Positions 1 through 37,091 of a stretch of 37,091 nucleotides of DNA are shown piece by piece. The position numbers and the translations under genes were made by a program. Within the stretch, counting starts at the first letter, position 1. Each line of letters begins with the position of its first letter. The notes beneath the pieces were generated by a model. That model made no database searches and was not told where the DNA came from. It saw only the letters and a program-made list of their open reading frames with translations. The stretch covers positions 1-37,091 of the forward strand of contig JAFIEB010000065.1 of NCBI GenBank assembly GCA_020832735.1, read 5' to 3'. This stretch comes from Oceanicaulis sp. (GTDB taxonomy: Bacteria; Pseudomonadota; Alphaproteobacteria; Caulobacterales; Maricaulaceae).

Positions 1-1
1 C

Positions 2-130
2 CCGCCGCAGGGGGGCGAACCCGGCGTGGTTGACCTCCCCCCACGCTCCGGGCTGGGGGTGCCCGGGGTGTTCACTGAGCAGCCGGACACGGCCGTGGCG
101 GTGCGCGCCGCTATGGCGGCGCAACGCTGA
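2..130 (+). CDS. 3' end of an unidentified protein (partial, 5' end outside the window)
   Basis: A reading frame is open from the first bases to a TGA at 128-130 and ends in VAVRAAMAAQR. It is convergent with the IalB-like gene, whose stop codon lies directly next to it at 131-133. About 42 codons are visible and I do not recognise the family. The first ~50 bases contain G and C runs and may carry errors, as the other end of the window clearly does. It could also be a chance open frame in GC-rich DNA. Confidence 0.35.
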   Translation, partial: PPQGGEPGVVDLPPRSGLGVPGVFTEQPDTAVAVRAAMAAQR

Positions 131-664
131 TCAGCGGCACAGCTCGCCGACCTGGCGAAGGGCGGCCGTCACGCCCGACAGGGAGAACTCGTACACCGTC
201 GCCGTGCCGCGCTGGCTGGAAGCCTCCACCCGCATGGTCGCGCCGCGGCGCATGGCGTTGACCAGGCGCGAGGCGTCCCGTTGCAGCTCAATGAAACCCT
301 CGGTCTCCGAGACATACATGGTAACCCGGTCCGACCCCACACGGGCGCGCGGCGGGCTGTCGGGGCGCAGCGCATAGCCGGCCAGGAAGCTGGGCTGTTC
401 GACAGCCGCGCCCGAGGCCCAGGTGGATATCAGGAAGAACACCTCGCCATGCTGGACATTGGCCGGCAGGGATTCGGTCGGGCGGCTGGCGGCATAGCAC
501 ACACGCTCGCGCCCCTCGCCCTTGGTGAAGACCAGCCACGCATTGTGGGTGGCGTGAAACACCGGCTCGGAACCGGCGGCCTGGGCCGCGGCTGCAGAAA
601 CGGACATGACCGCGGCGGAGAGCGCTGCGGTCAGGACGGCGGCGGTCAGTCGCATCATGTTCAT
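131..664 (-). CDS. secreted IalB-like (invasion associated locus B family) protein
   Basis: This is a 177-residue protein with an N-terminal signal peptide of about 30 residues: a hydrophobic stretch ending in an Ala-rich AAAAQAA region. The mature part has the pattern of IalB-family proteins: a VCYAASRP segment, a VFFLIS segment, a SxxxGYxLRPDS region, and a C-terminal SQRGTATVYEFSLSG motif followed by a final Cys (ELCR). I chose the ATG at 664 because the signal peptide begins there; an upstream ATG at 745 would add a 27-residue non-signal leader. IalB-like proteins are periplasmic or surface proteins without a known enzymatic role, and the name comes from Bartonella. The gene is divergent from the ECF sigma gene, so the two share a ~150-bp upstream region. 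Confidence 0.7.
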   Translation of the reverse strand: MNMMRLTAAVLTAALSAAVMSVSAAAAQAAGSEPVFHATHNAWLVFTKGEGRERVCYAASRPTESLPANVQHGEVFFLISTWASGAAVEQPSFLAGYALRPDSPPRARVGSDRVTMYVSETEGFIELQRDASRLVNAMRRGATMRVEASSQRGTATVYEFSLSGVTAALRQVGELCR

Positions 665-756
665 TCGCGCCTTGCGCTGGCATGGAACCGGGGGCTGGCG
701 TACAGCCACACCCGGCTTTAAACAAACCCTTGAGGGCGGATTCAAGGCGAGGCGGG

Positions 757-785
757 TTGATAAATCCTCTCCAGCCCTGTGTGAT
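757..785 (+). promoter_or_regulatory. weak promoter candidate upstream of the ECF sigma gene
   Basis: TTGATA at 757-762 and TGTGAT at 780-785 are separated by 17 bases, a sigma-70-like arrangement about 30 bases before the sigma-factor start. The match is only partial. I did not find a convincing ECF11-type element (TGATCC with a TAAGT-like -10), so autoregulation is not visible here. Confidence 0.25.
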
Positions 786-817
786 GTTCAGCAACCGAAC
801 CGTCAGGTGCTTCCAGC

Positions 818-1399
818 TTGCCCGATGCGCCCGCCCCCGCCGAACCGGCCCTGGACCGGGATGCGCTCGACAGCCTGGTCGAGGCCGCCGCCTCGCATGA
901 CCGGGACGCCTTCGCCGCACTGTTCAATTTCTACGCCCCGCGGGTGAAAGCCTATCTCCTGCGCCTCAACGCCGGCGATGCGCTGGCCGAGGAGCTGACC
1001 CAGGAAGTGATGCTCACCGTCTGGCGCAAGGCCGGTCAGTTTGACCGCGCCCAGGCCTCGGCCTCCACCTGGATCTTCCGCATCGCGCGCAACCGGCGCA
1101 TCGACGCGGCCCGGCGCGCCGCGCGTCCGGCCCTGGACGAAACCGATCCGTCCCTGCAGCCGGAACCGGAGGCGGCGCCCGACGAGGCCGCCCACGCCCT
1201 GGCGCGCGACGCCCGGGTGCGCGAGGCGCTGGCCGGCCTGCCTGAAGAACAGGTCGTGCTGCTGCGCCTGGCGTTTTTCGACGGCCTGTCGCACCGCGAC
1301 ATCGCCGAGCGCATCGGCGCGCCGCTGGGCACGGTCAAATCACGCCTGCGCCTGGCCTTCGACAAGCTGCGCCGGGTGCTCGACCCGGACTCGCTCTAG
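818..1399 (+). CDS. ECF RNA polymerase sigma factor (RpoE/ECF11-like)
   Basis: This 193-residue protein has the two-domain layout of group 4 sigma factors. Region 2 spans about residues 28-100 (FNFYAPRVKAYLLRL ... TQEVMLTVWRKAGQFD ... STWIFRIARNRRIDAAR). Region 4 spans about 133-187, with the helix-turn-helix LSHRDIAERIGAPLGTVKSR. The linker is rich in Pro, Glu and Asp. No in-frame ATG or GTG fits, so the start is a TTG at 818 with only a weak ribosome binding site. The gene is followed by a ChrR-like cupin anti-sigma factor. In Rhodobacter and Caulobacter that pairing belongs to the RpoE-ChrR singlet-oxygen and organic-peroxide response; assigning the same signal here is inference from family and context. 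Confidence 0.85.
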   Translation: MPDAPAPAEPALDRDALDSLVEAAASHDRDAFAALFNFYAPRVKAYLLRLNAGDALAEELTQEVMLTVWRKAGQFDRAQASASTWIFRIARNRRIDAARRAARPALDETDPSLQPEPEAAPDEAAHALARDARVREALAGLPEEQVVLLRLAFFDGLSHRDIAERIGAPLGTVKSRLRLAFDKLRRVLDPDSL

Positions 1400-1410
1400 C
1401 GGAAGGGGTG

Positions 1411-1527
1411 ATGAAAATGCCAGCCTTGAACCCGACGGCCCGCCCCGCCCTTGATATGAACGCCGCGCAGCCAATATTGGGCGCTTTGCAGCCGCCGGCC
1501 CGGCCAGAATCGCGACGACGCACATGA
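1411..1527 (+). CDS. possible 38-residue ORF between the sigma and anti-sigma genes
   Basis: An ATG at 1411 sits 8 bases after a purine-rich GGAAGGGG ribosome binding site (1401-1408 region) and opens a frame of 38 codons. It ends with a TGA that overlaps the anti-sigma ATG (ATGA at 1524-1527), the usual geometry for translational coupling. The peptide starts MKMPALNPTARPAL and ends in ARPESRRRT, with no membrane segment or known motif. The region also holds a 10-bp palindrome, CCAATATTGG, at 1471-1480. It may be a coupling leader peptide or only chance; nothing beyond signals and spacing supports it. Confidence 0.3.
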   Translation: MKMPALNPTARPALDMNAAQPILGALQPPARPESRRRT

Positions 1528-2216
1528 CCAATCACCCTCTCGGAGACGAGCTTTACGCCGCTTACGCTTCGGGCGCCCTGTCCGGGCCCATGCGCCTGCT
1601 CGTCGATGCTCAGGCCAGCGTCAACGGCGCTGTGGCGCGAGAGCGCGCCGCCGCGGAGATGATCGCCGGCCTGATGCTGGAGACGGCTGAACCGGCCAGC
1701 ATGCAGTCCAAGGCGCTGGACGAGGTGATGGCCGCGATCGACGCCGAGGAGGCGGGGCTGGGTGAAGCCGCGCTGAAGCCCGGCGCGGGCGACGCCGCAG
1801 GGCAACGCGCCGCCCGGGCGGCCAGCAAGGCGCTGGACGAGCTGCTGGCGCTGCCCGCAGCCGTGCGCGATCTGGCGCTGGAGCGCGGAGGCGCCTGGCA
1901 ATTTGCAGGACCGGGCGTGCGCAACCTGATCTTGATGGAGGAAGACGGCGCCAAGGCCGAGCTGATCCGTCTGGAGCCGGGCCGCGGCGTGCCGCGCCAT
2001 GGCCATGACGGACGCGAATTCACCCTGGTGCTCACCGGCGCCTTTCATGACGGGCTGGACCGTTACGGCAAGGGCGAGCTGTGCGCCGCCGACCCGGCCA
2101 TCGAGCACAAGCCGGTGGCCGAGCCTGGCGAGGTGTGCATAGCGCTCGCGGTCACTGACGGCCCGCTCGCCTTCACCGGCCCGCTGGGCTGGGTGCAGCG
2201 CGCCCTCGGCGTCTGA
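1524..2216 (+). CDS. ChrR-like anti-sigma factor with cupin domain, N-terminal zinc ligands altered
   Basis: This 230-residue protein follows the ECF sigma gene by 124 bases. Residues 1-90 match the anti-sigma domain of ChrR-type proteins and residues ~110-225 form a cupin. The cupin metal ligands look intact: H159, H161 and E165 (RHGHDGRE), then H195 (AIEHKPVAE). The N-terminal domain normally binds zinc through one early His plus an HxxxCxxC motif. Here His4 is present, but the aligned positions read Q30, N34 and V37, so three of four ligands are missing. In the known system the first domain holds the sigma factor inactive and the cupin senses the stress. Loss of the zinc site may mean binding without metal or weaker control; that part is inference. 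Confidence 0.8.
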   Translation: MTNHPLGDELYAAYASGALSGPMRLLVDAQASVNGAVARERAAAEMIAGLMLETAEPASMQSKALDEVMAAIDAEEAGLGEAALKPGAGDAAGQRAARAASKALDELLALPAAVRDLALERGGAWQFAGPGVRNLILMEEDGAKAELIRLEPGRGVPRHGHDGREFTLVLTGAFHDGLDRYGKGELCAADPAIEHKPVAEPGEVCIALAVTDGPLAFTGPLGWVQRALGV

Positions 2217-2225
2217 CCGGTCAGA
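2212..2225. repeat. 14-bp perfect palindrome at the convergent gene boundary
   Basis: TCTGACCGGTCAGA lies over the stop codon of the anti-sigma gene and just before the stop codon of the convergent DUF1223 gene. It has no loop and no T run, so it is a poor terminator. It may be incidental. Confidence 0.3.
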
Positions 2226-2229
2226 AAAC

Positions 2230-2964
2230 TCAGTCGCTCTGCGCCACGAGCCCGGCGCCGAGCAGGCGTCCGCCCGGACCATTCTGCACCAGCACCGCGC
2301 TCGCCAGCGCCTGATCGTCAGGCAGAGCAGCGCTCAGGGTCTGCGCCCCGCCGTTCCACAGACCGGCGTGTTCAATGGCGCGGGCCATGTTGAAATGGGT
2401 CATTTCCACGCCTTCATTGGACCCGCCGGCGATGGTGCGCACCTCGCGCCCGGGCATGAAATGCACCACCCAGACATCCGCGCCCGCCTCGGGCGCTGCG
2501 CCATCCAGCTGAATGGTGATGGACTCGTCCCCGCGCACGGCGGTGACGCGGGTCACCGGCTCGGCGGCTTCCAGCGCCGCGTCCATCCGTTCGGGCGAAA
2601 AGCGGATGCGCTCGGGCCCGCCATTGATGACGAAGTGAGGCGTGAAGACGCGCCGGGCCTCGCCCGCCTGGACATAGGCTTTCTGGCGCGAGACGAATTC
2701 CGGCCGGGCGTATTCGTCGCGCCAGCCATACATCACGTCCCAGTAGTCCACGCCATAAGCGATCGCCAGCAGGTCTTCGCGCGCCTCGGCGGCGTCGGCG
2801 AACCAGGCGTTGGCGCCCGGGCAGAACCGGCAGGCCTGGCTGGTGAACAGCTCGGCCACCACCAGCCCGTCCGCCTGTGCGCGCGCCGGCGCCTCGGCGT
2901 CAGGCTGGCCATTGGCCTGGATCAGAACCAGAGCGGCGATGAGTGGAGCGGTGAAAACGGTCAT
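2230..2964 (-). CDS. secreted DUF1223 (thioredoxin-fold) protein
   Basis: This 244-residue protein has a short hydrophobic N-terminal signal (TAPLIAALVLIQA) and the DUF1223 signature: VVAELFTSQACRFCPGAN around residues 35-52, then a VDYWD ... GWRDEYARPEF segment around 71-88. The family is related to thioredoxins. Cys45 and Cys48 form a CxxC pair (CRFC), which suggests a redox role in the envelope, although the substrate is unknown. The start ATG at 2964 directly precedes the signal sequence. It is the last gene of a minus-strand run of envelope genes and is convergent with the anti-sigma gene. Confidence 0.8.
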   Translation of the reverse strand: MTVFTAPLIAALVLIQANGQPDAEAPARAQADGLVVAELFTSQACRFCPGANAWFADAAEAREDLLAIAYGVDYWDVMYGWRDEYARPEFVSRQKAYVQAGEARRVFTPHFVINGGPERIRFSPERMDAALEAAEPVTRVTAVRGDESITIQLDGAAPEAGADVWVVHFMPGREVRTIAGGSNEGVEMTHFNMARAIEHAGLWNGGAQTLSAALPDDQALASAVLVQNGPGGRLLGAGLVAQSD

Positions 2965-3052
2965 GAGGCTTTAGCTAGCCCAAAGCGCGCGCACATTGAA
3001 GTCACACCGCCGTGACGCACTGCGTCATGGCCCAGAGACGCACGGCGGCCCA

Positions 3053-3790
3053 TCAGTACGGATAGCGCACCGGCGCCAGCGCCGCCTCGCACCAGTCCGG
3101 CGTTTCAGGCCGGGGGCCCAGCCTCTCACGCCAGGCCGCAAGCACAACCGGATCGCCAATACCCTCAGCCTCGTGCCAGTCGATCTCGCGGTGCTCGATG
3201 GCGTCATGCTCATCGCGCCGGTTCAGGCAGGTGCAGCGTCCGCCCCCGCGCTGGCGCGGATACCAGACCGGATCAGGCGGACCCAGGGCGAACTCCAGGC
3301 GCGCCTCGACCTGCTCGGGGGTCAGGCCGAAGCCGTCATCCATTTCCAGGAGAGTGTAGTCCATGCCCAGCATCATGATGCCGCCGGGCCCCTCATACAC
3401 CGCCATGATCATGCGGCCCTCCGGCGTCATGGGACGCAGGAAGGCGTAATGGACCAGCGAGGAGTAGAGGCAGGCGGCGATGAGCAGCCCTTCTGCGACC
3501 CGGCGGACCACGCCCGTCCGGCCGGTCTTGGCCCGCATCACATCGATCAGCCAGAGTGAGCCCAGCGCCACGAAGGCGGTGATGAACAGGAGCGCTGCGC
3601 CGGGCAGGCCGGGCGCGCCCTGGAGCGACACCGCCACCAGTTGCGCGCAGTTCAGAGCGACCACGCCAAAGAGGAAGAACAACACCCAGATGAAAGCGGT
3701 CGCCACGATGATGACGCTCAGCATGGCGCTGAACGGCGGCGTCGCTGCGTCATGCAGCCGCAGCACAGATCGGACCCGGAATCCCCTCAT
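3053..3790 (-). CDS. membrane protein of unknown function
   Basis: I do not recognise this 245-residue protein. Three hydrophobic segments are visible at about residues 23-48, 62-83 and 100-115. A soluble C-terminal part of ~120 residues follows. It contains RGGGRCTCLNRRDEHDA with two close Cys residues, several acidic and aromatic stretches and a C-terminal Cys (PDWCEAAL). It lies between the septation gene yciB and the DUF1223 gene on the same strand. The start at 3790 (MRGFRVRS) puts basic residues before the first membrane segment. A start at the internal Met before LSVIIVATAF is also possible. Confidence 0.6.
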   Translation of the reverse strand: MRGFRVRSVLRLHDAATPPFSAMLSVIIVATAFIWVLFFLFGVVALNCAQLVAVSLQGAPGLPGAALLFITAFVALGSLWLIDVMRAKTGRTGVVRRVAEGLLIAACLYSSLVHYAFLRPMTPEGRMIMAVYEGPGGIMMLGMDYTLLEMDDGFGLTPEQVEARLEFALGPPDPVWYPRQRGGGRCTCLNRRDEHDAIEHREIDWHEAEGIGDPVVLAAWRERLGPRPETPDWCEAALAPVRYPY

Positions 3791-3829
3791 GACACGAATG
3801 CTATTCCGGCGCGCAGCCGGGCGGAAGCC

Positions 3830-4549
3830 TTACGCCTGAGGCGAAGCGCCTTTGACCTCCGGTTCGCCGGCGTATTTCAGCGTGATGGGCAGGTTGAGCA
3901 GCACGAAGATGAAGAAGATCGGATAGGTGCCCCAGAAGCGGAAATTCACCCAGAAGCTCTCGGTGATCTCGAAGCCCTCAAACCAGCGCGCCGCCGCCAT
4001 GAAAGCCGGGTCGGCGGCCGAATCGGTGATGTGGCGCCAGAGCCCCTCGTTGAGCAGAGCGAGAAAGGCGAAGAACAACGCCCAGCGTATGGCCAGGATC
4101 GTCCAGGCGCGCTCGGGCATGGAGAAGATCGAGCCGAACAGCGCCTTCCAGACATTGAAGCCGAACGCGAAGGAGACCAGAATCGACAGCGAGAATATGA
4201 GATTGATGATCGTCGGCTTGATGAAGACGAAGATCGGATCCTGCAGATAGATCGTCATCGCCCCGAACGCGGTGACGATGACGAACGTCACCACCAGCAT
4301 GGGCGGGAAGCGCTTCTGGGTGATCAGCGCCCACACCAGGGCCAGCGCGGTGGCGGCCATGAACAGGCCGGTGGCCCAGTAGATCGCCTGCTCGCCAACC
4401 ATTTGGCGCGCGACGTTGTAGCTGATCATGAACACCGCAGCCGGGCCGATATCGACCAGCAGCTTGGAGCCCTGGCCAATGGTCTTGCCGTTGGACTGAG
4501 ACGTTGACTCGCTGCCGGACGGGACAGGGCTGGCCGGGGTGTTCGTCAT
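3830..4549 (-). CDS. yciB: YciB/IspZ-family septation inner-membrane protein
   Basis: This 239-residue polytopic membrane protein has the YciB (IspZ, intracellular septation A) signature. It contains LLVDIGPAAVFMISYN near the start, a KRFPPMLVVTFVIVTAFG segment, and the diagnostic QDPIFVFIKPTIIN around residues 103-116. After further membrane segments, a FWVNFR ... YPIFFIFVLLNLPITLKY end follows. YciB proteins are inner-membrane proteins linked to envelope integrity and cell division; their biochemical role is not settled. The first ~28 residues are a Ser/Pro-rich cytoplasmic tail longer than in enterobacteria. GGAG 10 bases before the ATG at 4549 supports the start. The gene follows the peptidoglycan genes by 70 bases. 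Confidence 0.9.
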   Translation of the reverse strand: MTNTPASPVPSGSESTSQSNGKTIGQGSKLLVDIGPAAVFMISYNVARQMVGEQAIYWATGLFMAATALALVWALITQKRFPPMLVVTFVIVTAFGAMTIYLQDPIFVFIKPTIINLIFSLSILVSFAFGFNVWKALFGSIFSMPERAWTILAIRWALFFAFLALLNEGLWRHITDSAADPAFMAAARWFEGFEITESFWVNFRFWGTYPIFFIFVLLNLPITLKYAGEPEVKGASPQA

Positions 4550-4619
4550 GAATGATCGCTCCGCTTGCTGGCCGCCCCGTCATGCCTCAATACGCACGCG
4601 ATGGCCAGCCGGATCGCCT

Positions 4620-5663
4620 TCAGCTGGCGGGCCGGCCCCAGCGCGCGCGCCAGCCGCGCTCGTCCACATGGACAAAACCGCCGTGAAACCGCGTCGGGCC
4701 GTATTCGCCCAGCCCGCCCAGATGGCGCGCGAAGTCGGGGCTTTCGCCGTAGAGCCGCTCGATCAGGTCAAACAAAAGCGCCGCATCGCGCCGGTCGACC
4801 ACCCCGTCGCCATTGAGATCGCTCATGCGTCCGTCGCCTTCGAGGTCGATGTAGATATCCGCCGCCCCGCCAAAGACATGGCGCGAATTGGCCCCGTTGC
4901 CGATGGCGCGGTTATAGGCCGGCGTGCGGTAGCCGCTCATCACGCCCAGCGTATCAACCCGCCAGCCCTCTGCGTTCACCGCTTCCAGGATATGCTCCAG
5001 CTTGACCAGCAGCGCCTCGGTGACCAGCACGTAGGGCGTGCCGTCATGGGCCTGCTTGCACAAGAACTGGCCAAGCGTGAAATGCGGGGTGATGCGCAAA
5101 TTGGCCATGGCGCTGTTCACCTCCACCAGCGCCTCGGGGGCGCGGTAGGCTGGCTCGCCCCGGAAGGGCTCGGACGGGTAGGCGCCGATGCGGTATCCGT
5201 TCAGCACCCCGTCTTGCGCCTCGGACAGGGCGCGCATGGTGACCAGATTGAGCGCCATGGCTGCGCCCTCTTCGGGCTCCAGGCTGAGCGTGGTCAGGTG
5301 CGGCCCGGACGGCGCCGTCCAGACATGGCGGCGCGCCGGCTCCGAAGCGCCAGGCCACAGCACCGGCTGATCGGTTTCAAGCGTGATGCGCTCGCCGGGA
5401 CGGGCGAACACCGTGAACACCGCCAGATCCGTGACCAGCTCGCCGCGCACGGTCAGGCTGAAGCCAACCCGGCTCTGCGCGAAGGGCGCGCGTGCGGCCT
5501 CCCGGCGCGGCGCCAGGCGCGGGGCGCGCACGGAGCCAAAGTGCCCGGATGCATCGGATTCATCGGCCTCAACCAGCGCAGCCGGCGCGGCTGCGACCGG
5601 CGCTGCGGCGGTCAGGCCGAGCACGCACATGGCGCTGGCGAGCGCCTTCAAATATGGGGTCAT
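4620..5663 (-). CDS. M15-type peptidase (DUF882/YcbK, MepK-like) with EF-hand-like insert
   Basis: This 347-residue protein has a signal peptide (about residues 1-26), a variable ~150-residue N-terminal region, and a C-terminal M15_3 peptidase domain (about 180-345). The zinc-site pattern is present: SRHVFGGAAD with H262 and D269, and a later HVD with H332. Between them lies DLEGDGRMSDLNGDGVVDRR (273-292), which resembles a pair of EF-hand or dockerin calcium loops. E. coli MepK (YcbK) cuts 3-3 peptidoglycan crosslinks and its gene is next to the L,D-transpeptidase gene ycbB; the arrangement is the same here. The gene starts only 6 bases after the stop of the upstream L,D-transpeptidase, so the two are almost certainly co-transcribed. 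Confidence 0.85.
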   Translation of the reverse strand: MTPYLKALASAMCVLGLTAAAPVAAAPAALVEADESDASGHFGSVRAPRLAPRREAARAPFAQSRVGFSLTVRGELVTDLAVFTVFARPGERITLETDQPVLWPGASEPARRHVWTAPSGPHLTTLSLEPEEGAAMALNLVTMRALSEAQDGVLNGYRIGAYPSEPFRGEPAYRAPEALVEVNSAMANLRITPHFTLGQFLCKQAHDGTPYVLVTEALLVKLEHILEAVNAEGWRVDTLGVMSGYRTPAYNRAIGNGANSRHVFGGAADIYIDLEGDGRMSDLNGDGVVDRRDAALLFDLIERLYGESPDFARHLGGLGEYGPTRFHGGFVHVDERGWRARWGRPAS

Positions 5664-5669
5664 TGCGGG

Positions 5670-7247
5670 TCACTCCACGCGCGGCGCGGTCGCATCCAGC
5701 GCCGCGATGAGGCCCCCGTCCCTTTCATATAAGTCGTCCACAAAACGCACGCCAGTCTCAGCGTCAGAGACAGCCGTCAGGTAGAGGATATGCACCATGA
5801 CCGGCCGGCTCAGGCTGACCCGCGTCTCCGCTCCGCCCGCCACAATCTGGCGCATGCGCTCAGGGGTGAAGGCGGGCGTCTCGGCCGCCACCCAGTCGGC
5901 CAGGCGCATCGGGTCCTGCACCCGGATGCAGCCCGATGAGAAATCCCGGCGCACCCTGGCGAACAGGCCGCGCGTGGGCGTGTCGTGGATGTAGACATTG
6001 TGCCGGTTGGGGAACATGAACTTCACCACGCCCAGCGCATTGAGGGGCCCCGGCGCCTGGCGCACCCGGTAGGGGAAGTTCTGCGCCGGCACGCTCTGCC
6101 AGTCGATGGTGGACGGATCGACCAGCTGGCCCTGGCGGTCAATGACCTGAAAGCCCAGGCGCTCCACCGATCCGGGATCATTGCGGAAGGCGGGCAGCTT
6201 GTCGCGTACGGTCAGGCTGACCGGGGTCTCCCACCAGGGATTGAGCACGAAATAGGTCATCGAGGCGGAGAAGACCGGCGTGCGCCGGAACAGCCGGCCC
6301 ACAATCACCTCATGGCGCTGCTCCACCACCCCGCCAGCGCGGGCTTCAAGCGAGAAATCGGCGATATTGACGCGGATATGGCGTTCGCCCAGATCCTCCG
6401 GCAACCAGCGCCAGCGCTCCATATTGGCCCGGATCTGGTCAATGCGCTGCTGCGTGGTGATATTGAGCTGTGCGAGAGTGCGGGCGCCCACCACGCCGTC
6501 CGGCTCAAGGCTCAGCCGGCGCTGAAAGCGGCGCAGTGCGGCGTCCAGCGATTCATCGAACAGTTCAGGATCGGACAGTTCAGGATCGTCCGCTTCAGCG
6601 TCCGCCTCAGGCAGATCGCCCGTGGCCGTCAGCAGCGTGCGCAGCTGGGCGACGCGCGGCCCCTGCTCGTCGAGCCGCAGGACCGGCCCGGCGTCCACCT
6701 GGGTCCAGCCGCCCGCCGCCTCCAGCGAGCGATAGTGCTCCAGGGCCCCCATCAGCCGGCGATAGCTGTCCGAGGCCGGCGCCAGCGCCTCCAGGCTGTC
6801 CTTCACGGCGTCCTGAGTCAGGGCCGCGTCTAGATACGCGGCCAGATCACGTTCGCGGGGAAGCGCTGTCCAGTTGGGTTCAATGCTGACCGGGTCCACC
6901 CGGCCCGTGTGGAGATGGGCCGCCAACGTGATGTAAGCGTCGGTGGCCAGCCGGTCGATGCGTTCGTCAGGCGCCTGGGCGTCAGCAGCGGCCAGCGCGG
7001 CCAGGTGATAATCGCTTGAGCGAAGGCCGTGACGTCCGGCCGCCTCGACCGCGCTGACCAGCGCGCCCAGATGATGGGCGTTGGCCGGACCGGTCCATGA
7101 CAGGGCGCCCGCGCGCAAGTCATAGAAGCGCTGAGAGGTTTCGCACGCCCGGCAATCGAACTCCGCGCTGGCCGCGGCTGGCGCGGACCAGAGGCTGGCC
7201 GCCGCAAGCCCCGCTGCTGCAAGGCCCGTAGCGATCAGAATGCGCAT
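5670..7247 (-). CDS. L,D-transpeptidase, YcbB/LdtD type
   Basis: This 525-residue protein has a signal peptide (1-27). Next come a scaffold region (~30-180), a peptidoglycan-binding helical domain (~188-262, GVVGARTLAQLN) with an acidic insert (about 214-234), and a YkuD catalytic domain (~290-490). The catalytic motif is VYIHDTPTRGLF with H421 and RDFSSGCIRVQD with the nucleophile C440. Enzymes of this type make 3-3 crosslinks between meso-diaminopimelate residues in the periplasm. I chose the ATG at 7247 because CAGGAG lies just upstream and the signal peptide starts there; the upstream extension to 7361 reads as non-coding. It leads the minus-strand envelope gene block, directly before the M15 peptidase. 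Confidence 0.9.
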   Translation of the reverse strand: MRILIATGLAAAGLAAASLWSAPAAASAEFDCRACETSQRFYDLRAGALSWTGPANAHHLGALVSAVEAAGRHGLRSSDYHLAALAAADAQAPDERIDRLATDAYITLAAHLHTGRVDPVSIEPNWTALPRERDLAAYLDAALTQDAVKDSLEALAPASDSYRRLMGALEHYRSLEAAGGWTQVDAGPVLRLDEQGPRVAQLRTLLTATGDLPEADAEADDPELSDPELFDESLDAALRRFQRRLSLEPDGVVGARTLAQLNITTQQRIDQIRANMERWRWLPEDLGERHIRVNIADFSLEARAGGVVEQRHEVIVGRLFRRTPVFSASMTYFVLNPWWETPVSLTVRDKLPAFRNDPGSVERLGFQVIDRQGQLVDPSTIDWQSVPAQNFPYRVRQAPGPLNALGVVKFMFPNRHNVYIHDTPTRGLFARVRRDFSSGCIRVQDPMRLADWVAAETPAFTPERMRQIVAGGAETRVSLSRPVMVHILYLTAVSDAETGVRFVDDLYERDGGLIAALDATAPRVE

Positions 7248-7473
7248 GTCCGTCTCCTGGCGCGCTGGGCGCCTGCCGCTGCATCCGATCGGACCAGCAT
7301 GGGTGATTTCCGCACGGTTAGTATAGCAGGCGAAGGTCAATCCTGCCCGCCTGACCCGCATTCATCGCGCTGAACCGGAGCTGAACCGCCAGGCCAGCCC
7401 GCGTTCAGCCGCATGCAGCGAGCATGCATGCGGTCATGGCGCACCTGCGCCGGTCACTCAAGGAGACCCTGTC

Positions 7474-7884
7474 ATGCGTGCTTTCGCTGCTCTGTGCGCG
7501 GCCGCCGCAGCCCTCTCGGCCGCCGCAGCCCTGCCCGCCCCCGCCGAGGCCCAGCGCTATGGTCCCCCGCGCGCGCCGGAAGGCCATTTCGTGGTCAACG
7601 CCCAGGCCTGCCCCCAGCTTCACCGCGCCGCTGTGAGCTTCCACCGCGCCCCGCCCGCACGGTTCAGCTGTCCGCGCCAGGCCTGGCGCTATGTGCCGAG
7701 CCGGCGCGAGGCGCGCTTCGGAATAACGGCGCCGCGCCACGGCGGAACCGCCTATTACAGCCGCCAGATTGACGGCTATGTCTCGCGCACAAGAGCCGGC
7801 ACGGTTCCCGTACGGGTTGTCTGGCGCGCGCCAGCCCCCCGCCGCCCCCATCCGCACCACAGGCCGCCGCGCCGGGTGTTCTAG
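7474..7884 (+). CDS. small secreted basic protein of unknown function
   Basis: This is a 136-residue protein with an Ala-rich signal peptide (about residues 1-26, ending in AEAQ). The mature part has two Cys residues (NAQACPQLH and FSCPRQAWRY), and the C-terminus is rich in Arg, Pro and His (PAPRRPHPHHRPPRR). I know no family for it. A strong AAGGAG ribosome binding site lies 9 bases before the ATG. It stands alone, divergent from the L,D-transpeptidase and convergent with the PhzF gene. An inverted repeat, CCGGCT/AGCCGG, lies in the short gap after its stop codon. Confidence 0.6.
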   Translation: MRAFAALCAAAAALSAAAALPAPAEAQRYGPPRAPEGHFVVNAQACPQLHRAAVSFHRAPPARFSCPRQAWRYVPSRREARFGITAPRHGGTAYYSRQIDGYVSRTRAGTVPVRVVWRAPAPRRPHPHHRPPRRVF

Positions 7885-7900
7885 AGCCGGCTTGACCCGG

Positions 7901-8716
7901 TCACAGCCGGATCACCCCGTCGAGATAGCGCCGGGCGGCGCCGGTGAGCATGACCCGTCCGTCCCGGCGCGCCTGCATCGTCAGGGCGCCCGGACGCGGG
8001 CCGATCTGGCGCGCCGTCAACGTCTCGCGGCCGAGAACCTCCGCCCAGTAAGGCGCAAGGGTGCAGTGGGCCGAGCCGGTGACCGGATCCTCGTCCACGC
8101 CGCTGGCAGGAGCGAAAAAGCGCGAGACCACATCCGCGCTGTCTCCGCGCGCGGTCGCCACGACATTGATCCCGGCGGCTTTCAGCGCGCCCGTATCGGG
8201 CCGGATCGCAGCGATATGCGCTTCGCTGTCGTAGACCAGCATCTGGTAGCGCGCGCCATGAACCCGGTCGATCTCGAACGCAGCCGCGGGCGCGCCGGTA
8301 TTGAGGGCGGCCACCGCCTCGGAGGCTGACCCGGCGGGACGCCAGCCGATAGCGGGCAGATCAAGCCCGTAACGCCCATCCTCCCGGCGCGTCACGGTCA
8401 GGCGTCCTGAACGGGTGTCAAAACGCGCCGCGCCGCCGGTCACTTGACCGGCCTCGAACAGATAGGCCGCCGCCGCCAGCGTGGCGTGGCCGCACAGATC
8501 CACCTCCACCGACGGCGTGAACCAGCGCAGCCGCCACAGATCGGGCGCCCCGGCCGCCTCCAGATAGGCTGTCTCGGAGAGGTTGTTGGAACGCGCCACG
8601 CCCAGCAGATCGGCGTCGTCCAGCGGCGCATCCAGCAGCGCCACGCCCGCCGGATTGCCGGTATGGGGCCGCTCACCGTCGGGAAAGGCGTGTATCTCGG
8701 CGTAGGCGATCTCCAT
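7901..8716 (-). CDS. PhzF-family isomerase-like protein
   Basis: This 271-residue protein has PhzF/DAP-epimerase-fold signatures in order. They are GNPAGVALL (~20-28), NNLSETAYL with the conserved acid E48, VDLCGHATLAAAAYLF (~72-87), and DEDPVTGSAHC near residue 208 with the second glycine-rich loop. Family members isomerise small molecules; the substrate is not predictable and phenazine synthesis is not implied, because no phz genes are nearby. A GTG three bases upstream (8719) could also start it. Either start overlaps the stop of the upstream thioredoxin-like gene (TGATG), so the two are translationally coupled. Confidence 0.85.
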   Translation of the reverse strand: MEIAYAEIHAFPDGERPHTGNPAGVALLDAPLDDADLLGVARSNNLSETAYLEAAGAPDLWRLRWFTPSVEVDLCGHATLAAAAYLFEAGQVTGGAARFDTRSGRLTVTRREDGRYGLDLPAIGWRPAGSASEAVAALNTGAPAAAFEIDRVHGARYQMLVYDSEAHIAAIRPDTGALKAAGINVVATARGDSADVVSRFFAPASGVDEDPVTGSAHCTLAPYWAEVLGRETLTARQIGPRPGALTMQARRDGRVMLTGAARRYLDGVIRL

Positions 8717-9279
8717 CACGCCCCGCCCGAACGCACCGCCACGCGGTCGGTTTCATCAGGCGCCGGCGCCGTCACAAGCGCATGGAACCAGTCGGCCACG
8801 TCCTGGGGCGAGCGCTCGCGCGCCGTGCGCCATTCAGCCGCCGCAGCCCGGTTGATCACCACCCCGTCAGCCGTGGTGACGACGACCGTGGGGTAACCCT
8901 CCAGCCGGCCTTCATATCCATAACGGGCCAGCGCATCGGCATTGAGTTCGCCCGTGCGCTCGGCGTCGATCTTCACGATCACGAAATGGCGGTCCAGGAA
9001 GGCGGCCAGTTCCGGGATCTCCAGCATGCCTGCGAAAATGCGGCAATCAGGGCACCAGTCCCCGCCGAAGATCGCGGCCACGCGCCTGTCATCGCGGGCG
9101 GCGGCCTCGAAAGCCGCATCCAGCGCGGCCATGGCCGGCGGGGCCGCAGCATAGGAATCCTCAGGCGCGGTCACAGGCGCATCGGCTGGAATGATCGGGC
9201 GTTCCACGGCGCGGTCTCCTTGCGGGCCGCTGCAGGCGGCCAGTATCAACAGGGCGAGGGCGGGCAGGGCAAGGCGCAT
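8716..9279 (-). CDS. thioredoxin-like lipoprotein
   Basis: This is a 187-residue protein. It begins with a lipoprotein signal, LALLILAACSG, with the lipidated Cys at residue 16. Its thioredoxin-fold domain carries FGGDWCPDCRIF (C76 and C79) and the cis-Pro region LEGYPTVVV. It is probably an envelope-anchored thiol-disulfide protein. The ATG at 9279 was chosen over the longer frame (9312) because the signal peptide starts there and GGAG lies ~10 bases upstream. Its stop overlaps the start of the PhzF gene, so these two form a small operon. Confidence 0.8.
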   Translation of the reverse strand: MRLALPALALLILAACSGPQGDRAVERPIIPADAPVTAPEDSYAAAPPAMAALDAAFEAAARDDRRVAAIFGGDWCPDCRIFAGMLEIPELAAFLDRHFVIVKIDAERTGELNADALARYGYEGRLEGYPTVVVTTADGVVINRAAAAEWRTARERSPQDVADWFHALVTAPAPDETDRVAVRSGGA

Positions 9280-9358
9280 GATGCAGTCTCCATAGGGTTC
9301 GGCTTGCGCCAACAGCTAGCCGCCCTGACAACCCGGACAACCCCAGCCGGCCTTGCAG

Positions 9359-9383
9359 CCCGGTTTAGCCAAGCTAAACCGGG
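9359..9383 (-). terminator. 11-bp perfect hairpin after the aroK-aroB-CorC operon
   Basis: CCCGGTTTAGC, a 3-base loop CAA, and GCTAAACCGGG form a perfect stem four bases beyond the stop of the CorC/HlyC gene. There is no clear T run after it on the minus strand. It may act as an RNA 3' end or processing hairpin, and termination is inferred only from position. Confidence 0.45.
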
Positions 9384-9387
9384 ACGG

Positions 9388-10680
9388 TCAAAGCGCAGCG
9401 TCCGGCTCCCCGCGGTCCGCTCTGACGCGCAGGCGTGTGATCTGGTTGCGCTTGCGTTCGAGGATCTCGAACTGCACGCCGTGAAAGCGGAACACCTGCC
9501 CGGTCTCGGGGATGGTCTGGGCCTCGTGGATCACCAGCCCGGCGATGGTCACCGCCTCGCTGTCAGGCAGGCTCCAGTCCAGCGCCCGGTTGACGTCGCG
9601 GATCGGGGTGGCCCCGTCCACCAGCACGAAGCCGTCGGCCATCGGGGTGACGCCGGCCACGGTCACGTCATGCTCGTCCTCGATGTCGCCGACAATCTCT
9701 TCGAGAATATCCTCAAGGGTGACCACCCCCATCAGCGCGCCGTATTCATCGACCACCAGGGCGAAATGCTCGCGCTTGGTGCGGAAGGCCGCCAGCTGGT
9801 CCTGGACCTGGGTGGTTTCCGGCACGAACCAGGATTCGCGCATGATGGCCGCGATATCGAGCCCGTCCGGGTCGCCGCCGGCCTGGTGTAGGGCCCGCGC
9901 CAGGTCGCGCACATGCAGCACGCCGACAATGTTCTCCGGGTCGCCCTTGTAGAGCGGCAACCGGGTGTGCGGGCTGTTCAGCGCGGTTTCCACGATGTCC
10001 CGGTTGGGCGCGTCGAAATCGAGCATGATCAGGTTCTTGCGGTGGATCATGATGTCCACCACGCTGAGCTCGCGCAGATCCAGCACGCCGCCGAGCATGT
10101 CGCGGTCGGTCTTCACCAGCGAGGCCTCCTGGTGATGCAAATCGATCTGGCCCCTTATCTCCTCGTGGGCCGACAGCACCGGACCTTCCACCCGCGCGCC
10201 GATCAGGCGCAGGGTGGCGCGCACCAGGGTCTGCACCGTCCCCACAACGGGCGCGAACAGGAACACGAATATGCGCAGCGGCCAGGCCACCACCAGCGCC
10301 ATGCGGTCGGGATTGGACAGGGCGTAGGTCTTGGGCAGCACTTCGGCGAAAATCAGCACCAGAAGCGTCATCACCAGCGTGGCGATGGGCACGCCGGCAT
10401 CGCCGAACAAGCTCAGGAACAGCACCGCCGCGATGGACGAGGCCAGGATGTTGACCAGATTATTGCCCAGCAGGATCGCGCCGATCAGGCTTTCTCGGTC
10501 GGCGATCAGCCGGTTCACCCGCGCGGCGCGGTGATCCTTTTCCTTCTCAAGCGCCAGCATGCGCGCGCGCGACGTGGCGGTCAGCGCCGTCTCCGATCCG
10601 GAGAAGAAAGCGGAAAAGCCCAGCAGGACGAGAATGCCGCCGCCAGCCCAGATCATCCAGGGGTCCAGTTCGATGCTCAT
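9388..10680 (-). CDS. CNNM/CorC-HlyC family membrane protein with CBS pair
   Basis: This is a 430-residue protein. An N-terminal DUF21 (CNNM) membrane domain (~1-190) has the typical FFSGSETALTATSRARM and IFAEVLPKTYAL motifs. Two CBS repeats (~205-330) include MIHRKNLIMLD and FALVVDEYGALMGVVTLEDILEEIVGDI. A C-terminal CorC_HlyC domain (~340-425) follows. The family has been linked to Mg2+/Co2+ transport or resistance; older names call it hemolysin. The start overlaps the end of aroB by 4 bases. The order aroK-aroB-CNNM recurs in alphaproteobacteria, so this operon is conserved although no metabolic link is obvious. Confidence 0.88.
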   Translation of the reverse strand: MSIELDPWMIWAGGGILVLLGFSAFFSGSETALTATSRARMLALEKEKDHRAARVNRLIADRESLIGAILLGNNLVNILASSIAAVLFLSLFGDAGVPIATLVMTLLVLIFAEVLPKTYALSNPDRMALVVAWPLRIFVFLFAPVVGTVQTLVRATLRLIGARVEGPVLSAHEEIRGQIDLHHQEASLVKTDRDMLGGVLDLRELSVVDIMIHRKNLIMLDFDAPNRDIVETALNSPHTRLPLYKGDPENIVGVLHVRDLARALHQAGGDPDGLDIAAIMRESWFVPETTQVQDQLAAFRTKREHFALVVDEYGALMGVVTLEDILEEIVGDIEDEHDVTVAGVTPMADGFVLVDGATPIRDVNRALDWSLPDSEAVTIAGLVIHEAQTIPETGQVFRFHGVQFEILERKRNQITRLRVRADRGEPDAAL

Positions 10681-11780
10681 CGCACGATCTCCTGCGCCAG
10701 GAAGGCGGTCAGATCGGCCGGATCCGCGCCCGGCGCCAGCTCGGCCGCCCCGATGGCGCGCGCCAGCACCAGCGTGATGGCCCCGCCGGCATTCTTCTTG
10801 TCCGAGCCCATGCGCCCGACCAGCCGGGCCGCATCATACGGCCCGCCAGGCAAATCGGCGATGCGCGCGGGCAGGCCCGCCGCCGCGATATGGGCCTCAG
10901 CGCGCGCCGCGTCTGCAGGCGGGCACAGCCCCCGCCGCACGGCGTAGCGAAACGCCAGCACCAGACCGGCGGCCACCGCCTCGCCATGGATCAGTTCGCC
11001 CTTGCGCGCCTCAGCCTCGAAGGCGTGGGCGAAGGTATGGCCCAGATTGAGCAGGGCGCGCACGCCGCGCTCGCGCTCGTCCTCGGCCACAATGCGCGCC
11101 TTGAACGCCACCGCGTCAGCAATCGCGCGCACCAGATCGGGGCCGTCTAGCGCCTGCGGACCCAGCGCCTCCAGCCGCGCGAACAGGTCCGCGCCGGCGA
11201 TCAGCCCGGCCTTGACGACTTCAGCGTAACCCGCGCGGATCTCGCGCGCAGGCAAGGTGGCGAGCACGCCGGTGTCGGCGATCACAAGCGCAGGCTGATG
11301 AAACGCGCCGGCGAGATTCTTGCCCTGGCGGGTGTTGATGCCGGTCTTGCCGCCCACCGAGCTGTCCACCTGGGCCAAGAGCGTGGTGGGGATTTGCACG
11401 AACGCGCAGCCGCGCTTCATCACCGCAGCGGCGAACCCGGCGAGATCGCCGACCGTGCCGCCGCCAAACGCGATCAGCGCCTCGCCGCGCTCCATGTTCT
11501 GGTCAAGCATCCAGCCGGTCAGGGCTTCCAGCCCCGCCCAGGTCTTGGCGCTTTCCCCGCCCTCTATCTCGCGCACCAGCGGCGTCAGGCCCGCAGCTTT
11601 CACGGCCGCCAGCAGGCGCTCGCCATGGGCGGCGAAAGCCGCGCGGTCTGCAGCGATCAGAGCGCGCCCGCGCGGGCAGAAAGCTGGCAGGCGCGCCGCG
11701 CCGGCTTCCAGCGCGTCCGCGCCGATCAGCACGTCATAACTGCGCGCGCCCAGCGCCACGGGGACGGTGATCAGGCTCAT
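10677..11780 (-). CDS. aroB: 3-dehydroquinate synthase
   Basis: This 367-residue enzyme converts DAHP to 3-dehydroquinate, the second step of the shikimate pathway, using NAD and a divalent metal. Diagnostic stretches are present: IAFGGGTVGDLAGFAAAV (NAD-binding), PTTLLAQVDSSVGGKTGIN, YAEVVKAGLI, and the metal ligands in LNLGHTFAHAFE and HGEAVAAGL. The length is normal. The ATG at 11780 overlaps the stop of aroK by 4 bases (ATGA), which indicates coupled translation with shikimate kinase. Confidence 0.95.
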   Translation of the reverse strand: MSLITVPVALGARSYDVLIGADALEAGAARLPAFCPRGRALIAADRAAFAAHGERLLAAVKAAGLTPLVREIEGGESAKTWAGLEALTGWMLDQNMERGEALIAFGGGTVGDLAGFAAAVMKRGCAFVQIPTTLLAQVDSSVGGKTGINTRQGKNLAGAFHQPALVIADTGVLATLPAREIRAGYAEVVKAGLIAGADLFARLEALGPQALDGPDLVRAIADAVAFKARIVAEDERERGVRALLNLGHTFAHAFEAEARKGELIHGEAVAAGLVLAFRYAVRRGLCPPADAARAEAHIAAAGLPARIADLPGGPYDAARLVGRMGSDKKNAGGAITLVLARAIGAAELAPGADPADLTAFLAQEIVR

Positions 11781-12337
11781 GAACGCGCCTCTTCCAGCCA
11801 GCCTGCAAGCGCGTCCATCACGCGCATGGCGGTGATGTCATGGGAGCCTGCATCGCTGTCCACAACAATGTCGGCCTGGGCATAGGCCTCTTCGCGCGTT
11901 TCCATCAGCCGGGCCATCACTGCGCGCGGGTCCTCGCCCTGCAAAAGCGGCCGGACGCCGGGCCGGCGCGACACGCGGCTCATCAGCGTGTCCAGATCGG
12001 CGCGCAGCCAGACCGAGATGGCCCGTTCGCGCACCAGGGCGCGCACCTCGTCCTGGACGAACGCGCCGCCGCCCAGCGCCAGCACGATAGGAGACGGGGT
12101 TTCCAAAAGGCGGGCGATCACCCGGCGTTCGCCATCGCGGAAAGCGGCCTCGCCGAAATCAGCGAAAATCTCTGCAATGGCGCGGCCGGCGGCAGCCTCG
12201 ATCTCCTCGTCGGCGTCAACGAAGGGACGGCTCAGGCGTGCGGCCAGGCGGCGCCCGACCGTCGTCTTGCCCACGCCCATCAGCCCAACCAGAACGACGG
12301 GGCGTGTCAGGGCGCGCAGGGGATCGGGATGCTTCAT
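11777..12337 (-). CDS. aroK: shikimate kinase
   Basis: This 186-residue kinase phosphorylates shikimate in the shikimate pathway. The Walker A motif GLMGVGKTTVGRRLA is at about residues 18-32. DADEEIE (shikimate binding), FRDGERRVI, the Walker B-like LALGGGAF, and the lid segment RRPGVRPLL follow. I chose the ATG at 12337: the longer open frame up to 12910 is antisense to the genes on the other strand and has no family similarity. It is the first gene of aroK-aroB-CNNM. The pathway's aroA lies elsewhere in this window (26.3-27.7 kb). Confidence 0.93.
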   Translation of the reverse strand: MKHPDPLRALTRPVVLVGLMGVGKTTVGRRLAARLSRPFVDADEEIEAAAGRAIAEIFADFGEAAFRDGERRVIARLLETPSPIVLALGGGAFVQDEVRALVRERAISVWLRADLDTLMSRVSRRPGVRPLLQGEDPRAVMARLMETREEAYAQADIVVDSDAGSHDITAMRVMDALAGWLEEARS

Positions 12338-12454
12338 GCCCAAGGGTATACGCCAGCGCGCCCACGTGCGGCAATCGGCGCGCCGTGTCTGGAAAACGCC
12401 CCAATCTCCTGCATTATAGGACCTTGAATGCTCAAGCGAGGGAGTCGGCGCGTA

Positions 12455-12595
12455 ATGCGGGGATGGCTGATCGGACTGACGGCGGCGGTAATCATCGCCG
12501 GGGGCGTGCTGGGGCTGTTGCTGGTGATGGCCGAATCCGGCGCGCCCGAGCCGCAGGAAATGCGCGTCGAGGTGGGCGATGAGCTGGGTCTCTAG
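12455..12595 (+). CDS. small single-pass membrane protein (46 residues)
   Basis: The frame codes for MRGWLIGLTAAVIIAGGVLG followed by LLLVMAESG and a short acidic C-terminal tail. It is one clear membrane segment of about 22 residues, with the tail outside. GAGGGAG lies 10 bases before the ATG. An in-frame ATG at 12428 would add 9 basic residues (MLKRGSRRV) and has AGGA upstream, so either start is possible. The last 17 bases overlap the start of the next gene, so translation is probably coupled. I know no family for it. It faces aroK divergently across ~115 bases. Confidence 0.55.
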   Translation: MRGWLIGLTAAVIIAGGVLGLLLVMAESGAPEPQEMRVEVGDELGL

Positions 12596-14246
12596 CCTGC
12601 CGGCAGGCATCCTGGCGCTGGCGCTGGCCGCGCCTCTGGCTGCGGCCCAGTCGCCCGCCCCCCGCCCCGTGGAGGTGAGCGAACTGGCGGTGGCCGATCC
12701 GTTCGAGATCGGGGCGCCCGGCGGAACGCTGGAGCGCGATGTCTGGTCGTCAGGCGACGCGCGCGCGCTGCGCGCCCTTCTCGAAACACTGCCCGAAAGC
12801 GCCGGCCCGGGTTGGCGCTCGCCTGCAGCCGCGCGCCTGGCGGTGCGGGCGCTTCTGAGCGCCGGCGAGCCGCCGCAAGGTGCCCGCAGCGACGCCGAAC
12901 TGGCGGCCATGCGCGCTGGCCGGGCGCTGTCGGCCGGACGCGCCGAGCCGGTCTACGCCCTCCTGTCGCGCACGCCGCGCACCAATGAATCGCCCGCCCT
13001 GTCGCGCCTCTACGCCGAGACCGCGTTCGCGCTCGGCCGCCGCGACGAGGGCTGCCGCATCGCCGAGACCCTGATCCGCGGGCGCGAGAGCGCCTACTGG
13101 CTGCGTACGCGCGCCGCCTGTCAGGCCTTCGCCGGCCAGACCGCCGCCGCCGAGCTGAGCGCCGAACTGGCGCGCGCCCAGTCGGACAATCCGTCTTTTG
13201 AACGCCTGTTTGATGCCCTGGTGCTGGGCCGGGACCTGCCCGGGGACGCGGCGCCGATGAGCGGTCTGCAGCTGGCCATGGCTGAATTTCTGGCCCCTGA
13301 CACCCGCATCACGCCCGGCGAGACCGCGCCGCGCTGGCTGCTCCGCGCCGCGGAGCGCACCGGAGAAAGCGTGCGCCTGCCAGAGGATCTGGGCGAAGCG
13401 CTGGAAGCGGCCGAAGCGCTGGAAGGCGCTCTGCGCGCCGCCGCGCTGGGCGCGCTGATCCAGCAGGATATCGACCGGGAGATCGCCGCCGAAGCGCTCG
13501 CCATCGCGCTGGCTGACGCGGCGCGCGAGGGCGTGTTCGTGGAGACCGCCAGCGCCTACGGCATCGAGGTGGCTGAAATCCCGATCACCGCCGACACGCT
13601 CGCCCACGGAGCCCGCTTCATGCTGGCGGCGCTGGCGGCTGACGACATTATCGCCGCCGACGCCTGGCGCGAGGCGCTGATGCGCGGGCCGCCGCGCGCC
13701 GCCTCCCCCTTCCAGGGCGCGCCCTGGCTGAGCTTCGACGACGAATACGAAACAGGGTACGAAAACGGATTTGGCGCTGCGCCGCCCCCGGCCGCAGCCA
13801 ATCCCGAACCGGACGTTGACTGGACCCCGCCTGCGCCCGGCGTAATGGTGGCGCTCGATTTTGCGCGCGCCGCAGCCACGGGCGAGATCACAGGAGGCGG
13901 GTTCGAGGCGCTGCTGGCTGCGCGCATGGAATCGCCCAGCCCCGCCCGCCTGTGCCAGGCCGCCGCGCTGAGCGCGCTGGGCGCGCCCGATCAGGCCGCC
14001 ATACGCACCGCCATGACCGGGCTGATCCGCGATCCCGACGCGCCCGCGCCGCTGATCGTCCCGGCCCTGCTGGCCGCGGTGGCGGGCGCCAAGGGCGAGA
14101 CCCAGCTGCACGCCGCGCGCCTGCTTGAGCAGGGCGGGCGCGATCCCGAAGCCTGCGCCGGCGCGGCGCTGGCGCTGGACCGGGCGGGCTTGCGCATCGA
14201 GGCCTTGCGGTTTGTGCTGGAGCTGATCCTGGAAGAGGCGGCGTGA
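12579..14246 (+). CDS. exported helical-repeat protein of unknown function
   Basis: This 555-residue protein has a signal peptide (about residues 1-24, ALALAAPLAAAQS). The rest is a long Ala/Leu/Glu/Arg-rich helical chain that looks like degenerate tetratricopeptide-type repeats. A Pro-rich, acidic stretch sits around residues 395-425. I cannot assign a domain. Proteins of this kind next to xerD occur in related alphaproteobacteria, and a periplasmic scaffold role is only a guess. The ATG overlaps the end of the 46-residue membrane ORF, and the stop overlaps the GTG of xerD (GTGA). These three genes therefore form one transcription unit. Confidence 0.65.
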   Translation: MSWVSSLPAGILALALAAPLAAAQSPAPRPVEVSELAVADPFEIGAPGGTLERDVWSSGDARALRALLETLPESAGPGWRSPAAARLAVRALLSAGEPPQGARSDAELAAMRAGRALSAGRAEPVYALLSRTPRTNESPALSRLYAETAFALGRRDEGCRIAETLIRGRESAYWLRTRAACQAFAGQTAAAELSAELARAQSDNPSFERLFDALVLGRDLPGDAAPMSGLQLAMAEFLAPDTRITPGETAPRWLLRAAERTGESVRLPEDLGEALEAAEALEGALRAAALGALIQQDIDREIAAEALAIALADAAREGVFVETASAYGIEVAEIPITADTLAHGARFMLAALAADDIIAADAWREALMRGPPRAASPFQGAPWLSFDDEYETGYENGFGAAPPPAAANPEPDVDWTPPAPGVMVALDFARAAATGEITGGGFEALLAARMESPSPARLCQAAALSALGAPDQAAIRTAMTGLIRDPDAPAPLIVPALLAAVAGAKGETQLHAARLLEQGGRDPEACAGAALALDRAGLRIEALRFVLELILEEAA

Positions 14247-15172
14247 GCGCGCGCGTCATTGCGCTGTTTCTCGACATGATGGCCGCCGAGCGCGGCGCGG
14301 CGCGCAACACGCTGGACGCCTACAGGCGCGATCTGGAGGACGCCGCCGCGCGCCTGGCCGCCCGCGGCGCAACCCTGGAAAAAGCCGGAACGCCCGAGCT
14401 CGAAGCCCTGCTGGCCGGCCTCGCCCGCGACGGTCTGGCCCCGGCCACCACAGCGCGCCGGCTGTCCGCCCTCAAGCGCTTTTACCGCTTCCTCCTCAAG
14501 GAGGGACTGCGCGCCGACGACCCCGCAGCGGGCCTGACCGGCCCGAAGCGCGCGCGCGCCCTGCCCAAAGTGCTCAGCGAGACCGATGTCGACGCGCTGT
14601 TCGCCGCCGCCGGCGAGCTTGAGGGCGCCAATGGCGTGCGGGCGCGCGCGCTGATGGAGATCCTGTATGCAGGGGGCTTGCGGGTCAGCGAGCTGGTCGG
14701 CCTGCCGCTGGCGGCTTTCGCCCGCGCCGAGCGCTGCCTGATCGTGACCGGCAAGGGCGGGCGCGAGCGCCTGGTCCCGCTCACCGACGCCGCGCTGGAA
14801 GCGGTCGCCGCTTACAAGGCTGTGCGGTCAGCCCACTTGCCGGGCAAGGCCGCGCCGTCGCGTTCACGCGCCGAGCGCTATCTCTTCCCCTCGCGCACCG
14901 GGGCCGCCGGCCATCTCACCCGCGAGCGTTTCGCCCAGATTCTCAAAGAGATCGCGCTGGCCGCCGGGCTGGATCCGCAACAGATCAGCCCGCACGTGTT
15001 GCGCCACGCCTTCGCCACCCATCTGCTCGCCCATGGCGCGGATCTGCGCAGCGTGCAGCTGCTGCTGGGCCATGCGGACGTGTCCACCACGCAGATCTAC
15101 ACCCATGTGCTCGAAGAGCGCCTGACGCGCCTCGTGCACGACGCCCATCCGCTGGCGCGAAAGCGCGAGTGA
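14243..15172 (+). CDS. xerD: tyrosine recombinase XerD (XerC/XerD family)
   Basis: This 309-residue tyrosine recombinase acts at dif sites to resolve chromosome dimers. The SAM-like N-terminal domain covers ~1-95. The catalytic domain carries the full set R147 (GGLRVSEL), K171 (TGKGGRER), H251 and R254 (SPHVLRHAFATHLL), H277 (LLGHADVSTTQ) and the nucleophile Y286 (QIYTHV). The length fits Xer proteins and not phage integrases, and no attachment sites are visible nearby. XerD rather than XerC is chosen from its place beside aroK-aroB, as in related genomes. It starts with GTG overlapping the upstream stop. Confidence 0.85.
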   Translation: MSARVIALFLDMMAAERGAARNTLDAYRRDLEDAAARLAARGATLEKAGTPELEALLAGLARDGLAPATTARRLSALKRFYRFLLKEGLRADDPAAGLTGPKRARALPKVLSETDVDALFAAAGELEGANGVRARALMEILYAGGLRVSELVGLPLAAFARAERCLIVTGKGGRERLVPLTDAALEAVAAYKAVRSAHLPGKAAPSRSRAERYLFPSRTGAAGHLTRERFAQILKEIALAAGLDPQQISPHVLRHAFATHLLAHGADLRSVQLLLGHADVSTTQIYTHVLEERLTRLVHDAHPLARKRE

Positions 15173-15260
15173 AGACGCGCCGCGCCGCATGATTGCGCCC
15201 GGCGCGGGGCGGCTCTAGTTTGCACCTTCATCACTGTGACACGCCTTTCCAGGACGGCTC

Positions 15261-16241
15261 ATGTCGGATCCGACACGCACTTATCTCGACTTCGAACGCC
15301 CCATCGCCGAGCTCGACGCCAAGATCGAGGAATTGCAGGGCGTGCTCGCCCGCAATGGCGACGATGCGCCTGACGCGGCCGAGGAAGTCGCCAAGCTGCG
15401 CCAGAAATCGGCCGAGCAGCTCAAGACCCTGTATTCAAAACTCGACGCCTGGCGCAAAACCCAGGTCGCGCGCCATCCCGAGCGCCCGCACCTGCGCGAC
15501 TATCTCGACGCGCTGGTCAGTGATTTCGAAGAACTCAGCGGCGACCGGCGCTTTGGCGAGGACTGCGCCATTGTTGGCGGCACGGGCCGGTTCAAGGGCC
15601 GTCCCGCGGTGATCATGGGCCACGAGAAGGGCCACGACACCCAGACCCGCATCAAGCACAATTTCGGCATGGCGAGGCCGGAGGGTTATCGCAAGGCTAT
15701 CCGCCTTATGGACCTGGCCGAGCGTTTCGGCCTTCCCGTGATCACGCTGGTGGACACCGCCGGCGCCTATCCCGGCGTGGGCGCGGAAGAGCGCGGCCAG
15801 TCCGAAGCCATCGCCCGCTCCACCGAGCGCTGCCTGACGCTGGGCACGCCGCTCATCTCTGTGATCACAGGCGAAGGCGGATCGGGCGGCGCGGTGGCGC
15901 TGGCGTCTGCCAATACCGTGATCATGCTGGAGCATTCGATCTACTCGGTGATCTCGCCGGAAGGCTGCGCCTCGATCCTGTGGCGCGACGGCGCCAAGGC
16001 GCGCGATGCGGCCATGGCCATGAAGATCACGGCCCAGGATCTGATCGAGCTCAAGATCATCGATTCCATCATTCCCGAACCGCTGGGCGGCGCCCATCGC
16101 GACCGGGCCGGCACGATTGCGCGGGTCGGCGATGCGATCGAAAGCGCGCTCTCCAGCCTCGACGGCCTCGACGCCGCCGAGATCCGCAAGCGCCGCCGCG
16201 AACGCTTTCTGGCCATCGGGCGCACGCTGGGAGAAGCGTGA
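15261..16241 (+). CDS. accA: acetyl-CoA carboxylase carboxyltransferase subunit alpha
   Basis: This 326-residue protein is the alpha half of the carboxyltransferase, which moves the carboxyl group from biotin to acetyl-CoA to make malonyl-CoA for fatty acid synthesis. Family stretches include [18 protein letters not shown] at the start, [40 protein letters not shown], and [14 protein letters not shown], the oxyanion loop. AGGA lies 10 bases before the ATG. It stands 88 bases after xerD on the same strand and ends convergent to the DUF6326 gene. Confidence 0.96.
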
Positions 16242-16352
16242 GGCGGCGCCAGACCACCCCACTCCCTCGCAATGGCAGCGTTGCCCGGCTCAAGCCGGAT
16301 GAATGAAACCATCACGCATTCGCCGGGAACCAAGCCGCGCACAACCGGGTGC

Positions 16353-16802
16353 TTACGCATGGTCCGGCTTCGCTGGCTCAAAGTGTTGCTTTGGCCAACG
16401 CGCAGCAATCCAAATGATGAGAAGCGTCGCTATAATTTCGATCAACACTATAAACTGATAGAATAGCGCCGACCCGAAAAGCGTTAGCACTGCGATAACA
16501 GTGTAAACTGGCCCAATGATCAGGTTCAATGATCGAGAGACGTTCGACGGCAATATCGAGGATAAAAAAACCATACTGGCCGGTATGGTCATGACGACTG
16601 CGACCATGAGCAGCGTCAAATCCGTCGCCTCCCCAAGCGGCCCCATCGATCCGGCCGACATCATCTCAATCATACCTGGAACAAACATGGCAATATAATC
16701 ATTGTAAATATATAAAGCCATCAATGAAGCCCACAACAAGGACAGCTTCACCGGCGCCGCGACGCGGATTTTCTCAATTGATGATTTGGTTTTATTGCTC
16801 AT
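16353..16802 (-). CDS. DUF6326-like membrane protein
   Basis: This 149-residue protein has four predicted membrane segments (about residues 19-45, 62-83, 92-112 and 115-135). It shows the DUF6326 pattern: KLSLLWASLMALYIYNDYI, FVPGMIEMM, a middle TIPASMVFLSSIL, and the terminal LLIIWIAARWPK. Its function is unknown. The DNA is clearly richer in A and T than the neighbours, with codons such as AAA, ATT and TTA that are rare elsewhere in the window. It is transcribed away from a LysR-type regulator, which probably controls it. The pair looks like a small acquired module between accA and the transaldolase gene. Confidence 0.75.
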   Translation of the reverse strand: MSNKTKSSIEKIRVAAPVKLSLLWASLMALYIYNDYIAMFVPGMIEMMSAGSMGPLGEATDLTLLMVAVVMTIPASMVFLSSILPSNVSRSLNLIIGPVYTVIAVLTLFGSALFYQFIVLIEIIATLLIIWIAARWPKQHFEPAKPDHA

Positions 16803-16893
16803 GGCTCACCCCGATCCTTCGCCAACCACATTAGATTTATGCCGTCAGGCGCTTTCGTTCCTTCGTCGATCATGCTCATTCTTATATGAATGA

Positions 16894-16906
16894 AAATTGA
16901 CAATTT
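16894..16906. promoter_or_regulatory. candidate LysR operator between the DUF6326 and LysR genes
   Basis: AAATTGACAATTT is a perfect palindrome with 6-base arms around one central base. It lies in the 129-bp A+T-rich gap between the divergent genes. It also contains TTGACA (16897-16902), a good -35 element pointing toward the LysR gene, although no strong -10 follows. LysR-type regulators commonly bind such a dyad and control the divergent gene. Confidence 0.45.
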
Positions 16907-16931
16907 CTGCATGTTGATTATTCATTGTTGA

Positions 16932-17861
16932 ATGGATTGGAAGTCTGTCAAATTTGACTGGAACCGGATGCGGGCGTTTCTGGTGACCGCTGAAGAAGGG
17001 TCCTTGTCAGCGGCGGCGCGCGCTTTGAGCAGCTCACAGCCCACGCTTGGCAGGCACGTCTCCGCATTGGAGGAGGAGCTTGGCGTGGCGTTGTTCGAAC
17101 GTATTGGCGCCAGGCTGACATTGACGCCAGGCGGGCACGAGCTGCTGGAGCATGCCCGCGCCATGCGCGATGCGGCGGCCCGGGCGTCATTGACCGCGTC
17201 GGGGCAGTCTCAGTCGATTGAGGGCAATGTCTGTATTTCCGCCGGCGAAATTTTCGCAGGACATGCGCTGCCGCCGATCATCGAGAAATTGCGCCGGCAG
17301 GAACCGGGGATCGAGATCGAGATCGTCGCATCAAACAGCACAAGCGATTTACGGCGCCGTGAAGCCGACATCGCCTTCCGCGCTTACAAATCGACACAGC
17401 CTGAATTCACCCCGGCGCAGCCTGACCTGATCGCCAGGAAGGTGGGTGATGTCGCGACCCGGTTTTATGCATCGCCCGGATACCTTGACAGAATTGGCCG
17501 TCCCCGGAGCAGGGACGATCTGAGCCGGGCTGATTTTATCGACTTTGATGATAGCGGCGTTTATCGCAATTACCTCAATGATCTCGGGTTCAATCTCACC
17601 GCGCGCAACTTTCCGGTTCGTGCGGAAAGCCATCTTGTGCACTGGGAGCTTGCCAAGAGCGGCGTCGGCATTGTGACGGCCATGGACATGATGGGCGATG
17701 CCGAATCGGCTCTGGAGCGGGTATTGCCTGATCACATGATGGTTCGTTCAATGTGGCTGGTCACGCACCGCGAGCTGAAGACCAGCCGGCGCATAAAGAT
17801 GGTGTTTGATTTCCTGCATCGCGAGCTCAAGGCGATCTGCCATGATCGCATGGCGTCCTGA
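16932..17861 (+). CDS. LysR-family transcriptional regulator
   Basis: This 309-residue regulator has the N-terminal winged helix-turn-helix (~10-68, EEGSLSAAARALSSSQPTLGRHVSALEEELG ending in LFERIG), split here only by position. A substrate-binding domain (~95-300) follows, with ISAGEIFAGHALPPII and VGDVATRFYASPGYL. The ligand is unknown. No clear Shine-Dalgarno precedes the ATG at 16932, but the FDWNRMRAFL start matches related regulators. It is divergent from the DUF6326 gene, its most likely target, and has lower GC than the surrounding genes. Confidence 0.88.
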   Translation: MDWKSVKFDWNRMRAFLVTAEEGSLSAAARALSSSQPTLGRHVSALEEELGVALFERIGARLTLTPGGHELLEHARAMRDAAARASLTASGQSQSIEGNVCISAGEIFAGHALPPIIEKLRRQEPGIEIEIVASNSTSDLRRREADIAFRAYKSTQPEFTPAQPDLIARKVGDVATRFYASPGYLDRIGRPRSRDDLSRADFIDFDDSGVYRNYLNDLGFNLTARNFPVRAESHLVHWELAKSGVGIVTAMDMMGDAESALERVLPDHMMVRSMWLVTHRELKTSRRIKMVFDFLHRELKAICHDRMAS

Positions 17862-17887
17862 TCAGGCGGCGCTCATGAGGGCGGCCC

Positions 17888-18544
17888 CTACGCCAGCCCC
17901 TTGCGCCCGGTCTTCTTCCAGTCGGCCAGAAACGCCTCCAGCCCGCTATCGGTCAGCGGATGGCAGATCATCTGATCGAACACTTTGGGCGGGATGGTCA
18001 CCACGTCGCACCCCACCCGCGCGGCTGATTCCACATGGGCGGGCGAGCGCAAGGACGCCGCCAGCAGCTCGGTTTCATAGCCGAAATGGTCATAGACCTC
18101 GCGAATGCCCATCAGGAGGTCGAGCCCGTCCCCGCCCATATCCTCCACCCGGCCCACAAACGGCGAGATATAGCTGGCGCCCGCCTTGGCCGCGAGCAGG
18201 GCCTGATTGATGGAAAAGCACAGCGTGACATTGGTCTGAACGACCTCGCCCGCGAAGATGTGACAGGCCTTGAGGCCGTCGGTGGTGAGCGGCAGCTTGA
18301 CCACCACATTGGGCGCGATGGCCGCCAGCTTGCGCCCCTCGGCCAGCATGGCGTCGAAATCAGTGGCCACCACCTCGGCGCTGACCGGCCCGTCCACGGC
18401 GGCGCAAATCTCGCCAATGCGCTCGAATATGTCCGCTCCGGACGCTGCGATCAGCGACGGATTGGTGGTCACGCCGTCCACCAGGCCTGAATGGGCGCGC
18501 GCCGCGATCGCTTCGATATCGGCGGTGTCGAGAAAGATCTGCAT
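17888..18544 (-). CDS. tal: transaldolase, small (TalC/FSA-like) type
   Basis: This 218-residue TIM-barrel aldolase has [11 protein letters not shown] at the start, [11 protein letters not shown] around residue 23, the Schiff-base lysine K83 in VVVKLPLT, and [14 protein letters not shown]. This is the short transaldolase type related to fructose-6-phosphate aldolase. It probably serves the non-oxidative pentose phosphate pathway by moving a dihydroxyacetone unit between sugar phosphates. Its length fits the family. It lies 89 bases downstream of the protease gene on the same strand, with a GCCGCCG/CGGCGGC hairpin (18564-18581) in the gap. Confidence 0.9.
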
Positions 18545-18633
18545 GACGGCTCCATCGCATCTGGCCGCCGCATCCGGCGGCGCGTCCCCGTCTTATCGGG
18601 CGCGCGTAACGTTTTGGCAAACGGACCAGCGCC

Positions 18634-20046
18634 TCAGTGCTTGACGGGCTTCAGCGCCTCAGGCTTGCCAGGGCCGCGCGGACGCAGGCCCCCCTGACCG
18701 ATGCGGCCGGCGGCGAAATCGTCCACCAGCGGCGCGAACCTGTCGGCGCGCGCGGCGATATAGATCATCGGCCCGTCCGGATTCCTGCGGAAATTGGAAT
18801 CCACCGCCACCACATGCCAGCGCCCGTTCGCCTCGACCATGAAGGGCGAGCCGGAATCGCCGCGCGTGGTGTCGCAATTATGCGACATCGTGTTGTCGTT
18901 CATGGCCTCCAGGACGCGGCAGGACTCGTTGCCTGACAGATTGTCGCCGGTATCCCAGGAATAGCCCGCCTGGCGCAGCCTCACGTCTGCGGCCCGGGGG
19001 TCGCGGCTCGCCTCGGCCAGGCCCATGGGATGGAGATAGCCGAGCTCGTCGCCCAGCGGCGTGTCGATACGAAGGAGCGCCCAGTCGGTCCCGTCCAGAT
19101 CATTACCGGCCGTGAATTGCCTTTCATCCCACAAAGGGTCGAGCAGCACATCGACCACGCGCGCGGCGCGGGCGCCGCCGGGCAGGCCGTCGCCGGTCTC
19201 GAACCGCCCGGAAGGCCGGATCCGGCCGTCATCGCTGACGCAGTGCGCCGCGGTGGCGAGCACGTTGGGCGCCACCAGCGAGGCGGTGCACTGGCTGCCC
19301 GTTTCGAAGCGGATCCGGCCGATCACCGACCAGGGAAATTCGCCGGTATCCATCAGCACGCGGTCATCATGGCCAAAGAAGTGATCATTGATGGTCAGCG
19401 GACGCTCGCGGCCGAAGCAGTCGGCGCGGTCGGTGCGCGGCTCGCACCGGCCGGTGCCGATCTCGGGCTCCTCGCATATGCCGTTGAAAGCGAACTCGCA
19501 GCTGTCAGTGCGAAAGCGCAACCCGGTCATGTCGCCGCAATCGGTGCTGTCGGTGCCTTGCGTGCACGCGCCGGTGCCGATGCCCGGCTCGTCGCATTCT
19601 CCGTCATTGGCCCAGCGGCAGGAATCGTCCTCCAGCCCGGTCGCGATGCGCCAGCAATCGGAGTAATCGGTGCCCGCCGGACACGCGCCGGTGCCGATGC
19701 CCGGCTCGTCGCACTCCCTGTCATTGGCCCAGCGGCAGCTGTCATCGCCTGTATACGTCCCCAGCGGGCCGGTCGCCGTGCGCCGGCCGTTGTCAGGGCG
19801 GCGCGGATCGGGTTTGCGCTGCTGCTGCAAGCTGGAGAGCAGGCGGTCATAGTCGCGCGCGCCCGGCGTCCGGGAAAACCCGCGCGGCAAGGTCAGAGGG
19901 CGGTCAGCAGAATGTGTCTCAAGGCGCGTCTCGCGCGCATCAGCCTGCGCCCCGTCCGCCGTCATCGCCATAAGGCCCAGAGCCAGGCAGACGGCCAGCC
20001 AACCGGCCATGACATGGCTGCACAGGCGTGATCTGACCGGTTTCAT
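18634..20046 (-). CDS. secreted trypsin-like serine protease with three Cys-rich acidic repeats
   Basis: This 470-residue protein has a signal peptide (~1-36) and a linker rich in Arg and Pro (~75-92). Three repeats follow at ~101-131, 140-170 and 180-210, each of the form DSCRWANDGECDEPGIGTG, then AC, GTD and DC. A trypsin-fold domain covers ~215-445. The catalytic triad is visible: H268 in TAAHC, D321 in DWALLRID, and S398 in RGDSGSP. Four Cys and several Asp/Glu per repeat suggest disulfide-bonded, possibly calcium-binding modules, as in some other bacterial secreted proteins. The substrate is unknown. The third repeat is more diverged than the first two. It is probably exported and lies between the divL-like gene and the transaldolase gene on the minus strand. 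Confidence 0.85.
   Translation of the reverse strand: MKPVRSRLCSHVMAGWLAVCLALGLMAMTADGAQADARETRLETHSADRPLTLPRGFSRTPGARDYDRLLSSLQQQRKPDPRRPDNGRRTATGPLGTYTGDDSCRWANDRECDEPGIGTGACPAGTDYSDCWRIATGLEDDSCRWANDGECDEPGIGTGACTQGTDSTDCGDMTGLRFRTDSCEFAFNGICEEPEIGTGRCEPRTDRADCFGRERPLTINDHFFGHDDRVLMDTGEFPWSVIGRIRFETGSQCTASLVAPNVLATAAHCVSDDGRIRPSGRFETGDGLPGGARAARVVDVLLDPLWDERQFTAGNDLDGTDWALLRIDTPLGDELGYLHPMGLAEASRDPRAADVRLRQAGYSWDTGDNLSGNESCRVLEAMNDNTMSHNCDTTRGDSGSPFMVEANGRWHVVAVDSNFRRNPDGPMIYIAARADRFAPLVDDFAAGRIGQGGLRPRGPGKPEALKPVKH
19417..19746 (-). repeat. three tandem coding repeats inside the protease gene
   Basis: The segments 19654-19746, 19537-19629 and 19417-19509 encode the three Cys-rich modules with a spacing of about 117-120 bases. 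The first two are nearly identical at DNA level (both contain CGCCGGTGCCGATGCCCGGC on the plus strand), which suggests a recent duplication. The third has diverged. Confidence 0.8.
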
Positions 20047-20121
20047 AGCGTGCGTCTCCCCATCTGCACTGAGAGGCTAACGCTTAGCGGGCGCTCTCGA
20101 AACGGTATTCTTTCACCGCCC

Positions 20122-22194
20122 TCAGGCGGATTCTCCGCCCTCGCGTGCGGGCAGGTCCAGCTCGGGCGCGGCCGCAACCGCGTCTGCGATCAGCGGCAGG
20201 TGACAGGTCACGCGCGTGCCTTCGCCCGGAGCGCTCTCCAGCGCCACCCAGCCGCCATGCAGGCGCACGATATCATTGACCAGCGCCAGGCCGAGCCCCG
20301 CGCCGCCGCCCTCGCCGCGTTCGAAACGTTCGAACACGTGGGCCTGGCGCTCGGCCGCGATGCCCGCCCCGTCATCGCTGACCCACAAGGTGACGTCGTC
20401 CTCGCCTGCGCCTGCGCCCACCTCCACCTGCCCGCCCGGCTGGACGTGATCGAGCGCGTTGGTGAGCAGATTGTAGAGCACCTGCTTGAGCCGCTTGGCG
20501 TCCGCGCGCGCGGTCGGCAGATCCGCATCCGTACTGATCGCCACACGCACGCCTGCGTGCTCGGCGCGCGTGGCGATCAGTTCGGCCGTGTCAGCCACCA
20601 GCGCATCCAGGCGCACATCGCCCAGCTCAAGCTCCAGCTGGCCCGCATCAATGGCGGCGATGTCGAGAATGTCGTCGATCAGCTTGCCCAGCTGGCTGGA
20701 GGCCTGCTGGATAGCGGTGATATGGTCGCTCTGACGCTCGCTGAGTTCGCCGGCGAACCCGCCCGCCAGCAGGTCGGCATAGCCGTGGATCGTGGTCAGG
20801 GGCGTGCGCAGCTGATAGCTGACGTGCTCCACAAACCCGGTCTTGATCTTTTCCGATTCCTGCAGCGCCTCGGCCCGGTCGCGCAGGGCCGCCTCGACAC
20901 GCCGCGAATCGGTGATGTCGTCCCAGGCGATCAGCGTGGCGCCGTCGGGCAGGGGCCGGGTCAGCCAGGTCAGCACGGATTGGTCGGTGCGCCTGATCTC
21001 GCCGGCCACGGGCGTGCGCGCCTCCGGGCTCGGATCGGTGATGCGCGCCTTCAGCGACTTCCAGGCGTCGGCATTGGGGTAGAGCGCCATGCACGACTCG
21101 GCCACCGCGTCAAAGCCCGCCTCGTCCAGACCGTCCGGGTCCAAGCCCCAGAGCGTCTCGAACGCGGCGTTGCGCAGCTTGAGCTTGCCGTCCGAGCCGA
21201 ACACCGCCACCGCCTCGTGCAGCTTGTCCAGCGTCGCGCGCTGGACCTTGATCAGCGTGTTGTAGCGCGCCTGCAGGGCGAGCTGGTCGGTCATGTCCTC
21301 GAAGATCAGCAACAGCCCGCCCATCAGATGGCGCTGTCGCGCCACGCGCAGCATGCGCCCGTCAGGCAGGGTCCACAGCTCGTCAGGCATGTCGGCGCCG
21401 GGCTGGGCTTCATAGAGGGCCAGCTCGCCGGCCTTCCAGCGCGCGTAATCCTCCTGCTCGGGCAGGCGGCGCGCCGCGCGCAGCCGGTCCAGCAGCGCCG
21501 AATGGGCCGGGCGCTCGTTGAGCATCGCCTCTTCCAGCGCGAACAGGCGCACGAAGGCCTGATTGTAGAACACCAGCCGCTTGGCGCGGTCGAAAATGGC
21601 CACCGCCTCGGCCATGTGGTTGAGGGTCTGGTCGTGAGCCTGGCGGAAGCGCTTGAGCGCGGCCTTGGCCTCTTCCCCGTCGGTGACGTCCACGGCGAAG
21701 CCCGCCGCCCCGCCGCTCACCGGATAGACATGGAAGGCCAGGATGCGCCGCTCGCCGCCGGCCACGGCGCCGCGCACGCTCTGGCGCGCAGACCCGGCCT
21801 TGAGCGCCTCGCGGGTCTGCTCGGCAAGACCCGGCTCCAGCAGGATCTGGCGCTCCACCGCATCGGCCGGGCTGTCGGCCTCCACCGCATCGGCATAGGC
21901 CTGGTTGACCCAGACCAGGCGTCCGGCCGCGTTCATGCGCCAGGCCGGCCCCGGGCTGCGCGCAACCATGTCGAGACAGGCCGCCGGATCGACTTCCGCC
22001 GGACGGCGCGCCTCCTCCAGCCGGCCTTTGAGCCCGGCCTCCTCCAGCTCGCGAATGGTGGCGTCGGTGAGCCAGACCACAAGCTGGCGCCCGGCGGCGC
22101 GCCCGTCAGCTTCCAGCACCCGGCCTGACGGTCCGGCGATGGTCAGGGAAAAGCCCTGGCCGGTCTCCATCAGCCGGCGCAGGCGCTGGCGCAT
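20122..22194 (-). CDS. divL: DivL-like tyrosine pseudo-kinase, main part (PAS repeats, DHp, ATPase)
   Basis: This 690-codon frame carries PAS domains (about residues 75-170, 190-300 and 318-428), a DHp helix region (~445-515) and an HATPase_c domain (~560-675, with NLLTNALDHV, SDDGAGI and GAGLGLALVNDIV). The usual H-box His is replaced by Tyr: HVSYQLRTPLTTI, Y460 (codon 20815-20817). DivL of Caulobacter also has Tyr at this place and acts as a cofactor that controls CckA through DivK. The first ATG (22194) is not the natural start: the same frame continues upstream to 22599, interrupted only by TAA at 22252-22254. Translated alone it would lack the membrane anchor. Confidence 0.85.
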   Translation of the reverse strand: MRQRLRRLMETGQGFSLTIAGPSGRVLEADGRAAGRQLVVWLTDATIRELEEAGLKGRLEEARRPAEVDPAACLDMVARSPGPAWRMNAAGRLVWVNQAYADAVEADSPADAVERQILLEPGLAEQTREALKAGSARQSVRGAVAGGERRILAFHVYPVSGGAAGFAVDVTDGEEAKAALKRFRQAHDQTLNHMAEAVAIFDRAKRLVFYNQAFVRLFALEEAMLNERPAHSALLDRLRAARRLPEQEDYARWKAGELALYEAQPGADMPDELWTLPDGRMLRVARQRHLMGGLLLIFEDMTDQLALQARYNTLIKVQRATLDKLHEAVAVFGSDGKLKLRNAAFETLWGLDPDGLDEAGFDAVAESCMALYPNADAWKSLKARITDPSPEARTPVAGEIRRTDQSVLTWLTRPLPDGATLIAWDDITDSRRVEAALRDRAEALQESEKIKTGFVEHVSYQLRTPLTTIHGYADLLAGGFAGELSERQSDHITAIQQASSQLGKLIDDILDIAAIDAGQLELELGDVRLDALVADTAELIATRAEHAGVRVAISTDADLPTARADAKRLKQVLYNLLTNALDHVQPGGQVEVGAGAGEDDVTLWVSDDGAGIAAERQAHVFERFERGEGGGAGLGLALVNDIVRLHGGWVALESAPGEGTRVTCHLPLIADAVAAAPELDLPAREGGESA

Positions 22195-22251
22195 TGTGAC
22201 GGTATCGCCGCGCGCGCTGCGCGCTTCGAAATCAGCGATCCCGGCGAGAAT

Positions 22252-22254
22252 TTA
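22252..22254 (-). other. in-frame TAA that splits the divL-like gene
   Basis: The codon reads GGG CGC TAA ATT CTC GCC GGG ATC on the minus strand. Upstream and downstream parts are in the same frame, 60 bases from this stop to the ATG at 22194. The bridge (ILAGIADFEARSARGDTVT) reads as ordinary coding sequence of this family. One base change would restore the gene. Confidence 0.8.
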
Positions 22255-22599
22255 GCGCCCGGCGTCGCCGCTGGCCGCCGCGCCCTGGCCCAGATCGGCG
22301 AACTGCACCATGGACGCCAGCGCTTCAGGAGACCCGTAAATGCCCGGACAGCCCCAGTCGGGGGCGTCCGGGTCGGGCGGGGCATCCCAGACGAGGATCA
22401 GGCCGGGGTGAGCGCCGAGCACGCCGCCGGCGCGCTCCAGCCGGTCTTCCAGCCGGGCCATCTTCGCACGCCAGTCGGACCGCGCGGCGCGCGCGCCCGT
22501 GGTCATGCGGAAGGCCCACACGCCCGCCGAGACAGCGAACGCCACCGCGCCTCCGGTGACGATCAGCGTGGCGAGCTGGATCGGCTCGGCGTCCGTCAT
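22255..22599 (-). CDS. divL: N-terminal membrane segment of the divL-like gene, cut by a stop codon
   Basis: These 115 codons (stop at 22252-22254) hold one membrane segment at about residues 9-31 (LATLIVTGGAVAFAVSAGVW). A short helix with basic residues and the family segment LGAHPGLILVWD ... GCPGIYGSPEALASMVQF follow, which in relatives precedes the PAS repeats. The chain then ends at the in-frame TAA. It is the front end of the gene continued at 20122-22194; the full frame would be about 825 codons. It could be a true pseudogene, a sequencing error, or a readthrough case. Confidence 0.75.
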
Positions 22600-22708
22600 G
22601 CGTTCTGGCGCCCCCGAAACTGGCCGGCCGCGCCCGGACGGGCGGGCCTCTTGCGAATCACATCTTACCGGAAGGTGAATCGCGATGCGACGGGGCAGTC
22701 GCGCTGGC

Positions 22709-23152
22709 TCAGCGCACGCGCACCAGGCCTTGCGTGAATTCGAACAGCACCACGCACCCGGTCAGGCGCGCGCCCGGCTCCAGCGGCGCAAAACGCCAGT
22801 CGCGCACCGCGCGCTCAGCCTCCCGGTTGAAGCTGCCGCCAGGCACGCCGCGCGCCACGCGCACCTGATCGGTCACACCGGTCTCACGCACGTCGAACTG
22901 CACCACCGCCCAGCCCTGCAGGCCGCGCGACCAGCCCCGGGCCGGATAATCGGGCAGACGCGCCTCCACCGCGCTGAGCTGCGCCCCCGAACAGCCCGAC
23001 GCATCGGCGGCGCGCTCCACATTGGGCGGCACCGGCATGTCGGACGTGACGCGGAACACCTGATCGCGCGGATCGGCGAACGGGTTGGCCGCCGCGCATC
23101 CAGCGAGCCAGAGCAAGGAACAGGCGATCAGGACGGGGTGCACAGGGTTCAT
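22709..23152 (-). CDS. TonB C-terminal-domain lipoprotein
   Basis: This 147-residue protein has a lipoprotein signal, LLWLAGCAA, near residue 18. Its C-terminal domain resembles the TonB C-terminal fold (YPARGWSRGLQGWAVVQFDV ... GVTDQVRVARGVPGGSFNREAERAVRDWRFAP). The ATG at 23152 is chosen because the longer frame would add a leader without signal character. Such stand-alone TonB-domain lipoproteins probably bind envelope partners, and the partner here is unknown. It lies upstream of the divL-like gene on the same strand. A short GCGAC/GTCGC hairpin (22687-22702) follows its stop. Confidence 0.7.
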   Translation of the reverse strand: MNPVHPVLIACSLLWLAGCAAANPFADPRDQVFRVTSDMPVPPNVERAADASGCSGAQLSAVEARLPDYPARGWSRGLQGWAVVQFDVRETGVTDQVRVARGVPGGSFNREAERAVRDWRFAPLEPGARLTGCVVLFEFTQGLVRVR

Positions 23153-23276
23153 GACGCGACTGTGCCGGGCGCGGCGCGGCCCTTCAAGCCGCACGGGCGC
23201 CCCCGGAGGAACCGGCCTGTGTCCGGGCTGAGTTTGTCATGTGTAAAATCCGCGCCGAACCATTACCTTGCACGCC

Positions 23277-25835
23277 ATGACACGCGCCGAGCGCCGCCTG
23301 GCGGCCCAGATCGCGACCGCCCGCGCCGCGCTCCTGTGGGAGCGCGCAGCACCGGTGCTGGCCGCGCCGCTGGCGGCGCTGGCGGTCTATCTCATGCTGG
23401 CTGTTTTCGGCGCCTTCGAGCGTCTGGGCGATCCCTGGCGGATAATTGCGCTGACTTTGCTGGCGATCGCTGGTGTGTGGGGCGCGATGCGGGCTGCGCG
23501 CAGCCTGCGCCTGCCCACCGCCGCCGAGGCCGAGCGCCGGGTGGAAGCTGATTCCGGACTTCAGGGGCGCCCCATCGAGGCCCTGCGCGATGCGCCCGTG
23601 CGCCGCGGCGAGGACGCCTGGTGGCAAGCCCACCGCGACCGCATGGCCGCCCGCCTCAGCGCCGCCCGCGCGCGGCGCCCCCGCGCGGCCTGGGCGGCGA
23701 TGGACCCGATGGGTCTGCGCCTGTCAGCCATGATCGTGCTGGTCTGCGGCGTGTTCCTGGCCGGAGATCTCGCCGGTCCGCGCCTCACCGAAGCCTTCGC
23801 CCCGCGTCCGCTGGCGGGCGGATCGGCGCTGGGCGCGAGCGTGGAAATGTGGATCGAACCGCCCGCCTATACCGGGCGTCCGGTGATGTATCTGCGCGAC
23901 CGGCGCGAGGCGCGCGCGCCGGAAGGCTCGGTGCTGGCCGTGCGCATCGCCGGGCTCTCGCGCGCGCCGTCAGTGCACGGCGCCCCGTCAGAGATGGAGG
24001 AATTGTCGCGCGATGTGCGCCAGCTGCGCATCACGCCTGATGAAGACGGCGAGATCCTGATCCGCGCCGGCGGCTTGCGCGAGCGGGTGAGCCTGACCCT
24101 GATCGAGGACCGCCCGCCCCAGGTGCGCCTGGCCGCTGAGCCCGCCGGCGACGCCCAGGGCCGGCTGGTGCTGGAGATCTACGCCGAGGATGATTACGGC
24201 GTCGAGACGCTGACCTTCGAGTTTGCGCCCGAGACGGGCGGCGCGCGCGAGCGCGTGGAGGTCCCGCCCGGCGCCATCTCTGAGGCGGGCGAGGACGGCC
24301 TCAAGCGCGTCCGCCTCGATCTGTCGCGCCATGCCCTGGCGGGCGAACGCGTGACGGCGCGCGTGGCCGCCTATGACGCCATCGGCCAGCGCGGGCAATC
24401 GGGCGAGATCGCCCTGACCCTGCCCCAGCGCGTGTTCCTCAACCCGCTTGCGCGCGCCGTGGCGTCCGAACGCCGGCGCTTCCTGAGCGTGGCGGACGGC
24501 TACGCCCCGATGCCCGAAACAGCTTCCGTTCTGACGCTGGCGGGGGCGTTCCTGGACGACCAGCCCGACCGGCGCATCGAGCGCGCCCCGGCCGGGGTGC
24601 AGCGCCTGGCGCTGGCGCTGGATGCGGTCAGCGACGCGCCCCACCGCTATTTCGATGACGCCGTGGTGTGGATGGGCCTTCGCACCGCCCTGCGCGAGGT
24701 GCGCCTGGCGCGCGAGCTGCCGGCCCTGTCCCATTTGGATGAAGACCTCTGGCAGATCGCCCTGCGCGCCGAGCTGGGCAGCCTGGCCGACGCCGAAGAA
24801 GCCTTGCGGGCCGCCGAGGAGGCGCTGATGGACGCGCTGGCGCGCGGCGCCGATCCCATTGAGCTGTCCGCCCTGTTCGACGCCTTCGAGCGCGCCGTTC
24901 AGGTCTATATGCAGGCGCTCGCCCGCGAGGCCGCCGAGGCCGGGCGCTTCGCCGAGGGCGGGGCGGCGGGCGGCATGAGCGGCATGGACGCCAACGCCCT
25001 GCAGGAATTGCTGGACGCCATCCGCGAGGCCGCCGAGCTGGGCGACGCCAGCGGGTCGCGCCAGGCGCTGGCCCAGCTGGCCGAGCTGTTGCGCAACATG
25101 CAGCTGACCCTGGCCCAAGGCGGACGCGGCGAGGGCGCTGACAGCCCGATGGCGCGCGCCCTGCGCGAGGCCCTCGAGGAGCTGTCCGAAGCCATCGGTG
25201 AACAACGCGGCCTGACCGAGGACACCTTCCAGCGTGAGCGCGAAGGCTCCGGGAACGGGCAGGCCCCGTCTCCGGCCCGTCCGCCCGGCGCGGACGCAGG
25301 CCCGGGCGACCGTCCCGGCGGCGATGCTCCCGACGCGGACGGCGGCAGCCAGGATGGCGGCGCGCCGTCCGGCGAGCCGGGAGCGCCGGATTTCAATGAT
25401 CTGGCGCAGCGCCAGGGCGCCCTGCGCGACCGGCTCGATGCGGCTGAAGACGCGCTGGCGCTGGCGCCGGGCGAGCGCGCACGCGAGGCTCTGGACGCGG
25501 CCCGGCGCGCCATGGACGCCGCCGAGCGCGCCTTGCGGGCGGGCGACGGGGAGCGTGCGCTCAGCGATCAGGACGAGGCCCTGCGCGCCCTGCGCGAAGC
25601 CTCGCGTGAAGCCGCCGAGGCGCTGGAGCGCGAAGCGGCGGGCGAGGCAGAGGGCTCAGATCCTCTGGGCCGGGGCCAGGGCGGGCTGGACGGCGAAACC
25701 ACCGTGCCCAGCGAGGCCGAGCGCCAGCGCGCCCGCGACATCCTGGAAGAGCTGCGCCGGCGCGCCGCCGAACGCGGCCGCCCCCAGGAAGAGCTCGACT
25801 ATATCGACCGCCTGCTGGAACGCTTCCGGCGCTGA
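23277..25835 (+). CDS. TIGR02302/DUF4175 family membrane protein
   Basis: This 852-residue protein has membrane segments near residues 30-52, 57-77 and 145-165. A beta-rich extracytoplasmic part (~180-390) follows, with EMWIEPPAYTGRPVMYL. The long C-terminal half is helical, rich in Ala, Glu, Arg and Leu, with a Gly/Pro/Asp-rich linker near residues 660-705. It closes with a helical end (EELDYIDRLLERFRR). This matches the alphaproteobacterial DUF4175 family; its function is unknown. The ATG at 23277 is the likely start, and a TTG at 23268 is the alternative. No clear ribosome binding site is present. It is convergent with the response-regulator gene. Confidence 0.85.
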   Translation: MTRAERRLAAQIATARAALLWERAAPVLAAPLAALAVYLMLAVFGAFERLGDPWRIIALTLLAIAGVWGAMRAARSLRLPTAAEAERRVEADSGLQGRPIEALRDAPVRRGEDAWWQAHRDRMAARLSAARARRPRAAWAAMDPMGLRLSAMIVLVCGVFLAGDLAGPRLTEAFAPRPLAGGSALGASVEMWIEPPAYTGRPVMYLRDRREARAPEGSVLAVRIAGLSRAPSVHGAPSEMEELSRDVRQLRITPDEDGEILIRAGGLRERVSLTLIEDRPPQVRLAAEPAGDAQGRLVLEIYAEDDYGVETLTFEFAPETGGARERVEVPPGAISEAGEDGLKRVRLDLSRHALAGERVTARVAAYDAIGQRGQSGEIALTLPQRVFLNPLARAVASERRRFLSVADGYAPMPETASVLTLAGAFLDDQPDRRIERAPAGVQRLALALDAVSDAPHRYFDDAVVWMGLRTALREVRLARELPALSHLDEDLWQIALRAELGSLADAEEALRAAEEALMDALARGADPIELSALFDAFERAVQVYMQALAREAAEAGRFAEGGAAGGMSGMDANALQELLDAIREAAELGDASGSRQALAQLAELLRNMQLTLAQGGRGEGADSPMARALREALEELSEAIGEQRGLTEDTFQREREGSGNGQAPSPARPPGADAGPGDRPGGDAPDADGGSQDGGAPSGEPGAPDFNDLAQRQGALRDRLDAAEDALALAPGERAREALDAARRAMDAAERALRAGDGERALSDQDEALRALREASREAAEALEREAAGEAEGSDPLGRGQGGLDGETTVPSEAERQRARDILEELRRRAAERGRPQEELDYIDRLLERFRR

Positions 25836-25843
25836 CGCGCCCG

Positions 25844-26254
25844 CTAGCGCACCGCCGCTTTCAGGATGGCTGCGACAATAGCCAGGGCGGCGCGGTATTG
25901 CTCCAGCGTCTCGGGCTTGCGCACCGAGGAAACCACGTTGGGGAAGCTGGAGGAGGCGCGCTGCAGGCGCTGCAGATCGCCTGAAAAGACGATGACGGGA
26001 ATGCGCGCCAGCGCCTCGTTCTCCAAAAGCCGGTCCAGCAGCCACAACCCGTCCTCCCCGGTCAGGCGAAGGTCCAGCACGATGCAGTCGGGCGCCGGTC
26101 CGTCACGCAGCATCTGCAGGGCTGCGCCGCCCTCCACCGCCCGGTCGATCCGGGCCGCGCCGGCTTCCTCGCGCAGCATCTTGGAGAACAGGAAGGCGTC
26201 CTGTTCATCGTCTTCGACAAGGAGCACGCGGGCCCCGGCGCCATTTTGAGTCAT
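25844..26254 (-). CDS. single-domain response regulator (CheY/Rcp1-like)
   Basis: This 136-residue protein is one receiver domain without an output domain. The acidic pocket E14-D15-D16 (VEDDEQDA), the phosphoacceptor D61 (VLDLRLTGEDG), S91 (VIVFSGD) and K113 (VRKPETLEQ) are all in place. The VEDDEQDAFLF start and LRLTGEDGLWLL resemble the Rcp1 type, which often pairs with phytochrome-like kinases. No cognate kinase is adjacent; the nearest is the divL-like gene 2 kb away. It lies downstream of aroA on the same strand. Confidence 0.88.
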   Translation of the reverse strand: MTQNGAGARVLLVEDDEQDAFLFSKMLREEAGAARIDRAVEGGAALQMLRDGPAPDCIVLDLRLTGEDGLWLLDRLLENEALARIPVIVFSGDLQRLQRASSSFPNVVSSVRKPETLEQYRAALAIVAAILKAAVR

Positions 26255-26342
26255 CTCATTCGTCCCCAGCCCTGCCCGGACGGAATGCTAGCGCGTTTTC
26301 AGCGCCTCTGGGAACCGGATTCGGGGGGTGATGACGCGCCGC

Positions 26343-27677
26343 TCAGGCGATCGGCGCGCCCAGGGCGGCCATGTCGCTGAAGAAACCCGGATAGCTGGTC
26401 GCGATCATGGCCACATCGTCCACGCTGACAGGCGCGCGCGCGCCCAGCCCCATGACCAGCCCGCTCATGGCCAGGCGGTGATCATGACGGGTCTCCACCA
26501 CGCCGCCGCCGCGAACCCCGCCTGCGCCGCAGCCATGGACCACCAGATAGTCTTCTCCGAGCTCCACCTGCACCCCGTTGGCGGCGAGCATGGCGGCGGA
26601 AGCGGCCAGCCGGTCGCTTTCCTTGGCGCGCAATTCGGCCAGGCCCTTCATCACGGTGGTTCCCTCAGCGAACGCCGCGATCACCGAGAGAATGGGATAT
26701 TCGTCAATCATCGACGGCGCGCGATCAGCCTCGATCTCGATGCCTGTCAGCATGCCCGAACGCGCGGACAGATCGACCAGCGCCTCGCCGGCGCGCGTCC
26801 CGGCCGGCGTCATGGTCAGGTCCGCGCCCATGTCGCGCAGCACGGCGTAAAGGCCGTTGCGGGCGGGATTGTCCATCACCCCTGTCAAAGTGACCGCGCT
26901 GTCCGGCGTAATCAGCGCCGCGCCCAGCGCAAACGCGGCCGAGGACGGGTCGCCGGGCACGGCCAGATCATGGGGCGTCAGCACGCGCCCGCCGCGCACC
27001 CGTACGATCAGGCCGGCGCCGTCGGCTTCAGCCTCCATGTCGGCGCCATAGAGGGGGGCCATGGTTTCGGTATGGCCGCGCGTGGCGTGGGCCTCGCGCA
27101 CAATGGTCTCGCCGTCAGCGCCCAGCCCGGCCAGCAGGATCGCGCTTTTCACCTGGGCGGAGGCCACCGGCGGGGTGTAATCGATGGGCCGCAGCGCGCT
27201 TGAGCCGGTCAGGCGCACCGGCAGGCGCCCGCCGCTGGACTGGCTGCGCGCGCCCATCAGGGCGAGCGGGTCAAGCACGCGGGCCATCGGGCGCGCCGAC
27301 AGGCTGGAATCGCCTGTAAACACCGCCTCCAGCTCAAAGCGCGCCGCCGCCCCCATCAGCAGGCGCACGCCGGTGCCGGCATTGCCCAAATCAAGCGGCC
27401 CGTCCGGACTGGTCCAGACCCCGCGCCCGGTCACCGTCCAGACGCCCGGCCCGTCGCGGCGCACGTCAGCGCCCAGAGCGGCGACGGCGCGCGCGGTGGC
27501 GGTCACGTCCGCGCTCTCAAGCAGGTTGGAGATTTGGCTGGCGCCGTCCGCCAGCGCGGAAAACATCAGTGCGCGATGGGAGACGGACTTGTCCGGCGCC
27601 GCCGCCAGCGTTCCGCACAAACGCTTGACGGGACTGGCGGTTCTGGGTCCAGTTGCAGGCGGAGAGTCAGGGGTCAT
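26343..27677 (-). CDS. aroA: 3-phosphoshikimate 1-carboxyvinyltransferase (EPSP synthase)
   Basis: This 444-residue enzyme joins shikimate 3-phosphate and phosphoenolpyruvate in the sixth shikimate-pathway step. Motifs are APDKSVSHRALMFSALADG, LGNAGTGVRLLMGAAA, RPMARVLDPLALMGA, DPSSAAFALGAALI, and DEYPILSVIAAFAEG followed by ELRAKESDRLAA. The early region resembles the alphaproteobacterial (class II-like) type. I chose the ATG at 27677; the longer frame to 27845 is not similar to the family. It is divergent from the FYDLN gene. In many relatives cmk and rpsA follow aroA, but here a lone receiver gene follows instead. Confidence 0.94.
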   Translation of the reverse strand: MTPDSPPATGPRTASPVKRLCGTLAAAPDKSVSHRALMFSALADGASQISNLLESADVTATARAVAALGADVRRDGPGVWTVTGRGVWTSPDGPLDLGNAGTGVRLLMGAAARFELEAVFTGDSSLSARPMARVLDPLALMGARSQSSGGRLPVRLTGSSALRPIDYTPPVASAQVKSAILLAGLGADGETIVREAHATRGHTETMAPLYGADMEAEADGAGLIVRVRGGRVLTPHDLAVPGDPSSAAFALGAALITPDSAVTLTGVMDNPARNGLYAVLRDMGADLTMTPAGTRAGEALVDLSARSGMLTGIEIEADRAPSMIDEYPILSVIAAFAEGTTVMKGLAELRAKESDRLAASAAMLAANGVQVELGEDYLVVHGCGAGGVRGGGVVETRHDHRLAMSGLVMGLGARAPVSVDDVAMIATSYPGFFSDMAALGAPIA

Positions 27678-27795
27678 GAGGGCGCGCTGGTCAAAGGGGT
27701 GGAAAAAGCTCAATTCGGGTTTTGACAGCGCGCGCCGAACGTGGCAACTGGCGCGCCGATTTAAAGACGCCATCCAGCGCTGAAGGACCACACCT

Positions 27796-28311
27796 GTGCC
27801 CAAAACCGATCTCGGCGTGAAGCGCACCTGCCCTGAGACAGGCAAGAAATTCTACGATCTGGGCAAGGACCCGGTCGTATCCCCTTTCACTGGCAAGGAA
27901 TATCCCCTGTCCTTCTTCGAAGAGGAGGTGATCAAGGCGCCGCCCAAGAAATCGCCCCGGCCCAAGCCTGATCCCAAGAAGGCCAAGGAAGACGAAGACG
28001 AAGACGAGGACGAGCTCGAGGACGAGGCCGACGAGGCCGTCGAAGCCGATGACGACGAGGACAGCGAGGACGATGACGCGCCCGAGCTGGACGAGGAGCC
28101 CATCGATCTGGGCGAGGATGAGGACGAGGATGATGCGGTCGCGCCGGTGAAAGCCAAGACCGCTGCGCCGGTCGACGAGGATCTGGACGGCTTCTCCGAC
28201 GAAGAGGCCGATCTGGACGAGGACGAGGACGATACCGGCATCCTCCTGGACGATGACGATGACGATCTCGACGATGTCGTGATCGCCGATGATGACGACG
28301 ATGATCTCTAG
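27796..28311 (+). CDS. TIGR02300-family FYDLN-acid protein
   Basis: This 171-residue protein has a conserved front end, LGVKRTCPETGKKFYDLGKDP, followed by VVSPFTGKEYPL. The rest is strongly acidic low-complexity sequence, with long runs of Asp and Glu from about residue 70 to the end. The function of the family is unknown, and the CP and FYDL region resembles a small zinc-type fold. The start is GTG with GAAGGA upstream. Divergence from aroA and position just before tRNA-Ala are the usual alphaproteobacterial context. A TTGACA (27722-27727) lies upstream without a clear -10. Confidence 0.9.
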   Translation: MPKTDLGVKRTCPETGKKFYDLGKDPVVSPFTGKEYPLSFFEEEVIKAPPKKSPRPKPDPKKAKEDEDEDEDELEDEADEAVEADDDEDSEDDDAPELDEEPIDLGEDEDEDDAVAPVKAKTAAPVDEDLDGFSDEEADLDEDEDDTGILLDDDDDDLDDVVIADDDDDDL

Positions 28312-28379
28312 ACACGCCTGACCATCCGGCCCGCCTGCAGCGCCTCCCGGGGCGCTGCACAAGGCGGCGCCGGGCAGGC

Positions 28380-28406
28380 TTGATCGGGGCGCGGCGCGCG
28401 ACTAAT
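28380..28406 (+). promoter_or_regulatory. promoter candidate for tRNA-Ala
   Basis: TTGATC at 28380-28385 and ACTAAT at 28401-28406 are 15 bases apart, about 55 bases before the tRNA. The spacing is short. It is the best sigma-70-like pair in the gap between the FYDLN gene and the tRNA. Confidence 0.3.
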
Positions 28407-28460
28407 GTCCGCGCTCTCGATCCGGCGGGGTCCCTCCCCGCCCGCCTTCATGGGCGTTTC

Positions 28461-28536
28461 GGGGCCATAGCTCAGTTGGTAGAGCGCTTGAATGGCATTC
28501 AAGAGGTCGGCGGTTCGATTCCGCCTGGCTCCACCA
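28461..28536 (+). tRNA. tRNA-Ala (anticodon GGC)
   Basis: The 76 bases fold as a full cloverleaf. The acceptor stem is GGGGCCA with TGGCTCC. The D arm is GCTC...GAGC with the AGTTGGTA loop. The anticodon stem is CTTGA/TCAAG with loop ATGGCAT, giving anticodon GGC. The T arm is GGCGG-TTCGATT-CCGCC, and CCA is encoded. It is followed by a hairpin with a T run and then by a stretch with lower GC. Confidence 0.97.
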
Positions 28537-28539
28537 TAT

Positions 28540-28585
28540 AAGCCCTGTAAGAGCCTGACTTATTTAGGTTTTTGCAGGGCTTTTT
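28540..28585 (+). terminator. terminator-like hairpin after tRNA-Ala
   Basis: AAGCCCTG (28540-28547) pairs with CAGGGCTT (28575-28582) and is followed by a T run (28581-28585). The 27-base loop holds a second small inverted pair (TAAG/CTTA). It begins three bases after the CCA end. Confidence 0.6.
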
Positions 28586-28767
28586 CATTTCATCCCCACA
28601 CTTTTCCCCACATCGTGTCGGCTTGGTATTGCGTGTTGAACGGATCAGCTTGGGGCTGAATAGCAGCGAGAGACGGTCAAGATGTGCGGGCGCTATGCCA
28701 CCGGCTAAACCACTTGAGAGCAATACCGTGCTGGCCTGTCTGGCCAATGCACAGATGGCTCCGATCC

Positions 28768-28986
28768 ATGACCGTATGCCAAGTATTTCTGGCTGCCTAT
28801 ACGCGCGAGGCGTGGATGGACGGGGAGGCTGTTCAAAGCGTCCTGGAGCCATGGGCAGGCGGACTGGAGATTTACAAGGCGCATGCCTCCCCTTCGCCCG
28901 GACCGCGCGCATTCAGACAGGGCCGCATAGACAAACACGTTGGTCATGGGCCAGTGCATAACCACCTGCCAGACGGGCGGAGATAG
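28768..28986 (+). pseudogene. possible remnant of a LysR-type regulator C-terminus
   Basis: A short frame includes TREAWMDGEAVQSVLEPWAG followed by GLEIYKAHASPSPGPRAF. This resembles the end of LysR substrate-binding domains, in which a VRVLPDWAP-like stretch is followed by an IYAVYPS...PPKVRAF-like stretch. No helix-turn-helix or upstream part is present, so it would be a decayed fragment. The likeness is judged by eye and could be chance. Confidence 0.25.
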
Positions 28987-29161
28987 GGCCAGGACGGTTT
29001 TCCACTGCGATGTGCGAGCAAATCTCAGCGAGTTTTCAAAATCCCGGCTGGACACTCCCTCGTTTTGCCCAAGGGGCTCCGGATATCTGACACTAAAAGC
29101 TCGTGCATCAGGGAGCGTATTTTAGGCAAGCTGGGCAGAGCGCCTGCTATGCACCAAAGGC

Positions 29162-29188
29162 GTCAGGGCTCACGCAGCCAGCCCTGAC
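29162..29188. repeat. perfect 9-bp hairpin
   Basis: GTCAGGGCT and AGCCCTGAC are separated by 9 bases. The hairpin lies in the gene-free stretch with no T run on either side. Confidence 0.5.
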
Positions 29189-29220
29189 ATGGGGGCTTTC
29201 TAAGTCCCGGTGGCCCGGAA

Positions 29221-29253
29221 ATGGGTACGGCCTCAGCCGCAACCCGTACCCAT
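29221..29253. repeat. perfect 10-bp hairpin beyond the secreted orphan gene
   Basis: ATGGGTACGG and CCGTACCCAT are separated by 13 bases. It lies 15 bases past the stop of the minus-strand gene at 29269, so it may mark its RNA 3' end. There is no strong T run. Confidence 0.5.
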
Positions 29254-29268
29254 GTCATCCGCCATCAT

Positions 29269-29775
29269 TCAACGTTCGATGGCGCGGCGGCACTGATTCA
29301 GGCGCGTGATGAGACCTGGCTCGTCGAGCCCGCGAACTGGATAATCCAACCCGTCTATATCGACGTAAAACGTTTCGGCGTTTTCAGCATGTCGAAGCAC
29401 CATATCCATTACGTTTACATCAAGGGCAATTTCAACCACGGTCGCTTGCAAGACTCCAACTCCCAAGTTGAGCATTGGCCCATCTGGAAAACGCAACGTC
29501 ATTTCGACATCAAGCGCACCAAAGGTGTCAAATTCACTTGAAACAAGCCACATATAGCCTTGACGTTCAGTGGTGTATACAAGATTAAACTCTAAATCAT
29601 TGGCTGGATCGGGATAGCGTATCTGACAAAACAACACCTCATTTCGCTGTGGGCTGACATCTACAACCCACCCCCTCGAGCTTGTATAGGTTTGATGTTG
29701 AAAGGCGCTGGCAGGCCCGGCGAAAAGCATTGCCGCGCCAATGAATGCTCCAATGGTAAGCGTCTTATAATGCAT
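29269..29775 (-). CDS. secreted orphan protein of unknown function
   Basis: This 168-residue protein has a good signal peptide (about residues 1-24, ending in GPASAFQ). The mature part contains SSRGWVVDVSP, a Cys (LFCQIRYP) and a second Cys near the end (LNQCRRAIER). Alternating beta-type segments recall the IalB-like protein at the start of the window, but the similarity is weak and I do not assign it. GGGGGAAG lies just before the ATG. Base composition and codons are more A+T-rich than the core genes, which suggests acquisition. It sits alone in the stretch after tRNA-Ala. Confidence 0.6.
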   Translation of the reverse strand: MHYKTLTIGAFIGAAMLFAGPASAFQHQTYTSSRGWVVDVSPQRNEVLFCQIRYPDPANDLEFNLVYTTERQGYMWLVSSEFDTFGALDVEMTLRFPDGPMLNLGVGVLQATVVEIALDVNVMDMVLRHAENAETFYVDIDGLDYPVRGLDEPGLITRLNQCRRAIER

Positions 29776-30109
29776 ATGCTTCCCCCTTTGACGCCAAAAA
29801 GCTGTTTATTGAAACTAGCGCACCCCGACACCGTCACAATGTCTACATTCCCTTGCCGGCTGAGCAGGGCCTTCAGGACTTCAAATTCTAGTCGATACTC
29901 CATTCCTCGGTCAACCTGCGGGCCTCTCGGAGCGAAGAGCACAGGTGTTCGTTCAGACACTCACCCCCCCGAACTGCCATTGAAGCGCTCCACAAACCCG
30001 TCCGGGCTGCAGTCAGCGAGATTCCAGGGCAGGTCCAGAAAATGTGCTTCCCCGAACAGCCCGAGCTCGCCTTGCCGTTAAGGCCAAGGCCCCCTTCCAC
30101 CGCCCGGCC
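29776..30109. other. intergenic stretch without recognisable gene
   Basis: No frame here has both a start signal and family character. A minus-strand frame of ~36 codons (about 29968-30080), ending in FVERFNGSSGG and a stop, lacks a start codon and may be a gene remnant or chance. The promoter of the downstream DUF1150 gene begins at its right end. Confidence 0.4.
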
Positions 30110-30138
30110 CTTGACGCTCCCGCGCGCGGACCCCACCT
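30110..30138 (+). promoter_or_regulatory. heat-shock (sigma-32/RpoH)-like promoter candidate
   Basis: CTTGAC at 30110-30115 and CCCCACCT at 30131-30138 are separated by 15 bases. This is close to the RpoH pattern (CTTGAA, then CCCCATNT). It lies ~40 bases before the DUF1150 start. DUF1150 genes are often found beside small heat-shock protein genes, which fits. Confidence 0.4.
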
Positions 30139-30177
30139 TTTTAATAACTGGAAGAGGCCCTCGAAAAGGAGCGCGCC

Positions 30178-30414
30178 ATGAATGTTTCGACCGATGATAC
30201 GAGCCGCGACGCCGCGCCGACGGTCTATGTGCGCGCCATCGCCGGCGCCGAGGTGATGGAGGCGGCCGCCGCCAGCGATATCCGTATCGAGGCCGACGAC
30301 ACGCTCTACGCCATTCATGACGAGAGCGGCCAGCGCATGGCCGTGTTTTCCGATCGCGACGCCGCCTTCGCCGCTGCGCGCTGGCATGGCGCCGAGCCGG
30401 TGAGCGTGCACTGA
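30178..30414 (+). CDS. DUF1150 family protein
   Basis: This 78-residue protein has the DUF1150 pattern: VYVRAIAGAEVM near the start, then DTLYAIHDESGQRMAVFSDR and AFAAARWHGAEPVSVH at the end. The function is unknown. In other alphaproteobacteria the gene often lies next to an Hsp20 gene, but none is present in this window. AAGGAG lies 8 bases before the ATG. A heat-shock-like promoter and a downstream terminator make it a single-gene unit. Confidence 0.8.
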   Translation: MNVSTDDTSRDAAPTVYVRAIAGAEVMEAAAASDIRIEADDTLYAIHDESGQRMAVFSDRDAAFAAARWHGAEPVSVH

Positions 30415-30444
30415 TTTTCGAAATGTGTTTGGCCAGCTGATCTG

Positions 30445-30476
30445 CGCCCCGGTCCCTCAAGGCCGGGGGCGTTTTT
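30445..30476 (+). terminator. terminator after the DUF1150 gene
   Basis: CGCCCCGG pairs with CCGGGGGCG (one bulged G) around a 10-base loop. TTTTT at 30472-30476 follows. It lies 30 bases past the DUF1150 stop and faces the convergent GntP gene. Confidence 0.7.
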
Positions 30477-30497
30477 CGTTGAGGCGGGGCGGTCGGT

Positions 30498-31904
30498 TCA
30501 GAAGGCGCCGAACACGCCGCCCAGCACCACCACAGCCGCCAGGGCCGCCACCGGCGCGGCCACCGCCACCACGAAGATATCGCCATAGGCCTGGCGGTGG
30601 GTCAGCCCGCACACCGCCAGCAACGTCACCACCGCGCCATTGTGGGGCAGAGCGTCGAGCCCGCCCGTGGCCAGCGCCACCACCCGGTGCAAAAGCTCGG
30701 GCGAGATGCCGGCGGCAAGCGCCTCGGCGAGATAGCTGGCGCCCAGCGCATCGAGCGCAATGCTCATCCCGCCTGACGCCGACCCGGTGATCCCGGCCAG
30801 CACGCTGGCTGAAACCGCCAGGCCCAGCACCGGACCGCCGCCCAGCCCGTCAATCGCCGCGCGCACCAGTTCAAAGGCGGGCAGGCCTGCCGCCACCGCC
30901 CCGAACCCGACCAGGCTGGCGGTGTTGAAGATCGGCAATAGCGCCGTGTTCGCCCCGGCGCCCAGCGTCGCGGCCGGGCGCGTAAGGCGGCGGGCATGCA
31001 CGGCCAGGAGCACGGCGATGGCCAGCGTCAGGGCTGCAATAATCGCCCACAGCCCGCGCACGGCGCCGATATGGGTGGCGCCAAAGCGCGGTTCAGCCAG
31101 CCAGGGCGCGTCCATGGCGCCGAAAACCTGGCTGCTGAACACGTAATTGGCCGCCAGCACCAGCAAGATGGGCGCGCACGCCAGCCAAAGCGGCGGATCG
31201 CCATCGCGCGGCCCGGTATCGCCGGGCGCGCCGAGCGCAGGCGTCACTTGCGGCGCGCCATGATCATAGCCCTGCCCCAGCGCGCGGGCGCGCTTCAGCC
31301 GCCAGCTAATCCAGGCCTGGCCCAGCGCCAGCATGATGGCCGCCGCGATCACGCCCAGCCCCGGCGCGGCGAAGGGGGTGGTGGAAAAATACGGCATGGG
31401 GATCGCGTTCTGGATCGCCGGCGTGCCGGGCAGAGCGGTCATGGTGAAGGTGAAAGCCCCCAGCGCCACCGCCGCCGGGATCAGCCGGCGCGGCAGATCC
31501 GCCTGCCGGAACAGGGCGTCGGCGATGGGATAGATGGCGAAAGCCACCACAAACAGCGACACCCCGCCATAGGTCAGCACGGCGCAGGCGAGCACCACCG
31601 CCAGACTGGCCCGCCCGGGGCCCAGGCGCCGGGCGGCGGCCGCGGCGATCACCCGCGCCGAGCCGGTATGCTCCATCAGCCGCCCGAACACCGCGCCCAG
31701 CAGGAAAAGCGGAAAATACCGCGCGATGAACTCCGCCGCGGCAGGCATGAACACCTGGGTGTAGGACGCCATCAACGGCTCGCCGGGCGAAAACAGCACC
31801 GCCGCCAGCGCCATCACCGGCGCCAGCACCAGCACGCTCACGCCCCGGTAGGCGAACCAGATCAGCAGGCCGAGGGCCGCCAGCATGCCCAGTAGCGAGA
31901 TCAT
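30498..31904 (-). CDS. GntP-family permease
   Basis: This 468-residue polytopic membrane protein has about 11-12 hydrophobic segments. Family stretches include LTYGGVSLFVVAFAIYPIA, TMTALPGTPAIQNAIPMPYF, GFGAVAAGLPAFE and SASGGMSIALDALG. GntP permeases import gluconate or related organic acids with protons; the substrate here is not clear. The ATG at 31904 follows GGAGACCGGCC and precedes the first membrane segment (LLGMLAALGLLIWFAY). The longer frame to 31949 has a basic leader without support. It follows the YciI-Rieske pair on the same strand. Confidence 0.85.
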   Translation of the reverse strand: MISLLGMLAALGLLIWFAYRGVSVLVLAPVMALAAVLFSPGEPLMASYTQVFMPAAAEFIARYFPLFLLGAVFGRLMEHTGSARVIAAAAARRLGPGRASLAVVLACAVLTYGGVSLFVVAFAIYPIADALFRQADLPRRLIPAAVALGAFTFTMTALPGTPAIQNAIPMPYFSTTPFAAPGLGVIAAAIMLALGQAWISWRLKRARALGQGYDHGAPQVTPALGAPGDTGPRDGDPPLWLACAPILLVLAANYVFSSQVFGAMDAPWLAEPRFGATHIGAVRGLWAIIAALTLAIAVLLAVHARRLTRPAATLGAGANTALLPIFNTASLVGFGAVAAGLPAFELVRAAIDGLGGGPVLGLAVSASVLAGITGSASGGMSIALDALGASYLAEALAAGISPELLHRVVALATGGLDALPHNGAVVTLLAVCGLTHRQAYGDIFVVAVAAPVAALAAVVVLGGVFGAF

Positions 31905-31991
31905 GGCCGGTCTCCGTCTGGCGCTGCGCTGCATTGCAGCATAAGCCATGACTGGAGGCCGTCTGCAAGGGCGCGGCCTTTGGGGCTGCGC

Positions 31992-32330
31992 TCAGGCGGC
32001 GGTCACCTGGCCGTTCTCCACCCGCACCGGAACGGGCTTGAGCGCCGATTTGCCCGCCGGGCCGCCCACACAGGCGCCGGTGCCGATTTCGAAGCTGGCG
32101 CCGTGGAACGGGCAGACGAGGTAGCGGCCCTCGCTGACCAGAGTGCGGCCCGACGGCAGGCAGAGCGGGCGGCCCTGATGGGGGCAGACATTGATAAAGG
32201 CGCGCACGGTCTCCCCGCTGCGCACAATCAGGATCGGCGTTTCGGCGTAGTCAGCCGGCGCGCCGCCGGGATCGGGGATGGCGTCCAGCGCCTTGAGCGC
32301 CGTGCCGGGCGCTGGCAGGGACGCGCTCAC
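31992..32330 (-). CDS. small Rieske [2Fe-2S] protein
   Basis: This 112-residue protein has the Rieske cluster motif: CPHQGRPLC with C49 and H51, then LVCPFHGASF with C73 and H76. Both Cys-His pairs are intact. The last part (AGKSALKPVPVRVENGQV) is typical of small Rieske ferredoxins that serve oxygenases or act alone. I chose the GTG at 32330 because it overlaps the stop of the YciI gene (GTGA) and has GAAGGG upstream. The longer frame to 32375 overlaps YciI by 49 bases. No oxygenase gene is adjacent. Confidence 0.85.
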   Translation of the reverse strand: MSASLPAPGTALKALDAIPDPGGAPADYAETPILIVRSGETVRAFINVCPHQGRPLCLPSGRTLVSEGRYLVCPFHGASFEIGTGACVGGPAGKSALKPVPVRVENGQVTAA

Positions 32331-32620
32331 GCCAGCCCTTCGGGGGTCTTGAGCGTCCACTTGAACGGCATCCACGCCACATCGGCGAACAGATCGGCCT
32401 TCGCGTAAGGATCGTCTTTCAGGATAGCGCGCAGATGCTCGCCATCGTCCGCCTCGACAATCAGCAGCGAACCGGCCGGCTGGCCTTCGCCATCGAGCAG
32501 CGGCCCGCCCATCTTCACCGGCGACTCCGCCGCCCCCGCCCAGGCCAGATGGGCGGCGCGATGCTCCAGGCGCACAGGCAGGGCGCCGGCTCGATCAGTG
32601 CAGGTGACGGCGAACAGCAT
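32327..32620 (-). CDS. YciI-family protein
   Basis: This 97-residue protein has the YciI (dimeric alpha/beta, ferredoxin-like) pattern: RLEHRAAHLAW, GPLLDGEGQPAGSLLIVEA, and KDDPYAKADLF followed by VAWMPFKWT. Members are small enzymes or stress proteins without a common substrate. AAGGAG lies 6 bases before the ATG at 32620. It is coupled to the Rieske gene by a 4-base overlap and is divergent from the LysE gene. Confidence 0.85.
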   Translation of the reverse strand: MLFAVTCTDRAGALPVRLEHRAAHLAWAGAAESPVKMGGPLLDGEGQPAGSLLIVEADDGEHLRAILKDDPYAKADLFADVAWMPFKWTLKTPEGLA

Positions 32621-32672
32621 GGCGGCTCCTTGGACATCACATTTGCGCGCTGGTTAGCGCGTCCGCCCCGAT

Positions 32673-32703
32673 CCGCCAAGCCCTGCACGCGAGGGCTTGG
32701 CGG
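32673..32703. promoter_or_regulatory. perfect 12-bp hairpin in the YciI/LysE divergent gap
   Basis: CCGCCAAGCCCT and AGGGCTTGGCGG are separated by 7 bases. The dyad lies 30 bases before the LysE start and ~50 bases before the YciI start. It could be an operator for a regulator of either gene or an RNA structure in the lysE leader. Confidence 0.5.
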
Positions 32704-32733
32704 CGGCGGGGCCAGGGACTAGCTCTCTCGCCC

Positions 32734-33366
32734 ATGACGCTCGCCTCGCTCGCCGCCTTCGCCGGCGCCATCCTGATCCTGTTCTTCACGCCGGGGCCGG
32801 GCAATCTGGCCATGGTGGCGCGCACGCTGGACGCAGGCCCCGTCCATGGCTGGGTCTATGGCGCGGGCATCATCACCGGCGACATCATCTGGCTGACCGT
32901 GGCGGTGTTCGGCCTCGCCGCCGCCGCGGAGCTGGCGTCGGGACAGCCGATGCTGTTTCTCGCCGCGCGCCTGATCGGAGCGGCGATATTGCTGTGGTTC
33001 GCCTGGGGGAGCTTGCTCGGCTTTCTCAAACCCAGGCCCGCCGGGGCGGCGCTGCCGCGCGTCACCCGGGCGGGGCTGGCGGCGACCTATATCGCCGGCG
33101 TGGCCATGCCCATGACCAACCCCAAGCCCATCGTTTTCTATCTGTCTCTGCTGCCCGCGTTTTTCGACCTGAGCCTCGTCGACGCCGCCAGCTATGGCGC
33201 CATGGTGGCGATCATGCTGGCCATGTATGGCCTGACCGCTGCGGTGCATGTGGGTTTGGCTGAACGCGCGCGCGGCTGGATGGCGTCACGCGGGGTGAAG
33301 CGCTGGGCTGACCTTCTCACAGCGGTGATCCTGGCGGGCGTGGCGGTGCTGCTTCTGGCGCGCTGA
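32734..33366 (+). CDS. LysE/RhtB-family exporter
   Basis: This 210-residue membrane protein has six hydrophobic segments and the LysE family front end: FFTPGPGNLAMVARTLDAG, then GAGIITGDIIW. The middle NPKPIVFYLSLLPAFF follows the usual NPK signature. Members export amino acids or their analogues; the substrate is unknown. No strong ribosome binding site is visible. The last 50 bases overlap the end of the convergent CPBP gene (33317-33366), an unusual tail-to-tail overlap. Confidence 0.87.
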   Translation: MTLASLAAFAGAILILFFTPGPGNLAMVARTLDAGPVHGWVYGAGIITGDIIWLTVAVFGLAAAAELASGQPMLFLAARLIGAAILLWFAWGSLLGFLKPRPAGAALPRVTRAGLAATYIAGVAMPMTNPKPIVFYLSLLPAFFDLSLVDAASYGAMVAIMLAMYGLTAAVHVGLAERARGWMASRGVKRWADLLTAVILAGVAVLLLAR

Positions 33367-34132
33367 GGCTCCCGCCGGGTGCGTCTGCGCCGGCCTCCTG
33401 ATCATCTTCATCGAAGGCGTCAAGTATCCGGAAAACGGCGCCGGCGCTGAGATCGGCGGCGATGTGAATGATGATGACCGGCCAAAGCGAGCCGCCGATC
33501 ACGAACACGCCTGCCAGCAAAGCCGCCATGGGCAGAACGCGGACAAGCCCTGCTACACCTTGATAGGCGTGCGCGGCTGTGAACACCGCCACCGAGACGA
33601 GCGCCGCCACCCAGACCGGCATCAGCACCGACAACGCGCCGATCAGGAAGCCGCGAAAGATGATCTCCTCGGTCACCCCGGCGGTTCCGGCAAGCCAGGG
33701 AAACAGGCGGTGCTCGGCCGGCGTGCGCGGCCGGATCAGGTCCACGCCCTCTGCTGACCGGATCATTTCGCGGGTCTTGATCCGGTCCTTGCGGGACAGG
33801 GCCAGGGTTACAGGAACCCAGACCATGAAGTATGCCGCCGCCGCCCCGGCCAGGCCCCAGACGAGCCATGCCCGCCAGCCGGTGTCAGGCAGGCGAAATC
33901 CGAGACCGGCCAGATCGCGGCCGGAAAACAGCCAGAATATCACGCATACTGCCGCAAGAGCCCAAAGACTCGCCATGCCTTCGCGGTAGAGCCTTGAACG
34001 CGCGTCCGGCGCTGCATCGCATGACAGCGCGCGCTTCCATTGGCTCTCCCGCAATGCCTGAACGAGATGAAACAGCGCAATGCAGGCGGCCGGAATCAGC
34101 AGGAAATAGTCTGGATTGATCTGGTCTGTCAT
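33317..34132 (-). CDS. CPBP-family intramembrane metalloprotease
   Basis: This 271-residue polytopic protein has CPBP (Rce1-like, Abi) motifs. EEIIFR gives E155, E156 and R160. AVFTAAHAY gives H188. HIAADLS gives H223 and D227, in place of the usual HxxxN/D. The short C-terminal tail (~240-271) is acidic, then rich in Pro and Ala, and lies in the overlap with the LysE gene. I chose the ATG at 34132 because the longer frame to 34195 starts inside the palindromic operator. It is divergent from the TetR regulator, which probably represses it. The substrate is unknown. Confidence 0.82.
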   Translation of the reverse strand: MTDQINPDYFLLIPAACIALFHLVQALRESQWKRALSCDAAPDARSRLYREGMASLWALAAVCVIFWLFSGRDLAGLGFRLPDTGWRAWLVWGLAGAAAAYFMVWVPVTLALSRKDRIKTREMIRSAEGVDLIRPRTPAEHRLFPWLAGTAGVTEEIIFRGFLIGALSVLMPVWVAALVSVAVFTAAHAYQGVAGLVRVLPMAALLAGVFVIGGSLWPVIIIHIAADLSAGAVFRILDAFDEDDQEAGADAPGGSLSAPEAAPPRPPGSPL

Positions 34133-34169
34133 CAGTTTGACCCTTGTGGAGATAGCGTGTGGTTTGCTA

Positions 34170-34199
34170 GTATGTGAATGCGAATTCGCATTCACATAC
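34170..34199. promoter_or_regulatory. 30-bp perfect palindrome, likely TetR operator
   Basis: GTATGTGAATGCGAA is followed by its exact reverse complement, centred between 34184 and 34185 on a GAATTC. It lies between the CPBP and TetR genes, 38 bases from the CPBP start and 11 from the TetR start. TetR regulators bind such dyads next to their own gene, so shared control of both genes is the simplest reading. Confidence 0.85.
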
Positions 34200-34209
34200 G
34201 GGAGGCGCT

Positions 34210-34851
34210 ATGGTGCGTCAAGGTATGAAACCAGCGGCGCAGCCCCGAGCGAAAGCCACGCGCGACAAACTTGTGGCGGCGTTCGAGGCGCTGTTGCGCG
34301 ACAAGCCGTTCGAGCAGATTTCCGTGGCGGAGATCGCTGAAAAGGCCGGAGTGTCCGTCGGCGCGGTCTATCGGCGCTTTGACAACAAGGACGCCTTCAT
34401 TCCGGTCATTTTCGATCTCTACCGGGAGCGGGCGGAAGCGTTCGCCGCGTCGCCTGAAGGCCGGTTCACGCCCGGGCCAGACTCTTGCCTGCGGCGCACG
34501 CTGACCCGGATCGCTGAAATGACCTGGACCTTTCTTGATCGCGAAGGGCATCTCGTGCGCGCCGCCCATCTACAGGCCCGCCTGCGCCCGGACCTGATCG
34601 GAAAAGAGTGGGACGTGCTGATGGAGGCAGGCGTCGCCTCTGCCCGGACGCTCGTCGATCTGTACGCCGGGGAAATCGCGCGCCCCGATCCCGACGAGGC
34701 GGCGCGGGTGCTGTTCTATCTTCAGAACACCTCGATGATCGAGTATGCGCTCTATCGCGAAGAGGGGCCGGGCGCAGCGCTGCGCCTGTCCGGAAACGCC
34801 TTTGCTGCGGCGATGGCCGACGCCATGTACGGCTATCTGACCGCACGGTAG
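34210..34851 (+). CDS. TetR-family transcriptional regulator
   Basis: This 213-residue repressor-type protein has an N-terminal helix-turn-helix (~20-66, FEQISVAEIAEKAGVSVGAV followed by YRRFDNKDAF). An all-helical ligand domain follows. The ligand is unknown. GGGAGG lies 6 bases before the ATG at 34210. An upstream ATG (34174) lies inside the palindrome and is not a likely start. The operator next to it suggests autoregulation and control of the divergent CPBP protease gene. Base composition is a little lower in GC than the core genes. Confidence 0.87.
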   Translation: MVRQGMKPAAQPRAKATRDKLVAAFEALLRDKPFEQISVAEIAEKAGVSVGAVYRRFDNKDAFIPVIFDLYRERAEAFAASPEGRFTPGPDSCLRRTLTRIAEMTWTFLDREGHLVRAAHLQARLRPDLIGKEWDVLMEAGVASARTLVDLYAGEIARPDPDEAARVLFYLQNTSMIEYALYREEGPGAALRLSGNAFAAAMADAMYGYLTAR

Positions 34852-34930
34852 ACGGCGTGCTGAAATACATGGAGCAAGGCCGCCGCTGATCCTGCCTGCA
34901 AACATGGCGGGACAGGCTTGCATGGGCTAG

Positions 34931-37091
<2,161 letters not shown>

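Follow-up and report, generated by a model that had tools for sequence, protein, structure and literature searches.

A private in-frame stop codon in divL of an Oceanicaulis draft genome, most likely a draft error or a very recent mutation

DivL of Caulobacter crescentus (structure 4q20) is a pseudokinase of the CtrA pathway. The divL gene is described as essential in Caulobacter (PMC4211667), and in an account of Sinorhizobium it is likewise thought to be essential (PMC11500502). A Caulobacter DivL construct containing three PAS domains and spanning residues 152-769 is reported to be soluble and to bind DivK~P selectively (PMC4211667), and a Caulobacter divL::Tn5 strain, whose insertion lies before the HisKA region, is reported to have been used (PMC4432633). 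Here, we describe a computational analysis of the divL gene of Oceanicaulis sp., which shares with the Caulobacter protein a tyrosine in the H-box and differs from it in that the deposited sequence has a stop at codon 116.

The gene lies within a 37,091-nucleotide stretch of Oceanicaulis DNA, hereafter the window. The minus-strand frame 22599-20122 comprises 825 codons ahead of its final stop and contains a single TAA, which separates an ORF of 115 amino acids plus stop (22252-22599) from a second ORF of 690 amino acids with its own stop (Table 1). An earlier, sequence-only reading had proposed that a single in-frame stop splits a divL-like gene, with the anchor segment and the kinase body in the same frame, and that the bridge between the TAA and the next ATG is normal coding sequence. 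Both proposals agree with the present analysis, in which one stop divides one ancestral frame: a predicted N-terminal membrane helix that is conserved in relatives stands in frame with the body, separated from it by the TAA, and the bridge shows no gap when aligned with the five nearest relatives, with six synonymous changes and one non-synonymous change relative to Alkalicaulis satelles. The assignment to DivL is also borne out. The best PDB match of the body is Caulobacter 'Sensor protein DivL' (4q20, E 3.9e-63), the phosphoacceptor histidine is replaced by tyrosine in a motif, VSYQLRTPL, that aligns with VSYELRTPL of 4q20, and PAS_7, PAS_4, PAS_8, HisKA and HATPase_c all score above the Pfam cut-off; the N-terminal segment alone has no Pfam or NCBIfam match. 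A second divL copy was sought and rejected, since among 15 kinase matches in the genome the runner-up is 35% identical and confined to the kinase part; divL is thus single. The other 14 kinases have no internal stop, the one that was flagged being a natural end.

Table 1. Positions of the divL features in the window
Feature	Position	Strand	Remark
In-frame TAA, codon 116 of the divL frame	22252..22254	-	Glu in the five nearest relatives
divL N-terminal segment, 115 codons	22255..22599	-	Holds the start, a membrane helix continuing as a coiled coil, and the beginning of PAS A
Bridge from stop to next in-frame ATG, 19 codons (57 nt)	22195..22251	-	Coding-like
ATG, possible restart	22192..22194	-	Without Shine-Dalgarno; the five nearest relatives have a Leu codon here
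divL body, 690 aa	20122..22194	-	Remainder of PAS A, then additional PAS domains, DHp (HisKA) and HATPase_c
Predicted PAS A, approximately residues 66-179 of the A. satelles protein	22063..22404	-	Contains the TAA
Tyr codon (TAT) at the H-box position	20815..20817	-	VSYQLRTPL

The closest divL gene is that of A. satelles G-192 (L040, NZ_VWOJ01000002.1), which is 93% identical. The genes neighbouring divL in the 37-kb window are common to both genomes and their order is kept, but in A. satelles divL is an uninterrupted frame of 827 residues with glutamate at position 116, whereas in Oceanicaulis it is interrupted. The sequence-only reading had named divL in close relatives as a check, and in all five nearest relatives the frame is uninterrupted and the alignment gapless, with glutamate at the stop position encoded by GAG in three and GAA in two. 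In a collection with one genome per species, 59 of 61 relatives gave a divL match, and none of the 31 relatives in the wider alignment has a stop at the TAA column. A search of the family matched divL in 131 of 137 genomes, a few only as pieces cut by contig ends, and returned ten rows with a stop. When the nine rows other than Oceanicaulis were re-read, eight proved to be natural ends and one, from genome G024, a true internal TAG, so that internal stops occur at different positions in two of the 131 matched genomes. Two separate genes at the split point were found in none of these 131, some rows of which are cut by contig ends. G024 is a draft genome of a family member from another genus, and its divL (L246) likewise has one clean internal stop, differing in that the TAG falls at A. 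satelles residue 396, a tyrosine there, instead of at codon 116. The G024 TAG lies within G024:C15:9100-12300. In an order-wide draw, divL was matched in 245 of 249 genomes; among the 150 matches listed eight were flagged, and the stop was internal in the same two. The essential gene gyrB, used as a control, was matched in 243 of the same 249 genomes, with no stop among the 150 matches listed; the difference in stop frequency between divL and GyrB is not significant, and G024 is absent among the GyrB matches listed. The Oceanicaulis stop is private to this genome, and isolated divL stops are rare but not unique.

The coding sequence on either side of the stop is, by its pattern of substitution, under strong selection, and the split frame is no product of chance. 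Identity to A. satelles is 97% in the 115-codon stretch ahead of the stop and 92% in the next 50 codons; over the whole gene the codon differences are 168 synonymous and 54 non-synonymous. The dN/dS ratio is 0.053 in codons 1-115, with 0.041 in the 19-codon bridge and 0.121 in codons 136-825. A decaying pseudogene is rejected, given the dN/dS values of 0.053 and 0.121 and the absence of a second lesion from divL. For two other close pairs dN/dS is 0.057 each, roughly half the body value, and for A. satelles versus relative L013 it is higher than the body value (0.197); since the body value falls between those of the control pairs, we do not read it as relaxation. Changes polarised with four outgroups gave 38 synonymous and 27 non-synonymous on the Oceanicaulis branch versus 20 and 18 on the A. 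satelles branch (Fisher P = 0.68).

Oceanicaulis has 17 derived replacements, counting the stop, at columns where the five relatives do not vary, and A. satelles has 12. Three of the 17 fall in codons 116-136: the stop itself, D119A (22243-22245), an alanine three codons past the stop where the five nearest relatives have aspartate, and L136M, which creates an ATG new in the Oceanicaulis lineage. The probability of such a cluster is approximately 0.01 with the stop and approximately 0.06 without it (two or more replacements), both values being post hoc. The cluster of D119A, L136M and the stop is mildly unusual, and no other finding hints as much at a real change. L136M also occurs in relative L057, which has no stop, and the ATG therefore need not be a new start.

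The Oceanicaulis genome is a draft of 146 contigs, and we searched it for comparable lesions. Within the window, 30 A. satelles ORFs were matched and yielded one stop, that in divL. In a sample covering 807,663 bases of the genome, 296 A. satelles gene ORFs had an ortholog (107,750 codons), of which 12 showed stops and two were multi-frame; these gene proxies are ORFs filtered by length and GC3, and some of them are consequently not genes. On inspection divL was the sole clear nonsense case among the 296. The remaining flagged orthologs were set aside as start-region over-extension or antisense ORFs, less surely for C127:5072-6142. The multi-frame case C103:22590 is the upstream region of a gene with a product reading MSKRHSQKY, which we take to be S4-like. 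In the reverse comparison, stops were seen in 12 of 287 genes and four were multi-frame; one case is clear, a TonB-dependent receptor in A. satelles, and one, at C16:10298-11476, is ambiguous. The receptor gene (G008:C1:71283-73475) carries a single TAC to TAG change at codon 329 relative to its Oceanicaulis homolog (G000:C103:11468-13657). Clear nonsense lesions are thus rare in both genomes, about one per 300 conserved genes, and general decay or poor assembly is rejected because divL is the sole clear case among the 296 orthologs.

The sequence-only reading had offered sequencing error, recent loss, suppression or readthrough, and a cell cycle that has ceased to need DivL as explanations of the stop. 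The first two still stand and the last two are disfavoured. None of 40 tRNAs (ARAGORN on Rfam tRNA matches) has a stop-reading anticodon, in a set that is incomplete, as neither tRNA-Ile(gat) nor Ala(tgc) is in it; this speaks against suppression. The genes that the same reading had named for checking, cckA, divK, chpT and ctrA, are each found in the genome, none with an internal stop. CtrA (NF045991), CpdR and PleD score above cut-off and their genes have no internal stops; ChpT is above cut-off for PF10090 and scores 217.6 against a cut-off of 225 for the NCBIfam model, also with no internal stop; DivK matches PDB entry 1m5t (E 2.2e-59) in an open gene; and CckA (619.8 bits, strict cut-off 1000) and a DivJ-like kinase (288.8 bits, cut-off 1000) stay below threshold but are likewise encoded by open genes. 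PleC is not among the components so assigned. With this pathway open and selection on divL unrelaxed, a cell cycle that dispenses with DivL is disfavoured.

A structural model of the A. satelles N-terminus (330 residues; pLDDT 74.9, pTM 0.40) predicts a helix at residues 5-62, at low to middling confidence, followed by a PAS fold at approximately 66-179; the VIA rows for this model mostly test residues 200-320. Modelled alone, residues 51-203 reached pLDDT 78.9 and pTM 0.71, and VIA-align paired the PAS A model with PAS/LOV domains at up to Z 9.3 (rmsd 3.3, 127 aligned), while Foldseek with the same model gave no match at E <=0.001, the best being a PAS-like domain at 1.5e-3. The stop falls in a helix between strands 2 and 3 of predicted PAS A, inside the domain instead of at a domain boundary. 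Judging from the model, a product restarted at Met136 would have neither the anchor nor strands 1-2 of PAS A; by a rough mapping through 4q20, it would span the equivalent of the whole Caulobacter 152-769 construct.

Restart of translation is reported as common in bacteria, and the same report gives E. coli intercistronic gaps as shorter than 30 nt in more than 75% of cases (PMC5972666); the 57-nt gap from stop to ATG is longer than most of these. No Shine-Dalgarno sequence precedes the ATG at 22194 (-2.1 kcal/mol versus -8.6 at the native start), and the value of -2.1 is no better than at most other in-frame Met/Val codons of divL. As gyrB in the same window reaches only -2.4 kcal/mol and does without a Shine-Dalgarno, restart at ATG 22194 is possible though not favoured. 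The gyrB gene (34940-37090) extends past the right end of the window, which is the contig end.

The stop is private and the gene, essential in Caulobacter, is otherwise healthy, which places an error or a minority allele first among the explanations and a very recent mutation next. We lean towards a full-length divL in which the draft's stop arose as an error of consensus or assembly, or came into the consensus as the allele of a minority strain. The living population would then generally carry a sense codon where the draft consensus has TAA, and the cell would make a normal DivL with its membrane anchor, PAS domains and pseudokinase DHp-CA which, by analogy with the Caulobacter ortholog, would sense DivK~P and tune CckA. 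It is from the biology that we infer an incorrect or unrepresentative base. Counting against error, the assembly does not look error-ridden, with no other clear internal stop in approximately 108,000 codons, and D119A and L136M are both found no more than 20 codons from the stop. A real and very recent nonsense mutation is a tentative but serious alternative: the normal start would give a 115-residue product, and either a restart at or near ATG 22194 would provide a 690-residue DivL that has lost the membrane helix and the N-terminal half of PAS A but works well enough, or the lineage would be an impaired one. If the mutation is real, restart is the only plausible route to retained DivL function. 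All required parts of the body are intact (PAS domains, the tyrosine H-box and HATPase_c), the body retains, on the rough mapping, the equivalent of the soluble, DivK~P-binding construct described in PMC4211667, restart is common as noted above (PMC5972666), and among the six nearest genomes the change of Leu136 to ATG is confined to the Oceanicaulis lineage. The internal TAG at residue 396 in G024, a second family member, together with the reported Caulobacter divL::Tn5 strain (PMC4432633), indicates that broken divL alleles can exist. Set against a recent mutation are the missing Shine-Dalgarno, which gyrB does without as well, the long gap before the ATG, a cut inside a PAS domain, the unrelaxed selection on divL and the presence of L136M without a stop in L057. 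One or other of these two explanations, error or minority allele on the one hand and very recent mutation on the other, is very probably correct.

The other readings are all unlikely, to differing degrees. The stop and the recruited ATG could define a naturally anchor-less, soluble DivL whose first PAS domain is broken and which runs the CckA-CtrA switch untethered from the membrane, the anchor peptide perhaps being kept as a separate product and G024 representing a second, independent truncation; we consider this improbable. Somewhat less credible still is an evolved gene fission, in which anchor peptide and kinase body are two cistrons encoding separate and perhaps re-associating proteins. 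The low dN/dS of both halves and the new ATG downstream of the stop agree with fission, but the break lies within a predicted PAS fold instead of a linker, the second cistron has no Shine-Dalgarno, the bridge still evolves as protein, and the arrangement is seen in no other of the 131 matched family genomes. Readthrough or suppression yielding full-length DivL would account for a bridge and downstream frame that are still protein-like; it is very improbable, as the incomplete tRNA set holds no anticodon that reads a stop and, unlike a programmed site, the stop is conserved in no relative. We give least credence to the loss of a DivL that the cell cycle no longer needs. Dimorphism genes are reported to have been lost in some Caulobacterales lineages (PMC12700997, a text that does not mention divL), but against such loss stand the lack of relaxed selection on divL and the intact ctrA, chpT, divK, pleD, cpdR, cckA and divJ-like genes.

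The stop is thus most likely a draft error or a very recent mutation, not a new kind of split gene, and the case is ordinary unless reads show otherwise. If it is an error, which we judge likelier, it is a caution that a draft gene call can show an essential regulator as broken where none is. Should the stop be real, a soluble DivL without its anchor could arise by restart, and a free-living relative of Caulobacter would be living with a DivL for which the usual tethering is impossible, offering a natural test of the need for membrane anchoring and PAS A in the CckA-CtrA switch.
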